Notes under the pieces: model-generated
What the model was told of the DNA's origin: nothing
What the model saw: only the letters and a program-made list of their open reading frames with translations
Databases searched by the model: none
DNA from: Devosia nitrariae
GTDB lineage: Bacteria > Pseudomonadota > Alphaproteobacteria > Rhizobiales > Devosiaceae
Assembly (NCBI RefSeq): GCF_030160115.1
Contig: NZ_BSNS01000002.1
Coordinates: 186,001 to 250,000 of the forward strand
DNA: 64,000 nt
Reading direction: 5' to 3'
In this document: one piece after another, positions 1-64,000 of the stretch
Layout: each line of letters begins with the position of its first letter
Position numbering within the stretch: position 1 is the stretch's first letter
Position numbers and translations under genes: made by a program

Positions 1-1097
1 ACCCCTATTTTTCGGGCACCAAGATCAAGTGGCTGCTCGACAAGGTCAAAGGCGCGCGCAAGCGCGCCAAGGCCGGCGAACTTGCCTTCGGCACCATCGA
101 CACCTTTCTCATCTGGCGGCTGACGGGCGGAAGGCTGCATGCGACTGATGCCACCAACGCGGCTCGCACCCTCATCTACAATATCGAGACCAACCAGTGG
201 GACGAGGAGTTGATGAGGCTTCTCGACGTTCCGGCGGCGCTGCTGCCGGTGGTCAAAGACTGTGCCGACGATTTCGGAGAGACCGATCCGGCGCTCTTCG
301 GCGCGGCCATCCCCATCAGGGGAGTAGCCGGCGACCAGCACGCGGCGACCATCGGCCAGGCGTGCTTTGCGCCCGGCATGCTCAAATCCACTTACGGCAC
401 CGGGTGCTTTGCCGTGCTCAACACCGGCACGCAGCTGGTGCGCTCGAAGAACCGGCTGCTGACCACCATCGCCTACCGGCTCGACGGCAAGACGACCTAC
501 GCGCTCGAGGGGTCGATCTTCGTTGCCGGCGCCGCCGTGCAATGGATCCGCGATGGACTGAAGCTCGTCAAGCACGCGAGCGAGACGGGCCCCCTGGCGC
601 ACAGCGCCGATCCCGGCCAGAACGTCTATATGGTGCCCGCCTTCGTCGGGCTCGGCGCGCCCTGGTGGGACGCCGAGGCGCGCGGGGCGATCTACGGAAT
701 CACCCGCAACACCGGCCCCGCCGAGATCGCGCGCGCCGCGCTGGAATCGGTCTGCTACCAGACGCGAGACCTGTTCGAGGCCATGCGCCGGGACTGGAAG
801 GGAGGCGGCAACGACACGGTTCTGCGCGTCGACGGGGGGATGGTTGCCTCGGACTGGACCATGCAGTTCCTCGCCGACATTCTCGATGCGCCCGTCGATC
901 GGCCGGAGATCCTCGAAACCACGGCTCTCGGTGCGGCGTGGCTGGCGGGCATGAAGGTCGGGGTATGGCCGAAGGCCAAGGAGTTCGCCAAGCGCTGGGC
1001 GCGCGACAGGCGCTTCACGCCCGCCATGGACGCAGCGACCCGCAAGGCAAAGCTCAAGGGCTGGGACAGCGCGGTGAAGCGGACGCTCTCACAGTGA
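1..1097 (+). CDS. glpK: Glycerol kinase, 3' part
   Basis: The reading frame is open from the first base of the window and ends at TGA 1095-1097; the N-terminal part lies outside. The visible ~364 residues match the FGGY kinase family, glycerol kinase branch: [13 protein letters not shown] near the start, [11 protein letters not shown], the ATP-domain segment [16 protein letters not shown] with STYGTGCF following, and the C-terminal [19 protein letters not shown] with [13 protein letters not shown]. The enzyme phosphorylates glycerol to sn-glycerol-3-phosphate in the cytoplasm. No other glp gene is visible downstream, so it is the last gene of its transcription unit here. It is followed by a dispersed palindrome at 1104. 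The family assignment is firm. Confidence 0.95.
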
Positions 1098-1103
1098 AGC
1101 GAT

Positions 1104-1143
1104 AGAGCATTTTACGCTCCGATTGGATCGGAACGTAAGCTCT
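1104..1143. repeat. Palindromic extragenic element
   Basis: An imperfect dyad beginning AGAGCATTTTACG and ending CGTAAGCTCT, with inner arms TCCGAT/ATCGGA, sits 7 bp after the glpK stop. It resembles the dispersed intergenic palindromes common in Hyphomicrobiales genomes. It could fold in RNA and act as a weak terminator for glpK. Only one copy of this exact form was seen in the window. Confidence 0.5.
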
Positions 1144-1220
1144 CTCTAAATGAACAAGGCACTAAAATCCCAACACCCAGTAGTGAGGAATTCCGAGCGA
1201 CCCTTTGATTGCTAGATAAT

Positions 1221-1279
1221 CCTTGAATCGTCGCGTTTACGAACCGCAAAAAGTGGTGTCCACTTTTGCTGAAAACGCT
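1221..1279. repeat. Dispersed palindromic repeat, copy A
   Basis: This 59-bp element (CCTTGAAT ... GAAAACGCT) contains the inverted repeat GCAAAA(A)GTGG / CCACTTTTGC. A near-identical 58-bp copy lies at 9022-9079. It ends at the base before the stop codon of the CAP-domain gene on the minus strand. It is probably a mobile or amplified extragenic palindrome used as a 3'-end structure. Confidence 0.75.
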
Positions 1280-1786
1280 CTACCCGTAGACCCGCCATGC
1301 ATCGAAGCTGCCGCCGGCGATGAGGGCCCAATAGGGTTTGCCCTTCGGCGCCCGGGCGACCGAAAGGCCGAACTCGATGAACTTGTCGGAAAGCAGCGTT
1401 CCGCGGTGGCCGGGCGAGTCCAGCCAGCCGGACATGGCCTGCTGCAGACTGCCGTGTCCTCGGGCGAGGTTTTCGCCCACGGCACCGAGATAGCCAGCGG
1501 CGGTGACCCGCTCGCGCAGGGACCCGCCCAGTTCGTGTGAAAGCTTGTCGCTCGCCGCCATCAGCTTGCAATGGTTGCTGGCCGCCTCGGCGAGGCGGGC
1601 ATTGTAGGTCCAGGGCGCGCGCCCGTTGGCAGCCCGGACCGCATTGACCGTGGTCATGATCTCGTCTTCAGTCAGCACCAATGGATCGCGCGGGCCGGCC
1701 GGCACGATCGGCATGGTCGAGGCGCAGGCGGATAGCAGGCTCACAGCAGCGAGGGCGACGAAGCTGCGGCGGTTCAGTGAAGACAT
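1280..1786 (-). CDS. CAP-domain (SCP/PR-1-like) lipoprotein
   Basis: This 168-aa protein starts with MSSLNRRSFV, a hydrophobic stretch and a lipobox (LLSA-C21), so it is predicted to be lipid-anchored after export. The rest is one CAP domain: EIMTTVNAVRAANG at the start, LAEAASNHCKLMA with the His, LSHELGGSL, then GENLARGHG and MSGWLDSPGHRGTLLSD, the usual CAP signature. Bacterial CAP proteins of this kind are secreted and mostly of unknown activity. It stands alone, convergent with glpK. Family call is strong; function is unknown. Confidence 0.85.
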   Translation of the reverse strand: MSSLNRRSFVALAAVSLLSACASTMPIVPAGPRDPLVLTEDEIMTTVNAVRAANGRAPWTYNARLAEAASNHCKLMAASDKLSHELGGSLRERVTAAGYLGAVGENLARGHGSLQQAMSGWLDSPGHRGTLLSDKFIEFGLSVARAPKGKPYWALIAGGSFDAWRVYG

Positions 1787-1867
1787 GGATTTGGTCCGGG
1801 AGAAATCGGGCGCGTCACATTAGCGGGGACTGTCGAAGATTGGAATCCCGAAGCGCATCCTGCGGCA

Positions 1868-2722
1868 TCAGGCCAGATCATAGGCGGCGAGCAGCTGCGG
1901 CAGAATGGCGAGCTGACCGACAATCGCGTTGCCATCCTCGAGGTCCCAGCACGCCGAGAGCGCGGCATGGGCCGCCGCCCAGCCGAGCACGCGCTTGCGG
2001 TTGAAGCCCAGCCGGCTCGAGAAGGCATCGGCGAGGGCGGCAATTCGCTTCGGCTCGGCCGCCAGCTTGTCGGCGCCCATGGGATTGATGAAAGCATTGG
2101 CGACGTCATAGGCGGGATCGCCGATTACCCCCTTTGGGTCGATGGCCAACCAGCCGCGGTCCGAGGAGATGATGTTGTCGTGGTGAAGGTCTCCATGCAG
2201 GGGGATCTGCGCTGCCGGCCGGTCGAAGAGGCGGAGGGCGATGCCGTTGGCGCGGGCATAGAGGTCGCGTGCCGTGTGCGGCCAGGCGCGCACATCCGTG
2301 TCGAACAGCGCGCGGAAGCGCTGCCGCAGGGGGATCAGATCCTCCGGAGCGGGCTCGGGGCGAGGCTTGTGCAATTGCGCGACCACGCCTGCGAAAGCAA
2401 TCGTCGCCTCTCCATCTCGCCCCTTGCGCACCGCATCACCCAGCGGCACGCCGTCGAGCCACTCCATGAAGACGGTGTCGCCGTCGATGTCGAAGACGGT
2501 GACGGCACCCTCCCCGCCATACCAGTTGAGAAGCGCACCGCCTCGCCGCTCGTCCTCGGCCTTGGCAGGCTTGAGGATCTTGAGAGCCGCGGGCTTGCGC
2601 CCGTTCTGCTCGACGCGGAACACCCAACTCGTGGCCGTCTCGGCGACGGGGGTCGATTTGGTCAGCGACCAACGGATCATGGCGCGGCTCAGCGCCGTTT
2701 CGAGGGGGGACTGATTCACCAT
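1868..2722 (-). CDS. APH-family small-molecule kinase (aminoglycoside/hydroxyurea phosphotransferase-like)
   Basis: The protein is 284 aa when started at MVNQSPLETALSR (2722); the frame stays open further upstream but runs into the end of uxaC, and the family similarity begins after 2722. It shows the phosphotransferase catalytic loop HGDLHHDNI with the following metal-binding DPKG in WLAIDPKGVIGDPAYDVANA, and an N-terminal lobe with ALKILKP. This fits the APH(6)/hydroxyurea kinase-like family (PF04655 type). Such chromosomal homologs often have unknown natural substrates, so drug resistance should not be assumed. It sits 90 bp after uxaC on the same strand. Confidence 0.8.
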   Translation of the reverse strand: MVNQSPLETALSRAMIRWSLTKSTPVAETATSWVFRVEQNGRKPAALKILKPAKAEDERRGGALLNWYGGEGAVTVFDIDGDTVFMEWLDGVPLGDAVRKGRDGEATIAFAGVVAQLHKPRPEPAPEDLIPLRQRFRALFDTDVRAWPHTARDLYARANGIALRLFDRPAAQIPLHGDLHHDNIISSDRGWLAIDPKGVIGDPAYDVANAFINPMGADKLAAEPKRIAALADAFSSRLGFNRKRVLGWAAAHAALSACWDLEDGNAIVGQLAILPQLLAAYDLA

Positions 2723-2811
2723 GTTCGCCAATAAAGCATAGCGGCCCGAATCGCGCGACGTTTGACGCAACGATTCGCGCAATTTCGTGGCCGCATGTCG
2801 GCGGAAGAGCT

Positions 2812-4230
2812 TCAGCCGATCCGGTATGCGTCCTTGGCGGCCTGGTAGGACAGGTGCCGGGCGATGTCGGCAGCACCCGACTTGCTCAGCCGGTGCTCGG
2901 CGACCCAATGGGCGAGAAACCCGCAGACTTCGCGCCGCCAGACATCATGGCGGGCGGGGATCGAGAGGAGCGCCCTTGTGTCGTCGTTGAAGCCGGCGAG
3001 GTTGTAGAAGCCAGCGGTCTCGACCACCTGGTCGAGATAACGGCGAATGCCCTGCGGGCTGTCGTGGAACCACCAGGGCGGGCCGATCATCAGTGAAGAC
3101 CAGTAGCCGGCCATGGGCGCGAGCTCGCGCGCATAGGTGGTCTCGTCGAGGACGAACATGATGAGGCGAAGGTTGGGTTCGTTGCCGCAGCGCGACAGGA
3201 GCGCGGAAAGCCCGCCGACATAGTCGGTCGGGCCGGGAATGTCGGCACCCTTGTCGGGTCCACGCTCGGCAAAGAGCAGCGGATCGGTGTTGCGGCGTGA
3301 CCCGGCATGGATCTGCATGACCATGCCGTCCTCGACCGAAAGGAGCGCCATCTCGGTCAGCATCTGAGCGCGGAAGAGCTCGGCATCGGCTGCGTCATGC
3401 CGGCCCGCAAGAACCTTGTCGAGCAGCGCCTGCTTTTCCGGCGCGGAAAGGTCGGCAGTCATCGCCGTCGGCACGCCGTGGTCGGTAGCGACCGCGCCGA
3501 ACCGGCGGAAGTACTCGCGGCGGCGGCGGTGGGCATTGATCAGCCCGTCCCAACTTGTGGTGTCCTCGCCCGTCAGCTCACCGAACTTTTGCAGGTTCTC
3601 GGCGATGGCCGGGCGGCTGGGATCGGTCACGTCGTCCGGCCGGTAGGTGGTGCGCACCCTCCCGATCAGTCCCTGCCCTGCCATCGCCTGGTGATGCGGC
3701 AGGTCGTCGAGGGCAAATTCGGTGGTCGCAATCACTTCCACCTGCGCCTTGTCGAGCATGGCGCGAGGCAGGAGATCCGGATCGGCGAGGCGCGCGTCGA
3801 TGACGTCGTAGATCTCTTCGGCCGTCTCCGCCGACAATTCCTTGTCGATACCGAAGGCCCAAAGGAACGAATGATCGATCCAGGTCTTGGAGGGCGTGCC
3901 CGCAAAGAGGTGGTAATTGGCGGCGAACAGCCGCCAGGCGCTGCGTCCGTCGGCCACCGGTCCGCCGTCGCGGCGCGGGACGCCCAGGGCGTCGTAGTCG
4001 ATGCCGCGGCTGCGCAACATGCGCAGCACGTAGTGATCCGGGGTGAGGAACAGCGCCGCCGGATCGGAAAAGCGCTCGTTGCGCGAAAACCAGGCCGGGT
4101 CCGTGTGCCCATGCGGGCAGATGAGCGGCAGGTCACGCACGACCTGGTAAAGCTCGCGCGCAATAGCGCGGGCCGGCTCGGCAGCGGGAAAAAGGCGATC
4201 GGGGTGGAGATGGGGGGCTGAAGCGCTCAT
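2812..4230 (-). CDS. uxaC: Glucuronate isomerase
   Basis: UxaC isomerises D-glucuronate to D-fructuronate and D-galacturonate to D-tagaturonate, the first step of hexuronate catabolism. The 472-aa protein starting at MSASAPHLHPDRLF has the usual features: LICPHGHTDPAWF (metal-binding HGH) near the N-terminus, TFKTWIDH-like SKTWIDHSFLWAFG, and MVMQIHAGSRRNTD with GPDKGADIPGP further on. A longer start at 4275 exists, but family proteins begin near the chosen Met. The motif ATCTACCATACAAGA at 4267-4281 lies 37 bp upstream and recurs before the galactarate/talarate dehydratase-like gene at 30135. Confidence 0.95.
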   Translation of the reverse strand: MSASAPHLHPDRLFPAAEPARAIARELYQVVRDLPLICPHGHTDPAWFSRNERFSDPAALFLTPDHYVLRMLRSRGIDYDALGVPRRDGGPVADGRSAWRLFAANYHLFAGTPSKTWIDHSFLWAFGIDKELSAETAEEIYDVIDARLADPDLLPRAMLDKAQVEVIATTEFALDDLPHHQAMAGQGLIGRVRTTYRPDDVTDPSRPAIAENLQKFGELTGEDTTSWDGLINAHRRRREYFRRFGAVATDHGVPTAMTADLSAPEKQALLDKVLAGRHDAADAELFRAQMLTEMALLSVEDGMVMQIHAGSRRNTDPLLFAERGPDKGADIPGPTDYVGGLSALLSRCGNEPNLRLIMFVLDETTYARELAPMAGYWSSLMIGPPWWFHDSPQGIRRYLDQVVETAGFYNLAGFNDDTRALLSIPARHDVWRREVCGFLAHWVAEHRLSKSGAADIARHLSYQAAKDAYRIG

Positions 4231-4266
4231 GGCGTCGTTGTGGCATGTTCGCCGCCCCGGAGCAAT

Positions 4267-4281
4267 ATCTACCATACAAGA
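4267..4281. promoter_or_regulatory. Putative uronate-regulon operator, site 1
   Basis: The 15-bp string ATCTACCATACAAGA lies 37 bp upstream of the uxaC start. The identical string lies at 30076-30090, 44 bp upstream of an acid-sugar dehydratase gene. Identical sequence, similar distance and related pathways suggest a shared operator, perhaps of a GntR-type regulator. This is inference; no regulator has been matched to it. Confidence 0.6.
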
Positions 4282-4399
4282 TTGCAGATAGATGGCATTT
4301 TAACGAAAATTAACCGACCGGAAAGGTAGTTTCACGCTGCCATCACGCTTCGCTCTAATCTAGCTCTCCTGGGCTGTCCGTTCTTGGAGGGACGCAGCG

Positions 4400-4567
4400 A
4401 TGGCAAACATAGAATTCGACGATATCCGCAACGCCGTGCTCGCCGCAAAGCGCGAGGCGCGTGCCCTTGGCCACGTACATGCGACGCAGATTCTGCTGAC
4501 GGCCGCAGGGTTCGCGGCCGCAACCATTATCGCCGTGGCGGCGGTGTTTCTCGGTCAGCTCGTCTAG
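4400..4567 (+). CDS. Small single-pass membrane protein
   Basis: A 55-aa ORF starts at ATG 4400 after a clear GGAGGG at 4387-4392 and ends at TAG 4565-4567. It reads MANIEFDDIRNAVLAAKREA, then a hydrophobic C-terminal segment rich in A, I and V (about residues 31-52) ending FLGQLV. This suggests a short cytoplasmic helix followed by one membrane span. The antisense frame is also open, but this strand has the ribosome site and a plausible protein. Function is unknown. Confidence 0.6.
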   Translation: MANIEFDDIRNAVLAAKREARALGHVHATQILLTAAGFAAATIIAVAAVFLGQLV

Positions 4568-4577
4568 AACCATTGCT

Positions 4578-5246
4578 CTAGGTGACCGGGCCTGCCACGG
4601 CGATGACGGCGACGAGTGCCGGTATGGTCAGCGCCAGATAGCTGGTGCCCGCAGCCCCGAATGGGGCGGCGCGTGAGCGCGAAATGATTGAAAATCCGAC
4701 GAGTAGGAGTGCGAGGATCGCCAGCCACCAGGCGGGCTGCGGTTCTGCGATCCTGCTCCAGACGGCAAGGAAGACCGCAACGGCCGCGGCGCATGCGCCG
4801 ATCGCCGCCGGCAGGCCCGGGGAGCGGTCAGCCCGGCGCAGTCCGAGCGAGACGAGCGCCACGGCGATGCCGGTAGCAATTGGCAGCGCCAGTCCCGGCC
4901 ACTCGACCCCCATGGCGACGTGAAGGTCCATCAGCCCCGGGATCAAGGCAAGGGTCGCGGCCGCGACGGCCGCCTCGCCGGCAGCCAGGGTCCATTGGCC
5001 GACGAGCGCCCGATCGTAGAAAAAGCCGGCAATAGCGGCGAGACCTCCGCCAGCCAGCAGCACCAGGACCGGCAACACACCCCCGACCATCAGCACGAGA
5101 CCGGCGCCCGTTCCGCCGGCCACCAACGCGGGCGCGAGCGGTGTCATCGGCATACGCCAGGCGAGAAGCGTGCTGACCGCGCCCGCGGCCACAACAGCAA
5201 GCACCAGAGCGGTCAGTCCGAGCACGATCCAATCGGGGGCAAACAC
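4578..5246 (-). CDS. Polytopic membrane protein of unknown function
   Basis: This 222-aa protein is almost entirely hydrophobic, with about seven predicted spans separated by short loops (LVLAVVAAGAVSTLLAW, GLVLMVGGVLPVLVLLAGG, AALIPGLMD, and others). The start is GTG at 5246 with AAGGAG about 7 bases upstream in the coding direction. I recognise no family motif. It is convergent with the 55-aa ORF and divergent from the response regulator gene at 5423. Confidence 0.65.
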   Translation of the reverse strand: MFAPDWIVLGLTALVLAVVAAGAVSTLLAWRMPMTPLAPALVAGGTGAGLVLMVGGVLPVLVLLAGGGLAAIAGFFYDRALVGQWTLAAGEAAVAAATLALIPGLMDLHVAMGVEWPGLALPIATGIAVALVSLGLRRADRSPGLPAAIGACAAAVAVFLAVWSRIAEPQPAWWLAILALLLVGFSIISRSRAAPFGAAGTSYLALTIPALVAVIAVAGPVT

Positions 5247-5422
5247 TCAAGGCTCCTTGCTACAGTTCAATTCAAGGCGATATCGAGCGAAATTGCAAAG
5301 GGAACCAGTATGTTCCCGGCCGCGATGATGCACGCAATCGGCAACTGACACGGGCGCGCCGAGCGCCTATCCTTTTGCGCGAACACGCCCGGACCAACGG
5401 GTGGAGGAGAAACAGTCGGTTC

Positions 5423-6097
5423 ATGCGCATTCTGCTGGTCGAGGACCATGAGGATCTGGGTGAGGCCATAGACAGGCGGCTGCGCGGTGCGGGCCACTCG
5501 GTCGAGTGGGTTCGTGACGGGGCCGAAGTGATCGCAACGGCTCAGGCAGAGCCGTTCGATGCGGTAGCGCTCGACCTGACGCTGCCCAACCGCGACGGCA
5601 TCGCGCTACTTGCCGAGCTGCGCCGGGAGAAGTTTGCCGCGCCGATCCTCGTCATCACTGCCCGATCGGAGATCGACGACCGCGTCAGCCTCTTGGATCT
5701 GGGCGCGGACGACTATCTCGTCAAGCCTTTCGACCTGCGGGAGCTCGAGGCGCGCCTGCGCGCCCTCATCCGCCGCACCGGCGGACAGACCTCGAGCACC
5801 ATCTCGGCGGGCAATCTCGAGATGGATATGGCTGGACTCAGCGTCACGGTCGACGGGCGGCACCTGGAACTCGGCCGGCGCGAGTTCCGGCTCCTAGAGA
5901 TCTTCGTCACCCACCTCAACAAGGTGGTGCCCAAGGAGCGGCTGATGAATCAGCTGTTTAATTTCGACGAGGCGGTCTCGATCAACGCGCTCGAGCTACA
6001 TGTGTCGCGGCTGCGCCGCAAACTCGAGGGTGCCGACATCGAGATCGGGACGGTGCGTGGTGTCGGCTACATCGCCAGGGCCCCCAATGGCAGCTAG
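5423..6097 (+). CDS. OmpR/TctD-type response regulator
   Basis: This 224-aa protein has a receiver domain with acidic pair ED (8-9), phosphoacceptor D51 in AVALDLTLPN and KPF near residue 101. A winged-helix DNA-binding domain follows, with LGRREFRLLEIF and ALELHVSRLRRKLEGADIEIGTVRGVGYIA. Start at ATG 5423 is preceded by GGAGGAGA. It overlaps the histidine kinase gene by 11 bp, so the two are co-translated. The family resembles TctD, which controls tricarboxylate uptake; the tctCBA operon a few kb downstream fits that role by inference. Confidence 0.9.
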   Translation: MRILLVEDHEDLGEAIDRRLRGAGHSVEWVRDGAEVIATAQAEPFDAVALDLTLPNRDGIALLAELRREKFAAPILVITARSEIDDRVSLLDLGADDYLVKPFDLRELEARLRALIRRTGGQTSSTISAGNLEMDMAGLSVTVDGRHLELGRREFRLLEIFVTHLNKVVPKERLMNQLFNFDEAVSINALELHVSRLRRKLEGADIEIGTVRGVGYIARAPNGS

Positions 6098-8573
6098 GAC
6101 CCACCCCAAGACCTTCTCGATCCGTCGGCGCATCCTGGCGCTGGCCCTCGCTCTCCTGGTCGGGGCGGCGGCGGTGCTGATCGCCTTCATCCACGACTAT
6201 GCACAGCGATCGGCCGATCGGGCATTCGACAGGCTGCTCGCCGCGTCGGCGCTGACGATCGCGGGCGCCGTACAGATCGAGGAGGGCGGCATCATCGTCG
6301 AACTGCCGGTTGCTTCCTTTGCCATGTTCTCGGGGCGCGACCGGGTCTTCCATGCTGTCGAGGATTCCTCGGGGCGGGTGGTGACGGGTTACGACGATCT
6401 CGCAGCCGCGCTCGAAAACGTCCAGGGGACCGAACCCCAGTTCGCCGACATCATGTACCGCGGAGAGCTGATGCGGGTGGCGAGCGTGGCGCGGCTGACC
6501 TCGGCGGCCAACGCCGCCGACTGGGTCACCATCCACGTCGCCGAGACGCAGAGCGAGCGCGAGGCGCTGTCGGCGGAAATCCTCGGCAACGCCATCGTGC
6601 CGGTCATTGCGCTGACGCTGCTTGCCGTCGGCCTCGTCTGGTTCGGCATCGGACGCATGTTCGCGCCGCTGACGCAACTCGAAGAGGAGCTTCGCGCCCG
6701 CGCGCCCGAGGATCTCTCGCCGATAGCCGTGCCGGTACCGAGCGAGGTCAGTCACCTGGTTTCGGCTCTGAATGCCTTCATGGCGCGGCTCGGCAACACC
6801 ATGGACCGGCTCTCGGGCCTGGTCGCGGAAGCCGCGCACGAAGTGAGGACCCCGCTCGCATCGCTGCGCGCCCAGGCGGAAATCGCCATGGACGAAACCG
6901 ATCACCAGGCGCTGCACCGGCGTGTCGCGCGCATTCACCAGGGCGCCGTGCATGCGAGCCAGTTGGTCTCGCAGCTTTTGATGGACGCCACGGTCTCCCA
7001 TCGCCTGGAAAGCAAGGAGACAGATCCGCTGCCCTTGAGCGCAGTGATCGAGGACGTGCGGCAACGGCTCGACCCGGACGCGGCGGGGCGGCTCGTCCTC
7101 GAGGTGCCTGCAGAGGCCGGGGCGGCAGCGCTACGCGTCGATCGGGTGGCGCTGCGCGAGATGCTGCGCAATCTCGTCGACAACGCGCTCGTCTATTCGA
7201 CGGGACCCGTCGAGATCAGGGCGGCGCTCTCGGGAGAGGCGCTGCGGGTAGCGGTCTCTGATCGAGGGCCGGGCATTGCCGAAAGCGAGAAGCCGCTGGT
7301 CGTGAGGCGGTTCACGCGCGGCGCGGCCGGCGCCGGCAAGAGCGGCTCGGGACTGGGACTCTCCATCGTCAGCCGGGTCGTGGAGGCGCATCGCGGCACG
7401 CTTGCCCTCATTGATCGGGACGGCGGAGGATTGACCGTCGAGGTGGCGTTGCCGGTTGCGGTTCGGCGCAAAACGAGAAAAGCCAGGCGCAGCGCGGCGG
7501 CCGTCGGGGTTTTGGCCTGCGCCGTTCTCGCCCTCAATCCTGGGCCTTCGCCGCAAGCGGCGACCTCGACCTATCCCGCCCCGCGTCCGCCCGAAACCAC
7601 GGCGTCACCGATACTCACCATCGTCGGCACTACCGATACGCCGCTCTTTGCCCGGTTCATCGCCGCCTTCCAGTCGCTGCGTCCGGACGTGACCGTCGTC
7701 TACGAAGAGACCGATACCCTGCCGATGTACGAGCGGTTCATTGACGGCACGCTCGCGCCAAAGCCGGATCTTCTTGTCTCCTCGGCGGCGGATCTGCAGT
7801 TGAAGCTCGCCAATGACGGCCATGCGCTCGCCTATGACAGTCCATTCCTCGACGAACTGCCCGCCTGGGCACGATGGCGCAACGAAGTGTTCGGCTTCAC
7901 CTTTGAACCAGCCGTCATCATCTACAATCGCGACCTCGTTGCCGAGGCCGAGGTGCCACGCACGCATCTGCGGCTAGCCGAACTCCTCGAAACCCAGACG
8001 GAGCGGTTTTCCGGCAAGGTAGCGACCTACGACATCTCGGTCAGCGGTGTCGGCTATCTTCTGGCCGCGCAGGACCAGTTGATCTCCTCCAATTTCTGGC
8101 GGTTGGCCAATGCGTTCGGGCGCGTTTCGGCGCAATTGTCCGGATCAAGCCCGGCGATCCTCGACGGAGTCGCCGAAGGGCGCCTGGCGCTCGGCTACAA
8201 TGTGCTGGGGTCCTATGCCTTCGCCCGGCAGGCGGAGGGTGCCGATATCGGCATCGTGGTGCCCGACGACTACGTGCTGGTCCTCACCCGCGCCATGGTC
8301 ATCCCACGCAACGCTCCCAATGCCGAACTCGGCAAGGCTTTCCTCGATTTTGCCCTCTCACCCGCCGGCCAGGCCGTGGCGGCCGAGGAGACGGCGCTGG
8401 GCGCCGTGATGGCGGGCACGCAAGGTCCCTGGAGCAGCGAGGCGATCGCTGCGCGCGGACGCGGCGTCATTCAACCCATTCCGCTGGGGCCTGCCCTCCT
8501 CGTCTCGCTCGACCGGCAGCGGCGCACGCGCTTTCTGGAAACCTGGCTCGAGATCGCCTCGCCCAAGCCCTAA
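6087..8573 (+). CDS. Sensor histidine kinase fused to a periplasmic solute-binding domain
   Basis: The 828-aa protein begins at ATG 6087 inside the end of the regulator gene. Residues ~1-185 are a TctE-like sensor region with two membrane spans. A HAMP linker follows, then a HisKA domain with H251 in EAAHEVRTPLA, and an ATPase domain with RNLVDNALVYS (~360), a DRGPGI box and SGSGLGLSIVS (~421). After the kinase comes a third membrane span (~471-486, VGVLACAVLALNPG). Residues ~509-828 resemble an Fe3+/sugar-type ABC solute-binding protein (TPLFARFIAAFQSLRPDVTV, FGFTFEPAVIIYNRDL, GKAFLDFALSPAGQ). With three spans the binding domain would face the periplasm, able to sense ligand directly. The frame has no interruption. 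TctE-like kinases usually end after the ATPase domain, so this architecture is unusual. Confidence 0.9.
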   Translation: MAARTHPKTFSIRRRILALALALLVGAAAVLIAFIHDYAQRSADRAFDRLLAASALTIAGAVQIEEGGIIVELPVASFAMFSGRDRVFHAVEDSSGRVVTGYDDLAAALENVQGTEPQFADIMYRGELMRVASVARLTSAANAADWVTIHVAETQSEREALSAEILGNAIVPVIALTLLAVGLVWFGIGRMFAPLTQLEEELRARAPEDLSPIAVPVPSEVSHLVSALNAFMARLGNTMDRLSGLVAEAAHEVRTPLASLRAQAEIAMDETDHQALHRRVARIHQGAVHASQLVSQLLMDATVSHRLESKETDPLPLSAVIEDVRQRLDPDAAGRLVLEVPAEAGAAALRVDRVALREMLRNLVDNALVYSTGPVEIRAALSGEALRVAVSDRGPGIAESEKPLVVRRFTRGAAGAGKSGSGLGLSIVSRVVEAHRGTLALIDRDGGGLTVEVALPVAVRRKTRKARRSAAAVGVLACAVLALNPGPSPQAATSTYPAPRPPETTASPILTIVGTTDTPLFARFIAAFQSLRPDVTVVYEETDTLPMYERFIDGTLAPKPDLLVSSAADLQLKLANDGHALAYDSPFLDELPAWARWRNEVFGFTFEPAVIIYNRDLVAEAEVPRTHLRLAELLETQTERFSGKVATYDISVSGVGYLLAAQDQLISSNFWRLANAFGRVSAQLSGSSPAILDGVAEGRLALGYNVLGSYAFARQAEGADIGIVVPDDYVLVLTRAMVIPRNAPNAELGKAFLDFALSPAGQAVAAEETALGAVMAGTQGPWSSEAIAARGRGVIQPIPLGPALLVSLDRQRRTRFLETWLEIASPKP

Positions 8574-8713
8574 AGCGTCGTGGTCCCCTTGGCTGTCATT
8601 TCCGGCGGTCCTCATCGTCCATCTTCGCACTAGATGCATGGCTGGAGTGCGCTATCCGCCCTACCGGTCGGAGGCCCCAGCACCCATCTGTCGGTCAATA
8701 CATGGAGACCCCA

Positions 8714-8887
8714 ATGACAACCCCCCGCAAGACCACGCTTATCGGCCGCGTCGGCGGCTTCTTCGACCTCGTCGGCAGCGCGGCGGCCGTGGCCGGCGCC
8801 GTCGAGAACGGACGCTCGCCCAGTTCGCGCCACTTGAAAACCCTCGGAATCGATCCAGATCAGTTCCGCTCGATCGGCAAGTTCTGA
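8714..8887 (+). CDS. Small conserved-looking protein, unknown
   Basis: This 57-aa ORF starts at ATG 8714, 4 bases after GGAGAC (8705-8710); an in-frame ATG at 8702 lacks a ribosome site. It begins MTTPRKTTLIGRVGGFFDLV, then AAAVAGAVENGRSPSSRHLKTLGIDPDQFRSIGKF. The C-terminal LGIDPDQFRSI resembles short segments in other alphaproteobacterial small proteins, but I cannot name a family. A strong terminator follows at 8975. Confidence 0.6.
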   Translation: MTTPRKTTLIGRVGGFFDLVGSAAAVAGAVENGRSPSSRHLKTLGIDPDQFRSIGKF

Positions 8888-8974
8888 CGGTCTCCCCCGG
8901 GGCGCGGTGGCCGGTTGCGTTTCCCTCCCGCGACCGCAGAGCCAGCGACCCGCAGAACACTTGTCGAGCGGTTA

Positions 8975-9006
8975 AAAGCCCGGGTGCCTCACGGCACCCG
9001 GGCTTT
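8975..9006 (+). terminator. Rho-independent terminator
   Basis: A perfect 14-bp stem (AAAGCCCGGGTGCC paired with its complement, ending in CTTT) with a 4-base loop TCAC lies 87 bp after the 57-aa gene. The stem starts with A's and ends with T's, so it can work in both directions. It also separates this gene from the convergent tct operon. Confidence 0.85.
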
Positions 9007-9021
9007 ACTTTGGATGGCCTT

Positions 9022-9079
9022 CCTTGAATTGCCGCGTTTTCGAACCGCAAAAGTGGGATCCACTTTTGCTGAAAACGCT
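9022..9079. repeat. Dispersed palindromic repeat, copy B
   Basis: This second copy of the element at 1221-1279 runs from CCTTGAATTGCCGCG to GAAAACGCT and holds the inverted repeat GCAAAAGTGG(GAT)CCACTTTTGC. It ends 14 bp from the tctA stop codon, so both copies flank the 3' end of a minus-strand gene. Confidence 0.75.
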
Positions 9080-9092
9080 TCGGGCCCCCGAC

Positions 9093-10637
9093 TCAATCCT
9101 CGTCGGTTGCCAACTGGCCCAGCAATTGCCCCCTGCCCCGCAAGCGCAGGAATAGCGGCAGCAACAGCGCGATGGCGGCGACCGTGTAAAGCACCATGGC
9201 GACGGGCGAAGCAAACAGGATCGCCGGATCGCCCTGGCTGATGGCGAGGGCCCGCCGCAATTGCTGCTCGGCCATGGGTCCGAGGATGAGGCCCACAACC
9301 ACCGGCGCGATCGGGTAACCGAAGCGGCGCAGCAGATAGCCGAGCACGCCGAAGGCGAGAAGCAGGAGCAACTCGAAGGAGAAAGCGAGCCCGCCGATGC
9401 GCATGACGGCCGCGTTCGCCCCGATGGTGCCGAGAGTGGCAAAGCTCAATATCCCCGCGTAGAGCCAAGGCTTGGGGATGGTCAGGAGCCGCACCCACAC
9501 ACCGATCAGCGGCAGGTTGAGGACCAACAGCATCAGGTTGGCGACCAGGAGGCTCGCGATCAGCGCCCAGACCAGCGAGGCATTGTTGACGAAGAGCAGC
9601 GGACCCGGCTGAAGGCCGAACTGCTGGAAACCGGCGAGCATGATCGCTGCCGTTGCTGTCGTCGGCAGGCCGAGCGTCAGGAGCGGCACCAAGGTACCGG
9701 CGGCGGAGGCGTTATTGGCGGCCTCGGGCCCGGCGACTCCCTCGATGGCGCCCGTACCGAACTCTTCCGGGTGCTTGGAAAAGCTCTTTTCGGCGCTATA
9801 GGAAAGGAAACTCGCAACGTCGGCGCCACCCGCCGGCATGGCCCCGATCGGAAAGCCGATAAAGGTGCCGCGCAGCCACGACGCCCACGAGCGCTTCCAG
9901 TCCTCGATGGTCATCCAGACCGAGCCTTTGACCGCCTCGACCTGCTCCTGCAGGTGCGTCGGCGCACAGGCGATCTTCAACGTCTCGCCGATGGCAAAGA
10001 GGGCAACGGCCAGCGTCGTGACTTCAATGCCGTCGAAGAGATCGGGAATACCGAACGCCAACCGCGTCTGGCCAGTCTGCAGGTCGATGCCGATGAGGCC
10101 GAGCGCAAGGCCGATGAAGAGCGCAGTGAGGCCCCGCAGCGCCGAATCCCCGAAGGCGGCCGAAACGGTGATGAAAGCCAGGACCATCAGCGCAAAATAA
10201 TCCGCCGGGCCGAAGGAGAGGGCGAAGCGCACGACCCATGGGGCGATGAAGGCAAGAAGCAGCGTTGCGATCAGCCCGGCGACGAACGAGCCTATGGCAG
10301 CCGTCGCCAGTGCCGGTCCGCCGCGGCCGGCGCGCGCCATCCGGTTACCCTCGAGGGCGGTGACGATCGAGGCGCTTTCGCCAGGCGTGTTGAGGAGGAT
10401 CGAAGTCGTCGAGCCGCCATACATGCCGCCATAGTAGATGCCGGCGAACATGATGAGCGATCCGGCGGGATCGAGCCGGTAGGTGACAGGCAACAGGAGC
10501 GCGACGGTCAGCGCCGGCCCGATGCCCGGCAGCACCCCGACCGCCGTGCCGAGGGTCACGCCGATGAGAGCATAGACAAGGTTCATCGGCTCCATGGCGG
10601 CCAGCAGCCCCTGGAGGAGGAGGTCGAAAGTTCCCAT
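9093..10637 (-). CDS. tctA: Tripartite tricarboxylate transporter, large permease TctA
   Basis: This 514-aa, ~12-span membrane protein carries the TctA signatures [49 protein letters not shown] and [21 protein letters not shown]. It is the main transport subunit of the TTT family, which takes up carboxylates such as citrate with help from a periplasmic TctC. The ATG at 10637 overlaps the tctB stop (TGATG); a GTG one codon earlier is less likely. It is the third gene of the tctCBA operon. Confidence 0.95.
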
Positions 10638-11161
10638 CACGCGGCCCCCACGGATGCAGCGAGGGCACCGAAAGCCGAGACCAAAGCCGATTCAAGGGGG
10701 CCTGTGGGCAGCGAGAGCTGCAGTCCGCGCGCAAAGATCAGCCAGATGACGAAGGCGAAGGCGATGCCGGCCGGCAGCGTCATCCAGAAACGGCGCCTGC
10801 CGAAGCCGGCGGCGGTCAGAGCGAAGAGCACCCCCGTCGCGATCGAGAACCCGGCGGGAAAGAGCAGGAGCATCTGCGCCAGGAGCCCGCCGAGAATCCA
10901 GAACATCGGCCCGTAGTTGTCCTTGTCGCGCGCCGGAAAGCTGCCGCGCAGGGCCGAAACGACGGTCGCAACGGCGAGCACCGCAAGACCGGTGGCCACG
11001 ATATAGGGGAAGGTCGTCGGGCCGACGCGCGCATAGACGGCGACCACGCGCATCTGGGATGTCTGCCAGAAGATGACCGCTGCGAGAATGGCGAGGACGA
11101 CGGCAATGACGAGCGCCGCCCCGTCGGGGCGGCGCGTGGCGTTCGTGCCGCCGTCGGTCAT
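10637..11161 (-). CDS. tctB: Tripartite tricarboxylate transporter, small permease TctB
   Basis: This 174-aa protein has four predicted spans ([78 protein letters not shown]), the usual TctB layout. It overlaps tctC by 4 bp (ATGA) and touches tctA. TctB sequences are poorly conserved, so the assignment rests on size, topology and its place between tctC and tctA. Confidence 0.9.
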
Positions 11162-12102
11162 TGCACCAGACCGATCTGGCGCAGGATGCCTTCGGTGGCG
11201 GTGATGTCCTTGGCGAGCTGCGCCTTGAAGTCTTCACCGGCAAGGTAGGTGTTCACCCAGCCGCGGCTGGCCAGGGCTTCCTGCCAGGCGTCCGACTCGA
11301 CCATGGCGGCGATATCGGCGTTGATCTCGGCCTCCTGCTCGGGCGTTATGCCCGGGGCGGCCGCGACCATGCGCCAGTTCTCCAGCACCACGTCGACGCC
11401 GGCTTCCGAAAGCGTCGGCGCGTCGACGCCCTCGAGCCGGCTCTCGCCGGAAAGGGCAAGGAGGCGCAACTCGCCGGCCTCGATCTGCGAGGCGAACTCA
11501 CCATAGCCCGAAACACCGACGGTCACCTGACCGCCGAGGATCGCGGCGAGCGCCTCGCCGCCACCCGAATAGGCGATATAGTTGATCTGCGTCGGATCGA
11601 CGTCGACGGCAGTCGCGACAAGGCCGGCCAGGATATGGTCGGTGCCACCCGCCGAGCCGCCGGCCCAGGAAACGGAGCCCGGATTTTCCTTGAGCTGAGC
11701 GACGAGATCGTCGAGCGTCTGGATGGGCGAGTTGGCCGGGACGACGAGCGCCTCGGATTCGCCGGTCAAACGGGCGATCGGCGTGACATTATCGAGCGTC
11801 ACGGGGGACTGGTTGGTCAGGATCGCGCCGACCATCACATAGCCGCCGACGATCAGCTGGCTCGGATCGCCCTGGGCCTGGTTGGCGAACTGGGCGAGAC
11901 CGATGGTGCCGCCGGCGCCGGGCACATTCGTCACCTGCACATTGGCGGCGATGCCTTCGTCCTGCATCACCTGTTGCATGGTGCGCGCCGTCTGGTCCCA
12001 GCCACCACCAGGGGCGGCAGGCGCCATGATGGTATAATCCTGGGCGAACGCAGTTTGAGCCAGGGCGCCGGTCACCAGCGCCGCGAGAAGCAGCTTGTTC
12101 AA
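11158..12102 (-). CDS. tctC: Tripartite tricarboxylate transporter solute-binding protein TctC
   Basis: The 314-aa protein has a Sec signal peptide ([20 protein letters not shown], cleavage before QDYTIM) and the TctC/Bug family core: [36 protein letters not shown] and [16 protein letters not shown]. The start is TTG at 12102, supported by GGGAGG five bases upstream. It delivers a carboxylate ligand to TctAB. The ligand cannot be read from the sequence. The adjacent two-component genes, on the other strand, are likely regulators. Confidence 0.93.
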
Positions 12103-12269
12103 TAGATCCTCCCTTTGAACATCGCCGGGCGTCGTTGCGCCCGTGAAGGATAATGCTAGGGCGCTTGTCTGTCAGCGTCCTGTCAACAGCCCGATTTTGT
12201 GAACGCGCGGCCAGGAACTCGCGCATACACGCCATCGTTGATTTCCTACCTAACCATGAGGAGACGGAC

Positions 12270-12659
12270 ATGGCTTATCAAGACATGCCGGACCGCAATC
12301 CGGACGCGACCGAAACCCACGATCTCATCGCCTCCGACAAGGTCGAAGGCACCAAGGTCTATGATCCCAAGGGCGAGCATATCGGTTCGATCGAGCGCAT
12401 CATGGTCGAAAAGCGTTCGGGCCGAGTCTCTTATGCGGTGCTGAGCTTCGGTGGTTTCATGGGGATCGGCGACGACCACTATCCCCTGCCGTGGTCGATG
12501 CTTGAGTATGACACCGATCTCGGTGGCTACCGGGTGAATGTAACCAAGGAGCAGCTCGATGCCGCGCCACACTACGCACGTGGCGAGGACTTCGACTTTG
12601 ACGAGACCCGCAGCCGCGGCATCTACGACTACTACGGGGTGCCGCCTTACTGGGTCTAG
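12270..12659 (+). CDS. PRC-barrel domain protein
   Basis: This 129-aa cytoplasmic protein starts at ATG 12270 behind GAGGAGA. The central part DLIASDKVEGTKVYDPKGEHIGSIERIMVEKRSGRVSYAV, shown here only in part, is a PRC-barrel with the typical (K/S)V-G-x-V-x-(D/N)-x-x-G pattern. It is followed by FGGFMGIGDDHYPLPW, common in the stand-alone alphaproteobacterial form. The C-terminus is rich in Tyr, Asp and Arg. Stand-alone PRC-barrels are often stress-related; no specific role can be assigned. Confidence 0.85.
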   Translation: MAYQDMPDRNPDATETHDLIASDKVEGTKVYDPKGEHIGSIERIMVEKRSGRVSYAVLSFGGFMGIGDDHYPLPWSMLEYDTDLGGYRVNVTKEQLDAAPHYARGEDFDFDETRSRGIYDYYGVPPYWV

Positions 12660-12697
12660 GCCCCGATACTGCAAGCCTTTTCATCACCAAAGATTTG

Positions 12698-12725
12698 GCC
12701 GGCGCCTTTGGGCGCCGGCTTTTTT
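12698..12725 (+). terminator. Rho-independent terminator
   Basis: A perfect 9-bp stem GCCGGCGCC/GGCGCCGGC with loop TTTG is followed by six T's. It lies 39 bp after the PRC-barrel gene. Confidence 0.9.
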
Positions 12726-12841
12726 CCGGACTCCTGGCAGCAAAATGTCCATTCTGCTATTGCCTTTGCATGTGAGGAACCTCACATGCTCGCTCACGAA
12801 CACGCGACCTCTTCAGGGTCGGTCAAGAATCGGGGAGCGAC

Positions 12842-13774
12842 GTGCAACAGCAACCGATCATTTCCATTTCCGGTCTCTCGAAGACCTATGCTTCGGGCTT
12901 TGTGGCCCTTAGGAGTGTAGACCTCGACATCAGGCGCGGTGAGATCCTGGCTCTTCTCGGACCCAACGGGGCCGGCAAGACGACGCTCATCAGCATCGTG
13001 ACCGGCATCGTCAATCCGACCGAAGGCCAGGTCACGGTCGATGGCCACGACATCGTCAAGGACTATCGCGCCGCCCGCTCGCTCATCGGCCTGGTGCCGC
13101 AGGAGTTGACCACCGACGCCTTCGAGACAGTCTGGGCGACGGTCACCCATAGCCGCGGCCTCTTTGGGCTGAAGCCCAATCCGGATCATATCGAGAAGGT
13201 CCTGCGCGACCTGACGCTCTGGGACAAAAAAGACAACAAGATCATGGAGCTCTCCGGCGGCATGAAGCGCCGGGTGATGATCGCCAAGGCGCTGTCGCAC
13301 GAGCCCAGGATCCTCTTCCTCGACGAGCCGACGGCGGGAGTCGACGTCGAACTGCGCAAGGAGATGTGGGCGCTCGTGCGGGACCTGCGCGCCTCGGGCG
13401 TCACCATAATCCTGACCACCCACTACATCGCCGAGGCCGAGGAGATGGCCGACCGGATCGGGATCATCCACAACGGCGAACTGAAGCTGGTGGAGGAAAA
13501 GGACGAGCTCATGCGCAAGCTCGGCAGCAAGCAGCTGATGCTGCAACTACAGGAACCGATCGAGGCGCTCCCGACCGACCTCAACGGGCACAAGCTCGAG
13601 CTGTCGGGCGACGGCACGGCTTTGACCTATACCTATGACGCACAGGCGGGCCGAACCGGCATCAGCGCATTGCTCTCCGACCTGTCGCGCGTCGGCATCC
13701 GCTTCAAGGACCTGCAAACGCGTGAGTCCTCGCTCGAGGATATCTTCGTCAACCTGGTGAGGGACGGCCAATGA
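12842..13774 (+). CDS. ABC-2 type exporter ATP-binding subunit
   Basis: This 310-aa ATPase has Walker [10 protein letters not shown] (near residue 40), the signature [16 protein letters not shown], Walker [13 protein letters not shown] and switch His in [14 protein letters not shown]. It continues for ~80 residues past the ATPase domain, as in YadG/NodI/CcmA-like exporter subunits. The start is GTG at 12842 with GGGGAG upstream. It overlaps the permease gene by 4 bp (ATGA), so they form one exporter. Substrate unknown. Confidence 0.93.
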
Positions 13775-14532
13775 ATTTCGAGGCAGTCAAGGCGATCTAC
13801 AACTTCGAAATGGCGCGCACCTTCCGCACGGCCATGCAGTCGATCGTTTCCCCGGTCATCTCCACATCGCTCTATTTCGTCGTCTTCGGGGCGGCCATCG
13901 GCTCGCGCATCACCGAGATCGAAGGCGTCTCCTATGGCGCCTTCATCGTGCCCGGGCTCATCATGCTGATGGTGCTGACGCAGAGCGTCTCCAATGGCTC
14001 GTTCGGCATTTACTTCCCGAAATTCCTCGGCACGATCTATGAACTGCTTTCGGCCCCGGTATCTTCCTTCGAAATCGTCATCGGTTACGTGGGAGCGGCG
14101 GCGACCAAGTCGCTGATCCTCGGCATACTGGTACTGGCGACGGCCGGCTTCTTCGTGCCGCTACGCATCGACCATCCGATCTGGATGCTGGTCTTCCTCG
14201 TCCTCACCGCCATAACCTTCAGCCTTGTCGGCTTCATCATCGGCATCTGGGCCAAAGGCATGGAGCAGTTGCAGATCGTGCCGCTCCTCATCATCACGCC
14301 CTTGACCTTCCTTGGAGGCACCTTCTATTCGATCAACGTCCTGCCTCCGGTCTGGCAGACGATCTCGCTCTTCAATCCGGTCGTCTATCTCATCAGCGGC
14401 TTCCGCTGGTCGTTCTACGGCATCTCGGACGTCAACATGGGCATCAGCCTCGCCATGACGGTGGCGTTCCTGCTCATCTGCCTTGGCATCGTTTCATGGA
14501 TCTTCCGCACCGGCTATCGCCTCAAGGCGTAG
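13771..14532 (+). CDS. ABC-2 type exporter permease
   Basis: The 253-aa membrane protein has six predicted spans and the ABC-2 permease signature [24 protein letters not shown] followed by [10 protein letters not shown]. It pairs with the preceding ATPase. The resemblance is to the YadH group; the exported substrate is unknown. Confidence 0.92.
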
Positions 14533-14535
14533 CCG

Positions 14536-14964
14536 TCACGGATCGGCATAGCCGAGGACGTGCAGCCGCACGTCCTCGGGCCGCGTCTCCGGCGGAAAGA
14601 CGAGGGTCGCCCGGCGCCTTGCCTCGGCGGGCACATAGTCGATGGTGACCACGCGTGCCTCCTGCCCATTAGCTCCTGTCCGCCCGACGACCTCGACTGC
14701 GGACGCGGCCGCGTGGCCGGCATTGTCGACTTCGAGGAGAACAGCCAGCCCAGCCCGGGTCCTGGTGCTCTCGATGTGCGAAACCGCAAGATCCGGGCTG
14801 CCGCCAGACCGCGTCACCGCCTCGTATACGAGGAAGCCCATGAGCACGACGACGACGAGCGTTGCCACCCCCGCGACGATCCATTCGACCTTCTCAGCAG
14901 TCTTGTTGGCGGCCCGCCGGCTCGTGGAGCGGGACGGCTTGCGGGCGGTCTTACTCGTCGCCAT
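14536..14964 (-). CDS. TIGR02588-like membrane-anchored protein
   Basis: The 142-aa protein has a basic, Ser/Arg/Lys-rich N-terminus (MATSKTARKPSRS...), one membrane span (IVAGVATLVVVVLMGFLVYEAV) and a C-terminal beta-rich domain (PDLAVSHIESTRTRAGLAVLLEVDN, TRPEDVRLHVLGYADP). This matches my memory of the TIGR02588 family, which is usually next to a TIGR02587 membrane protein, as here. Start at ATG 14964 lies 8 bp from the end of the upstream gene. A longer frame to 15153 overlaps that gene and is unlikely. Function unknown. Confidence 0.75.
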   Translation of the reverse strand: MATSKTARKPSRSTSRRAANKTAEKVEWIVAGVATLVVVVLMGFLVYEAVTRSGGSPDLAVSHIESTRTRAGLAVLLEVDNAGHAAASAVEVVGRTGANGQEARVVTIDYVPAEARRRATLVFPPETRPEDVRLHVLGYADP

Positions 14965-14972
14965 CCCCCCTC

Positions 14973-15809
14973 CTAAAGAATAAGCCGCGCGGCCGCCGCA
15001 CCGACCGCAGCCGGAAAGGCGAGCACCACTGTGACGCGCAACGCGCGCTCGAAGGCGAGTCCGTCGAAGCGACCGAACGTCCAGAGGACGTAGGCGGAAA
15101 CGAGGAGCGCGACCGCGTAGCCGACCACTGTGAATCGCAGGAATGCGCTCCACCAGGGCGTGCCCGGCTCGATCTCGCTCCCGCCCTTGAACGCGCTCGC
15201 ATAGACGAAGGCATGCATGATCATGACCGAAACGGGCACAAGCACGAGGCAGTGGAAGGCGGTCATCTTGAGCGAGATCAACAACATTTCCTCGGTCGGG
15301 GCGAGGTTGAGTCCGAGGAACAGCGCGCCGATCGCCATGATGGCGAGTTCGCCGCCATAGGTCTCGCGTTGCTCACCGCTCTGACCGTTCTGCCCGAGCT
15401 GGCTGCGTCCCAGCAGCGCGCCAAGGGCGGCCGGCACTGTCTGCAGCGCGATCTTACCGATGATCTCGGAGGGCGGCATGCTGGTGTCGAGCACCGCAAG
15501 CAGAAAGAGCACGGTTGTACTCGAAACCGCCCCGATGCCGAGTGCAATCAGGACGTCGCGCACGTCCTCGCGCCAGTGCCTTGTGCTCTCGAAGCCGGAA
15601 TAGCGCGATAGAAAGACCAGAAGCGGTACACTGATGGCCAAGAGCGCAACGAGGCGCCAGCGCGACATGGTAAAGCCCAGCTGCCACATCTCCATAGTCA
15701 TGAGCATGGGCAGCGAGAAGATCAGCGCGCCGCCGAATGCTCGGCCGAAGCCGATCAGCAGGGGCCGGAGCGTCTCGTCGGCCGGCAGGCGCTCGGCAGT
15801 GTCAGCCAC
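14973..15809 (-). CDS. TIGR02587-like integral membrane protein
   Basis: This 278-aa protein has about seven spans (FGGALIFSLPMLMTMEMWQLG, LVALLAISVPLLVFLSRYSG, VLIALGIGAVSSTTVLFLLAVL, LAIMAIGALFLGLNLAPTEEMLL and others). The LNLAPTEEM segment and the pairing with the next gene fit TIGR02587, a family of putative integral membrane proteins without known function. The start appears to be GTG at 15809, without a clear ribosome site, so the N-terminus is uncertain. Confidence 0.75.
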   Translation of the reverse strand: MADTAERLPADETLRPLLIGFGRAFGGALIFSLPMLMTMEMWQLGFTMSRWRLVALLAISVPLLVFLSRYSGFESTRHWREDVRDVLIALGIGAVSSTTVLFLLAVLDTSMPPSEIIGKIALQTVPAALGALLGRSQLGQNGQSGEQRETYGGELAIMAIGALFLGLNLAPTEEMLLISLKMTAFHCLVLVPVSVMIMHAFVYASAFKGGSEIEPGTPWWSAFLRFTVVGYAVALLVSAYVLWTFGRFDGLAFERALRVTVVLAFPAAVGAAAARLIL

Positions 15810-15987
15810 CGAACGCCCTCGCGCTGGAGATCGAAACGGCGGCCCTCGCTTGCCTACCGAGATAGAGCGTCGAGCCGGATTTCTTCATTTGTGACAGGTT
15901 CCCGGACCGGTGCAGTGACGAAGGCATGAACGTCAAGGCACCGGCGCAGTTCCAACTGGCTCGGCGGCCAGCGGCGGCATCCGATGG

Positions 15988-16833
15988 TCAGGCCGCCGAG
16001 GATACCGATCTACGCATCTCCAGAGCCTTGCGAGCTGCGACGGGGTCCGGAGGAAGCACGGCGTTTTTGAGAGCGAGCGAATAGGCGTGGTTCGGATGAT
16101 CGAGGACGGCCTTGGCATCGCCCGCTTCGACGATATCGCCCCTGTGCATGATGATGACGCGGTCTGAGATGTAGTAGGCAGTCGCCAGATCGTGGGTGAT
16201 GTAGATGATCGAGACGCCCAGTTCGTCACGCAGGGTACGGAAGAGGTTGACGATCGACATCCGCAGCGACGCATCGACCATCGAGACCGGCTCGTCGGCA
16301 ACGATCAGCTTGGGACCGGGGATCAGCGCGCGCGCCACGGCAATGCGCTGGAGCTGGCCGCCCGACAGTTCATGGGAATAGCGACCTTTCACCTCGGCCA
16401 GCGACAGCCCGACATGGCCGAGAGCCCTGTCCATGGCCTCGTCGGCCTCGGCCTTGTCCACCTGGAGGAAACGGCGGGCGGTCGCATAGAGGTAGTAGTC
16501 GAGGGTCGTCAGCGGATTGAACGCCTCGAAGGGGTTCTGGAAGATCGGCTGGACCCTTGCCATGAACGCCAGCCGCTGCCGGCGCGAGCGCAGGCCGGCG
16601 ACGTCCTCGCCCATGAAGCGGATGGTGCCGCTCGTCGGCGACTCGTTGCCGAGGATCATGCGGGCGATGGTGGTCTTGCCGCTGCCGGACTCCCCGACGA
16701 TGGTGAAGATTTCGGGCCTGGCGTCGTCGAGCGTAAAGCCCGCGCCCTTGACCGCCTCGACCTTGCTGCGATCGAAAAGGCCGCCAACGGAGAACGTCTT
16801 GGTGACGTTCGCGAGCTCGAGGAGCGTGCTCAT
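15988..16833 (-). CDS. Oligopeptide/oligosaccharide ABC transporter ATPase (DppF/OppF type)
   Basis: This 281-aa ATPase shows Walker A GESGSGKTT (~residue 48), Q-loop IFQNPFEAFNPL, signature ELSGGQLQRIAVARAL, Walker B KLIVADEPVSMVD and switch ITHDLATAYYISDR. It is the last gene of a five-gene operon (solute-binding protein, two permeases, two ATPases) and overlaps the previous ATPase by 4 bp. The context with a GH39-like glycosidase suggests sugar oligomers rather than peptides, by inference. Confidence 0.93.
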   Translation of the reverse strand: MSTLLELANVTKTFSVGGLFDRSKVEAVKGAGFTLDDARPEIFTIVGESGSGKTTIARMILGNESPTSGTIRFMGEDVAGLRSRRQRLAFMARVQPIFQNPFEAFNPLTTLDYYLYATARRFLQVDKAEADEAMDRALGHVGLSLAEVKGRYSHELSGGQLQRIAVARALIPGPKLIVADEPVSMVDASLRMSIVNLFRTLRDELGVSIIYITHDLATAYYISDRVIIMHRGDIVEAGDAKAVLDHPNHAYSLALKNAVLPPDPVAARKALEMRRSVSSAA

Positions 16834-17852
16834 GAAACCTCCGCCTCCCCTGCCCGCCAGCAGGCGACACGCCCGCTCGCGCGCGGCACGAGCGGTGGGT
16901 TTTCAGTCCGGCACCTGTCGACCGCCAGCGGACAGCGCGGGTGGAACCGGCATGCGGCCGGCGGATCACTGAGATTAGGAGGCTTGCCGGGAAGGGCTTT
17001 GCGCCGGGTGACGTCGCCGAGACGCGGCAGGCTCGAAATGAGGTGCACCGTATAGGGGTGTTGGGGCTTCGCAAAGACGTCCTCGGTCGGCCCTTCCTCC
17101 ACCAGGCGTCCGGCATAGACGATGCCGATGCGGTCGGCGATGGCGGCGTGCACCGTCATGTCGTGGGTCACGAAGATGATCGAGGAACCCATACGCTGCT
17201 GCACGTCCTTGATCAGCGCCAGCACGTCCTGCTGCACCAGAACATCGAGAGCGGTCGTCGGCTCGTCGGCGATGATGAATTCGGGTTCGCAGACCGTCGC
17301 CAGCGCGATGGTGAGGCGCTGGCGCATTCCGCCCGAAAGCTGATGCGGGTAGGAGTCGAGCACGCGAGGGTCGAGCCCCAGGCGCTTGAGGTGCTCACGC
17401 ACCCGCCCCCAGAATGCTGTGTTCGCCAGACCCATATGCGCGAAGGCGAAGTCGTGGAAGGCATGCTTGACCCGCCGCACCGGGTTCAGCACGTTCATCG
17501 AGCCCTGCATGATGTAGGAAAGGTGCCGCCAACGGGCATCCTTCATGGCCTCGGGCGCGCCGTAGACGTCGAGCGGCTTTCCGGCAAAGTTGAACGTCAC
17601 CGAGCCCGAGACCACTCGCAGCGGCGGCTGGATGGCTCCGGCGATGGTCTTGATCAGCGTCGACTTGCCGCTCGAGGACTCCCCGGCGATGCCGTAGATC
17701 TCGTTGCGGCGGATGGCGAGCGTCACGTCGTCGACGGCACGCACCTCGCGCGACACGCCGAAATAATTCATCTGGTAATAAGCCTTGAGGTTCTCAACGC
17801 TGAGAACCGTCTCGGTGTCGGTGCGCGGCTGGCTTTCGGCGAGGTGGAGCAT
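16830..17852 (-). CDS. Oligopeptide/oligosaccharide ABC transporter ATPase (DppD/OppD type)
   Basis: This 340-aa ATPase has Walker A written GESSSGKST, signature QLSGGMRQRLTIALAT, Walker B FIIADEPTTALD and the OppD-type C-terminal region with a CRFHPRCPLAVDRC cysteine motif, as in DppD/OppD proteins that bind an Fe-S cluster or metal. ATG 17852 follows GGAGGATAACC. The open frame upstream runs into the permease gene and is spurious. Confidence 0.93.
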   Translation of the reverse strand: MLHLAESQPRTDTETVLSVENLKAYYQMNYFGVSREVRAVDDVTLAIRRNEIYGIAGESSSGKSTLIKTIAGAIQPPLRVVSGSVTFNFAGKPLDVYGAPEAMKDARWRHLSYIMQGSMNVLNPVRRVKHAFHDFAFAHMGLANTAFWGRVREHLKRLGLDPRVLDSYPHQLSGGMRQRLTIALATVCEPEFIIADEPTTALDVLVQQDVLALIKDVQQRMGSSIIFVTHDMTVHAAIADRIGIVYAGRLVEEGPTEDVFAKPQHPYTVHLISSLPRLGDVTRRKALPGKPPNLSDPPAACRFHPRCPLAVDRCRTENPPLVPRASGRVACWRAGEAEVS

Positions 17853-17854
17853 GG

Positions 17855-18712
17855 TTATCCTCCCATCCGGCTGAGACGGCTGCGCGGGTCGATATATTCG
17901 TTGACCGAGATCGCCAAAAGGAAGAGCCCGAGAAAGAGCAGCACGATGGCAATGATCGGGAAGGCGATCCACCACCAGATGCCGGCGATGATGGCCTGGT
18001 GCTGGTTGGCCCAATAGATCATGCCGCCGACGGTCGGGCGGTTGATGTCGGAAAAGCCGAGCACCGAGAGCGTGACCTCGAGGCCGATGGCCCAGATGAG
18101 GTTGTTCATGGCGGTAAAGAAAATGACCGGCATCACGTAGGGCAGGTGCTGGCGGATGAGGATCTGCGGCACGCTCATACCGGCAAAGACCGCATGGCGG
18201 GTGAACTCGCGGGTCCGCAGGCTCAGGGCCACCGAGCGGATGAGGCGTGCGTCGTAGTTCCATCCGAGAAGGGCGGCAGTCAGCGCCAGGATCGGCCAGC
18301 TCATCTGGTCGCGCATGACGAAGTAGACGAGCAGCAGGATCGGAATGTTGGGCAGGGCGATCAGAGTGTCATTGATCGTCATCAGCGCCTGGTCGGTCCT
18401 TCCGCCCAAATATCCCGAGGTCATGCCCATGGCCAGCGCGAGGAACCGGCTGATGACGGTTACGGTCAGGCCGAAGGTCATCGTGTTCCAGATGGCCGCG
18501 CTCATCTGCCAGAGGACGTCCTGCCCGCGTGAGGTCGTGCCGAGCCAATACTCAGCCGACGGCGGCATGTCGGGCGGCAGCATGTAGATGGCGTTGTCGG
18601 GATAAGGCGCGAAGAAGTGCGCGGCGGCAAACAGGAAGATCGCGCCGGTCAGCACGAAGCCGATGAGAAACTCGGTGTTGTAGCGCAGGAGGTCGCGCAG
18701 GATCTTGAACAT
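17855..18712 (-). CDS. ABC transporter permease (DppC type)
   Basis: The 285-aa permease has one N-terminal span (FLIGFVLTGAIFLFAAAHFFAPY), the LGTTSRGQDVLWQM motif typical of the DppC group, and the EAA-like loop near TRHAVFAGMSVPQILIRQHLP. It overlaps the upstream permease stop by one base (TGATG) and ends 2 bp from the next ATPase gene. It forms the heterodimeric channel with the preceding permease. Confidence 0.93.
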   Translation of the reverse strand: MFKILRDLLRYNTEFLIGFVLTGAIFLFAAAHFFAPYPDNAIYMLPPDMPPSAEYWLGTTSRGQDVLWQMSAAIWNTMTFGLTVTVISRFLALAMGMTSGYLGGRTDQALMTINDTLIALPNIPILLLVYFVMRDQMSWPILALTAALLGWNYDARLIRSVALSLRTREFTRHAVFAGMSVPQILIRQHLPYVMPVIFFTAMNNLIWAIGLEVTLSVLGFSDINRPTVGGMIYWANQHQAIIAGIWWWIAFPIIAIVLLFLGLFLLAISVNEYIDPRSRLSRMGG

Positions 18713-19716
18713 CAGCCGAGCCTCACGCGCGGATCGATGAGGGGATAGACGAGGTCGATGATGAAGACGGCAACGGCGACCGCGATGATCGACATGGTGG
18801 TGACGCCGAGGACGAGACTGTAGTCGCCGCGATAGATGCCCTGGATCAGCAGCCGGCCCATCCCCGGATAGTTGAAGAGGAATTCGATGATGACCGCGCC
18901 GCCGAAGATGTTGCCGAGGCTGAGCGCGAGGCCGGTCAATTGCGGCAGGAGCGCATTGCGGGCGACATACTGGCTGAAGATCTTGCGGGAGGCGACGCCG
19001 CCGAGTTCCGCATAAACCACATGGTCGTCGGTCACGATGTTGGAGACGAGGGACCGCATGGAGATGAACCAGCTGCCGATGCCGACGAGCACCAGCGAGA
19101 GTGCCGGCAAGGTGCCGTGGATGAGGATCGAGCGGATATAGTCCCAGGTGAAGCCGGGGGTGAGGTTCATCTGCGCGCCACCCGAGATCGGCAGGACCGG
19201 CCAGGCGAAGCCGAAGATCAGCAGCAGGACGAGGCCGATGATATAGGCCGGCACCGGGTGCAGCGCCATGACGGCGGCACCGGCAAGCTTCAAGGCAAGA
19301 TTGGAGCGGAAATAGCCGGCCAACGCGCCGAGCAGGTTGCCGAGTGTCCAGGTGAAGGCGAGCGACAGGGTGAGCAGACCGATGGTCCAGGGCAGCGCGG
19401 CGGTGATGAGGGACATGACCGGGGTCGGAAAGGACGACAGCGACGGCCCGAAATCGCCGCGCAGCACACGGCTCCAGAACGCAGCATATTGCTCGAGAAC
19501 GGTCCCTTCGAGCCCGTAGAGCTCGCGCAGGGCCTCGCGCATCAGTTCGACGGCGCGCGGATCGGTGGCGCCGAAATTGGTCATCAGGGAAACCGTCTGC
19601 TCGACCGGATCGACCGGCGAGAGATTGGTGATGAGGAAGGCCAGCGTGATGCCCAGGAACACGACGAGGAAGAACTGGAATACACGCCGGACCAGGTACT
19701 TGGAAAAGCCGTCCAT
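18712..19716 (-). CDS. ABC transporter permease (DppB type)
   Basis: The 334-aa permease begins YLVRRVFQFFLVVFLGITLAFLI, typical for DppB, and ends GDYSLVLGVTTMSIIAVAVAVFIIDLVYPLIDPRVRLG, of which the last part is the DppB C-terminal signature. It contains the usual six spans. A strong hairpin at 19748-19772 separates it from the solute-binding gene upstream, so permease expression may be lower than that of the binding protein. Confidence 0.93.
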   Translation of the reverse strand: MDGFSKYLVRRVFQFFLVVFLGITLAFLITNLSPVDPVEQTVSLMTNFGATDPRAVELMREALRELYGLEGTVLEQYAAFWSRVLRGDFGPSLSSFPTPVMSLITAALPWTIGLLTLSLAFTWTLGNLLGALAGYFRSNLALKLAGAAVMALHPVPAYIIGLVLLLIFGFAWPVLPISGGAQMNLTPGFTWDYIRSILIHGTLPALSLVLVGIGSWFISMRSLVSNIVTDDHVVYAELGGVASRKIFSQYVARNALLPQLTGLALSLGNIFGGAVIIEFLFNYPGMGRLLIQGIYRGDYSLVLGVTTMSIIAVAVAVFIIDLVYPLIDPRVRLG

Positions 19717-19747
19717 CTGCTACCCGCTCTCAGCCTGAAGACAGAGG

Positions 19748-19772
19748 GGGCGGGACGGCAACCGTCCCGCCC
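19748..19772 (-). promoter_or_regulatory. Intra-operon hairpin between binding-protein and permease genes
   Basis: A perfect 11-bp stem (GGGCGGGACGG/CCGTCCCGCCC) with a 3-base loop lies in the 71-bp gap after the solute-binding gene. No T-run follows, so it probably stabilises the upstream mRNA or attenuates rather than ends transcription. Such structures often set higher binding-protein levels in ABC operons. Confidence 0.6.
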
Positions 19773-19787
19773 TCGATGAGGCGCCTG

Positions 19788-21689
19788 CTATTGCGGCGCG
19801 TTCGCGTTGGCCTCGAGCTCCACGATCATGTAGCGCGTATTCGACCAGAAGGGACCGGAGGCCGAATAGGGGTTGGCGGCGCTCGGATAGCCGGTCCAGT
19901 AGGTCGTGTCGAACGGGGCGAACTTGTTATAGGCCATCAGCGGGATGAACGGCATCTCCTCCACGGCAAGCTTCAAGTAGTCCATGCCCAGTTCCACGAC
20001 CTTGGGGTCATCGAACGCCACCGTGCGGTTGGCCTCGATGATGGCGTCGAGCTCCTCGTTCTGCCACCGCTGCAGGTTGCGCGGCGGCTGGACGGCCCCC
20101 GGCTCCTGAATGAAGTCGGAGTGGTAGCTCTCGAGGAAGAAGGAGAGGTCAGGGTGGCCACCCCACGTTTCGACCGTCCAGTAGGTCGCGGCTTCGTAGT
20201 CACCTGCTCCCAGCCGCTGGCCGTTGGTCGGCCCGGCGACATCGACCTGCGTCTGGATACCCTCCATCGACCATGTCTGGGCGATGATGGTGCCGGCGCG
20301 CGCCAGGGTCGGGATGTTGTCGCCTTCGACCATCAGCCGGATAGTGAAGGGCGTGCCGTCGGGCTTCATCCACTGGTTGCCCTGCTTGGTGAAGCCGGCC
20401 CGCTGCAGCAGTTCGGTGGCAGCCTGGATATCTTGCTTCCACCAGCCGAAGCCGAACATGCTCTTTAGCTGTTCGGGATCTTCCGGAATGTCCTCGCCCC
20501 ATTGCGGCCGCACGAGCGCGGCGATCTGATCGGCGACCGTCGGATCGTAAGGCTTGATGGTCTGAGCACCGGTGTCGAGCTCGAAATCGGTCAGCCATTG
20601 CTGCATCGGCTCATAGTAGTCGGTAATGGCCGTGCCGGTGGGCGGCGTCGACATGGCCGCAAGGTTTGCCGCGCCACGATAGGAGCCCATGGCGACAGCG
20701 CGGATGTCGATCAACAGGGCCAGGGCCCAGCGCACGTCGCGATTGTCGAACGGCTCCACCTGATGGTTGAACAACACCGACGGCAAGGTCGGATCCGGGT
20801 GTGCGAACGGGAAACCATCGAACCAGTAGGCGCTGTTGGCGCCGGCTTGGCGGGCGATGGTGAACATGCCTTCGGGCGCGATGTCGTTGATAACGTCGAG
20901 ATTGTGGTTCATCTGCTCGATCACGCGCGCGTCCGGATTGCCGGCGTTGCGGTAGACCACGTATTTGACCTGCGGCTCCTCCTCAACGGTCATGCCGATC
21001 GAGGTGCGCTGCCAATCGTCGCGCAGCCGCCAGATGACCCATTGGCCGGACGGGTCGTAGCTGTGCAGCACATAGGCGCTGAGCGATACCGGTGGGTTGT
21101 TGGCAAAACCAAGTGGGTCTTCAACAGTCTCGAAGACGTGCTTGGGCATGATCCAGGCGGCGTTCCAACGCACTGTAAAGAGCGTATGGAAACGTGAATT
21201 GGGGGCCTTCAACGTGAAGACCACCGTGTTGCGGTCGGGCGCCTCGACGCTCTCGACATTGACCGTCAGGGGGGCGCTCCAGTTCATGCCAGGATTGGCG
21301 ATGAGCGTTTCGACGGTATAGACAACATCCTCGGCGGTGAACTCGACGCCGTCGCTCCAGTAGATGCCTTCGCGCAGTTTCACCGTCATTTGGGTGAAGT
21401 CGTCATTGTAGCTCGGCCGTTCAGTGGCCAGGGCATTGGTCCAGGCCGTCTCGCCGGTTCCTTCCGGATTGATCCACCAGAAGGTATCGGCGGTCAGCTG
21501 CTGAAGGCCGTTGTTGCTGGCGCCGCCGCCCGGTGCCCACAGGTTGAACCATTCCGCGTTCTGCGAGGCCGGCCCCTGGATGATCAGGGTCTCGTTGCGC
21601 GGGATGTCGGCGATAAAATCCTGGGCGGCAACCGGCAGCGCCATCATGGCGAAGCCCAGGGCAGCCGCGAGCATCCTCTTCAATCTCAT
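19788..21689 (-). CDS. ABC transporter solute-binding protein (DppA/OppA family, family 5)
   Basis: This 633-aa protein has a signal peptide (MRLKRMLAAALGFAMMALPVAA-Q) and family 5 solute-binding signatures: LREGIYWSDGVEFTAEDVVYTVET, NHQVEPFDNRDVRWALALLIDI and a C-terminal domain with ELLQRAGFTKQGNQWMKPDGTPFTIRL. It is longer than classic DppA (~535 aa), as in many family 5 proteins that bind oligosaccharides or opines. GGAGGAGGAGAT precedes the start. It leads the five-gene operon and is divergent from the GH39-like gene, so the two probably share substrate and control. Confidence 0.92.
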   Translation of the reverse strand: MRLKRMLAAALGFAMMALPVAAQDFIADIPRNETLIIQGPASQNAEWFNLWAPGGGASNNGLQQLTADTFWWINPEGTGETAWTNALATERPSYNDDFTQMTVKLREGIYWSDGVEFTAEDVVYTVETLIANPGMNWSAPLTVNVESVEAPDRNTVVFTLKAPNSRFHTLFTVRWNAAWIMPKHVFETVEDPLGFANNPPVSLSAYVLHSYDPSGQWVIWRLRDDWQRTSIGMTVEEEPQVKYVVYRNAGNPDARVIEQMNHNLDVINDIAPEGMFTIARQAGANSAYWFDGFPFAHPDPTLPSVLFNHQVEPFDNRDVRWALALLIDIRAVAMGSYRGAANLAAMSTPPTGTAITDYYEPMQQWLTDFELDTGAQTIKPYDPTVADQIAALVRPQWGEDIPEDPEQLKSMFGFGWWKQDIQAATELLQRAGFTKQGNQWMKPDGTPFTIRLMVEGDNIPTLARAGTIIAQTWSMEGIQTQVDVAGPTNGQRLGAGDYEAATYWTVETWGGHPDLSFFLESYHSDFIQEPGAVQPPRNLQRWQNEELDAIIEANRTVAFDDPKVVELGMDYLKLAVEEMPFIPLMAYNKFAPFDTTYWTGYPSAANPYSASGPFWSNTRYMIVELEANANAPQ

Positions 21690-22032
21690 GATCTCCTCCT
21701 CCTGGCTCTCGTGCGAGCCGATGGCGACCGGGGAATTCCACTCGCTCGCCCCTTCCTTGGCGGCTCATCCACTCACGATCCGCTTGCGCATCGGAAATCG
21801 GGGCCGCAAGTCTCTTTATCGACAATTTTTGCGACCTCGGCAACACCTATCGGGCGAGATTCGCCTGAAATGTAGAGAAAATCGTGAAACGACGACGGTG
21901 AGAGCTCGCTTCTCGATATATATTATTGACAAAACTGGCTCATCGCATAGCTTCCCAATCCTGGCAAACGGTTCGCCGGCGCGTCGGCGCGTGCGACCTT
22001 GGACCGCGCAACTGCACAAAGGGTGGAGAGAT
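21690..22032. promoter_or_regulatory. Divergent control region between ABC operon and glycosidase gene
   Basis: This 343-bp intergenic region separates divergent genes. Its central part (about 21895-21960) is clearly AT-rich against the surrounding sequence and includes GATATATATTATTGACAAAA. The 12-mer ATTATTGACAAA is repeated before the Gfo/Idh gene. No coding frame is convincing. Confidence 0.6.
21922..21933 (+). promoter_or_regulatory. ATTATTGACAAA motif, copy 1
   Basis: The 12-mer ATTATTGACAAA lies 99 bp before the glycosidase start. The same 12-mer occurs on the minus strand at 25494-25505 and a shorter version at 25671-25680. The core ATTGACAA(A/T) is near-palindromic (ATTG-N-CAAT) and contains TTGACA, so it may be an operator, a -35 box, or both. 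Confidence 0.5.
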
Positions 22033-23634
22033 ATGCCTCAGACTTACGACGTCAGGGTCGACGTCCATGCGGACCGCAGCCGGGGGCCCTATCGGCCATT
22101 GTGGAACTGGTTCGGCTATGACGAGCCGAACTACACCTACACCGACAACGGCAGAAAGCTCTTGAAGGAACTGACTGAGCTTAGCCCGGAGCCCGTGCGG
22201 GTGCGCACGCACAACCTCTTGACCTCAGGCGATGGCCGGTATGCCCTCAAATGGGGCTCGACCAATGCCTATACCGAGGATGCGAACGGCAATCCGGTCT
22301 ATGACTGGACTGTCATGGACAAGATCTTCGATGCCTATGTCGAGGCAGGCAATGTTCCGCTGATCCAGGTCGGGTTCACCCCCGAGGCCCTTTCTGACGA
22401 TCCCGGACCTTACCGGCACAATTGGTCGCTCGAGGATCGCTACGCCACCATCATGACCGGCTGGGCCTCGCCCCCGAACGACCTCAGGAAGTGGGACGGC
22501 CTCATCTACGCCTGGGCCCGGCACCTGGCCGACCGCTATGGCGAGGAGAAGGTGACCACCTGGCCCTGGGAGGTCTGGAATGAACCGGACGGGCACTATT
22601 GGAAGGGTACGATTCCCGAATTCTGCGCCATGTACGATGTGACGGCCAAGGCGATCAAGCGCGCCCTGCCCGGCGCGCGCGTCGGCGGACCGCACACCTG
22701 CGGGGCCTTCTCCAATCCCAAGGCACAGAAGTTCCTGCGCGAGTTCCTGCAGTTCGTTGTCGACAACAAGTCGCCCATCGACTTCATCGCCTTCCACGCC
22801 AAGGGTAATCCGGTGGTCTACAAGGATCACGTACGCATGGGGCTCCACAAGCAGTTGCGCGATATCGAGACCAACCTCGCAATCGTCAATGAATTCCCTG
22901 CCCTTAAGAGTCTGCCCGTCATTATCGGTGAATCCGATCCCGAAGGGTGCGCGGCCTGTTCGGCGCGAGTCCATCCGCAGAATGGCTATCGCAACGGGCC
23001 GCTCTACGGCGCCTATATCGTCGAGAGCATGATCCGCACCTATGAACTTTCACACCGTGCCAGAATCGAGATCGAGGGTGCGGTGACCTGGGCCTTCCTG
23101 TTCGAGGAGCAGCCCTGGTTCGACGGTTTCCGGGACCTCGCCACCAACGGTGTCGACAAGGCGGTGCTCAACGGCTTCCGCATGCTCGGCATGCTCGGCG
23201 GCGAATGGCTCGAGACCGCAAGTGATCATGCCCTCGACATCGAAACCATCATGGAGCACGGCGTGCGCGACACGCCGGACGTCAACGCCGTCGCCACCCG
23301 TGACGACAAGGGCGTGAGCATTCTCGTCTGGAATTACCATGACGACGATATCGAGGACGGAGCGGCGCGGATATCGATCAACGTCGATGGCGTCCCGGCC
23401 GGTAAACCGCGCCTTTCCCATTACCGCATGGACAAGGACCACTCCAACGCCTTCGGGGTATGGAAATCCATGGGCTCGCCACAGGATGTTTCCGGAGCCG
23501 ACCATGCGAAGCTGGAAGCGGCCGGCAAGCTCGAGATGATCGAGGCGACCGATGTCGATTCCAGCGGCGGCCGGCTCAACCTGACCACTGCGCTGCCGAG
23601 GCAAGGCGTTTCGCTGCTTCGGCTCGAGTGGTAG
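22033..23634 (+). CDS. GH39-like glycoside hydrolase
   Basis: This 533-aa protein has no signal peptide, so it acts in the cytoplasm on imported substrate. The start is ATG 22033 behind GGTGGAGAG; the longer open frame from 21511 crosses the promoter region. It resembles GH39 (beta-xylosidase/alpha-L-iduronidase family): WEVWNEPDG with the presumed acid/base E184, and SLPVIIGESDPEG with presumed nucleophile E300. The N-terminal WNWFGYDEPNYTYTDNGRKLLKEL also fits. It is divergent from an oligosaccharide-type ABC operon and upstream of sugar-acid genes, which suggests it releases sugars or uronic acids from imported oligomers. Exact linkage unknown. Confidence 0.85.
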   Translation: MPQTYDVRVDVHADRSRGPYRPLWNWFGYDEPNYTYTDNGRKLLKELTELSPEPVRVRTHNLLTSGDGRYALKWGSTNAYTEDANGNPVYDWTVMDKIFDAYVEAGNVPLIQVGFTPEALSDDPGPYRHNWSLEDRYATIMTGWASPPNDLRKWDGLIYAWARHLADRYGEEKVTTWPWEVWNEPDGHYWKGTIPEFCAMYDVTAKAIKRALPGARVGGPHTCGAFSNPKAQKFLREFLQFVVDNKSPIDFIAFHAKGNPVVYKDHVRMGLHKQLRDIETNLAIVNEFPALKSLPVIIGESDPEGCAACSARVHPQNGYRNGPLYGAYIVESMIRTYELSHRARIEIEGAVTWAFLFEEQPWFDGFRDLATNGVDKAVLNGFRMLGMLGGEWLETASDHALDIETIMEHGVRDTPDVNAVATRDDKGVSILVWNYHDDDIEDGAARISINVDGVPAGKPRLSHYRMDKDHSNAFGVWKSMGSPQDVSGADHAKLEAAGKLEMIEATDVDSSGGRLNLTTALPRQGVSLLRLEW

Positions 23635-23650
23635 CGCGGCCTCCGCGCAA

Positions 23651-23677
23651 GCGCCCGCCCTCCTCCCGGGCGGGCGC
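23651..23677. terminator. Bidirectional hairpin terminator
   Basis: A perfect 10-bp stem GCGCCCGCCC/GGGCGGGCGC with a 7-base loop lies between two convergent genes (glycosidase ending 23634, GntR gene ending 23687). The T-run is weak. Confidence 0.55.
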
Positions 23678-23686
23678 CCTTCATCC

Positions 23687-24364
23687 TCAGGCGTCGCCAG
23701 CCACCCGCTCGATATACCGGCGCTTGCTGGGCTGGAGGTGATCGACGCAGAGCTGGGCGAGGACCCAATTGTCCCGACCCTTGAGCATCTCGATCATCAG
23801 TCTGTGCTGACTGTGGGAAATGTCGAGGGAGGCGCGTTCGGACATGGAGTTGGCGCGCACCGGCAGGCTGAAGCGCATGTAGAGCTCGATCGTCTGCACC
23901 AGATATTTGTTGCCACACGCTCCAAAGAGGGTCAGGTGAAAACGATCGTTGGTTTCGTGGACGCCGCGCAGATAGCCGGATTCGATGTGACGGCCGTGCT
24001 CCTCGTGGATGGCCATCAGCTGCTCGATCAACCAGTCCGGCGCCGGCAACGGGATCCAAAGGGCGGCCTGGCGCTGGACGAGTTCGCGCACATCATAGAT
24101 CTGGCGCACTTCCTCAGCGGTCAGCGAACGCACCGTCGCGCCCTTGTTGCGCTCGCGTACGATAATGCCCATCTGCTCGAGCTGCACCAGAGCCTGGCGC
24201 ACGAAGTGCCGGGTGACCGGGAAGCGTGAGAGCAGAGAATCTTCGGTCAACCTTGTGCCAGGTGCGAGGCGCCCGAAGATGATGTCCTCCTCGAGGGCGC
24301 GCACGATCCGCAGGTCCTCGTGAACTCCGTCTTCGCTGACGTCCTTGTCGATGTCGATCGTCAT
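23687..24364 (-). CDS. GntR-family regulator with FCD domain
   Basis: The 225-aa protein has an N-terminal winged helix (EDIIFGRLAPGTRLTEDSLLSRF, TRHFVRQALVQLEQMGIIVRERNKGATVRSL, of which the helix-turn-helix is the second half) and a C-terminal all-helical FCD domain (VRQIYDVRELVQRQAALW, HEEHGRHIES, DISHSQHRLMIEMLKGRD). FCD regulators usually bind sugar acids or other carboxylates and a metal. It lies between the glycosidase and the dehydrogenase, so it is the best local candidate to control this region. Confidence 0.9.
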   Translation of the reverse strand: MTIDIDKDVSEDGVHEDLRIVRALEEDIIFGRLAPGTRLTEDSLLSRFPVTRHFVRQALVQLEQMGIIVRERNKGATVRSLTAEEVRQIYDVRELVQRQAALWIPLPAPDWLIEQLMAIHEEHGRHIESGYLRGVHETNDRFHLTLFGACGNKYLVQTIELYMRFSLPVRANSMSERASLDISHSQHRLMIEMLKGRDNWVLAQLCVDHLQPSKRRYIERVAGDA

Positions 24365-24428
24365 CGCCGTCTAGAGCGCGACGCGCGCTCCACCCTTTTG
24401 TTGTCGCGGGATTTTCGGCCGGACCCTA

Positions 24429-25445
24429 TCAGGTCGGGTTTGGCTTTTCGAATCCGCTCAGCCGATAGATGGTTTCAACGAGTTCGAGCGTCATCAGGTT
24501 ATCTCTAGCTCCCGTCTCGAACCGGCCGCCGCGGCCGAGGCCGTCGAGGAAATGGCCGATGGCGCCGGTATAGGATTGCCGGTAGCTGGCCTCGAGGTCG
24601 AACGCCTCCTCGCGCACCTCATCGCCCTCGAGCCGCAGCGTGCCGCCCTCGAGGCTGACGATGCCGCGCTCACCAAAGATGCGCAGCCTGTCGCGCGGCA
24701 CCGGCGGCGCGCCATGCACGGCAAGATTGCCGGAAACGAAGATCGCCGTGCTGTCGGTCATGCTGTGGAGAGCGATCGAGGCGACGTCCTCGCCCTTGAT
24801 CTCGTCATTGGTACGCCAGAGCCGGGCCGTATCGACGACCATCTCGCCCAGCAGGAAGCGCAGGGTATCGAGGTGGTGGATCAGCACCTCCATGACCAAC
24901 AAGCGGTCGAGGGTGGTGAAGAACGGTTGCCGCTCGAGCGCAGGACGCACGCCCCTGCCGTCCGGGATCATGCCGCTCGAATGGAATTCGAGTTCGACGT
25001 GACGTATGGTGCCGACGAGGCCTTCGTCGATCCAGTCGCGCAGCCGGCGGTAGTGGGGCCGGAAACGCCAGTTCTCGTGCACCATCAGCGGCACGCCCCC
25101 GTCGACCTCGGCAACGAGATCAGTTGCGGCATCGAGATCGGTCGCGAGCGGCTTCTGGCAGAGCACCGGCAGGCCATGACGCGCAGCAAGGCGCACAAGG
25201 TCGGCGTGGAACTCGCGCGGCGCGCAGATATCGACCGCGTCGATCTCGACGCCCGTGAGCATTGCCTCAGCATGCTGGAACACAGCGGGTATGCCGAACT
25301 CGCGCGCGCGGCGACGGGCCGCTTCGATATCAGGATCGCAGATCGCCACCACCTCGGCTCGATCGGCCATGGCCTGCCAGGCCGGCAGGTGGTACTGGGT
25401 CACCCACCCCGCCCCGACCATGGCAATTCTCAGCGGCTCTGGCAT
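24429..25445 (-). CDS. Gfo/Idh/MocA-family oxidoreductase
   Basis: The 338-aa protein starts with a Rossmann fold (RIAMVGAGWVTQYHLPAW) and has the family's EKP-type motif as VLCQKPLATDLDAA, followed by the C-terminal alpha/beta domain. It would oxidise a sugar or inositol-like substrate with NAD(P). The ATTGACAAA motif lies 49 bp upstream. It is divergent from the dehydratase operon, and would fit as the first oxidation step yielding a sugar lactone, by inference. Confidence 0.9.
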   Translation of the reverse strand: MPEPLRIAMVGAGWVTQYHLPAWQAMADRAEVVAICDPDIEAARRRAREFGIPAVFQHAEAMLTGVEIDAVDICAPREFHADLVRLAARHGLPVLCQKPLATDLDAATDLVAEVDGGVPLMVHENWRFRPHYRRLRDWIDEGLVGTIRHVELEFHSSGMIPDGRGVRPALERQPFFTTLDRLLVMEVLIHHLDTLRFLLGEMVVDTARLWRTNDEIKGEDVASIALHSMTDSTAIFVSGNLAVHGAPPVPRDRLRIFGERGIVSLEGGTLRLEGDEVREEAFDLEASYRQSYTGAIGHFLDGLGRGGRFETGARDNLMTLELVETIYRLSGFEKPNPT

Positions 25446-25493
25446 GGCTGGCCTTCCTGATTTCTGCTCTTCGTGCTGACGGGTTGAGATACA

Positions 25494-25505
25494 TTTGTCA
25501 ATAAT
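25494..25505 (-). promoter_or_regulatory. ATTATTGACAAA motif, copy 2
   Basis: Read on the minus strand this is ATTATTGACAAA, identical to 21922-21933. It lies 49 bp before the dehydrogenase start, a distance suited to a -35 box or operator. Confidence 0.5.
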
Positions 25506-25670
25506 TATCTACCCTCCAACGAACCACCACGCCCCTCAATCCGACATCTGCCGATACCCCTCCTATTCACGTTCGCTGATTCATATCCTTTTTCCGGGCA
25601 TCTCCGCTCACACAAACCTCTCGTTACTGCACCCGAAAGCCTCTGGCCGCTATTGATGCCATTTCTATTT

Positions 25671-25680
25671 TATTGACAAT
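25671..25680 (+). promoter_or_regulatory. TATTGACAAT motif, copy 3
   Basis: The shorter form TATTGACAAT contains a perfect ATTG-A-CAAT dyad and lies 69 bp before the TTG start of the dehydratase gene. Confidence 0.45.
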
Positions 25681-25748
25681 CCGAGCTGGACCGTTAGGCT
25701 GACTGTATTGAGCGACGCGATCGAGGCGCGCCGAACGGGAGGCTGATT

Positions 25749-27449
25749 TTGACGCGCGGGCTTCGCAGGAAACTCACCAGCTACGGCGATCAGGAGTTCT
25801 CGCTGTTCCTGCGCAAGGCCTTCATCAAGGCCATGGGATTCTCCGACGACGCCCTCGACCGCCCCATCATCGGCATCGCCAACACCTATTCGGACTACAA
25901 TCCCTGTCACGGCAACGTGCCGCAACTCATCGAGGCGGCCAAGCGCGGCGTGATGCTCGCCGGAGGCTTGCCCATGGTCTTCCCGACCATGTCGATCCAC
26001 GAGAGCTTTGCGTCCCCGACCTCGATGTACCTGCGCAATCTCATGGCCATGGAAACCGAGGAGATGGTGCGCGCCCAGCCGATGGACGCAGTGATCCTTA
26101 TCGGGGGCTGCGACAAGACCATTCCGGCCCAGATGATGGCGGCGGCGAGCAGCGAGGTGCCGGCCATCATCCTGCCGACTGGCCCCATGGCGACCGGCAG
26201 CCACAAGGGCGAGCGCCTGGGGGCCTGCACCGACTGCCGCCGCATCTGGGGCAAGTTCCGCGCCGGCGAAATCGACGAAGAGGAAGTCGGACTCATCAAT
26301 GGACGCCTGGTAAGCTCGGTCGGCACCTGCACGGTCATGGGCACAGCCAGCACCATGGCCTGCCTTGCCGAAGCCATGGGCCTGGCATTGCCCATGTCGG
26401 GATCGGCCCCGGCGACCTCCGCGGAGCGGTTCCGGCTTGCCGAAGAGACCGGGTGCACGGCGGTCGGGCTGGCCGAGGCCGACGGACCCGTTGCGGCTGA
26501 TCTGATGACCCCGCAGGCTTTCCGTAACGGCCTCGCCGTCCTGCAGGCGCTCGGCGGATCGACCAACGGCGTCGTTCATCTGGCCGCGATCGCCGGACGG
26601 CTCGGGCGCAGGCTTGATCTTGCCGAGCTCGATGCAATCGGCCGAAAGGTGCCGGTGCTCGTCGATCTCAAGCCGTCGGGGGTCGCCTATATGGGCGAGT
26701 TCCATGAGGCGGGCGGCGTGCCACGGCTGCTCACCGAACTCAACGATGTGCTCGACCGCACGGCGCGGACCGTTTCCGGGCAGACGATCGGGGATGTGAT
26801 CGACGCGGTGCCGCCACGGCACGAGGAGGCAATCATCCGGCGGCGCGACGACCCGGTGGCTCCAGCCGGCGCGATCGCAGTGCTTGCCGGCAACCTTGCC
26901 CCCCGCGGCGCCGTCATCAAGCATTCGGCGGCTTCGGAGGAGCTGCAGGTTCACGAAGGCCGCGCGATCGTCTTCGATTCGGTCGAGGACATGGCGCTCC
27001 GGCTGGACGACGACGCGATCGATATTGGGGCCGAGGACGTGCTGGTGCTGCGCAATGCCGGCCCACGTGGCGCGCCGGGCATGCCTGAGGCCGGCTATAT
27101 TCCCATCCCGCGGCGTCTCGCCCGTAAGGGCGTCAAGGATATGGTGCGCATCTCGGACGCGCGCATGAGCGGCACCGCCTTCGGCACGGTCATCCTTCAT
27201 GTAACGCCGGAAGCGGCCGATGGCGGACCGCTGGCCATCGTCAGGACCGGCGACCGCATCCGTCTCGACGTGCCGGCGCGGCGGCTTGATCTGATGATCG
27301 CGGACGACGAGTTCGCCCGCCGTATCAAGAGCCTGCCAAAGGTGCCGCCTTCCGGCTCTCGCGGGTATGCGGGCCTCTATGACCGGCACGTTCTGCAAGC
27401 GGACGAAGGCGTCGACTTCGATTTCCTCAGGGCCGAGCGCGATGGCTGA
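25749..27449 (+). CDS. IlvD/Edd-family sugar-acid dehydratase
   Basis: The 566-aa protein belongs to the Fe-S dependent IlvD/Edd family: cluster cysteines C53 (SDYNPCHGN), C121 (IGGCDKT) and C194 (VGTCTVMGTASTM), and the SDARMSGTAFG motif near the C-terminus. Its N-terminal LRRKLTSYGDQEFSLFLRKAF is like the pentonate dehydratase branch (L-arabinonate/D-xylonate) rather than IlvD itself. It would convert an aldonate to a 2-keto-3-deoxy acid. TTG 25749 is the start, after GGGAGGC. It overlaps the lactonase gene by 8 bp, and the operon continues to 30042. Confidence 0.9.
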   Translation: MTRGLRRKLTSYGDQEFSLFLRKAFIKAMGFSDDALDRPIIGIANTYSDYNPCHGNVPQLIEAAKRGVMLAGGLPMVFPTMSIHESFASPTSMYLRNLMAMETEEMVRAQPMDAVILIGGCDKTIPAQMMAAASSEVPAIILPTGPMATGSHKGERLGACTDCRRIWGKFRAGEIDEEEVGLINGRLVSSVGTCTVMGTASTMACLAEAMGLALPMSGSAPATSAERFRLAEETGCTAVGLAEADGPVAADLMTPQAFRNGLAVLQALGGSTNGVVHLAAIAGRLGRRLDLAELDAIGRKVPVLVDLKPSGVAYMGEFHEAGGVPRLLTELNDVLDRTARTVSGQTIGDVIDAVPPRHEEAIIRRRDDPVAPAGAIAVLAGNLAPRGAVIKHSAASEELQVHEGRAIVFDSVEDMALRLDDDAIDIGAEDVLVLRNAGPRGAPGMPEAGYIPIPRRLARKGVKDMVRISDARMSGTAFGTVILHVTPEAADGGPLAIVRTGDRIRLDVPARRLDLMIADDEFARRIKSLPKVPPSGSRGYAGLYDRHVLQADEGVDFDFLRAERDG

Positions 27450-28314
27450 GACCACGATGGAGGCACCCGTTTGCCTGGCACCGCGGCCGCTGTCGCGTAG
27501 GCCACATCGCTTGCCCGAAGGCACCTGCGACTGCCATTTTCACGTCTTTGCCCCGCACGCACCGCTGGCAAGCCCGCGTAGCTATACCCCACGCATCGAA
27601 ACCCTCGACGGCTGGCTGCAGCTCGCCGATGCCATCGGTATGGCGCATGGCGTGCTGGTGCAGCCGAGCGTCTATGGTTTCGACAACCGGGTGCTGCTCA
27701 CCGCGCTTGCCGCCCATGCGGAGCGGCTGCGTGGCATAGTGGTGATCCCGCCCGAAACGGACGGCGACGAACTCATGCGCCTTCATCGCCTCGGGGTGAG
27801 GGGCGTGCGTATTAACCTGCGCAACAAGACTGGACTGCCGCTCGAGGCGGTGCCGACGCTGGCTTCTGCCATCCAGCACCTCGGCTGGCAGCTGCAGTTT
27901 CAGGTCGGCCCCGACGGGGTCGAGGCGGTCACGCGCACGGTTTTGCAATACGGCATCACTGCCGTCATCGATCACGCAGCTTTCCTGCCGGTCGCGGATC
28001 CCGCGGTCGAGCCGGGCATAACGGCGCTGCAGCGCCTGCTCGATACCGGCTCGGCCTACGTCAAGCTTTCCGCACCTTACCGTCTCGCGGCCGCGCCGGA
28101 CTATCCAGGGTTCGGCGCGTTGGTTGCGCGGCTCGCCGCGAGCCATCCCGAGCGGCTCCTCTGGGGCAGCGACTGGCCGCACACGGAGCTCTTTGAAGCC
28201 ATGCCAGACGACGCCGACCTCGTTTCGGCCATGCTCGATTGGCTGCCCGACGAGCCGATGCGCCGGAAGGTCTTCGTGACCAACCCGGAATCGCTTTACT
28301 GGTCGACCGAATAG
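27442..28314 (+). CDS. Amidohydrolase-2 family sugar lactonase-like protein
   Basis: The 290-aa TIM-barrel protein has the metal-binding H32-x-H34 (CDCHFHVF), the VIDHAAF segment and WGSDWPH with the catalytic Asp near the C-terminus. This is the COG3618/amidohydrolase-2 group, which includes L-fuconolactonase and 2-pyrone-4,6-dicarboxylate lactonase. In this operon a sugar lactonase between oxidation and dehydration is the likely role. Start at ATG 27442 overlaps the dehydratase. Confidence 0.85.
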   Translation: MAETTMEAPVCLAPRPLSRRPHRLPEGTCDCHFHVFAPHAPLASPRSYTPRIETLDGWLQLADAIGMAHGVLVQPSVYGFDNRVLLTALAAHAERLRGIVVIPPETDGDELMRLHRLGVRGVRINLRNKTGLPLEAVPTLASAIQHLGWQLQFQVGPDGVEAVTRTVLQYGITAVIDHAAFLPVADPAVEPGITALQRLLDTGSAYVKLSAPYRLAAAPDYPGFGALVARLAASHPERLLWGSDWPHTELFEAMPDDADLVSAMLDWLPDEPMRRKVFVTNPESLYWSTE

Positions 28315-28327
28315 ACGGAGAACGCCA

Positions 28328-29260
28328 ATGACGCTGCTCAACGAAGACGCCAAGGGCGTCTATGTGATCGCGGTCACCCCCTTTGCCGAAGACGGCGCGC
28401 TCGACCTCACCAGCGTCGATCGCATGGTCGATTTCTATGAAGAGGCCGGGGCGACGGGCCTGACCATCCTTGGCCAATTGGGTGAGGCGCCAAAGCTCAC
28501 GGCCGAGGAATCGTGCGTGCTGACCGAGCGCGTCATCAAGAGGCTCGATGGCCGTTTGCCGGTCGTGGTGGGCGTGTCGGCGCCGGGCCTTGCGCCCATG
28601 CGCGAGCTTGCCGAGACCGTCATGGGCATGGGCGCGGCCGGGGTCATGGTCGCCCCGCCCTGGACGCTGAAGACCGACGACCAGATCTTTTCCTACTATG
28701 CCGGCGTCGGAGAAGCGCTGGGCGAGACTCCTTTCGTGCTGCAGGACTATCCCCTGACCACAAACGTTGCCATCGCTCCCAAGGTCATCGAGCGGATCGT
28801 ACGCGAGGTGCCGACCTGCGTGATGCTCAAGCATGAGGACTGGCCGGGACTTGCAAAGATCAGCGTGCTGCGTGCCGCAAGCGACAAGGGAGAGGTCCGA
28901 CGTATCTCGATCCTTTGCGGCAATGGCGGGCTATTCTTGCCCGAGGAAATGGGGCGTGGCGCCGACGGCGCGATGACGGGCTTCTGCTATCCCGAGATGA
29001 TGGTGGGCGTGGTCGGCGCCTATCAAGCGGGCAATGTCGAGCGGGCCCACGACATCTTCAATGCGTACCTGCCGCTTGCCCGCTACGAGCAGCAGCAGGG
29101 CATCGGCCTTGCCTGCCGCAAATATGTCCTGGCCAAACGGGGCGTGATCGCGACGGGGAACCTCCGCAAGCCCGGCGTCGCCCTCACCCCGGCCGACATT
29201 GCCGACATCGAGCGGCTCCTTGCGCGACAGGCGCGGCGGCTCGAGGAGATCGGCGCATGA
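28328..29260 (+). CDS. DapA-family aldolase/dehydratase
   Basis: The 310-aa protein has the class I lyase-synthase fold of dihydrodipicolinate synthase: GLTILGQLGEAPKLTAEE near the start, Y141 in VLQDYPL and the Schiff-base K168 in CVMLKHEDWPG. The sequence differs from lysine-pathway DapA, and the context points to a 2-keto-3-deoxy acid aldolase or dehydratase. It overlaps the SDR gene by 4 bp (ATGA). Confidence 0.9.
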   Translation: MTLLNEDAKGVYVIAVTPFAEDGALDLTSVDRMVDFYEEAGATGLTILGQLGEAPKLTAEESCVLTERVIKRLDGRLPVVVGVSAPGLAPMRELAETVMGMGAAGVMVAPPWTLKTDDQIFSYYAGVGEALGETPFVLQDYPLTTNVAIAPKVIERIVREVPTCVMLKHEDWPGLAKISVLRAASDKGEVRRISILCGNGGLFLPEEMGRGADGAMTGFCYPEMMVGVVGAYQAGNVERAHDIFNAYLPLARYEQQQGIGLACRKYVLAKRGVIATGNLRKPGVALTPADIADIERLLARQARRLEEIGA

Positions 29261-30042
29261 AGCTCGGCCTTGAAAACCGGCGCGCCTTGGTGATGGGCGC
29301 CAGCAAGGGGCTTGGTGCGGCCACCGCCGTTGCCCTCGCCAACGAGGGGGCCCACGTCATCGGCGCGGCGCGCTCGGTCGACGCGATCGCGGCGCTCAAC
29401 CAACGGCTCGAGTCCGGTGCGACGGGGCGCATCGAAGCTGCCGCGCTCGATCTTGCCGATGCGGCTTCCGTCACCGCGCTGATTGCAGCGCTCGAGGCCA
29501 AGGGTGGCGTCGATATCGTCGTCAACAACTCCGGCGGACCGCCGCCGGGTGAGGCTCGGTCGATCGAGGCCGCGACCTTCGAAAAGCAGTTCGCCACGAT
29601 GGTCTCACCGCTTATTGCTATCAGCCAGGCGATGCTCACCGGAATGGTCGAGCGCAAGTGGGGGCGCATCGTCACCCTCACCTCATCGGGCGTTGAAGCC
29701 CCAATCCCGCGCCTTGCCCTCTCCAATGCTCTGCGACAGTCGCTCGTCGGCTGGTCGAAGACCTTGGCCACCGAGGTCGCGGCCGAAGGCGTCACCGTCA
29801 ATGTCATCGTGCAGGGACGGATCCATACCGACCGCGTCGACGAGCTCGATGCGGCGACAGCCAAGCGCCTGGGCAAGTCCCTGGAGGAGGTGCGCACCGC
29901 CTCACTCGCGACGATCCCGGCAGGCCGATATGGCCGCCCCGAGGAACTGGCCGACGTCGTCGCCTTTCTCGTCAGCGAAAGGGCGTCCTACGTCACCGGC
30001 TCATTGGTGCGCGTCGATGGCGGGACGATCCGTTCGATCTGA
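29257..30042 (+). CDS. SDR-family protein with altered catalytic motif
   Basis: The 261-aa protein has the SDR cofactor motif GASKGLG (14-20) and NNSGG (90-94), and the C-terminal VTGSLVRVDGG. Where most SDRs have YxxxK, this one reads S156-N-A-L-R160 (RLALSNALRQS), so the usual catalytic Tyr and Lys are missing. A divergent SDR group with this SNxxR pattern is familiar to me. It may still bind NAD(P), but activity is uncertain. It is the last gene of the dehydratase operon. Confidence 0.85.
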   Translation: MKLGLENRRALVMGASKGLGAATAVALANEGAHVIGAARSVDAIAALNQRLESGATGRIEAAALDLADAASVTALIAALEAKGGVDIVVNNSGGPPPGEARSIEAATFEKQFATMVSPLIAISQAMLTGMVERKWGRIVTLTSSGVEAPIPRLALSNALRQSLVGWSKTLATEVAAEGVTVNVIVQGRIHTDRVDELDAATAKRLGKSLEEVRTASLATIPAGRYGRPEELADVVAFLVSERASYVTGSLVRVDGGTIRSI

Positions 30043-30075
30043 ACGGCTCGTCCTTGCTCGCTCGATAGCGGCTTG

Positions 30076-30090
30076 ATCTACCATACAAGA
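30076..30090. promoter_or_regulatory. Putative uronate-regulon operator, site 2
   Basis: ATCTACCATACAAGA, identical over 15 bp to the site before uxaC (4267-4281), lies 44 bp before the acid-sugar dehydratase start. It suggests that this gene has its own promoter and is controlled with uxaC. Confidence 0.6.
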
Positions 30091-30134
30091 ACCTGCGATG
30101 TTGCGGCGCGACGACCGACGGCGGTGAGGATGCA

Positions 30135-31340
30135 ATGACGAAAGTTTCAGCGATATCGACCCAGACCATCCCGGCCGGCGGACGTCTGGCGGGCCTGGCT
30201 CCGGGCGTTGCGACGACCGATCGGATCGCCTGGGTGAAGCTCTCGTTGATCCTTTTGCCGCTCAAAACTCCGATCAGCGATGCCAAGGTGCTGACGGGCC
30301 GGCAGAAGCCGCTAACGGAAGTGGCAATGCTTTTTGCCGAGATCGAGAGCGAGCGGGGTCATCACGGCATCGGCTTCAGCTATTCCAAACGTGCCGGCGG
30401 CTACGGTCTTTATGCGCATGCCAAGGAGATCGCGGGAAACCTTATCGGCGAAGACCCGAACGACATCGCCCGCATCTGGGACAAGCTCGTCTGGGCCGGC
30501 GCTTCGGTCGGGCGCAGCGGTCTCGCGACCCAGGCGATCGCGGCGTTCGACGTGGCGCTCTGGGACATGAAGGCCAAGCGCGCTGGCCTGCCGCTGGCAA
30601 AGCTCCTCGGCGCGCGTCGCGACTCGGTGCGCTGCTACAACACCTCGGGCGGGTTCCTGTCGACGCCAACCGAGCAGCTCGTCGCCAATTGCGAGGCCTC
30701 GATCGAAGCCGGGATCGGCGGCATCAAGATCAAAGTCGGACAACCCGATCCGATGGTCGATCTCGTCCGGCTCGAGGCGGTGCGCAAAGCCGTGGGTGGA
30801 CGGGTGCCGCTGATGGTCGATGCCAATCAGCAATGGGATCGGCCGACGGCCGAGCGCGTCGGTCGGGCGCTCGAGGAATTCAATCTCGTGTGGATCGAGG
30901 AGCCGCTCGATGCTTATGACGTCGAGGGCCATGCGCGGCTCGCCGCGCAACTCGTCACCCCGATCGCCTCGGGCGAGATGCTGACGAGCGTTGCCGAGCA
31001 CCTGGCCCTCATCACTCACGACGCGGTCGATTTCATCCAGCCGGACGCGCCGCGTGTCGGCGGCATCACCCAGTTCCTCAAGATCGCGACGATGGCCGAG
31101 CAGAAATACCTGCGCATGGCGCCGCATTTTGCCATGGAGATCCATCTCCACCTGGCGGCCGCCTATGCGCACGAGACTTGGGTCGAGCATTTCGACTGGC
31201 TCGACCCGCTGTTCAACGAGCATCTCGAGATCAAAGACGGGCGGATGATCGTCCCGGACCGGCCCGGCCTCGGCTTCACGCTCAGCGATCAGGCTCGGGC
31301 CTGGACCGTCGACAGCTCAGAGGTCGGCAAGCGGGCTTAA
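30135..31340 (+). CDS. Enolase-superfamily acid-sugar dehydratase, galactarate/talarate dehydratase-like
   Basis: The 401-aa protein is of the mandelate racemase subgroup: K198-x-K200 (GGIKIKVGQ), metal ligands D229, E255 and E281 (VDANQQWD, WIEEPLD, ASGEML), H331 (APHFAMEIHLH) and E351. These positions are all offset by three from the residues I recall for Salmonella L-talarate/galactarate dehydratase, and the C-terminal PLFNEHLEIKDGRMIVPDRPGLG also fits. It would dehydrate a C6 aldarate, the oxidised form of a uronate. The operator-like motif shared with uxaC supports a uronate/aldarate role. Confidence 0.88.
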   Translation: MTKVSAISTQTIPAGGRLAGLAPGVATTDRIAWVKLSLILLPLKTPISDAKVLTGRQKPLTEVAMLFAEIESERGHHGIGFSYSKRAGGYGLYAHAKEIAGNLIGEDPNDIARIWDKLVWAGASVGRSGLATQAIAAFDVALWDMKAKRAGLPLAKLLGARRDSVRCYNTSGGFLSTPTEQLVANCEASIEAGIGGIKIKVGQPDPMVDLVRLEAVRKAVGGRVPLMVDANQQWDRPTAERVGRALEEFNLVWIEEPLDAYDVEGHARLAAQLVTPIASGEMLTSVAEHLALITHDAVDFIQPDAPRVGGITQFLKIATMAEQKYLRMAPHFAMEIHLHLAAAYAHETWVEHFDWLDPLFNEHLEIKDGRMIVPDRPGLGFTLSDQARAWTVDSSEVGKRA

Positions 31341-31352
31341 AACTGCCTCCTT

Positions 31353-31512
31353 CTAGCGGTTGCCCGGTTCATGGTAGCGGGTGTCGAATGTGTCGTTGCC
31401 GCAGTTGGGACACTTTGGAATCTTGTGGCCCTTGGCACGTGCGTCTGATGATGGCAACGCTCGCAGCGGAACCGCCGGTCTGGCGTGCGGTTTCGCCAGC
31501 CTTTGCGGACAT
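31353..31512 (-). pseudogene. Zinc-ribbon protein gene with two frameshifts
   Basis: On the minus strand, ATG 31512 (after GGAGAG) begins MSAKAGETARQTGG. The protein then continues in a second frame with RCERCHHQTHV and in a third with KGHKIPKCPNCGNDTFDTRY to TAG 31353. Together these make a ~53-aa zinc ribbon with two CxxC pairs, a small rhizobial family I recognise. Restoring one T (GGTTCC from GGTTTCC) and one A (CCAAGG from CCAAAGG) repairs the frame. It is either a decayed gene or one carrying two sequencing errors. Confidence 0.75.
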
Positions 31513-31674
31513 GCGTACTCTCCCTCGCTCATTCAGGGGACTCGTTCGCCTGGCCAGGATCTTTATAGGGCTTCAGTGCCGCCTCGCCGCAAGCATGTTT
31601 CCATCAGCAGAAGGTCCCGGGCATCCGTTCCCTCAGTGCGAGAGGTGCGGCCAGCAGCCATCGCCCCCGCGACG

Positions 31675-31848
31675 TCACGGGAATACCGATCCCTCATTCA
31701 GATCAATTGCGCGTTTGGTGCGGGCGGCTTCGAGGTCCTGCCATGTGACGCCGAGCTCAGCGAGCAGTTGCTCATCGATCAGCGTCAGTCGCTGGTGCGC
31801 ACGAGATCTGCGGCGCTTGCCCATCCATCCGGTCAACGTTTTCAACAT
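31675..31848 (-). CDS. DUF1127 small protein
   Basis: This 57-aa protein, MLKTLTGWMGKRRRSRAHQR..., has the short Arg-rich helix and IDEQLLAELGVTWQDLEAAR segment of the DUF1127 (YjiS-like) family. ATG 31848 follows AGGAGA at 8 bases. DUF1127 proteins are common small regulators in alphaproteobacteria, some of which bind RNA and affect growth or phosphate and stress responses. The longer open frame to 32238 lacks support. Confidence 0.85.
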   Translation of the reverse strand: MLKTLTGWMGKRRRSRAHQRLTLIDEQLLAELGVTWQDLEAARTKRAIDLNEGSVFP

Positions 31849-32162
31849 AAACGGGTCTCCTCTTTCGTGGAGGCGGTCATTTAGTCTCTCTCCGCCGCAG
31901 CGACCCCACCCATTCGAGGGGTATCTTCGGCAGCACTGCGGCGACTCCGCGTTGAGGTGCAGCGCCAATGTGACGTTCACCGGACGTTTCCCGCTTGCGG
32001 CCCGTCGGCCACCCTGGCATCGAGATCGACGTCTGATCGAGCCTTGCCAGACGATTTCGTCGACACGCCCCCTAAATGGGTAGGGGCAGGCACAGCCTGT
32101 TCCGCTATTTCGCTCCGCCCACAAGACGCCGGTCCCGGCGCCAGACAGTTTGGAGCAGACGA
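31849..32162. other. Intergenic region without a supported gene
   Basis: This 314-bp gap lies between the divergent DUF1127 and FAD-oxidase genes. It should hold both promoters. Open frames across it have no ribosome site or family similarity that I can see. Confidence 0.5.
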
Positions 32163-33560
32163 ATGAACCTAGCGATGCGGGTGAGCGCACCCGATAGAAA
32201 TGTCCCACTGGCCAGCCAGGTCGAGGCGCTGTCCTCACGGATCAAAGGGCGAGTCGTCGGTCCGACGCACCCTGAGTACGATCGGGCGCGGGCGGTCTCG
32301 CTCGGCAATTTCGATCAGCGGCCTGGATTGATCGTCCGGGTCGCAGACGCGCCGGATGTCGCCGATACCGTCGAGTTTGCCCGCAGGAACGGGCTGGAAC
32401 TGGCCGTGCGCAGCGGCGGACACTCGACGTGCGGCTTCAGTGGGACCGAGGGAGGGCTGGTGATTGACCTGCGCGATCTCAACACTCTCGACATCAACCA
32501 CAAGGAGCTGACGGTCTGGGCCGGCAGCGGGTTGACCAGTGGGGAGGTGACGCAGGCTCTCGAGCAGCACCAGCTGATCGTCGGGTTCGGCGATTCGGCG
32601 AACGTGGGCATCGGCGGTCTGACGCTTGGCGGCGGCATCGGCTATCTCGCGCGCAAGCACGGGCTGACCATCGACTCGCTGCTGGCGGCCGAAGTCGTGA
32701 CGGCCAGAGGCGATATCCTGATTGCCGATGAGACCACACATGCGGACCTCTTCTGGGCGCTTCGCGGCGGCGGCGGTAATTTCGGCGTGGTGACGCGTTT
32801 CAAGTTCCGGCTGCACCCGCTTCCCGCCTTCACCGGTGGACCGCTGGTGCTGCCTGCAACGCCCGAGACGCTCGCCGGGTTCGTCGCCGCGGCCGAAGCA
32901 GCGCCGGGGGAGCTGACGACGATCCTCATGGTCATGCCCGCACCGCCCCTGCCATTCCTGCCAGCCGATGTGATCGGCAAAACCGTCATGGTCGGCATGA
33001 TGGCCTTCGCCGGCCCGGCCGACGAGGCTCAAGAGGCGCTGGCGCCGTTCCGGTCCCTGGCCGAGCCGATCGCCGATCTCGTCGGACCCGCTCCCTTTAG
33101 CAGCATGTATCTGCCCGAAGACCCCAATGAGCGGCCGGCCGTCTCAGTCCGCACCCGGTTCATGGACGGGTTCGGCCGCGAGCAGGCGGCCAGGATGCTC
33201 GAGCTGCTGGAGCGGTGCGAGGCGCCTATGCGGATGGGACAGATACGCGTACTCGGAAAGGCTGCTTCTCACATACCCAACTACGCAACTGCCTACGCCC
33301 ACCGTGATAGCTCGCTGATGCTCACCTTTCTCGCCATGGACGCGACGGCCGAGGCGGCAGCGAGGAACGATCGGTGGGCCAGCGATTGCATCGATGCCTT
33401 CCCGCAGAAGACCGACGCGGCCTACGTAAACTTCCTTGGGGACGAGGACCGGCTGCGCGCTGCGTATCCAACGGCAACGCTCGACCGGCTGCGCAGCATC
33501 AAGCGCAAGTATGATCCGGAGAACCTCTTCCGCCTGAACCAGAACATCCCGCCCGCCTGA
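32163..33560 (+). CDS. FAD-linked oxidase, berberine-bridge enzyme-like
   Basis: The 465-aa protein has an FAD_binding_4 domain (VADAPDVADTVEFARRNGLELAVRSGGHS, with the His that carries covalent flavin in the family; LTLGGGIGYLARKHG; LFWALRGGGGNFGVVTRF) and a C-terminal BBE segment (YDPENLFRLNQNI). Such oxidases act on sugars or alkaloid-like substrates with oxygen. The second flavin-linking Cys of some members is not evident. It has no signal peptide. Start at ATG 32163; the open frame before it is spurious. Confidence 0.9.
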   Translation: MNLAMRVSAPDRNVPLASQVEALSSRIKGRVVGPTHPEYDRARAVSLGNFDQRPGLIVRVADAPDVADTVEFARRNGLELAVRSGGHSTCGFSGTEGGLVIDLRDLNTLDINHKELTVWAGSGLTSGEVTQALEQHQLIVGFGDSANVGIGGLTLGGGIGYLARKHGLTIDSLLAAEVVTARGDILIADETTHADLFWALRGGGGNFGVVTRFKFRLHPLPAFTGGPLVLPATPETLAGFVAAAEAAPGELTTILMVMPAPPLPFLPADVIGKTVMVGMMAFAGPADEAQEALAPFRSLAEPIADLVGPAPFSSMYLPEDPNERPAVSVRTRFMDGFGREQAARMLELLERCEAPMRMGQIRVLGKAASHIPNYATAYAHRDSSLMLTFLAMDATAEAAARNDRWASDCIDAFPQKTDAAYVNFLGDEDRLRAAYPTATLDRLRSIKRKYDPENLFRLNQNIPPA

Positions 33561-33663
33561 ACGCCGGAGCCGCTCAGTGTTGAAGGTTGGGGCGGCAAAT
33601 GCCCGCCCCGACCTCACCTATGCAACCGCCACAAGCTCCTGTCCCAACCCTACTGGAACAAAC

Positions 33664-33744
33664 ATGTACCGAACCATCGTCCTTGCAGGCCTTTACACGA
33701 TTGCCATTGCGCTCATGGCTCTGCCCTACGGGCTCGCGCTCTAG
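33664..33744 (+). CDS. Possible 26-aa hydrophobic microprotein
   Basis: A short ORF reads MYRTIVLAGLYTIAIALMAL then PYGLAL and stop. It is one membrane-span-like segment. The ribosome site is weak (TGGAAC). It lies 103 bp after the FAD oxidase. The hydrophobic pattern is suggestive, but coding status is unproven. Confidence 0.3.
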   Translation: MYRTIVLAGLYTIAIALMALPYGLAL

Positions 33745-33934
33745 CCGGATGGGGATATGAGACCATCACCCGGAGCAGGCGGTTTCACCCATGGCGACTA
33801 CTGCTCCCGCATCCACATTCATCACGCAGCGGATGCGGGTGTTGCCGCACTGGTCGCCTGCGATCCGACCTTTAGCGGAAGGCTCGGCACTCGCTCCGCG
33901 CCCGCCGTTACCCGTGCATTTGCATGATGCAGCG

Positions 33935-34975
33935 CTACTCGTTCTCCAGCGCGACCGGGCTGGCAATGAACAGGCTGATAAGATCGGCCTGTCGGTCGGT
34001 GTCGGTCTTTCGAAAGAGATTCTTCATCGTATAGCTGACGGTATTGCGGGAGATGCCGAATTCGTCGGCGATTTCGTCGAGCCGCAGACCGCGCGCCAGC
34101 GCGAGAGCTACCCGCGTTTCAGCAGGGGTGAGGCCGTAAAGATGCGCAACGGCTTCGGCCGCGGCGCTGAGACGGCGCTCCGGATCGGTGACGAAGACGC
34201 CGACAACTGGGCCGCCCGCATCGACGGCCTCGCAATCGAGGGGACACGCCACGGCAAAGAGGGATCGGCGACCGGAATTGCGCGTCAGCGCCACGGCGTC
34301 GGTCGCTCGACGGTTACGGGCGTTCGCCCGGGTAACGGCGGTGTCTATGATGTCACGCAACGCCTGCGTTTGCTGCGGCTTTTCCCCGCGCAGGAAGCCT
34401 TCTCTGGATAGGGTGATGCCGTCAGCCTCCTCCAGCAGTTCTTCGGCACGGCGATTGCGAAACAAAACCTTGCGTTCGGCATCGATGAGGAAGACGCCGA
34501 CCGCCACGCGGTTCAGCGCCTCGTTCGCCCCAAGCAGGGCCGACCGGTATTTTTCGCCGACCTGGCTGCCGCCGTCGTCGCGCGACGCCGCCCCCCTGAC
34601 ACGCGCCAGTTGATCGAGCCGGGCGGCGATGGTGATCAGCATCAGATCGAAATCGATCGGCTTGGTGAGATAGTCGTCGACGCCCGCTGCCTTGCCCGCG
34701 ATGACGTCGCGGCGATCGGCCAGCGCCGTCAGGAAAATGAAGGGCAGATCGCCGAGGCTCGGATCGTGCCTCACATGTTTGAGCAGATCGAGCCCGGACA
34801 TGCGCGGCATGGTGATGTCGCACAAAACGAGATCCGGCCGCGTCCGCTTGATCTCATCGAGCGCCTCGCGTCCGTCGGCCGCTTCGAGGACTTGGTAGCC
34901 AGCCGCCACCAGCTCTTCGCAAATGTCGGAGCGCAGGTCCGTCTCGTCTTCGACACATAGGATGGTGGTTGTCAT
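33935..34975 (-). CDS. Response regulator with PAS-like and LuxR-type domains
   Basis: The 346-aa protein has an N-terminal receiver with phosphoacceptor D53 (LVLCDITMPRMSG) and KPI near residue 105. A middle PAS-like region follows (NEALNRVAVGVFLIDAERKVLFRNRRAEELL) and a C-terminal LuxR helix-turn-helix (YGLTPAETRVALALARGLRLDEIADEFGISRNTV in part). It ends the operon sensor protein - histidine kinase - regulator; a 3-bp gap separates it from the kinase gene. An intervening PAS domain is unusual in NarL-type regulators and may sense a second signal. Confidence 0.9.
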   Translation of the reverse strand: MTTTILCVEDETDLRSDICEELVAAGYQVLEAADGREALDEIKRTRPDLVLCDITMPRMSGLDLLKHVRHDPSLGDLPFIFLTALADRRDVIAGKAAGVDDYLTKPIDFDLMLITIAARLDQLARVRGAASRDDGGSQVGEKYRSALLGANEALNRVAVGVFLIDAERKVLFRNRRAEELLEEADGITLSREGFLRGEKPQQTQALRDIIDTAVTRANARNRRATDAVALTRNSGRRSLFAVACPLDCEAVDAGGPVVGVFVTDPERRLSAAAEAVAHLYGLTPAETRVALALARGLRLDEIADEFGISRNTVSYTMKNLFRKTDTDRQADLISLFIASPVALENE

Positions 34976-34978
34976 GGT

Positions 34979-36352
34979 TCAGATCTGCGCCTCGGATGGC
35001 GTGGTTGCAGGGGCGGCATCGGCCAAATGTGCGGGGCGATAGGGCCAGCGCAGGGTAAAGGTCGAGCCTACCCCCTCCGTGCTTTCCACAGCCACGCGCC
35101 CATGGTGGAGTTCCATGATCTGCGCAACGAAGCTCAGACCGATGCCGGTGCCCGGAATACCCTCGGCGGTGCGGGCTCGATAGAAACGCCGGAACAGAGA
35201 GCCCACCTCATCGGCAGGGATACCGACGCCGGCGTCGGTGACGCTGATCTCGATCTCCTCACCGACCTTCCGGGCTCGCACACCGACCGCAGAGCCGGCG
35301 GGAGAGTATTTGAGCGCATTGGAAACGAGATTCTGCACCGCGTGCTCGAGAAGCGTCGCGTCGGCCTCGATCCACTGGGGAAGCTCGCCCAAGTCGAGTT
35401 CGATGCGATCTTGGTCCTCGTCCGGCTGGCTCTCGCGCAAGCCGCGCAGGAGTTCAATGAGATCGCAGGCACGCGGTGCGAAGCTGATTTCCCCGTCTTC
35501 GAGTCGGGCCGCATTTATGGTGCTCTCCATAAGCCTCGTCAGACGCTGACAGGCGGTGCGGATCTTTCCGGCCCGCGACATGATCTCGTCGTGCGGCATC
35601 TGCGTGCCGCGCCGGATCATACGCTGCGCACTCGCATCGATAATGGCGAGCGGCGTGCGGAACTGGTGGGACACCACGGAGATGAAGGCACGGTGGAGCC
35701 TCGAAACCTGCCGCTCGCGCTCCAGCGCGGCTTCGGCGCTAGCGATATTGCGATGGTCCCGCACCACAATAGCGGCGAGCAGAAGCCCCGCGATCATCGT
35801 GGCAACCAGGGTACCCAGGATTTCGAACAGGGCATTCCGGCGCAGATCGCGTACCCAGGCGACCCTGTCGCGCTTGGCAAAGAGTGCGGCATTGGCAACG
35901 TCGCGCAAGGATAGTGCTATCGGAGGGACGACCTCCCGCAGGCTTGCGATCTCCTCGACTGCGTCCGGCTCGAGTGCCTGCAGGCGTTCTCGGATGGTAT
36001 CGAGCACCTGGCGGTAGTCATCCAGTTGATCGGCATAGCCAAGCGCCTCGATCTGTCGGCGTGGCTCACCTCGCTCAAGCACCGAAACGCGGCTGGTCAG
36101 CAGGTCGAGGCGCAGTTGGAGGTCTTCGGCCGTGACTTCTCCCGAGCCGTAGCCGGAAAGCGCATCGCGAAAGCGCACCGCCTCATACTGCCCTTGGCTC
36201 GCGAGCCAGACCATGTCCTCGGTGATATCCTCGCTAAGCTCGCTTTCGCTGACGATCAGACGGACCGAGGCGGCCACGAGCAGAACAAACAGGATGGTCA
36301 TCGCCGCGAGGGCGACGAGGAAGCGCCGGGAGATTCGTGGCGCGAGGTTCAT
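34979..36352 (-). CDS. Membrane sensor histidine kinase
   Basis: The 457-aa kinase starts at ATG 36352, overlapping the upstream gene by 4 bp (ATGA). It has two spans (FLVALAAMTILFVLLVAASV and LVATMIAGLLLAAIVV) around a ~150-residue helical periplasmic region. A HisKA domain follows with SHQFRTPLAIIDAS and an ATPase domain with NLVSNALKYSP, DAGVGIP and GTGIGLSFVAQ. It phosphorylates the regulator encoded next. The ligand may be perceived through the small periplasmic protein encoded just upstream. Confidence 0.92.
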   Translation of the reverse strand: MNLAPRISRRFLVALAAMTILFVLLVAASVRLIVSESELSEDITEDMVWLASQGQYEAVRFRDALSGYGSGEVTAEDLQLRLDLLTSRVSVLERGEPRRQIEALGYADQLDDYRQVLDTIRERLQALEPDAVEEIASLREVVPPIALSLRDVANAALFAKRDRVAWVRDLRRNALFEILGTLVATMIAGLLLAAIVVRDHRNIASAEAALERERQVSRLHRAFISVVSHQFRTPLAIIDASAQRMIRRGTQMPHDEIMSRAGKIRTACQRLTRLMESTINAARLEDGEISFAPRACDLIELLRGLRESQPDEDQDRIELDLGELPQWIEADATLLEHAVQNLVSNALKYSPAGSAVGVRARKVGEEIEISVTDAGVGIPADEVGSLFRRFYRARTAEGIPGTGIGLSFVAQIMELHHGRVAVESTEGVGSTFTLRWPYRPAHLADAAPATTPSEAQI

Positions 36353-36894
36353 TCCACCCGCAGTTCCCGCAGTTGCCATACCCAATGGTCATTGAACTTG
36401 GACCCCAGCAGCTCCGGATAGTCATCGCGAGGATAGACGATCCAGATCGGCCCCCAATCGCTGACCTCCATCTGCTTGCCATTCATGATGGTGGCAAGAA
36501 TGACGTCGTATTGCCGGAAGTGATCCATGGGCACCGGTGCGACGAAATCATTGAGGGCGGTGGCCGTCACCGTGCTGCCTTTGGCTCCGACCCGATCCAG
36601 GACCGCCCGCGCCAACACGCCCTCGAAAACCTGCACCCCATCCGTCCAGGACGTCGTCGTGCGCACCTCGGTGAAACCGAACGCCTCGAGCATCTCGCGG
36701 TCGAACTCTGCTCCGCGCTCGGAGTTGGTGACCTCGATATTGCCGCTGACGGTGAGGATGACGGGGCCCTGCGGCTTTGGAAGGGCATCAAGCGCCAAGG
36801 CCTGCGAACACGCGCAGACCACAACAACGATGAACGCCCACAAACCTGCTGTCGGCCGATACCTGCCACCCGCGACGTATTTGCCCCTCAACAT
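36349..36894 (-). CDS. Exported protein resembling a molybdopterin-binding oxidoreductase fold, likely accessory sensor
   Basis: Started at MLRGKYVAGG (36894), the protein is 181 aa with a signal-like hydrophobic segment (LWAFIVVVVCACSQALA). The mature part (VILTVSGNIEVTNSERGAEFD, WTDGVQVFEGVLARAVLDRVG, IMNGKQMEVSDWGPIWIVYP) recalls the sulfite-oxidase-type molybdopterin domain. No cysteine that could ligate Mo is present in the mature part, so it is probably a non-catalytic ligand-binding relative. It overlaps the kinase gene by 4 bp, so a partner role in sensing is likely. An in-frame ATG at 36951 gives a longer N-terminus. Confidence 0.65.
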   Translation of the reverse strand: MLRGKYVAGGRYRPTAGLWAFIVVVVCACSQALALDALPKPQGPVILTVSGNIEVTNSERGAEFDREMLEAFGFTEVRTTTSWTDGVQVFEGVLARAVLDRVGAKGSTVTATALNDFVAPVPMDHFRQYDVILATIMNGKQMEVSDWGPIWIVYPRDDYPELLGSKFNDHWVWQLRELRVE

Positions 36895-37108
36895 GCCGCA
36901 CCCTGCCCCGCTGCGTTTGAAGACAGAACTCTCCAATAAACTTGTAATCATTATGCCGAACCTCGTAGCCGTGCACTAAAATTTTTACAATCAAAGCTCG
37001 CACCCCACCCGTTTGGGTGGTGACATGGTCGAGCACCGCTCGTTTGCCGTGACGCCGCACTGAAGGCCGGCGCGCCAGCAGACTAAGCCACACGGGCAAA
37101 GAAACCTT

Positions 37109-37133
37109 GCCCGGGCGCCAGAGGGGCCCGGGC
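37109..37133 (-). terminator. Hairpin after the DUF5602-like gene
   Basis: Two GCCCGGGC arms spaced by 9 bases lie just after the minus-strand gene ending at 37140. They are followed on that strand by AAGGTTTCTTT. It may act as a terminator. Confidence 0.45.
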
Positions 37134-37139
37134 GAGAGG

Positions 37140-37934
37140 TCAGTCGCGCCAGATGAAGTTCTCGAGCACGACCTGGTGTTCGGCAAGGGCATCGTCATAG
37201 GCGATGCGATACTGCGTGGGGTAATAGCCGGGACTTGAGTAGCGGGCGGGCTGCTTGATTTCGCGCACGACGGTTGCCCGGCTTTCCAGCATCGCAAGCG
37301 TGATCATCGGTTCGAGGAAGGTGATCCTGCCATCCCAACCGCCATAAATGAACACCTCGGTAAACGGCTTGCCCTGAAAGATATCCGAGGCTGTGTCGGT
37401 CAGATGGAACCCCATCTGCGGGACGGGATCGGGCGTGGGCGGCGGGGCGTAGCCGGCAGGAACGAACTCGGCCGGCGGATAGCGGCCCCCCTTCTCCATG
37501 AAGTCGGGTGCGGCCGGAGAAATCGCCTCGCGTGCCGCCGCGTCAGTCATATAGAAATGCACGTCGAAGTGCGGGACACCGAACAGGTTCTCGGGCGGAT
37601 GCCCATGCTCGTTCCAGTTGAGATAGACATGGTCGAAGGCGAGGCCAGATATGCCTGCCTTCTCGGGCAGCGGCATCGAGACATCGATGCTCGACGTTCC
37701 GCTGACGCTCGAGATCGCGTCCGCCGATATGCTGACCCCGATGGCCGTCGGCCTGTTCTCCGCATCCGTCACGACCCAGGTGTGTGCTGTGCCTTTCCCG
37801 ATCGCGAAAGGTCCGCCCGCGTCAGGGACATCGTGAGGACCATCGTGTGCGTCGGCCGCGCCGGCAGACATCAGCCCGGCAATTGCCGCTAGTGCGAGAC
37901 CGCGCAGCGGCCGCTTCATGTTCATTCCAGTCAT
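37140..37934 (-). CDS. Exported DUF5602-like protein
   Basis: The 264-aa protein starts at ATG 37934 (after AAAGGAAC) and has a signal peptide (GLALAAIAGLMSAGAADA) followed by a His-rich mature start (HDGPHDVPDAGG). Conserved-looking segments are LAFDHVYLNWNEHGHPP, FGVPHFDVHFYM and PPAEFVPAGYA, with several His that could bind metal. This matches my memory of DUF5602/TTHB210-like proteins. It follows an O-methyltransferase gene at a 132-bp gap. Function unknown. Confidence 0.7.
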   Translation of the reverse strand: MTGMNMKRPLRGLALAAIAGLMSAGAADAHDGPHDVPDAGGPFAIGKGTAHTWVVTDAENRPTAIGVSISADAISSVSGTSSIDVSMPLPEKAGISGLAFDHVYLNWNEHGHPPENLFGVPHFDVHFYMTDAAAREAISPAAPDFMEKGGRYPPAEFVPAGYAPPPTPDPVPQMGFHLTDTASDIFQGKPFTEVFIYGGWDGRITFLEPMITLAMLESRATVVREIKQPARYSSPGYYPTQYRIAYDDALAEHQVVLENFIWRD

Positions 37935-38066
37935 CTTGCGTTCCTTTGGTTTGTTTCCGGTTTCCGGGCGCGCAGACGCCACCGGCGGCTGCCGGCCACG
38001 GAATGGCGGGGTATCGAATCGAGGGTTTGGTTGAGGGCCGCGGACGGCCCCCGTCGGCAAGCTACT

Positions 38067-39086
38067 TTACTTGATGCCGATGACGGCCCAGTAGGGCCCG
38101 GCAAGGTGCTCTACGCGAGTATCGCGGAAACCGGCACTTCGCATCCAGCCGACACAATCGGCGCCGGTGTAGTCGAAGCCGCCGGTGGTTTCGACCAGCA
38201 TGTTGAGGCTCATGAGCAGGCCCATGACGTTTTCCTGCCGGTCGTCGTCGATCAGCATCTCGTAGACGATGAGCGCCCCGCCAGAGGGCAAGGCGTCATA
38301 TGCCTTGGCGAGAAGCACGTCCTTCTCCTCCTGGTTCCAATCGTGGAGGATGTGCCCCATCACCAGGACGTCGGCGGTCGGGAGCGGCTCCTTGAAGAAG
38401 TCGCCGCCATGGAAGACAACTCGCCCGGCAAGGTCATTGGCCTCCACATAGTCTTCAAAGACCGGGCGAACCTGCGGCAGGTCGAAACCGATGCCTTTGA
38501 GATGAGGGTGTTCCCTGGCAATGGTGACCGGCAGCCCGCCCTCGGCCGTGCCGATATCGGCAAAGGTCCGGACCTGCTTCCAGGGGAACAGCTCTGCCAG
38601 CCGCTGGGCCGTCGGCAGGCTGGTCCCGGTCATTCCCTTGAGAAAGATGCGAAGCCGCTCGGGATCGTTGTAGACAGCCTCGAAGAGATCGTTGCCCGCT
38701 CCCTCCTTCCTCTCGTTCTGGGGCAGCCCGGTCTGAAGCGCTTCAGTAAGCGAGCCCCAGGAGGACCACAGGCGTTGCGAGGCGAGATCGAGAACGCCGC
38801 CGATATAGCTTGGCTTGCCACGGTCGAGATACCGATCGGCGTCTGGGGTGTTGGCGTAGGTCTCGCCATCCCGCTCGAGCAGGTGCAGCGCAACGAGCGT
38901 ATCGAGGAAGTCGCGGGCGCTGCGCTTGTGGAGGCCAAGGTCGCGGCTGAGAACAGTGCCGTCCGCGGGTCCCTTGGCAAGGCGCGTGAAAAGGCCGAGC
39001 TCCACAGCGCTGAACAACGCCTTGGAAGCCCAGAAGCCGAAACCTATCCGCATGATGAAGTCGGCCGTAATGGCAGGTGCTGACAT
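38067..39086 (-). CDS. SAM-dependent O-methyltransferase, COMT-like
   Basis: The 339-aa protein has an N-terminal winged-helix dimerisation domain (FWASKALFSAVELGLFTRLAKGP, HKRSARDFLDTLVALHLLERDG in part) and a class I methyltransferase domain with FADIGTAEGGLPV, GFDLPQV and MGHILHDWNQEE, where the His-Asp pair fits the catalytic base of COMT-type enzymes. Substrates in the family include small hydroxylated aromatics and carotenoid precursors. It is downstream of a LysR gene on the same strand. Confidence 0.87.
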   Translation of the reverse strand: MSAPAITADFIMRIGFGFWASKALFSAVELGLFTRLAKGPADGTVLSRDLGLHKRSARDFLDTLVALHLLERDGETYANTPDADRYLDRGKPSYIGGVLDLASQRLWSSWGSLTEALQTGLPQNERKEGAGNDLFEAVYNDPERLRIFLKGMTGTSLPTAQRLAELFPWKQVRTFADIGTAEGGLPVTIAREHPHLKGIGFDLPQVRPVFEDYVEANDLAGRVVFHGGDFFKEPLPTADVLVMGHILHDWNQEEKDVLLAKAYDALPSGGALIVYEMLIDDDRQENVMGLLMSLNMLVETTGGFDYTGADCVGWMRSAGFRDTRVEHLAGPYWAVIGIK

Positions 39087-39201
39087 ATCTATCTCCGTTG
39101 GGTTGAAACCGATGTGCGGAGATAGGCCTCACCGTGCCGGGAGGAAATCAGCGTTCCTGCCGTCTTGTCCTGCAGCAATGCATAACGGGCAACGCCGGCC
39201 G

Positions 39202-40113
39202 TCAGGCGCCTGTTACGCGGGTGCGCCCGTGCAGGAGGTCATGATAGCGCTTGATGTTTGCCGACATGAAATCGAAGAAGGCGCGCACCTTCGGCGTTTC
39301 CTTAAGGTCCGGATGGGTCAGCAGCCAGAATTCGTTCATCAGTTCCGGCAGCGGATCGATGACGCGGGCCAAGTCCGGTTCCGGATCGCCGATATGCACC
39401 GGCAGCATCCCAATGCCGAACCCCGACTTGATCGCCATCAGATGCCCGAGAATGGTGTTGCTGCGGCCGACGATCTCGGCCTCGGGCGCTACATTGTGCA
39501 GCCATCGGGCCGCTTCGATACGTGCCATTGCCCCATCGAAGGCAATCAGGCGGTGCCCGTTCAAGTCTGGCAACGCTTGCGGCAAGCCCTTTCGCGCCAC
39601 GTAGCTGCGGCTGGCATATCCCGCCCAGCCGGCATCAGTCAGCTTTCGGCAGATGAGGCTGCTGTCCGACGGCCGTCCGGCGCGGACAGCGACATCAGCC
39701 TGGCCCTGGTGGAGATCGGCGAACCGGTCTTCCAGCATCAGATCGACGCGCATGCGCGGGTAAAGCTGGTGGAACTCGTCGAGCAAGGGGGAGAGCAGGC
39801 CATAGGCAATGCCCTCGGCGGTCGTCACCCGCAGCACACCTTGCAATGCTTCGTCATGGAGGGCCGCCGCCCGGCAGAATGCGGCGACCGCGGCCTCGGT
39901 GGCGATCGCTCGCTCCTTGAGCTCGTTGCCACTTTCGATCAGGCGATAGCCATATCGGCTCTTCTCGAAGAGCGAGAGGCCCAACTCCTCCTCGAGCGCT
40001 GCGATCCGCCGGCTGACGGTCGACTGATTGACGCCCAAGGCGCGCGCCGCACCGGAGGTGCTGCCATCCCGGGCCACGGCGAGAAAATAACGCAGGTCGT
40101 TCCAGTCGATCAT
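39202..40113 (-). CDS. LysR-family transcriptional regulator
   Basis: The 303-aa protein starts at MIDWNDLRYFLAVARDG (40113) with a helix-turn-helix GAARALGVNQSTVSRRIAALEE and a substrate-binding domain (LRVTTAEGIAYGLLSPLLDEF ...). It resembles the LysR group that acts near oxidoreductase genes. It stands 115 bp upstream of the methyltransferase gene on the same strand, and may control it. Confidence 0.9.
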   Translation of the reverse strand: MIDWNDLRYFLAVARDGSTSGAARALGVNQSTVSRRIAALEEELGLSLFEKSRYGYRLIESGNELKERAIATEAAVAAFCRAAALHDEALQGVLRVTTAEGIAYGLLSPLLDEFHQLYPRMRVDLMLEDRFADLHQGQADVAVRAGRPSDSSLICRKLTDAGWAGYASRSYVARKGLPQALPDLNGHRLIAFDGAMARIEAARWLHNVAPEAEIVGRSNTILGHLMAIKSGFGIGMLPVHIGDPEPDLARVIDPLPELMNEFWLLTHPDLKETPKVRAFFDFMSANIKRYHDLLHGRTRVTGA

Positions 40114-40251
40114 CGGCCTCGCCCCCCGAGCCCACCGCAACGCCGCATCGTAGCCGCAGATCTTGCCGCCCGATAGCGACCTTTGGTTGGCACGAGCCGG
40201 ATGCCCCGGCGTGATCAGCACCAGCAGGGATGCGTCGTCAGCCTATCCGCT

Positions 40252-40983
40252 TCAGCGCGTGAAGACCCCGTAGGTGAAGCACGGGGTTTCGTTCACCAGG
40301 GCGAAGTAGCTCTTTTGGTGAGTCTTGCCGATATTGGGCGCCCAAGGGTCGTGGATGTGGAGGAGAGTGCCCATGCCGGTGGGATCGTCGTCGCTGTCGA
40401 TCCCGTAAACAACTACCCGGTGGCCGGACGAGCCGCGCCCAGCAGCATATTCGCCGGCGTTCCAAAGCATTGAGACCATAACCGGGCTGCGCGTCACCAG
40501 GCCCTTGAAGCCGGGCACGGACCAGCTTTGCGGCGCGTGGTAGGTGAGGCCGTGGACACGGGCGAATTCCTGGTTTCCCGAGACATTGTCGGCGTGGTCG
40601 GAAAAGTTCCGTGTGCCGCCGGTCGAGGACTTCAGATGGTCGGGCGTGCGGTCGATGATCTGTTGCGTCGTCGAGTTCTTCATCATGGCCGTTGCGGCAG
40701 CCCAACAGGTCGATGGGGTGGGCTGCGGGATAAGGCGGACGGCGTGGATGGTGGGTGGAGTACGCCTCGGCACGCCGCGCAACACACATTGGGTGATCGG
40801 GCCGACGATTCCGTCGACGCGGACGCGTCGCTGGGTCTGATACGCCCGGACGGCGCGATCGGTATTGCCACCGAATATCCCGTCTACGACGAGCCCCGGG
40901 TTCGGGAGCACGCCCAGATTGAGTGCGTTCTGGAGCGCGACGACATCGGGTCCCCTCGAGCCAATGCGAAGCAAACTCGTCAT
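40252..40983 (-). CDS. Papain-like cysteine peptidase with peptidoglycan-binding domain
   Basis: This 243-aa protein starts at ATG 40983 after GGGGGAAC. Residues ~5-65 are a PG_binding_1 domain (LLRIGSRGPDVVALQNALNL, DGIFGGNTDRAVRAYQ, DGIVGPITQ). Then comes a papain-like (C39/C70-type) domain with Cys in PSTCWAAATAMM, His in SGHRVVVYGID and Asp in LLHIHDPW. No signal peptide is seen in any plausible start, so export, if any, is by another route. It could be a secreted effector-like peptidase or a housekeeping cell-wall enzyme; both are guesses. Confidence 0.75.
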   Translation of the reverse strand: MTSLLRIGSRGPDVVALQNALNLGVLPNPGLVVDGIFGGNTDRAVRAYQTQRRVRVDGIVGPITQCVLRGVPRRTPPTIHAVRLIPQPTPSTCWAAATAMMKNSTTQQIIDRTPDHLKSSTGGTRNFSDHADNVSGNQEFARVHGLTYHAPQSWSVPGFKGLVTRSPVMVSMLWNAGEYAAGRGSSGHRVVVYGIDSDDDPTGMGTLLHIHDPWAPNIGKTHQKSYFALVNETPCFTYGVFTR

Positions 40984-41252
40984 TTCCGCGTTCCCCCAAT
41001 CGTGATCGACTGCCGCGATAGCTGACCCTGCGTCTCTGGAGTAAGAAACCATGCACCTTTCGCGCGACTTCGGCAAATGATGATTGGAAGCAGATCTCAA
41101 GGACGAGCGCTCGATAAGGCCGCACAGACACAGGCTCAGAAGCCCTCTAAGAGCCCGGAGCGAGATCAGGGCTTCGAAACGGGTTAGCGTTGCAAATGGA
41201 GACGCTGAACGTAAGCTCCTGTAAGGAGGAGTCTCGCTAACGGCGGAAAAAG

Positions 41253-42458
41253 ATGTTTGTAGAACATGACCCATTGCTGGTCGCGCTCTCGGTCGTGATC
41301 GCGATCCTTGGAGGATATACCGGCTTCGGGCTCGCAGCCCGGGTGCGCGGCACGTTCAACACAAGCCGCAGGTGGCTGCTTGCCGCGGCGGCCTTCTTTC
41401 TTGCCGTGAGCGTCTGGACCATGCATTTCGTCGCCATGCTGGCAGCGCCGCTTCCTCCCGATACCGTCTATCTCGTCCTGCCAACGATCGCATCTTTTCT
41501 GATCTGCGCTGTTGTGATGGGCGTGTCTCTGTTCTTCGTCTCAATCGGCGAGCCCTCGAGTTTGCGCATTATTGCTTCAGCGGTGCTGCTGGGCGCCGGC
41601 ATCGTATCGATGCACTATGTCGGCATCCATGGCCTCGCCGGCGCCTTTCATGTCGAGCATCAACTTGCAATGACGGTTGCGGCCGCTGTCATCGCCGTGG
41701 GGACCGCCTATGGTGGCCTGCGCGCCTTCCTTGCACGCCCCGGCGGCATGCGACTGGCGCTGAGCGCCGCCGCGTTCGGCATTGCGGTTTCCGGCATGCA
41801 TTACACCGCCATGCAGGGCATGCGCTTCCTGCCGGGACATGCTCCGAACCACGCCGCGCATGGCTTGGCTGCTTCGCCCGAGATGCTGTCCCTGGTCGTT
41901 TCCCTGCTTTGCTTCCTGATCGTTGCCGGCTTCCTGCTGCTCCTCGTGCCTGAGCCACGATCGACCGCGCTGATTGCGGTTCCCGTCCATCAAGCCGATA
42001 CGTACGCCTTCGCAACCTCGGGGACGGCGATGTCCGACAGGAACGACTTTGCCGGTTTACAGACGCAACACCACGTGCCCGTGCCTGGGGCCGGACCTCC
42101 GAGTGATACCCCCATGAGGCGTCTGCCCGTCGAAAGCGCCGATGGAACCCGTCTCATCGACGTCGGCCGGATTCGCAGCATCAAGGCCAACGCCCACTAC
42201 ACATTGGTTCACGACGGCAGTCGGGAGCGCATGTGCCCATGGGCGATCTCGCACGCTGAAGCGCAGTTGGATCCGGCCGTGTTCATACGCGTCCACCGCA
42301 GCCACATCGTCTCGATCCCGCACGTCTCACTGATCCGCAAGGAGGGTGACAGTGCCGTGGTTGAACTGGATGGCGAGGTGCCGCACCTGGTGCCGGTCAG
42401 TCGCACCAGGATTGCCGAAGTCCGGGCTCGGCTCGGCCTGATCAAGCGTCCCGCTTGA
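41253..42458 (+). CDS. MHYT-LytTR membrane transcription regulator (CoxC/CoxH-like)
   Basis: The 401-aa protein has an N-terminal seven-span MHYT sensor (residues ~1-235) with three Met-His units, TMHFVAML, SMHYVGIHG and GMHYTAMQG, that are thought to bind copper or a gas ligand. A LytTR DNA-binding domain follows (~297-395: DGTRLIDVGRIRSIKANAHYTLV, FIRVHRSHIVSI). This arrangement is known from CoxC and CoxH of CO-oxidising bacteria. It is followed by LytTR-type direct repeats at 42491-42526 and a degenerate EAL gene. No cox genes are visible. Confidence 0.9.
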   Translation: MFVEHDPLLVALSVVIAILGGYTGFGLAARVRGTFNTSRRWLLAAAAFFLAVSVWTMHFVAMLAAPLPPDTVYLVLPTIASFLICAVVMGVSLFFVSIGEPSSLRIIASAVLLGAGIVSMHYVGIHGLAGAFHVEHQLAMTVAAAVIAVGTAYGGLRAFLARPGGMRLALSAAAFGIAVSGMHYTAMQGMRFLPGHAPNHAAHGLAASPEMLSLVVSLLCFLIVAGFLLLLVPEPRSTALIAVPVHQADTYAFATSGTAMSDRNDFAGLQTQHHVPVPGAGPPSDTPMRRLPVESADGTRLIDVGRIRSIKANAHYTLVHDGSRERMCPWAISHAEAQLDPAVFIRVHRSHIVSIPHVSLIRKEGDSAVVELDGEVPHLVPVSRTRIAEVRARLGLIKRPA

Positions 42459-42490
42459 CTTCGGTCGCCGGGCACAGGTGACGACAGGTG

Positions 42491-42526
42491 CCGCAGTTCG
42501 TGCGGGTGAGACCGCATTTCGTGCGG
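42491..42526 (+). promoter_or_regulatory. Twin direct repeats with 21-bp period, candidate LytTR operator
   Basis: CCGCAGTTCGTGCGG (42491-42505) and CCGCATTTCGTGCGG (42512-42526) differ by one base and start exactly 21 bp apart, two helical turns. LytTR regulators bind short direct repeats with this spacing. Each repeat is also a short dyad (CCGCA/TGCGG). They lie 33 bp after the LytTR gene and 137 bp before the EAL gene. Confidence 0.7.
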
Positions 42527-42662
42527 AATCCGATCTTTTGTGCCCTAGTTCCTGCCGACAACTTGCCAACACCTGGCGCGCAGGAAACAGCTTTCAGCCA
42601 TAGCCTCCCGCAGGTGCGGATCCCTCAAGAATCCCGGCCTGAGGGAGGGCTGTGGGGACGAT

Positions 42663-43490
42663 ATGATCCAGCACACTTCCCGCACAAGCGGCCGGGTCAG
42701 CTCGGCGTCATCGGCTGATCGGCCTGCGATAAACGATCTCGATTTACTCGATGAACGGCATGTCGCGATCGTTCAGGAAGCGATTGCCGAAGGCCGTATC
42801 GGCTACGCCTTCCAGAGCATTCACGCCATCGGCGACCCGGATCAGATCCTTTACCGTGAGTGCCTGCCTTGCTTGATGGAGCGGGATGGTACTGAGCATG
42901 TCCACGGCGGGTTTGTTCACGCGTTGGAAATCCTGGGGGAGGCCCCGGTTCTTGATCGGCACATGCTCAGGCTTGTGCTGGACGAACTCGAATCCGATCC
43001 CTTGGCGGCTCTGGGATGTCATCTCTCGGCCGACAATTTCTCCAGCGCTGAAACCTGGGCTCACATCCGTGACCAGATCGCCGCTCGCTCCGAACTAGCC
43101 CCGCGTCTCATCCTCGATATCGATGCGACCTCGCCCTTTGCCGATACGGCCCTGGCGCGTGATCTGCTATCAGAGGCACGCGCCTTCGGTTGTCGCGTTG
43201 CATTGGATGGCTTCGGTTGTGGTCGATCGCTGGGGTTCGAAGCCGACATCGTCAAGATCGATGCGCCGTTTGCAATTGTCTCGAGCTGCGACCCTGACCC
43301 TCTGAGCATACTCTCTCTTGTGGTCGGTCGAGCGGCGGGCGCGGCTGGCGTCGTGATGGTTGAGGGTATCGAAGCGGTGGACCAGCTGGAGATTCCAAGA
43401 TTGTCCGGAGCCACGCATGTTCGAGGCCATAACTTCTCGAAATCTATCTTTCAGTTGCTGACGAGTGACGGTCGGCCACGAAGGGTCTGA
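42663..43490 (+). CDS. Degenerate EAL-domain protein
   Basis: The 275-aa protein aligns with EAL c-di-GMP phosphodiesterases: GRIGYAFQSIHAIGD, LYRECLPCL at the EAL position, LILDIDATSPF, VALDGFGCGRS at the DDFGTG position, DIVKIDA and MVEGIEAVDQL. The EAL motif keeps Glu but is otherwise altered, and the first Asp of DDFG is replaced (LDGFG). Loss of these metal ligands suggests a binding or regulatory role rather than hydrolysis. Start ATG 42663 follows GGGGACG. The LytTR repeats upstream suggest control by the previous gene. Confidence 0.8.
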   Translation: MIQHTSRTSGRVSSASSADRPAINDLDLLDERHVAIVQEAIAEGRIGYAFQSIHAIGDPDQILYRECLPCLMERDGTEHVHGGFVHALEILGEAPVLDRHMLRLVLDELESDPLAALGCHLSADNFSSAETWAHIRDQIAARSELAPRLILDIDATSPFADTALARDLLSEARAFGCRVALDGFGCGRSLGFEADIVKIDAPFAIVSSCDPDPLSILSLVVGRAAGAAGVVMVEGIEAVDQLEIPRLSGATHVRGHNFSKSIFQLLTSDGRPRRV

Positions 43491-43575
43491 AGCAGGTGAG
43501 ATTGTAGGGACTGAGGACCTACGCCACCCATGCGCGGTCTAATGAAACGCGAACCTGCTGGAAAATGTGGGGAGA

Positions 43576-43650
<75 letters not shown>

Positions 43651-43774
43651 TTGGGCGCGCGGGATGTGCCGGCGCGCCGACGCGGGCTCTACTGCCATAG
43701 GGTCCGGCTCGACGCAAGGCCTAAAAGCGCCTAAGAGAGGCGAACCGACCGCAACCCGCCGCTCCTGCCGATCC

Positions 43775-43933
43775 ATGGCGAAATCGCCCGAGACCATCGC
43801 CCGAGAACAGCGCCTCGCCGCAAAGCTGCGCGAGAACCTCAAGCGCCGCAAAGGACAGGCGCGGGCACGGGCCGGCGCCGAGGGCGAAGCGCCTGCCGGC
43901 CGGCCGCCGGAGCCGAGCGGAAAGAAAACCTAA
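43775..43933 (+). CDS. Small conserved protein upstream of murA
   Basis: This 52-aa highly basic protein, MAKSPETIAREQRLAAKLRE followed by NLKRRKGQARARAG, ends in a Pro/Gly-rich tail. The same short ORF occurs upstream of murA in other Hyphomicrobiales as I recall. The charge suggests nucleic-acid contact, but function is unknown. Confidence 0.75.
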   Translation: MAKSPETIAREQRLAAKLRENLKRRKGQARARAGAEGEAPAGRPPEPSGKKT

Positions 43934-44110
43934 ACCAATTTGCGATGTGCTGATACCGAGGCGGCGACAGCCCGAATCTCGACACATCGAACGGCCAAGT
44001 TCACGCGTCCTTTGGTTGCGGGCCGAGTTTGAGTCGGCTACCAGAGTTTTTCCTTTGCGGCGGGCGGGCCGCTCTTCGGCCACCAGGCCATATTCCCAGG
44101 ATTTTTCGAC

Positions 44111-45403
44111 ATGGATCGCATTCGTTTGGTCGGCGGCAACGAACTCAACGGCGAGATCGCCATCTCGGGCGCCAAGAACGCAGCGCTGCCGCTGATGATC
44201 GCCTCGCTGCTGACCGACGAGCCGCTGGTCCTGACCAATGTTCCACGCCTTGCCGACGTCAAGCAGCTGGAGCGCATCCTCGAGAATCACGGCGTCGATA
44301 TTGCCGTCCATGGGCGCCGGCGCGGCGAAGCCGAAGGCGTCGGCCAGCGCATGACCTTCCATGCCGCCGACGTCGTCGACACCACCGCTCCCTATGAGCT
44401 CGTCTCCAAGATGAGGGCAAGCTTCTGGGTCATCGGACCGCTTCTTGCTCGCGAACACCATGCACGCGTATCGCTGCCGGGCGGCTGCGCCATCGGCACG
44501 CGTCCGGTGGACTTCTTCCTTTATGGCTTGAAGGAACTCGGCGCCGAGATCGATATCGACGGGGGCTATGTGGTCGCAACCGCGCCCAAGGGCGGGCTCG
44601 TCGGCGGTCACGTCACGCTTCCCAAGGTCTCGGTGGGGGCGACCCATACCATCATGATGGCCGCAACGCTCGCCAGGGGCATCACCACTATCGAGAATGC
44701 GGCCATGGAACCCGAGATCGACAACGTCGCCGAGGCGCTGATCGCCATGGGCGCCAGGATCTCGGGCGTCGGTACGCGAACCCTGACTATCGAAGGCGTC
44801 GAAAAACTCGGCGGTGCCACCGTCGAAGTCATCCCCGACCGCATCGAGACGGGCACCTTCGCCATGGCGGCAGCCATGACCGGGGGCGATGTCTTCCTGC
44901 GGAACGCGCGGCCCGAGCACCTGCAGGCCGCGCTCAACGTTCTCAGCGAAGCGGGCGCCTCGGTTGCGGCCGAAGACGGCGGCATCCGCATCAAGCGCAA
45001 CGGCAACGGCCTGATGGCGGTCGACGTCGAGATCGATCCCTTCCCCGGATTCCCAACGGACCTGCAGGCCCAGTTCATGGCGCTGATGACCATGGCCAAC
45101 GGCGTCTCCCACATTCGCGAGACGATCTTCGAGAACCGCTACATGCATGTGGCTGAGCTCAACCGGTTCGGCGCCGACATCTCCGTCGACGGGCAGGTGG
45201 CGACTGTTACCGGCACGCCGACGCTCAAGGGGGCTCAGGTGATGGCAACAGACCTCAGGGCTTCGGTGTCCTTAGTCATTGCCGGACTTGCGGCGCGCGG
45301 GGAAACGATCGTCAATCGCATCTACCACCTCGACCGCGGCTTCGAACGGCTCGAGGCCAAGCTCTCCGGGTGCGGCGCCGAGATCGAGCGCCTGGCGGGC
45401 TAG
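44111..45403 (+). CDS. murA: UDP-N-acetylglucosamine 1-carboxyvinyltransferase
   Basis: MurA transfers enolpyruvate from PEP to UDP-GlcNAc, the first committed step of peptidoglycan synthesis. The 430-aa protein begins [28 protein letters not shown] (in part shown), contains the reactive Cys in [13 protein letters not shown] (C126), and [13 protein letters not shown] and [17 protein letters not shown] near the end. In related genomes it is followed by DUF2948 and hisD; here those lie 10 kb further on. Confidence 0.97.
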
Positions 45404-45505
45404 GGTGTGATATTATTCAGGTGATGCCGGTCCGCAAATGGCCATTTTCGCCTCGGCCTGACCTTCCCGACACACCCTGGACCGCAACTCACAGATGGTG
45501 CGCTC

Positions 45506-46807
45506 TCAAGCAACGTTCGGGGCCGCGCGTTTGCCAAGGCCCAGCAGCTTGGGTTTGTAGAGCTCAGCGCGGTTGCGGCCGGCACGCTTGGCAAAGTACA
45601 AAGCCATGTCGGCGTGCGACTGGAGCTGCTCGGAGGTCATCCGCTCGGCGTCATCGGGCTCGACGGCAACCCCGATGCTTATGGTGACGACCGGAGCCAC
45701 CCGCGAGCCGGGGTTGGGAATGGCGGCTGCTTCGACATTCTTGCGAATGCGCTCGGCCACCTCCAGCGCCCCCCTTTCCGTTGCCTCGGGCAGGACCACG
45801 AGGAATTCTTCGCCGCCATATCGCGCCACATAGTCAGCCCGTCTAACGCGGCTGGCGATGATGCGGGCGACCTCGACAAGACAACGGTCTCCTTCCGCAT
45901 GCCCTCGACGGTCGTTCAGCCGCTTGAATTCGTCGATATCACACATGAGCATCGCGACGCTGGCGGACCGATGCTCGGAAGTGTTCCAAAGGGCGTCGAG
46001 CATTTGCGTCATCCACCGGCGATTGGCCACGCCCGTCAGCGGATCGATTCTGGCAAGCTCCTCCAATTGCCCGTTGGCTTCCTCGAGTTCGGCGAGGCGC
46101 CGACGGTCGCGTAGTTCGAGGAGGAAAGCTTTGTGAGCCAGGATCGTCATGGTTCGCCGGGCGACGACCGTGGCGCTGACGCCGCTGGCAAAGAACAGGA
46201 ATGCCGAGAGCGTGCTCAGCACCTCCACCCGCGGGTTCTGCAACATGAAGAGGAGATAGAGTCCGAGCGCCATGACCGCGATGCTCAGCGTTTGCCACTG
46301 GGGTACGCTGAAGATGGTGATCCCGGCGATGGCAACGAACACCATCACGTTGAGGTAGCGCTCGTGCCATTCGCCACCGGCAGCGATGCCGGTCAGGCTA
46401 ACGGCGAGGAGGATGATGAACATGCCGATCATCAGCGACGAACTGAGGATGAGGTCGGAACGCTGCTTGCGCCAGATAAGGGCGACAGCGAGAGCTGCCG
46501 GCGCGATCACGGCCCCCGGCGCCAGCATCGCCAAGGCAGCGGATCTTGGAAGCAGGAACATGTTGATAGTAAGCGTCAGGATGTCCAGAACGACAACCCA
46601 AACCATCCAGGAGCGGACGATCTTGGCGGTTTGACGCCACGAACGGTCCCGAAAAGCCTCAGCGAGCCGGCCCTTGAGGCGGACGTCGCGCGTGCGCCCG
46701 GACAGCAGGCGCTCGGCTTCCGCCATGATCTCCGGATCGCGCATGTAGTGATCGAGGCGCGCGGTTCCGGTCGACAGCGGGTGAGATGCGTCCTGCCGGT
46801 CAGTCAT
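45506..46807 (-). CDS. Membrane-bound diguanylate cyclase
   Basis: The 433-aa protein has a cytoplasmic N-terminus, about six spans (VWVVVLDILTLTINMFLL, VIAPAALAVALIW, LMIGMFIILLAVSLTGIA and others) and a C-terminal GGDEF domain: DPLTGVANRRW, LMCDIDEFKRLND and the active loop RYGGEEFLVVLP. An RxxD inhibitory site (RRAD) lies five residues before GGEEF. The enzyme should be active and product-inhibited, making c-di-GMP. The input is unknown. Confidence 0.93.
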   Translation of the reverse strand: MTDRQDASHPLSTGTARLDHYMRDPEIMAEAERLLSGRTRDVRLKGRLAEAFRDRSWRQTAKIVRSWMVWVVVLDILTLTINMFLLPRSAALAMLAPGAVIAPAALAVALIWRKQRSDLILSSSLMIGMFIILLAVSLTGIAAGGEWHERYLNVMVFVAIAGITIFSVPQWQTLSIAVMALGLYLLFMLQNPRVEVLSTLSAFLFFASGVSATVVARRTMTILAHKAFLLELRDRRRLAELEEANGQLEELARIDPLTGVANRRWMTQMLDALWNTSEHRSASVAMLMCDIDEFKRLNDRRGHAEGDRCLVEVARIIASRVRRADYVARYGGEEFLVVLPEATERGALEVAERIRKNVEAAAIPNPGSRVAPVVTISIGVAVEPDDAERMTSEQLQSHADMALYFAKRAGRNRAELYKPKLLGLGKRAAPNVA

Positions 46808-47113
46808 CGGTCTCGTCCGGTCATCAGGTCAGACCTCACCGATCCACACCCTATCGTGATGCCGGCGGTAACGAAGACCATGCCATCGCAGCGGCAAAAT
46901 CGAACGTTTGCGCCATGTCGCGCTAAACCGATGCGTCTGCCTGCATTCTGCATGCCGGAATTTCTCTCCTCTCGTGAAAACTATGGGCTGCAAATCCTAC
47001 CGAGAGCTAAAAGCGGCCGATCACAAACGGGGCAAATCGCACATGCCAAGGGGCGTCGTGCGCTGGGCCCTATGGGCGCGATACTGAACCTCGATCAGCC
47101 AGGAGGCACTGTC
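46808..47113. other. Intergenic region without a supported gene
   Basis: This 306-bp gap between divergent genes shows no convincing ORF. The AGGAGG site of the next gene lies at its right end (47101-47106). Nothing else stands out. Confidence 0.5.
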
Positions 47114-47647
47114 ATGGATCGATTTGTGGTGATTTCGGGATGCTCGGGCGGAGGCAAGTCGACCCTGCTCGACGAGCTTGGCCGCCGTGGTCATGCGATC
47201 GTCGAAGAACCGGGGCGGCGCATCGTCGCCGAGGAACTGCAACGTGGCGGTACCGCCCTGCCCTGGCTCGATGCCACGGCATTCGCCCGCCGGCTCATCG
47301 ACCTGTCGTTGTCCGATCGCGCTGCGGCCGAAGACCTGCCGGGCTGGGTGTTCTTCGACAGGGGTCTGATCGATGCGGCCGCCGGTCTTGCGCATCTAAC
47401 CGGAGAACCGGCGCTCGATGCCTTCAGGTCGTCGCACCGGAACAACAGGCTGGTGTTCCTGACGCCACCCTGGCCGGAAATCTACGTGACCGACAACGAA
47501 CGGCGGCATGGTTTATCGGATGCCGTTGCCGAGTACGAGCGGCTGACTGCCGTCTACCCCTCGATCGGCTACGACATCCGGTTCCTGCCGAAGGTATCTG
47601 TCGCGGAACGAGCCGACTTCGTGCTGTCCGAGCTCACCCGCAGCTAG
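47114..47647 (+). CDS. AAA-type P-loop ATPase, AAA_28-like
   Basis: The 177-aa protein starts MDRFVVISGCSGGGKSTLLDE with Walker A GCSGGGKST, followed by IVEEPGRRIVAEEL and WVFFDRGLIDAA (Walker B-like). This fits the PF13521-type predicted ATPase/kinase family with nucleotide-kinase fold. ATG 47114 is preceded by a perfect AGGAGG. Its last 4 bp overlap the convergent LysR gene. Substrate unknown. Confidence 0.85.
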   Translation: MDRFVVISGCSGGGKSTLLDELGRRGHAIVEEPGRRIVAEELQRGGTALPWLDATAFARRLIDLSLSDRAAAEDLPGWVFFDRGLIDAAAGLAHLTGEPALDAFRSSHRNNRLVFLTPPWPEIYVTDNERRHGLSDAVAEYERLTAVYPSIGYDIRFLPKVSVAERADFVLSELTRS

Positions 47648-48549
47648 GCGTACCCGCCTTCATTCCCGGAAAGCCGCTCGACGAGAAAGGTGATCACCGC
47701 CTTGACCGAGGGCAGCTGGCCGCGCCGGTGAGGCGTAAGGATCGTGGTCGTCACCCTGCCGGCAGTCCAGCCGGGCAGCACGCGTTCGAGCGATCCGTCG
47801 GCGATATAGCCCCTGGCGAAGCGCGAGGGCAGCGGCACGATGCCGAGGCCCCGGCGTGTCGCCGAGAGCAGCACCACGGACTCATTGGCATAGAACACCG
47901 GGCGCGGGCGCGCCGAGGCCACCTCGCCATGGGCGGCGATCAGCTCCCAGGCGGCACCCGGCTGGTGCATCAACAGGCCGTCGTGGTCAGCAAGATCGGC
48001 CGGCGAGCGCGGCTTGCCGCGTTCGGATAGATAGGCGGGAGACGCCACCAACACGATCTCGTCGGTTGCAAGCTTGCGTTGGATGAGATCGGAATCGGGG
48101 AGCGGCGAAAAATGGGCACGGATCGCGATGTCGTACCCCTCCTGCACCAGGTCGACGAAGCGGTCGGTCGCGTCGAGGAGGATCTCGAGCTTCGGATAGG
48201 CGCGCGCGAGGTCCGGCAAGGCTTCGGCGAGCTGTAGCTGGGCCGTCGGCACCGAGCAGGTCATACGCACCGGTCCGCTCGGCTCGGCCTGCCGGCCGCG
48301 CACGACCTCCTCGGCAGCCTCGGCCTCGATCAGCATCGCCGAGGCATGGCGATAGAAATCCTGCCCCATGTCGGTGACGATGAAGCGGCGTGACGTGCGG
48401 TGGATGAGCTGCGCCCCGAGACTCTTTTCGAGCTCGGCGACGCGCTTGCTTAGCGTCGATTTGGGCTGGCCCAGCGCGCGAGCGGCAGCCGCGAAGCCGC
48501 GGTGGTCGATCACCTGCACGAACAGCGCCAGGTCGTTGAGATTGAGCAT
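47644..48549 (-). CDS. LysR-family transcriptional regulator
   Basis: The 301-aa protein starts at MLNLNDLALFVQVIDHRGFA (ATG 48549, six bases after AAGGA), with helix-turn-helix AAARALGQPKSTLSKRVAELE and a ligand domain. It is divergent from an SDR gene 108 bp away, the usual layout for control of the neighbour. The open frame continues to 49434 across the SDR gene and is not coding there. Confidence 0.92.
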   Translation of the reverse strand: MLNLNDLALFVQVIDHRGFAAAARALGQPKSTLSKRVAELEKSLGAQLIHRTSRRFIVTDMGQDFYRHASAMLIEAEAAEEVVRGRQAEPSGPVRMTCSVPTAQLQLAEALPDLARAYPKLEILLDATDRFVDLVQEGYDIAIRAHFSPLPDSDLIQRKLATDEIVLVASPAYLSERGKPRSPADLADHDGLLMHQPGAAWELIAAHGEVASARPRPVFYANESVVLLSATRRGLGIVPLPSRFARGYIADGSLERVLPGWTAGRVTTTILTPHRRGQLPSVKAVITFLVERLSGNEGGYA

Positions 48550-48657
48550 CGACATTCCTTCGTCCACAGATATGGACTTATGATCCCTAAATAGCCCACT
48601 ACAGCCGCACCGTCCACGCACACATCTCTCCTTCCAGGCAGGCCAGGGAGAAGTGCA

Positions 48658-49425
48658 ATGCAAAAGGACTATACGGGGACCACCACCGTGATCGTGGGCG
48701 GCACGCACGGCATGGGACTGGCGACGGCAAGAATGCTGGCCGACGGCGGCGGCCGGGTGTTGGTGGCAGGACGCAATTCCGCCAATGTGGCGGCCGCCAA
48801 CCGTGCGCTCTCGCCCAATGGCGAGGCCATGGTTTCGGACGTGGCGGCGCGCGCCGATGTCGAGACGCTGGCCAAATACGCCGAGGCACGGCTCCGTAGC
48901 CTCGACTTCCTCTTCGTCAATGTGGGCGTTTCCGAGCTGGCTCCCCTCGCCGAGATCACCGAAGAGACCTACGATCGGCATTTTTCCGTCAATACGCGCG
49001 GCGCTTTCTTTGCCATGCAGCAACTCTCCCCGCTTATCCGTGACGGTGGTTCGATCGTCGTCACCTCGTCGGTCGCCGACGAGGGCGGGCACCCGGGCAT
49101 GGGAATCTATAGTGCGAGCAAGGCGGCATTGGTGTCGCTGGCCTCGAGCTTTGCGGCCGAGCTCCTGCCCCGCGGCATCCGCGTCAACACCATCAGTCCC
49201 GGCTTCATCAGGACGCCGACGCACGGGGTTGCCGGGTTGACCGACGCCGAGCGCGCCGAGTTCGAGGCTATCGGCAACCAGACGACGCCGATGGGCCGTA
49301 ACGGCACCGCCGAGGAAGTTGCCCGCGCAGTGCTGTTCCTCGCGTTCGAGGCCACCTTCACCACCGGCGCCAAGCTCGCCATCGATGGTGGCCTCGGCCA
49401 AAAGATCACGGCGCCGCTGGCCTGA
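48658..49425 (+). CDS. SDR-family oxidoreductase
   Basis: This 255-aa classical SDR has the cofactor motif [19 protein letters not shown] at the NNAG position, catalytic Ser in VVTSSVA and Y-SAS-K in [10 protein letters not shown]. The C-terminus ([14 protein letters not shown]) is typical. It is followed 23 bp later by an imine-reductase-like gene, so both probably form one unit controlled by the divergent LysR. Confidence 0.92.
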
Positions 49426-49448
49426 GCCCACCAATAAGGAAAGTCGAG

Positions 49449-50339
49449 ATGACCACCATCAGCGTCCTGGGCCTTGGCGCCATGGGCTCCGCCCTCGCCG
49501 GCGCCCTCATCAAGGCAGGCCATACCGTCACCGTCTGGAACCGCACACAAAGCAGGGTCCAGCCCCTCATGACACTCGGCGCGCGCGGCGCGGCGACGCC
49601 TGGTGAGGCGGTCGCGGCGAGCGAGCTTGTCGTCGTCTGCCTGCTCGACTATGCGAGCGTCGAGGCGGTGCTGGCAGGCGCAGAGAAGGCACTTTCGGGC
49701 CGCGTCGTCGCCAATTTGACCACCGGCACGCCTAAGCAGGCGCGTTCCCTTGCCACCTGGGTAGAGGCACAGGAGGCTACCTATGTCGACGGTGGCATCA
49801 TGGCGGTGCCGCCGATGATCGGAACGCCTCAATCCTTCATTTTCTATAGCGGCAGCGAGCCGGCCTTCGAGCGGCACAAGGCAGCGTTCGAACTTTTTGG
49901 GGACGCGTTCTTCGTTGGCCCCGACGCGGGTCTCGCCCCGCTCAACGACATCGCGCTCCTTGGCATTCTCGACGGGCTCCTTTCGGGATATTTGCATGCC
50001 GCAGCCCTCATTCGCGCAAGTGGCGGATCAGCAGAGGCTTTCACGCCGCTCGCTGTGCGTTGGGCGGGATCCATGGCAAGCCTGTTTCCCGACCTTGCCC
50101 GGCAGATCGACCGGGGCGACTACCGCGCCGAGGGCGGCTCGAATCTTGCCATGCAGGCCGCCGCCATGGACCAGATGGTCGAAGCTGCCCGAGACGAGGG
50201 TGTCGATCCTATCTTCATCGAGCCGATGCGCACCCTGATACACCGGCGAGTGACCGACGGTTTCGGTACCGACGACAGCGCCGGAGTGATCGAGCTCTTG
50301 TTCCTCAACGGGCGAGGGAAGCGCAATACGGCCGCCTAG
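49449..50339 (+). CDS. NAD(P)-dependent dehydrogenase of the 6PGDH/imine reductase family
   Basis: The 296-aa protein starts with a Rossmann fold (SVLGLGAMGSALAGALIKAGHTVTVWNRT in part) and has NLTTGTPKQAR, YVDGGIMAVPPMIGTP and a C-terminal helical domain. These are features of the beta-hydroxyacid dehydrogenase superfamily, imine-reductase-like branch (NADPH-specific WNRT). The usual catalytic Lys of the hydroxyacid enzymes is not conserved: the region reads LNDIALLGILDG. Substrate unknown. Confidence 0.85.
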   Translation: MTTISVLGLGAMGSALAGALIKAGHTVTVWNRTQSRVQPLMTLGARGAATPGEAVAASELVVVCLLDYASVEAVLAGAEKALSGRVVANLTTGTPKQARSLATWVEAQEATYVDGGIMAVPPMIGTPQSFIFYSGSEPAFERHKAAFELFGDAFFVGPDAGLAPLNDIALLGILDGLLSGYLHAAALIRASGGSAEAFTPLAVRWAGSMASLFPDLARQIDRGDYRAEGGSNLAMQAAAMDQMVEAARDEGVDPIFIEPMRTLIHRRVTDGFGTDDSAGVIELLFLNGRGKRNTAA

Positions 50340-51469
50340 TCCAGCGTCTGGCGATACCGCAACATGGCGATGAGCGTGATCGCCACAAGGATGATTGTCA
50401 GCGCCCAGAACTCGACTGTAACGTCCGCGACCCCGGCACCCTTCAGCATCACCTTGCGCACGAGGCGGATGAAATGAGTTGCGGGCACAGCAGTGCCGAG
50501 CGCCTGGGCCCAGCCGGGCATGCCGGCGAACGGGAACATGAAGCCCGACAGCAGGATCGAGGGCAGGATGGTGAAGAACGACAGCTGCATGGCCTGCATC
50601 TGGTTGCGCGCTGCCGTCGAGATGAGGAAGCCAAGGGCCAGGTTGTCGAGGATGAAGAGGTTGAAGCCGATGAAGAAGGCGAGGTACGCGCCTTCGAACG
50701 GCACGGCAAAGAGGATGGCGGCGGCGGTGACGAAAACGAAGGTCTGCACATAGCCGACCAGGACGTATGGCAGGATCTTGCCCAGCATCACCTCGAAGGG
50801 CCTGACCGGGGTCGAGATCAGCATCTCCATGGTGCCGCGCTCGGTCTCCTTGACGATGGCGACAGCGGTGATCATCACCATGGTCATCGACAGGATAATG
50901 GCCAGCAGTCCCGGCACGATGTTGGTCGAGGTGCGTCCCTCGGGGTTGTACTGGCGATGGATGATGACGGAAAACGGCGGCGCACCGCCGGCCTGCGCGG
51001 CGAGCGGGCCGGTCAGGGTCTGGGCGATCGCGCCCTGGACGATGCCGTTCATGGCGGCCGCGGCGCCGCTGATGGCCGAGGGATCGGAGGCATCGGCGGC
51101 AATGAGGATCTCGGGGCTGAGACCGCGCACCACGTCGCGCTCGAAATCATCAGGAATGACGACGACGAAACTCGCGTCGCCGCGCCGCAACGCCGTTTCC
51201 CCTTCGGCCGAGCCATGGACGGTGCCACTGAAGTCGAAATAGGTCGAAGTGGCCATGCCGGCCAGCGTCGCACGCACCAGCGGTCCGTCGTCCTTCACCT
51301 CGACGAGGGTCGGCAGATGGCGAGGATCGGAGTTGATGGCATAGCCGAAGAGGAGCAACTGTATGATCGGCAGGCCGATCATCATGGCGAACGTGATGCG
51401 GTCGCGCCGCATCTGAATGAACTCCTTGACGAGGACGGCGAGGAACCGCGAGGGCGAGAAGTTCCGCAT
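50336..51469 (-). CDS. ABC-2 type exporter permease (YhhJ/YbhR-like)
   Basis: The 377-aa permease has an N-terminal span (FAMMIGLPIIQLLLFGYAI), a large extracellular domain and five C-terminal spans, with the family's KETERGTMEMLISTPVRPFEVMLGKILPY in part and SGFMFPFAGMPGWAQ. It is the last gene of a TetR - HlyD - ATPase - permease operon. The start is at ATG 51469 or the adjacent 51472, with GGAGAGG upstream. A 19-bp tandem repeat lies directly before it. Confidence 0.9.
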   Translation of the reverse strand: MRNFSPSRFLAVLVKEFIQMRRDRITFAMMIGLPIIQLLLFGYAINSDPRHLPTLVEVKDDGPLVRATLAGMATSTYFDFSGTVHGSAEGETALRRGDASFVVVIPDDFERDVVRGLSPEILIAADASDPSAISGAAAAMNGIVQGAIAQTLTGPLAAQAGGAPPFSVIIHRQYNPEGRTSTNIVPGLLAIILSMTMVMITAVAIVKETERGTMEMLISTPVRPFEVMLGKILPYVLVGYVQTFVFVTAAAILFAVPFEGAYLAFFIGFNLFILDNLALGFLISTAARNQMQAMQLSFFTILPSILLSGFMFPFAGMPGWAQALGTAVPATHFIRLVRKVMLKGAGVADVTVEFWALTIILVAITLIAMLRYRQTLD

Positions 51470-51493
51470 CATGCCTCTCCCCCTCTCCATTGT

Positions 51494-51531
51494 CCCTTCC
51501 CCCTCCCCATCACCCTTCCCCCTCCCCATCA
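51494..51531. repeat. 19-bp tandem repeat, two copies
   Basis: CCCTTCCCCCTCCCCATCA occurs twice in direct succession (51494-51512, 51513-51531), followed by a partial third. It fills the spacer between the exporter ATPase and permease genes, and the ATPase stop codon (51529-51531) lies in the second unit. Pyrimidine-rich on the plus strand, purine-rich on the transcript. Confidence 0.85.
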
Positions 51532-52494
51532 CCCCTCCCCCGCTGCACCGCCGGCGAAGTTGTCGCGCGCGCCGGCCATCAGGTAGATGAAGGCCTCCTC
51601 GAGACCCGCAACCTGCAGGGTCCAGCGGTGCGTGCCCTCGGCATCGAGCGTCTTCACGGTCTCTTCCAGCGCAGCCTCATCGGTGCCCGAAACGTGGAGT
51701 GAGGCACCGAACCGCGCCACCTGCTCGACGCCCGGCAAGGTCTTGAGGCGCGTCTCGAGCGCGGCGAGATCGGGACCTTCCGCACGCCAGGTGGTCAAGC
51801 CGACCATCGCGGGAATCTGCGCCGAGGGCCCATCGATAAGCTTCTTGCCGTAGGCGATGTAGGTGATGAAATCACACTGGATCGCCTCGTCCATATAGTG
51901 GGTCGAGACCAGGACGGTCACACCCTCTTTGGAGAGGCGCCGGATCTCGTCCCAGAAGTCGCGGCGGGCCTTGGGGTCGACGCCTGCCGTCGGCTCGTCG
52001 AGCATCAGAAGCTTGGGATCGTGGATGAGGCAGGCGGCGAGCGCCAGGCGCTGCTTCCATCCGCCTGAAAGCGTGCCGGCGAGCTGGTGCGATCGGTTGG
52101 CGAGCCCGAGGTTCTCGAGCGCGTCGTCCACCCGACGCCTGCGGTCCTTCACCTGGTACATGCGGGCGACGAAATCGAGGTTCTCGCGGATGGAAAGGTC
52201 CTCGTAGAGCGAGAACTTCTGCGTCATATAGCCGACCTCTTCCTTGATGCGGCTGGCCTCGCGCCGTACGTCGAGGCCGAGGACCCGGCCTTCGCCTTCG
52301 TCGGGCGTCAGCAGGCCGCAGATGAGGCGGATGGTGGTCGTCTTGCCCGAGCCGTTGGGGCCGAGGAACCCGTAGATGGCTCCCCTCTCGACGCGGATGT
52401 CGAAATGGTCGACAACCCGCTTGTCGCCGAAAGACTTGGTCAAGCCGCTGACATCGATGACAGCTTCGGCACCATTGCCCATGGTCGTGCTCAT
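51529..52494 (-). CDS. ABC exporter ATP-binding subunit (YbhF/YhiH-like)
   Basis: The 321-aa ATPase has Walker A GPNGSGKTTT (~residue 47), signature TLSGGWKQRLALAACL, Walker [13 protein letters not shown] and switch STHYMDEA. ATG 52494 overlaps the HlyD gene by 4 bp. It drives export of an unknown substrate, with the HlyD protein bridging the periplasm. Similar TetR-linked operons export drugs or dyes. Confidence 0.92.
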   Translation of the reverse strand: MSTTMGNGAEAVIDVSGLTKSFGDKRVVDHFDIRVERGAIYGFLGPNGSGKTTTIRLICGLLTPDEGEGRVLGLDVRREASRIKEEVGYMTQKFSLYEDLSIRENLDFVARMYQVKDRRRRVDDALENLGLANRSHQLAGTLSGGWKQRLALAACLIHDPKLLMLDEPTAGVDPKARRDFWDEIRRLSKEGVTVLVSTHYMDEAIQCDFITYIAYGKKLIDGPSAQIPAMVGLTTWRAEGPDLAALETRLKTLPGVEQVARFGASLHVSGTDEAALEETVKTLDAEGTHRWTLQVAGLEEAFIYLMAGARDNFAGGAAGEG

Positions 52495-53441
52495 GGCAGG
52501 AGCCTGACGGTCACCGGCTGGCCAGGCAGCAGGTTGACCGGGTCGGCAACGACCGCCTCGGCCATGAACACCATGCGGCTGCGCTCCTCGCGCGAATAGA
52601 TGACCGGCGGCGTCGTCTGCGGCTCGGCGGCAAGGTAGGTGATATTGCCGGTGATGCCGGTCGGGCATCCGTCGCAGGATATGGCGACGGTTTCGCCACG
52701 CGAGAGCGCCGCGCGCTCGTCCTGGCCGACGAAGAAACGTGCCTTCAGCGAGCTCTCGGGCAGGATCGAGATAACGGGCGTGCCGGCCGCGGCGATCTCG
52801 CCCGTTGCGAAATAGACCTTGTCGACGACGCCGGCGGCGGTTGAGCGCACCACCCGGTCGTCGAGGTCGAGCTCGGCTCTTGCCGCGTCCGCGCGCGCCG
52901 CGGCGAGTTCGGCCTCGGCGGCGACCTGCTGGGCAGAGCGGGCCGGAAGCTCGGCCACCTGCATCTCAGCCTCCAGCTGCATCACCTGCGCCTCGGCGGC
53001 GGCAGCGGCCGCGCGGTCCTGCTCGAGGCGCACCAGCGAGATGGTACCCGCTTCGTAGAGCCGCTCGCTGCGCGCAAGAGTCGAGCGGGCGAGGGCGAGG
53101 TCGCTTCGCGCCTTATCGAGGCTCGCACGGATCACCTCGATCTCTTCGTTGCGGCTGCCGGTCATCAGGTTGGCGAGCGTTGCCTGGGCGGCGGCGACCC
53201 GCGCCCGTGCGGCATCGACCACAGCCTGCTGCTGGCCGCTCGAAAGGGTAAAGAGGACATCGCCCTTGGTAATCTGCTGGCCCTCGTCGACAGGCAGCGA
53301 AGAGATGGTGCCTGAGGTGGTTGCTGCGGCATAGACGTAGTCGGCCTCGAGGTAGCCGGAGAACCCGTCGGCCGGCTCGTTGGCAAGGCCCGGCAAGACA
53401 AAGGTGATAGCCGCCATGATGGCCGCAAGGATCTCGTTCAT
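52491..53441 (-). CDS. HlyD-family periplasmic adaptor
   Basis: The 316-aa protein has an N-terminal signal/anchor (ILAAIMAAITFVLPGLA), a lipoyl-like half (YVYAAATTSGTISSLPVDEGQQITKGDVLFTL in part), a long alpha hairpin with heptads (VDAARARVAAAQATLANL ... RSDLALARSTLARSERLYEAG) and the second half with DGRV-like DDRVVRSTAAGVVDKV. It couples the inner-membrane exporter to an outer-membrane channel. It overlaps the TetR gene by 4 bp. Confidence 0.92.
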   Translation of the reverse strand: MNEILAAIMAAITFVLPGLANEPADGFSGYLEADYVYAAATTSGTISSLPVDEGQQITKGDVLFTLSSGQQQAVVDAARARVAAAQATLANLMTGSRNEEIEVIRASLDKARSDLALARSTLARSERLYEAGTISLVRLEQDRAAAAAAEAQVMQLEAEMQVAELPARSAQQVAAEAELAAARADAARAELDLDDRVVRSTAAGVVDKVYFATGEIAAAGTPVISILPESSLKARFFVGQDERAALSRGETVAISCDGCPTGITGNITYLAAEPQTTPPVIYSREERSRMVFMAEAVVADPVNLLPGQPVTVRLLP

Positions 53442-54076
53442 GACCGCTCCCCCCTGACGCTGAGGCCATCGAAGAGGATGGACAGGTGGTTCTCGACCAG
53501 CCGGTCGAGGGCGAGCCCCCCCTCCGGCTCAATGCCGAAGATTTCCGAGAGCAGCACGTGCAGGATCAGGGGGCCGACAACGGTGCGCAGCGTCAGATCG
53601 GGGTCGTGCGGGCGCAGATACCCCTCTTCCATGCCGCGCTGGAGACGCGCGCGCAGCACCGGGATCATCTTATCGAGCACGTCGCGCCGGTACATCTGCG
53701 CAATATGGGGGAATTGCGCCACCTCGCGGAAGATGAGCCTCGGCACGTTCATCACCTGCGGGTCCGAAAGGCGCGAGACGAGGAAGCGCATCACTGTCGA
53801 GATCGCGATGCGCGGGTTTCCCTGGAAGTGAGTGATCTCGCCGATGGCTCTTTCGGCGATTGGGGTAACCGCGCGCAGCACAATGGCCTCGATCAGCGCT
53901 TCCTTGGACGGGAAATAGAGATAGACGAGTCCTTTGGAGACGCCGGCGCGCTTGGCGACGTCGTCGACCTTGGTCGCGGCAAAGCCGCGTTCCAGAAAGA
54001 GTTCGAGCGCCGCATCGAGCACCTCGTCTGGCCGGGCTTCGGCCCGACGGCGGAATTTGGGCGATTTTTCCGGCAT
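53438..54076 (-). CDS. TetR-family repressor of the exporter operon
   Basis: The 212-aa protein has an N-terminal helix-turn-helix (ALELFLERGFAATKVDDVAKRAGVSKGLVYLYFPSKEALIEA in part) and a C-terminal ligand domain of the CecR/YbiH-like type. It is the first gene of the operon that it presumably represses. A palindrome TGACTG-GT-CAGTCA lies 50 bp upstream at 54126-54139. Confidence 0.92.
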   Translation of the reverse strand: MPEKSPKFRRRAEARPDEVLDAALELFLERGFAATKVDDVAKRAGVSKGLVYLYFPSKEALIEAIVLRAVTPIAERAIGEITHFQGNPRIAISTVMRFLVSRLSDPQVMNVPRLIFREVAQFPHIAQMYRRDVLDKMIPVLRARLQRGMEEGYLRPHDPDLTLRTVVGPLILHVLLSEIFGIEPEGGLALDRLVENHLSILFDGLSVRGERS

Positions 54077-54125
54077 TTGCGTTCCCGTCCGATCAGTCGC
54101 AACGATGGCTGACTTTGTATATAAC

Positions 54126-54139
54126 TGACTGGTCAGTCA
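54126..54139. promoter_or_regulatory. TetR-type operator palindrome
   Basis: TGACTGGTCAGTCA has perfect 6-bp arms around GT and sits in AT-rich promoter-like DNA (TTTGTATATAA just beside it). Position and form fit autoregulation by the TetR protein. Confidence 0.8.
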
Positions 54140-54326
54140 TTTGCAAGGTCGATGTGCACTGCCCCTTTGAGCCCCTTAGGGGAGGGTGGCTTGCGTGGCG
54201 CTCGGGTGGACTGGCTCGTAGGGCAGCCCCAACCCCACCGACACCGGGTTTATGGGCCGCCGCGGTGCCAGAGCCTTGCTCGCTCTGACTAGAATCGGAG
54301 CGCATGCCGCTCTACTGACGGCGGGA

Positions 54327-55415
54327 TCACCTGCGCCGCGACTGGCTCAAAGTCGCAACGAGAAGCGCCAGGGGCACCAGCAGCACCAGACCGCCGAGGG
54401 AAGGCGCATGCGCGTTCCGGGTCCGTGCCTTCGCCTTCGGCCAAGCCCTCCCTACGGTATCGGCCACATAGGCGCCGCGATGGCCCAGCGGCTGTTCTTC
54501 GCCGGTCGTGGTATCGCGCGCCGTCTGGTGCTCGACCTCGGCATTGAGCACGGCCCCGATGATGACGACGGTCACCGAAAGCCAGATCCAGGTGAGAAAG
54601 CCGACCAGCGCGCCGAGCGAGCCGTAGGTGGCGTTGTAGTCGCTGAAGTTGCTGGCGTACCAGGAAAAGATCAGCGAGGTCAGGACTACGCCGATGACGG
54701 CGAACACGTTGCCCGGTGCGATCCAGCGCCATTTGGCGTCTTCACGGCTGGGGCCGAGACGGTAGAGCGCCGCAACCCCCACGATCAGAATGGCGAGCAT
54801 GACAGCATAGCTGGAGACGCGCACCAGCCAGTCGAACCGCCCTTCGATAGGCAGGAAACTGAGCAGCGTCGGAATGACGATGACAGTGGCGATTGCGACC
54901 ATCGCGGCGATCGTCCCGGCGATGGTGAAGACCAGCGCCAGCAGGTTGACCATCAGGAAGTGTCGCTTCTCAGATTCGTTGTAGGCGACGTTCATCGCCT
55001 CGAAGAGGGCGCGGAATCCGGCGCCTGCGCTCCAGACGGCAATTGCCAGAGAGACGACGAGGGTCAGGCTCAACGTCCTGTTGTCCTCGCTGGTGAGCCG
55101 GACCAGCTGGTCGCGCAGAACCTCGAGGCCGCCGGAGGGCAGGATGCCGGCCAGAAGGTCCAGCTGGTCGACCACCATGACCGGACTATTGAAGAGGCCG
55201 TAGAGGACAACGAAGCAAGTCAGCGAGGGCGCTATGGCCAGAAGCGTGAAATAGGTGACGCCGGCAGCGGTCAGCATCACCCGGTTCTCGAGGATGCGGT
55301 TGAACACCCGCCAGGCGACGTCCTTCCAGCCGGTTGGCGGAATCTGCCGCGGGCGCTCGGCATCGCGCCCGCGTCCGGGTTCATTTGCGCGCAGGATGTC
55401 GATATCGTCCGCCAA
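54327..55415 (-). CDS. YihY/BrkB-family membrane protein (UPF0761-like)
   Basis: The 362-aa protein has five to six spans with family segments MLTAAGVTYFTLLAIAPSL, ALFEAMNVAYNESEKRHF, GNVFAVIGVVLTSLIFSWYASNFSDYNATYGSLG in part and GFLTWIWLSVTVVIIGAVLNAE. The open frame runs up to 55778 but would overlap the DUF2948 gene. TTG 55415 (MADDIDIL...) after GGGAG is my preferred start, with moderate certainty. Role unclear despite early reports of RNase BN activity. Confidence 0.85.
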   Translation of the reverse strand: MADDIDILRANEPGRGRDAERPRQIPPTGWKDVAWRVFNRILENRVMLTAAGVTYFTLLAIAPSLTCFVVLYGLFNSPVMVVDQLDLLAGILPSGGLEVLRDQLVRLTSEDNRTLSLTLVVSLAIAVWSAGAGFRALFEAMNVAYNESEKRHFLMVNLLALVFTIAGTIAAMVAIATVIVIPTLLSFLPIEGRFDWLVRVSSYAVMLAILIVGVAALYRLGPSREDAKWRWIAPGNVFAVIGVVLTSLIFSWYASNFSDYNATYGSLGALVGFLTWIWLSVTVVIIGAVLNAEVEHQTARDTTTGEEQPLGHRGAYVADTVGRAWPKAKARTRNAHAPSLGGLVLLVPLALLVATLSQSRRR

Positions 55416-55596
55416 GGCCGGTCCCGCTCCCGTTGCGGGACAATTCCCGCCATGGCTTCCAACGGCCTTGCCTGCCAGGCGTTCCGCCTGCAAGCCGGAC
55501 ACGGCCAAGCATTGCGGGTCCCAGGCGAACCTTGTAGACGAAACAGTCAGCGACCAGATAAGCACCAAATCAACTGGCCGAAGGTTTGCCGAACCG

Positions 55597-56028
55597 ATGA
55601 CCGATCTCAAGCTGATCGCGCTCGATCCCGAGGATCTCGAAGTGATCTCCACCCATGTGCAGGACGCGGTCGTGCGCGTTGGCGACATGGGCTTTGCACG
55701 CCGTGACCGCCGCTTTGCGGTGCTCATGAACCGCTTCGACTGGGAGAGCGACAAGCCCCGCGCCAAAGGCACGCGCAAGCGAGCGGCGCTGCACTTCGAC
55801 GGGGTTCAGGCGGTCAGGAGTGCCGGGTTCGATACCAACGCCCATGACGGCGTCCTCGATCTTCTTGCCATCACCTTCATCCCCACCGACGGCCCCGCCG
55901 GCATCGTGGAGCTGAGCTTTGCCGGCGGCGCCTCGGTCAGACTTTCCGTCGAATGCCTCGAGGCGCGCCTTGCCGATCTCGGCGCCGCGTGGGCCGCCAA
56001 GCTCAAACCGCAACACGCCCTCGATTAG
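55597..56028 (+). CDS. DUF2948 protein
   Basis: The 143-aa protein, MTDLKLIALDPEDLEVISTH..., has the family's early segment DAVVRVGDMGFARRDRRFAVLMNRFDWE in part and ends FAGGASVRLSVECLEARLADLG. It is regularly encoded between murA and hisD in alphaproteobacteria. Here it still precedes hisD, but murA is 10 kb away. Function unknown. Confidence 0.9.
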   Translation: MTDLKLIALDPEDLEVISTHVQDAVVRVGDMGFARRDRRFAVLMNRFDWESDKPRAKGTRKRAALHFDGVQAVRSAGFDTNAHDGVLDLLAITFIPTDGPAGIVELSFAGGASVRLSVECLEARLADLGAAWAAKLKPQHALD

Positions 56029-56120
56029 AGCGCGATGGACTCAAATCGCGCGTTCAAACGTTTAATGTCGCGGGACGTTCGCGGAAAACCGGTTCCCACG
56101 TTTCGCATCCCGCTTTAAAG
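56029..56120. repeat. Dispersed palindromic element before hisD
   Basis: AGAGCGCGATGG at the start, TCGCGGGACGTTCGCGGAAA and ACCGGTTCCCACGTTTCGC later resemble a very common Hyphomicrobiales intergenic element. It fills the gap between the DUF2948 gene and hisD. Confidence 0.55.
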
Positions 56121-56135
56121 GACACGCCCTCTTCC

Positions 56136-57428
56136 ATGCCCTTGCGCCTCGACAGCCGGCAGGCCGATTTCGAAACTGCATTCACGGCCTTGCTGGAGAG
56201 CAAACGCGAGGCTTCCGTCGAGGTCGGCGACGTCGTTGCCGGTATTATCGCGGACGTTCGCGCGCGCGGCGACGAGGCGGTGGTGGAACTCACCAACAAG
56301 TTCGACAAGGCTGGCGTCACCGCGAGTTCCCTAGCCTTCAGCCAGGATGAAATCGACGCGGCCGCCGCGCGCGTCTCGCCTGAGGTGATGGCTGCCCTCG
56401 AGACTGCGCACGAGCGGATCAAGGCCCACCATGAAAAGCAGAAGCCTGTCGACCACGTCTACCAGGATGCGCTGGGCGTGACGCTGGGCACCCGCTGGAC
56501 ACCCATCGAGGCAGTCGGCATCTATGTACCCGGAGGCCTCGCCTCCTACCCCTCGTCGGTGCTGATGAACGCGGTGCCGGCAAAGGTTGCCGGGGTGGAA
56601 CGCATCGCCATGGCGGTGCCAACTCCCAACGGGCAATACGCTGCCGCCATCCTTGCGGCGGCAAAAATCGCGGGCGTCAGCGAAATCTACCGCATCGGCG
56701 GCGCGCAGGCCGTCGCCGCCCTCGCCTATGGAACACAGACCGTCGCCAAGGTCGACAAGGTCGTCGGTCCCGGCAATGCCTATGTGGCGGCCGCCAAGCG
56801 GCAGGTGTTCGGGACGGTGGGGATCGACATGATCGCCGGGCCGTCGGAAGTCCTCGTCATCGCCGATGGCTCGGCCAATCCGGCCTGGGTCGCCGCCGAC
56901 CTCATCGCCCAGACCGAGCATGGGGCCGGCGCGCGAGCCATACTCGTCACCACCGAAAAAGGCCTCGCCGAGGTTGTCGCCGCCGAGGTCGAGCGCCAGC
57001 TTGCCCTGCTGCCCAAGCAAGACCTCGCCCGCGAGGGGTGGGAGGAGTTCAGCGCGATCATCACCGTCGCCTCGCTCGACGAGGCTGTCGTGCTTGCCAA
57101 CCACATCGCCTCCGAACACATCGAGCTAGCGCTCGACGATCCGCAGCAGGTGCTGGCGATGATCCGCAATGCCGGCGCGATCTTTCTCGGCCACCACACG
57201 CCCGAGGCCATCGGCGACTATGTGGGCGGCTCCAACCACGTGCTGCCCACGGCGCGCTCGGCCCGCTTCGCCTCGGGCCTCGGCGTCCTCGACTTCGTCA
57301 AGCGCACCTCTATCCTCGGCTGCGACCCTGCCTCGCTCGCGGCGCTGTCGCAGGCGGCCATTACCTTATCGGAGGTCGAGGAGCTCGACGGGCACGGGCG
57401 GTCGATCTCCATCAGGCTCAACCGGTAG
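56136..57428 (+). CDS. hisD: Histidinol dehydrogenase
   Basis: HisD catalyses the last two oxidation steps of histidine synthesis, using Zn2+ and NAD+. The 430-aa protein starts at MPLRLDSRQADFETAF and has WTPIEAVGIYVPGGLASYPSSVLMNAVPA in part, the GPGNAYVAAAKR motif, GPSEVLVIAD, QTEHG (zinc His) and GAIFLGHHTPEAIGDYVGGSNHVLPT in part. Usual family length. Followed closely by the UPF0262-phosphatase gene. Confidence 0.97.
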   Translation: MPLRLDSRQADFETAFTALLESKREASVEVGDVVAGIIADVRARGDEAVVELTNKFDKAGVTASSLAFSQDEIDAAAARVSPEVMAALETAHERIKAHHEKQKPVDHVYQDALGVTLGTRWTPIEAVGIYVPGGLASYPSSVLMNAVPAKVAGVERIAMAVPTPNGQYAAAILAAAKIAGVSEIYRIGGAQAVAALAYGTQTVAKVDKVVGPGNAYVAAAKRQVFGTVGIDMIAGPSEVLVIADGSANPAWVAADLIAQTEHGAGARAILVTTEKGLAEVVAAEVERQLALLPKQDLAREGWEEFSAIITVASLDEAVVLANHIASEHIELALDDPQQVLAMIRNAGAIFLGHHTPEAIGDYVGGSNHVLPTARSARFASGLGVLDFVKRTSILGCDPASLAALSQAAITLSEVEELDGHGRSISIRLNR

Positions 57429-57442
57429 AGGCCTTGCAGGCC

Positions 57443-58399
57443 GTGGGGGGATACGCGTTTAAGAAGACGGACAAGATCGTCACCGTCACGCTCGACCCCA
57501 ACACCATCACTTCGATAAACCCCGACGAGGTGCATGAGTGGCGTATCGCTATCTACGACCTCTTAGAAACCAACCGCTTCGCCCCGGCGCGGGTCACCTC
57601 CACCGGTCCCTACGCACTGCACGTCTCGATCGTTGGCAATTCGATCGTGCTCGATGTGCGTGACCCCAACACCTTCCAGCCGATCGCCGCACACTACCTC
57701 TCGCTCACCCCGTTCCGGCGGCTGATCCGAGACTATTTCCGCATCCGCGAGAGCTACTACGAGGCGATCCGTGCCGCCCAGCCCTACCAGATCGAAACCG
57801 TCGACATGGCCCGGCGCGGCATCCACAACGAGGCGGCCGAGCTGTTGCGCACGCGCCTCGTCAACAAGCTCCACATCGACCTCAACACCGCCCGCAGGCT
57901 CTTCACCCTCATCTGCGCGGTACAGCCCTATGCCAGCCGGATCGACGAGCGCGCCAGCGCTCTGCCCACCGTTCTCTTCGTCTGTTCGATGAATTCGGTG
58001 CGCTCGCCTATCGCTGCTGCCCTCGCCCGCCAGACCTTTCCCGGGCGCCTCATCTCGCGCTCGGTCGGCGTTGCCGGCGGCAAGGCCGACAGCTTCGTGC
58101 ACGACGTGATGGAGGAGATCGGCATCGACATGTCGGTGCACACGCCCCATACCATGGACGAACTCATCGCCACCCGCTTCGACCTCGTCGTCACCCTTTC
58201 GGACGATGCGCGCGAGGCGGTCGAGCGCAAGGGCCTCGAGATCGGTGCCATAGAGCATTGGCCGGTGGCCGATCCCACCCTTGTCCACGGCAATCGCGAC
58301 ACCATATTGAACGCATACCGCGCCCTTCGGGATGATCTGCGCCAGCGCGTCCGCGCCCGGCTTGAAACGCTTGTTTCGAGTGGTTCACAAACCACCTGA
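57443..58399 (+). CDS. UPF0262 domain fused to low-molecular-weight phosphatase
   Basis: One uninterrupted frame encodes 318 aa. Residues ~1-157 are UPF0262 (LSLTPFRRLIRDYFRIRESYYEAIRAA in part, MARRGIHNEAAELLRTRL, TARRLFTLIC). After a short linker (AVQPYASRIDERASALP) comes a low-molecular-weight protein tyrosine phosphatase/arsenate reductase-like domain with the C181-x5-R187 loop (LFVCSMNSVRSP) and a later DP motif (WPVADPT). Normally these are two adjacent genes. No stop or internal start separates them here. Start GTG 57443 (or TTG 57434). No sign of a simple frameshift, as the usual UPF0262 C-terminus is replaced by new sequence. Confidence 0.85.
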   Translation: MGGYAFKKTDKIVTVTLDPNTITSINPDEVHEWRIAIYDLLETNRFAPARVTSTGPYALHVSIVGNSIVLDVRDPNTFQPIAAHYLSLTPFRRLIRDYFRIRESYYEAIRAAQPYQIETVDMARRGIHNEAAELLRTRLVNKLHIDLNTARRLFTLICAVQPYASRIDERASALPTVLFVCSMNSVRSPIAAALARQTFPGRLISRSVGVAGGKADSFVHDVMEEIGIDMSVHTPHTMDELIATRFDLVVTLSDDAREAVERKGLEIGAIEHWPVADPTLVHGNRDTILNAYRALRDDLRQRVRARLETLVSSGSQTT

Positions 58400-58475
58400 A
58401 TTCCTATAGGTTGCGCGCCAATTCGGCCCGGGCGCAGCGAAATATCGCGTGCCGCGGGTCTTTTCAGGAGATACG

Positions 58476-58694
58476 ATGGCGAAAGAAGAAGTGCTCGAAT
58501 TCCCGGGCGTGGTCTTGGAATTGCTGCCCAACGCGACTTTCCGCGTCAAGCTCGAGAACGACCACGAGATCATTGCCCACACCGCCGGGCGCATGCGCAA
58601 GAATCGCATCCGCGTGCTTGCCGGCGACAAGGTCCTGTGCGAGATGACGCCCTACGACCTGACTAAGGGCCGCATCACCTACCGCTTCAAGTAA
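58476..58694 (+). CDS. infA: Translation initiation factor IF-1
   Basis: The 72-aa protein [20 protein letters not shown]... is a single S1/OB fold with [19 protein letters not shown] and [16 protein letters not shown], the IF-1 hallmarks. It binds the 30S A site during initiation. A ribosome site CAGGAG lies 7 bases upstream of ATG 58476. Confidence 0.98.
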
Positions 58695-58710
58695 CCGGAC
58701 GCCGCACCCG

Positions 58711-59349
58711 ATGGCCAGCCGCCCGGACCTGATTCTGGCCTCCGCCTCGCCGCGGCGCCTGGCGCTCCTCAACCAGATCGGCATCGAGCCCGAGCACCTG
58801 GTCCCTGCCCATGTCGACGAAGCCCCCGAAAAGGGGGAACTGCCGCGCCGGCTCGCCCAGCGCCTGGCCGACCTCAAGGCATTGACCGCGCAGCACAAGG
58901 CGCGTCAGGCAGGTATGAGCGCCAACGCGCTGGTGCTTGCCGCCGATACCGTCGTTGCCGTCGGCCGGAGGGTCCTGCCCAAGGCCGAGACAATGGAGGA
59001 GGCGTCCGATTGCCTTTCCCTGCTCTCAGGCCGGGCCCACCGTGTCTACACGGGCATCACCCTCATTACCCCGTCGGGGCAGAAGCGGCAGCGGCTCGTC
59101 GAGACCCGCATCCGTTTCAAGCGCCTCTCAGCCAAGGAAATGGAAGCATACCTCGCCAGCGCCGAGTGGCGCGACAAGGCGGGCGGCTATGCCATCCAGG
59201 GCATTGCCGGCGCCTTCGTCGTCAAGCTCGTCGGCTCCTATTCCGCAGTCGTCGGGCTGCCGCTCCATGAGACCGCGGCGCTCCTGACCGGCGAAGGCTA
59301 TCCGGTCTATTTCAACTGGCTGAACCAGACGGCGCTGACCGGCGTTTAG
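58711..59349 (+). CDS. maf: Maf-like nucleoside triphosphate pyrophosphatase
   Basis: The 212-aa protein has [19 protein letters not shown] at the start, [20 protein letters not shown] in the middle and [30 protein letters not shown] (in part), the Maf/YhdE signatures. It hydrolyses modified or canonical nucleotides to monophosphates. Between infA and yacG, as in related genomes. Confidence 0.95.
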
Positions 59350-59378
59350 CCCGATCACCCAGACCCCAGGCATCTCCC

Positions 59379-59594
59379 ATGGCCGAACCCGCCAAAGCGA
59401 CGAAGCCGTGTCCAATCTGCGGCAAACCCTCGGTCGAGAAGTACCGGCCGTTCTGCTCGAAGCGCTGCGCCGACGTCGACCTCAACCGGTGGCTGTCGGG
59501 CAGCTATGTCATTCCGGCGAGCGCCGATCCGGAACCGGACGAGGACGACGAGGTGCCAACGCACTCGCGCGACCCCGAGGACGACAATATTTAG
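59379..59594 (+). CDS. yacG: DNA gyrase inhibitor YacG
   Basis: The 71-aa protein has the four-Cys zinc finger CPICGKP...FCSKRCADVDLNRWL and the following GSYVIPA, then an acidic tail. YacG binds GyrB and blocks DNA binding in E. coli. Its place after maf is conserved. Confidence 0.95.
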   Translation: MAEPAKATKPCPICGKPSVEKYRPFCSKRCADVDLNRWLSGSYVIPASADPEPDEDDEVPTHSRDPEDDNI

Positions 59595-59596
59595 CG

Positions 59597-60358
59597 CTAC
59601 GGCATCAGCTGGCCGCCGTTGACGTCGATGATCTGGCCGGTGATGTAGCCGCTCATCGACGGCGACACGAGGAAGATGTAGGCGCCCACACACTCCTCGG
59701 CGGTGCCGAGCCGGCCGAGCGGGATCTGTCCGCGCGCCGTCTCGCGCACCGATTCGGGTGTCGTGTCATGGAAGGGCGTGACGATGAAGCCGGGGGCCAC
59801 CGTGTTGACGCGGATATTGTCCGGGGCAAACTCGCGCGCCGCGTTGCGGGAAATGGAATGCACCGCGGCCTTGGCCGAGGCATAGACGCTCGAACCGGCA
59901 AAGCCGCCGAAGCGCCCGGCAATCGACCCGGTATTGACGATGGCGCCGTGACCGCTGGCCTTGAGGTAGGGATAGGCGGCCTTGGTCGTTGAGAGCACTG
60001 AGCGCACATTGAGGTCGTAAACCTTGTCGTAGATCTCGTCGCTAAAGCCGGCGTTGGTCACCCGCTCGAGAATGGCGCCGGCATTGTTGATGAGAATGTC
60101 GAGACCGCCGAGTGCGGCGACCGCCTCGTCGACGATGCGCGCCGTCTCGATCGAGTGGCTGACATCACCCAGAACCACCGCTGCCTTGCCGCCGGCGGCC
60201 CGCACCTCGTCGGCGACGGACCGCGCCGCATCGGCATTGGCATTGCCGTGCACGGCCACATGCGCGCCGAGCGCACCCAGCGCCTTGGCCACGGCCGCGC
60301 CGATCCCGGTCGACGATCCCGTCACCAGCGCGCGCTTACCCTTGAGATCGTCCAGCAT
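59597..60358 (-). CDS. SDR-family oxidoreductase (FabG-like)
   Basis: The 253-aa classical SDR starts at MLDDLKGKRALVTGSSTGIG (ATG 60358, after GGGAGGCAGG). It has NNAG in DILINNAGAILE, Ser in NTGSIAG, Y-ASA-K in SSVYASAKAAV and the C-terminal YITGQIIDVNGGQL. It is convergent with yacG, 2 bp apart, and oriented toward it. Likely substrate unknown. Confidence 0.92.
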   Translation of the reverse strand: MLDDLKGKRALVTGSSTGIGAAVAKALGALGAHVAVHGNANADAARSVADEVRAAGGKAAVVLGDVSHSIETARIVDEAVAALGGLDILINNAGAILERVTNAGFSDEIYDKVYDLNVRSVLSTTKAAYPYLKASGHGAIVNTGSIAGRFGGFAGSSVYASAKAAVHSISRNAAREFAPDNIRVNTVAPGFIVTPFHDTTPESVRETARGQIPLGRLGTAEECVGAYIFLVSPSMSGYITGQIIDVNGGQLMP

Positions 60359-60521
60359 CGTCCTGCCTCCCGCACCAAAAGCTCTTTGTTTTGCCCCGAC
60401 TATCGGTGTCCCGTCCGGCGATGACAACCCCGTTGAAAATCCGCCGTTTGCCGCTTGCACAGGGGAATCCCATCCCCTATAAACCGCCCATCCAACCGCC
60501 GGGCGCCGCTCCGGCAGGCAA

Positions 60522-60597
60522 GCCCGGGTAGCTCAGTTGGTAGAGCAGCGGATTGAAAATCCGCGTGTCGGTGGTTCAATTCCGCCCCCGGGCACCA
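60522..60597 (+). tRNA. tRNA-Phe (GAA)
   Basis: The 76-nt sequence GCCCGGGTAGCTCAGTTGG ... GGTTCAATTCC ... CCGGGCACCA has paired acceptor arms, encoded CCA and loop TTGAAAA with anticodon GAA. It marks the right edge of the conserved block. Confidence 0.97.
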
Positions 60598-60888
60598 CTT
60601 TTTCTTGTTGCCAAATCAAAGAATTAGCAGGTCGAGGCGCTAGGCCTTGGCATGTTCATCCCTGCACGTCTCATTTCGCGCCGTTCCGGCGTTTTCCACG
60701 ACTTTCCAGCGAGTCCATGGCAGGTAGGATGGCACACGGCGGGTCGTTGAATTGGTCTGGTTTGGATGACGGTGTCGACCAGCCATCCCTTCGAGCAACT
60801 GGGTCGACGGAAACGATAACAACGCCGTCGATCCGCTGGTTGATGCACCGTTAATGCGGCAAAGGGCTCGTAGGGCTCTTTGAGAAGG
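60598..60888. other. Intergenic region after tRNA-Phe
   Basis: This 291-bp stretch has lower GC than the block to its left and no supported gene. It could hold a decayed integrase or attachment site, but no second copy of the tRNA 3' end is seen in the window. Confidence 0.4.
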
Positions 60889-61943
60889 TCAAAGGAAGTC
60901 TACAGTGGCACCTTTCGCCACCATGCTCCCGAGTTCTTGGGCATCCCAGTTCGTGAGGCGAACGCAGCCATAGGAACTGGTCTTGTCGATTTGGGATGGT
61001 TCTGGCGTGCCGTGAATACCGTAGGTGGGCTTCGAAAGGGCGATCCACATACTCCCGACTGGTCCATTCGGCCCAGGTGGAATGGTCAGGACCTCGGTGT
61101 TATCGCCCTGTTGGAAATTGATGTCGGGATTGTAGGTGTAGTTGGGCATCGGGGCGACCGCCTCCACCACATAGCTACCGCTTGGCGAGGGAGTGCCCTC
61201 ACTGCCGATAGTTGCCGGATAGGTGGCTACAAGGTTTCCTTGACCATCATAGGCCCGCACTTGCCGAAGCGCCTTGTCTGCCTCAATCCGCTGGACCACG
61301 CCTGTCAGATCGGGACCTGTAAGGGCCACCGAAATGGTTTCCCCAGGCTCGAAAGCAGCGTTCGGATTGAGAGCAATGAGAAGGTCGATGTCCATATGGA
61401 AGCGCTCGGCCAGCGCCTCTTCAACGCTGCCATAGCCGAGAAAATCCAGCTGCGCCTTCTCTGCATAGTCGTCAGGCGTCGGACCGGTTACATCGTCAAA
61501 ATCGGTAGCCGCTATCACATAGTCGCCGATTGCCGGTTGGCCGGCCTCCACGCGGGCCAGCAAGGAATCATCTATGATGCCGGTGACGGACAGTCCGCCA
61601 TGGCCTGAACGCCCATGACTGCCTTGCGCATATTCTCCCCATCAAAGCCATCGATAACGCCTGGCGACGCGCCCAGTTGGTCCAGTAGTACCTGTAGTCG
61701 TGCGATAGCGGGATCGGGTGCCGCTGCACTATCCGGTGAAACAGCGCCTTCGGAAGTCGGCGCCTCCGGCGTAATGATATAGGGCCGTTGAGGTACAGCG
61801 AACCGGGCGCCCAAATCCGCTTTATTGATCGCTGATGCGCTCATCGGCTGGGATAGTGCAAGGTGGCCTGCAGCCGCAATCGGCATGCTACCGGCGAGTA
61901 GGCTGGGGGCGGCGAAGAACGACAACAGGATTAGTCTGCGCAT
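60889..61943 (-). pseudogene. L,D-transpeptidase gene with one frameshift
   Basis: The first part (61943-61572) has ATG after GATGAGG, a signal peptide (MRRLILLSFFAAPSLLAGSM) and a peptidoglycan-binding segment (IARLQVLLDQLGASPGVIDGFDGENMRKAVM in part). In the next frame LSVTGIIDDSLLARVEAGQPA continues it. The YkuD domain follows (HGTPEPSQIDKTSSYGCVRLTNWDA in part, with catalytic His and Cys) to 60889. Adding one G near 61595 (GGCGGACTG from GGCGGGACTG) restores a ~350-aa enzyme that would form 3-3 peptidoglycan crosslinks. All catalytic motifs are intact, so decay is recent or the indel is a sequence error. Confidence 0.85.
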
Positions 61944-62162
61944 AAAAACCTCATCTTTCCAGATGAATGGTGTGATCCGCAGGAGGTTGCTATGCCGTAG
62001 CGGCATCATGCCGCTTCGGCGCATTCGCCTCTCGGTTGGTGCGAGCAGCCCGTACGGGCACAAAGATGTCGCCTCCATCCAGGATAGAACCTCCACCCCT
62101 GCAACCTCGAGCACCGTCGGTCCAAGGTCCATAAGCGAGGCGAGGTTATCGACACGCAGATT

Positions 62163-62540
62163 TCACCGGTCTTCCTGCTCACAACCGATGCCGTCACCGT
62201 CCTTGTCGAGATCGAACGCATCAGGACCGGAAATTGTGACGGAGCCGTTGAAGTTGCTGCAGTCCAGATCGACGCTTCCCACCAGGTCCGTCGATGCAAC
62301 CGGACCCGGCGTCGTGTAGATCACCTGCGTTGCCACTTTAGGGGCATCGGCACCCGGCATTACCAGGAACGACGGCAGACCGATGACAGGAACAAACGCC
62401 TGCGGCGAAGTCGGGAAGACGTATACAATTGTGGTGTCACCACCAGTAACGATAGGCTGGGATGCCGTTTCCTGCGCTGCGACCGGGATGGCTGTGCTTG
62501 CGGTAAAAGCTACTACCGCGACTAAATCTAGATGCTTCAT
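62163..62540 (-). CDS. Secreted Excalibur-domain protein
   Basis: The 125-aa protein has a signal peptide (MKHLDLVAVVAFTASTAIPVAA-QE), a Pro/Thr-rich middle and a C-terminal Excalibur-like calcium-binding motif (VDLDCSNFN ... DAFDLDKDGDGIGCEQ), DxDxDGxxCE. The motif occurs in many secreted or wall-linked proteins and nucleases. It lies upstream of the transpeptidase gene on the same strand. Confidence 0.8.
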   Translation of the reverse strand: MKHLDLVAVVAFTASTAIPVAAQETASQPIVTGGDTTIVYVFPTSPQAFVPVIGLPSFLVMPGADAPKVATQVIYTTPGPVASTDLVGSVDLDCSNFNGSVTISGPDAFDLDKDGDGIGCEQEDR

Positions 62541-62803
62541 TTCTGGGCCTCATCTGAATGCCCCGCACTTCCAGAACGCAGTGCATTGGCTCACGTGTCC
62601 CGTACAATTTGAGACAAGATGAGGGGGGCCGGAGATGCACGTCCGACCATTTTCGCACAGAAAGCAGCAAACCGTATCGAGCTGCAATTTCGATCCAGCA
62701 GCATTTGACCACACCGAAGAAGATACGCCCTGCAGGAGATAGAAAACTACTTCAGTCCGAGCGCTGCACACAGTATCCTGCCAAAAATTTGGGGCAGGAA
62801 CTA

Positions 62804-64000
62804 ATGACTTCAGATCAGGTCATATTAGTCGGTAGTGCAGCGTGCGTTGTCTCAGCGTTCATTCTATTGATTGCGGCAATGGTACGGGAACACTGGCGCT
62901 GGAAACGGATTGTTGCGGCAGAACGGGCGAAACGATCTGCTCTAGAGCAGCGGTTTTCCTCGATCATCGATGCCGATACCGAGGCCGCTCGGATCGTTGA
63001 AGTCGCCACATCGGAGGCGGAGAAGCGAGAAAGCGAGTCAAAGGCGCTTGTGACCTCTCTCGGCATTGATATCGCAAGGCTCAACAGCGAACTCGGGCAG
63101 GTACGGTTGTCCTATCGGGAGAAGAAGGCAATCTTCGACCGTTTGGCGAAGGAGGTTGCGGTATTCGACGAGCGGTTAGCGTTTGCGGAGATGGGCGTAT
63201 ACGAGCCCCACTTCGATTTCGACACGAGCGAAGATTTCAAGGAGGCCATCGTCCGCGTCCGAGACCGGCAGAAAGCGATGGTGTCGAACAAAGCCGCGGT
63301 CGTCTGCCGAACTCAATGGACGGTCGACGGGAGTGCAGCCAGGGGTAGAACGATGACCGAACGCAATGTCAGGCTCACCCTGCGCGCTTTCAACAGCGAG
63401 TGCGATGCCGCCATCGCAAACACTCGGTGGAACAATGCCAATGCGATGGAGAAGCGCATCGAGAACGCGCGCAATCAGATCGACAAGCACAATGCCTCTA
63501 GTCAGGTCGAGATTACCCAGACATATTTCCAATTGAAGCTCGATGAACTCCGGTTGACGCACGAGTATCGCGAGAAGGCAAAACAGGAACGGGAAGAGCG
63601 AGCCGACGAAGCGCGCGCCGCCCGCGAAGAACAAAAGCTTATCCGCGAGATGGAGCGAGCAGAGGAGGAGGAGGCGCGCTACGAGCGAATGCTGCAGAAG
63701 GCTAAAGCCGAGGCCGCGAGTGTGGTTGGTCCCAAGCTAGAGGCATACTCGCAGCAGATCGCTATTCTCGAGCGCGACCTGGCAGAAGCGCATGCAAAAG
63801 TCGAGCGAGCACGCGCCATGGCTGAGATGACTAGGACCGGCTACGTCTACGTCATCTCGAACATCGGCTCATTCGGCCCCGACCTCGTGAAAATCGGGCT
63901 TACCCGACGTCTTGATCCCGCTGATCGCATTCGCGAGCTTGGCGATGCAAGCGTTCCATTCCTCTTCGACACACACGCAATGATCTACAGCGAGGACGCG
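62804..64000 (+). CDS. DUF4041/GIY-YIG (T5orf172-type) protein, 3' end beyond the window
   Basis: Translating from ATG 62804 gives an open frame of 399 codons to the last base. It starts with a membrane span (MTSDQVILVGSAACVVSAFI...), then a helical region and a DUF4041-like domain (FDRLAKEVAVFDERLAFAEMGVYEPHFDF in part). A charged coiled coil spans ~230-345. The C-terminal part begins a GIY-YIG-type nuclease fold at residue 346: GYVYVISN, then VKIGLTRRLDPADRIREL with the family Arg. The arrangement is known from phage and mobile-element proteins. It may be a membrane-tethered nuclease; a defence role is inference only. Confidence 0.85.
   Translation, partial: MTSDQVILVGSAACVVSAFILLIAAMVREHWRWKRIVAAERAKRSALEQRFSSIIDADTEAARIVEVATSEAEKRESESKALVTSLGIDIARLNSELGQVRLSYREKKAIFDRLAKEVAVFDERLAFAEMGVYEPHFDFDTSEDFKEAIVRVRDRQKAMVSNKAAVVCRTQWTVDGSAARGRTMTERNVRLTLRAFNSECDAAIANTRWNNANAMEKRIENARNQIDKHNASSQVEITQTYFQLKLDELRLTHEYREKAKQEREERADEARAAREEQKLIREMERAEEEEARYERMLQKAKAEAASVVGPKLEAYSQQIAILERDLAEAHAKVERARAMAEMTRTGYVYVISNIGSFGPDLVKIGLTRRLDPADRIRELGDASVPFLFDTHAMIYSEDA

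Follow-up and report, generated by a model that had tools for sequence, protein, structure and literature searches.

Introduction

Several described systems couple a solute-binding protein (SBP) to a histidine kinase. In HptA-HptSR of Staphylococcus and PgtC-PgtB-PgtA of Salmonella, a histidine kinase governs a carrier of a different type and has a dedicated iron-SBP-like protein as its co-sensor. BvgS/EvgS-type kinases carry Venus-flytrap domains before the kinase, between membrane spans; we know of no histidine kinase with an outside sensor attached behind its ATPase domain. An internal signal peptide is found in the cytochrome b/c1 precursor FbcH of Bradyrhizobium japonicum, a single chain that is cut by signal peptidase, with proven cleavage. 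In BctDE/BctC of Bordetella pertussis, a system of the TctDE/TctCBA class, signalling requires the periplasmic binding protein, for which two-hybrid experiments show binding to the kinase (PMC5812351).

No description of such a chain, joining a kinase to an SBP, was found in the open PMC subset, save for one table row of PMC4618731, which lists, for each of three Azospirillum strains, one SBP_bac_1-bearing classic kinase. The window analyzed here, a stretch of 64,000 nucleotides of Devosia nitrariae (contig NZ_BSNS01000002.1, positions 186,001 to 250,000), contains such a chain. Judging from sequence comparison, we consider it probable that the locus is a citrate-type regulator-kinase-SBP module in which a polyprotein comprising kinase and SBP is synthesized and usually cut.

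Kinase and SBP in one reading frame

The 828-aa frame (6087..8573, + strand) is open throughout and runs from a 2CSK_N kinase through a short hydrophobic segment to a complete SBP. It is preceded by a response regulator gene of the TctD/OmpR type (5423..6097, +; Pfam Response_reg E 5.1e-27, Trans_reg_C 1.8e-19), the last 11 bases of which overlap the kinase start; its best NCBIfam match, TctD, scores 191 bits, under the cut-off of 337, and the regulator is therefore called TctD-like and not TctD. A Pfam search of the longer frame 6000-8573 returned, in that order, 2CSK_N (PF08521, E 1.9e-31; residues 27-165, 6165..6581, +), HisKA (PF00512, E 1.3e-8; residues 243-301, 6813..6989, +) and HATPase_c (PF02518, E 6.5e-22; residues 352-457, 7140..7457, +), followed by SBP_bac_1/8/11/6 (best E 2.4e-15); HAMP stayed below its cut-off in this search. 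The PF08521 region ahead of HisKA and HATPase_c (109.5 bits for a cut-off of 23.2) identifies a 2CSK_N (TctE-type) kinase. EAAHEVRTPLA contains the phospho-acceptor H251, and the N, G1 and G2 boxes (N362/N366, D392-G396, G420-G424) are intact, bearing out the TctE-like kinase with H251 and ATPase motifs of the preliminary description.

Two-domain products of this kind are commonly artefactual in general, and the frame is broken in two records, G010 and L146. These breaks look like sequencing indels because the adjoining tctA is broken too. A missed stop, a frameshift or a chimeric assembly has a vanishingly small probability and is rejected, since the single frame recurs, as independent records, in 27 of the 37 genomes of the genus (its own included) and in 78 of the 80 best-scoring named loci, mostly of alphaproteobacteria, and since dN/dS is low in both halves. 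Compared with Devosia geojensis, it amounts to 0.092/0.657 for the kinase half and 0.082/0.678 for the SBP half, which indicates that both are under purifying selection. The kinase-SBP fusion is real, the unbroken frame initially described stands, and the search for homologues with the same domain order was positive. Across the phylum, a search of 397 genomes at E 1e-120, a strict cut-off that would miss distant fused relatives, yielded a full-length match in its own genome only and kinase-only matches in four others.

The third hydrophobic segment

TM1 (residues 16-36, 6132..6194, +) and TM2 (residues 168-188, 6588..6650, +) are found by hydropathy, with peaks at 17-35 and 170-188 in a 19-residue window, and in the model, TM1 as a helix. 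The third peak, at 470-488, is weak in the same window (1.53, lower than a peak within the folded SBP itself); a 15-residue window is needed to bring it out clearly, at 469-483. The net charge is +7 ahead of this segment and Lys and Arg are absent from the 15 residues behind it, and for this reason the SBP is placed outside; the sequence supports an SBP outside the membrane. The topology check run on the sequence therefore agrees with the earlier proposal that an odd number of spans leaves the binding domain in the periplasm.

The segment (7455..7559, +) is signal-peptide-like, with a basic n-region (457-468), a hydrophobic stretch (469-484) and a c-region up to A491 (-1); orthologue comparison predicts a signal peptidase I site at P489-Q490-A491 (7551..7559, +). 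Of the third span first placed at about 471-486, the hydrophobic segment itself exists, at about 469-484, but it is conserved like a signal peptide and not like a span. Among 45 close orthologues its identity is 0.29, as compared to 0.75 for TM1 and 0.84 for TM2, and A491 is Ala in all 45, encoded by GCG (22), GCC (12), GCA (8) or GCT (3), and is the sole invariant residue within 457-497. The -2 position is free; -3 is Ala, Val, Thr or Gly in 43 of the 45 and Pro (P489) in the window's copy. The internal n-, h- and c-regions and the -3/-1 motif are conserved in the family.

In the AlphaFold2 model, residues 461-487 fall below pLDDT 50 and residues 491-500 exceed 90; the low values at 461-487 could stem from poor alignment there. 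The SBP fold begins directly after A491, about 8 residues behind the segment. The binding domain first delimited as about 509-828 is indeed a complete SBP, yet its confident part begins near residue 491 and not 509 (residues 492-828, 7560..8570, +, from Pfam, the match to solved chain 3c9h and the model). On the combined reading of sequence and model, the third segment resembles a signal peptide that belongs to the SBP and has been retained.

Linker statistics were calculated on 97 distinct fused linkers, after removal of repeats of the same sequence under two locus ids, and of L081 and L146 (frame-broken), L128 (contig end) and L129 (long, odd linker). The strict motif, [AVST]xA at 2-13 residues past the hydrophobic core, occurs in 85 of the 97, compared to 50.9 +/- 4.5 in shuffled linkers (largest 67, 500 shuffles), which pass it about half the time, Ala being common in these proteins. 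At the other spans of the same 97 proteins it occurs in 13 for TM2 and 35 for TM1, an uncut span. With 46 fused rows below 80% identity, 38 exhibit the strict motif (shuffles 27.4, largest 36 of 1000) and 44 the loose one, in which Gly, Leu and Ile are also accepted at -3, a modest excess over shuffles (35.1, largest 42). The two of these rows without even the loose motif are the window's copy and L149 of Salinarimonas, both with Pro at -3. Inspection of the linkers of fused proteins by eye revealed no clear lipobox, and a lipoprotein anchor in these proteins was rejected on this basis. Two unfused SBPs, L070 and L071, have a signal ending in LAGC/LAAC.

The unfused relatives offer a direct comparison. 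Regulator, kinase and SBP adjoin in 18 of 20 unfused loci, with the SBP harboring its own N-terminal signal peptide, and in one genome of the genus Devosia the pair is split again as regulator-SBP-kinase, with the sequence ...VMA|ASTYPAP. The tree, from which L111 is absent, requires at least five changes between the fused and separate states; the careful tree was built without the long branches L148 and L180, and L179 and L181 were skipped as they gave no kinase match. The signal peptidase I motif recurs in fused groups that arose separately. In two proteins with short linkers, L154 and L160, the signal peptide starts 1 residue past the end of the kinase profile.

Were the third segment a true span, the chain would stay intact and the SBP would signal from the kinase C-terminus as an attached sensor. 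The open frame, the odd span number and the positive-inside charge fit this alternative, and the distance of about 8 residues to the SBP in the model is short enough for a stiff tether. It is rather unlikely all the same, as the segment has drifted to an identity of 0.29 while the -1 Ala is fixed, the motif recurs in independent fusions, and related modules, one in the same genus, use separate genes; it may hold for the window's copy, whose site is non-canonical. Ligand acting on the kinase from its C-terminal side, as suggested initially, is thus less likely for the family, with its drifting segment and fixed Ala. Because the segment is conserved like a signal peptide with a signal peptidase I site, the SBP is probably released, and not permanently tethered, in most relatives.

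The SBP might also be made separately, from internal translation starts just ahead of the signal peptide. An ATG with a Shine-Dalgarno-like stretch exists in 10 of the 97 linkers and in the window GAGGTG is followed by a TTG, but the position of the start codon is conserved nowhere and another count, over the 25 codons tested, gives 10 of the 97 linkers without any ATG, GTG or TTG. Internal starts are very improbable and, with no conserved start, were rejected as a general source of SBP.

Identity of the fused SBP

The closest solved chain to the fused SBP is 3c9h (E 6.6e-103, over the whole SBP). The 7f6e/7f6n group, which we take to be the Mg-citrate-binding protein described by Mandal and Kanaujia in 2021, also matches the whole SBP (E about 1e-74). 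HitA/FbpA-type iron binders match only at E 2e-10. FbpA-type ferric-binding proteins use paired Tyr as Fe ligands; an adjacent Tyr pair is absent among the invariant columns of alignment A5. PF03401 (TctC) is not matched by the fused SBP up to E 0.01, SBP_bac_1/6/8/11 being found instead, in agreement with the earlier view that it is not a TctC. The accompanying iron/sugar-type assignment holds as regards the broad SBP families and the HitA/FbpA match, but not as regards the nearest chains. With these as the nearest chains, we regard a close link to a citrate-type system as more likely than one to iron. From neighbours and relatives, we infer a tricarboxylate-type ligand.

The neighbouring transporter and its candidate regulator box

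As noted at the outset, tctCBA is nearby, on the opposite strand: tctA (9093..10640, -; PF01970 E 1.4e-149), tctB (10637..11161, -; PF07331 E 2.7e-20) and tctC (11158..12102, -; PF03401 E 9.5e-29), the transporter's own binding protein, of a family different from that of the fused SBP. The association extends to other genomes, with tctCBA nearby in 54 of the 80 best-scoring named loci and in 16 of the 20 unfused ones. In 12 of the 80 the fused gene is followed by another SBP of this class, encoded on its own; a large permease-like and an ABC ATPase frame come after it in the three loci inspected (L120, L127 and L141), which shows that this SBP class does serve ABC importers. The fused SBP could accordingly be thought to serve a transporter, its link to the kinase being a convenience of expression with no sensing role. 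This is very improbable: a TctC is already present for the transporter where the fused SBP adjoins tctCBA, an ABC importer next to it likewise has an SBP of its own, and regulator, kinase and SBP stay together in the unfused loci.

Promoter-like hexamers (CTGACA-17-TATCCT) are located upstream of tctC (12147..12175, -) and of the regulator (5345-5373, +), two pairs compared to 1.1 expected in shuffles, a signal that is weak on its own; when the two promoter regions are aligned directly, little emerges beyond the common hexamers. Comparison across loci highlights a tandem 11-bp repeat, TGACAGGACGCTGACA (12170..12185, -), as a conserved candidate regulator box. Of 53 loci with tctC, 29 have this TGACA box upstream of that gene and 24 lack it; for the regulator, 5 of 77 loci have it upstream. 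A tighter pattern has three matches in the 5.5-Mb genome, one here and the others at L187 and L189.

Proposed mechanism

In the polyprotein reading, the kinase gene would have lost its stop codon ahead of the SBP gene, so that both are translated as one chain within which the SBP's signal peptide survives. This peptide would re-insert, N-terminus on the cytoplasmic side, and carry the SBP across the membrane, where, in most relatives, signal peptidase I would cut after the conserved Ala (A491 here), giving a periplasmic SBP made 1:1 with the kinase. Since signal peptidase acts on the outer side, the kinase would keep the signal peptide, a counterpoint to cleavage; in L154 and L160 the ATPase domain would thereby be fixed at the membrane, barring further trimming. 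Ligand-loaded SBP would dock on the kinase's own 2CSK_N domain, its likely dock by analogy with BctC on BctE, and the kinase would phosphorylate the TctD-like regulator, which would bind the tandem TGACA box and switch tctCBA on. The fusion, its gene neighbourhood and the conservation of motif and box are directly observed, whereas cleavage, docking, ligand and direction of regulation are all inferred. With Pro at -3, the window's copy may stay tethered: its cleavage might be slow, shifted (for example to V480-L481-A482) or lost. The fuller proposal, of a polyprotein receptor cut by signal peptidase I that arose more than once and of which some copies, including the window's, are uncut and permanently tethered, falls somewhat short of probable and is advanced tentatively; if true, it would provide a natural cut/uncut pair.

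If cleavage takes place, database entries that present these chains as single "histidine kinase with binding domain" proteins are inaccurate, and an easy means of fixing receptor and co-sensor at 1:1 has so far been overlooked. If it does not, these are kinases with an outside sensor attached behind the ATPase domain. Either way, close relatives that differ in the quality of their cut sites form a natural test of a free versus a tethered SBP driving the kinase.

Comparison with known systems

As in BctDE/BctC, a two-component system lies beside a tripartite tricarboxylate transporter; there, however, the co-sensor is the transporter's TctC homologue, a separate protein, whereas here an SBP of another family is in the kinase frame. 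The proposed use of a dedicated iron-SBP-like protein as kinase co-sensor is shared with HptA-HptSR and PgtC-PgtB-PgtA, which are encoded by separate genes and respond to sugar-phosphate or phosphoglycerate ligands. The solved chains 3c9h and 7f6e/7f6n are stand-alone in the PDB, while the SBP described here, related to them by sequence, resides within a kinase frame. SBP-like domains are covalently joined to a histidine kinase in BvgS/EvgS as well, but in the present chain the SBP comes after the ATPase domain instead. Finally, in FbcH too, two membrane-associated partners are translated together, with a signal peptide between them; its partners are respiratory subunits and its cleavage is proven, whereas the present chain joins signalling proteins and would be cut in most relatives.

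The kinase-SBP chain and its joint

The preliminary description had a histidine kinase (HK) run unbroken into a solute-binding protein (SBP), and this is borne out by a single frame of 828 amino acids at 6087-8573 (+). Its start overlaps the stop of the response regulator (RR) gene by 11 bases, and its Pfam domains follow the order 2CSK_N, HisKA, HATPase_c and SBP families. The nearest named orthologue, from Devosia geojensis, matches at 84% over the chain, and purifying selection acts on the kinase and SBP halves alike.

Fused linkers open with a basic stretch, continue with a short hydrophobic core and close with small-x-Ala. Of 97 distinct linkers, 85 carry the strict motif behind the core; shuffling the same residues yields 50.9 ± 4.5 (maximum over 500 shuffles: 67), and at the kinase's two spans of this set it occurs 35 (TM1) and 13 (TM2) times. 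After thinning to 46 fused rows below 80% identity, 38 retain it (shuffle mean 27.4, largest of 1000: 36). When Gly, Leu or Ile is allowed at -3, 44 of the 46 pass (shuffle mean 35.1, largest 42), the two rows lacking it being the window's own copy and Salinarimonas L149. The excess over shuffles is clear, yet the background is high because the proteins are Ala-rich.

Position-by-position conservation is a stronger sign than the motif counts. Among 45 close orthologues, residue 491 (-1) is always Ala, encoded by GCG (22), GCC (12), GCA (8) or GCT (3), while eleven different residues occupy -2, and -3 is Ala (32), Val (5), Thr (4), Gly (2) or Pro (2). The hydrophobic segment averages an identity of 0.29, compared with 0.75 for TM1, 0.84 for TM2 and 0.79 for the SBP; it thus evolves in the manner of a cleavable signal peptide, unlike the kinase's two real spans. 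In an AlphaFold2 model built from 46 sequences (mean pLDDT 86.7), TM1 and TM2 are confident helices, residues 461-487 fall below 50, and values rise above 90 at 491 and beyond, where residues 493-496 form a strand. The modelled folded start of the SBP coincides with the predicted new N-terminus.

Cut or tethered

For the family, we lean towards a polyprotein, translated as one chain and cut by signal peptidase I after A491. The earlier proposal of an uncut chain, with the SBP lastingly tethered to the kinase, is rather improbable, and its merit differs between genes. Signal peptidase I is not expected to accept Pro at -3. The window copy reads NPGPSPQA/ATSTYP at the predicted site (slash), with Pro at -3, whereas D. 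geojensis reads PDAQA/ITSTYP; the tether may therefore hold for the window's own gene and be false for most of the family. Alternatively, the cut in the window copy may be shifted, for example to a position after A482.

In the polyprotein reading, the cut would fall outside the membrane and leave the signal peptide on the kinase. This raises a difficulty in loci L154 (5998-8358) and L160 (6001-8370), where the hydrophobic core begins one residue past the kinase profile end and almost no basic n-region precedes it, an arrangement that would keep the ATPase domain at the membrane. How would this domain reach its histidine? Perhaps the stub undergoes further trimming; otherwise these kinases must function under that constraint.

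Fused and separate states

A 67-row tree of both domains requires at least five changes between fused and unfused states (5-6 over bootstraps, never one); it is unrooted and leaves their direction unpolarised. In a fuller drawing, separate fused groups lie within the Devosia-to-Alcaligenaceae clade, in Azospirillaceae and in a Paracoccaceae/Ahrensia group. Within the Devosia group, genome G003 carries separate genes in reversed order, RR-SBP-HK, with short overlaps, and its SBP has an N-terminal signal peptide ending VMA, then ASTYPAP. The SBP is therefore able to work, whatever its role, without a covalent link. In an unfused set of 20 loci, one per chosen genome, 18 have regulator and kinase adjoining the SBP and 16 have TctA or TctC nearby; RR, HK and SBP thus form a lasting trio, fused or not. 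Loci L070 and L071 are one stop codon short of fusion, the two genes sharing a frame with one TGA between; their SBP signals end in lipobox-like LAGC/LAAC.

Distribution

Within the genus, 27 of 37 genomes encode the whole chain as a single frame. A frame shift breaks it in G010, and G003 has it split into two genes; of the rest, three show just a distant SBP match and five show none at E 1e-60. At order level, the SBP-plus-tail profile matched in 119 of 397 genomes, and in 24 of these (15 from the genus, 9 elsewhere) the match runs from kinase tail to SBP in one frame; in G257 and G181 it spans genes parted by a single in-frame TGA. The arrangement is not general: of 397 genomes drawn from across the phylum, the own genome alone gave a full match at E 1e-120.

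Among the best 80 of 533 confirmed stretches from named genomes, 78 have both domains in one frame (Alphaproteobacteria 67, Betaproteobacteria 9, Gammaproteobacteria 1, titled Mycobacterium 1), including L111 and L146, frame-broken elsewhere, and L128, ending at a contig edge. The chain in the record titled Mycobacterium sp. KBS0706 (L114) groups with Hyphomicrobiales, and the record is probably misnamed or contaminated. In L081 (G010) and L146, the gene and adjacent tct genes are both frame-broken in otherwise complete genomes, which suggests uncorrected sequencing indels. A second, distant chain (L072 in G378, L073 in G020; SBP profile ~100 bits, linker ending AKA/ARA) is a separate subtype within Devosiaceae.

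Gene neighbourhood and a candidate regulator box

A regulator is present in 77 of these best 80 of 533 stretches, and 54 have one or more Tct proteins, so the pairing with tctCBA, at 9093-12102 (-) in the window, recurs elsewhere. Downstream in twelve of the 80 lies another SBP, stand-alone but of the same class; in the three inspected (L120, L127, L141), it is followed by a long frame resembling an ABC permease and one for an ABC ATPase, with no tctCBA there. A single kind of sensor seems to work with both types of transporter. Elsewhere in the window lie an APH(6)/hydroxyurea kinase family frame (1868-2908 (-), PF04655, E 6.7e-62), scoring below the thresholds that NCBIfam sets for named APH(6) enzymes, and a glucuronate isomerase UxaC family frame (2812-4275 (-), PF02614).

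A tandem TGACAGGnnnnTGACA repeat (TGACA with 11-bp spacing) at 12170-12185 (-) overlaps the -35-like hexamer of tctC. Only 0.01 such repeats are expected per 64 kb; the whole genome has 3 matches and the reversed control 0. Of 53 loci, 29 have it ahead of tctC, and of 77 loci, 5 have it ahead of the regulator; the sample is Devosia-rich and hence non-independent. This candidate is likely the regulator's binding site. Promoter-like hexamers CTGACA and TATCCT, with a 17-nt spacer, lie upstream of the regulator (5345-5373 (+)) and of tctC (12147-12175 (-)); the pair is weak, as 2 were found against 1.1 expected.

Ligand and comparison with known sensors

The nearest solved relatives of the SBP are 3c9h and the 7f6e/7f6n group; we take the latter to be the Mg-citrate-binding protein described by Mandal and Kanaujia. 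Given the adjacent tctCBA, the most probable ligand is citrate or another tricarboxylate like it, perhaps together with metal. In Bordetella, BctDE signalling requires citrate-loaded BctC, and BctC binds BctE in two-hybrid tests (PMC5812351). This binding protein contacting its kinase offers a model for our system, in which the SBP would, by analogy, dock on the kinase's 2CSK_N domain as BctC does on BctE.
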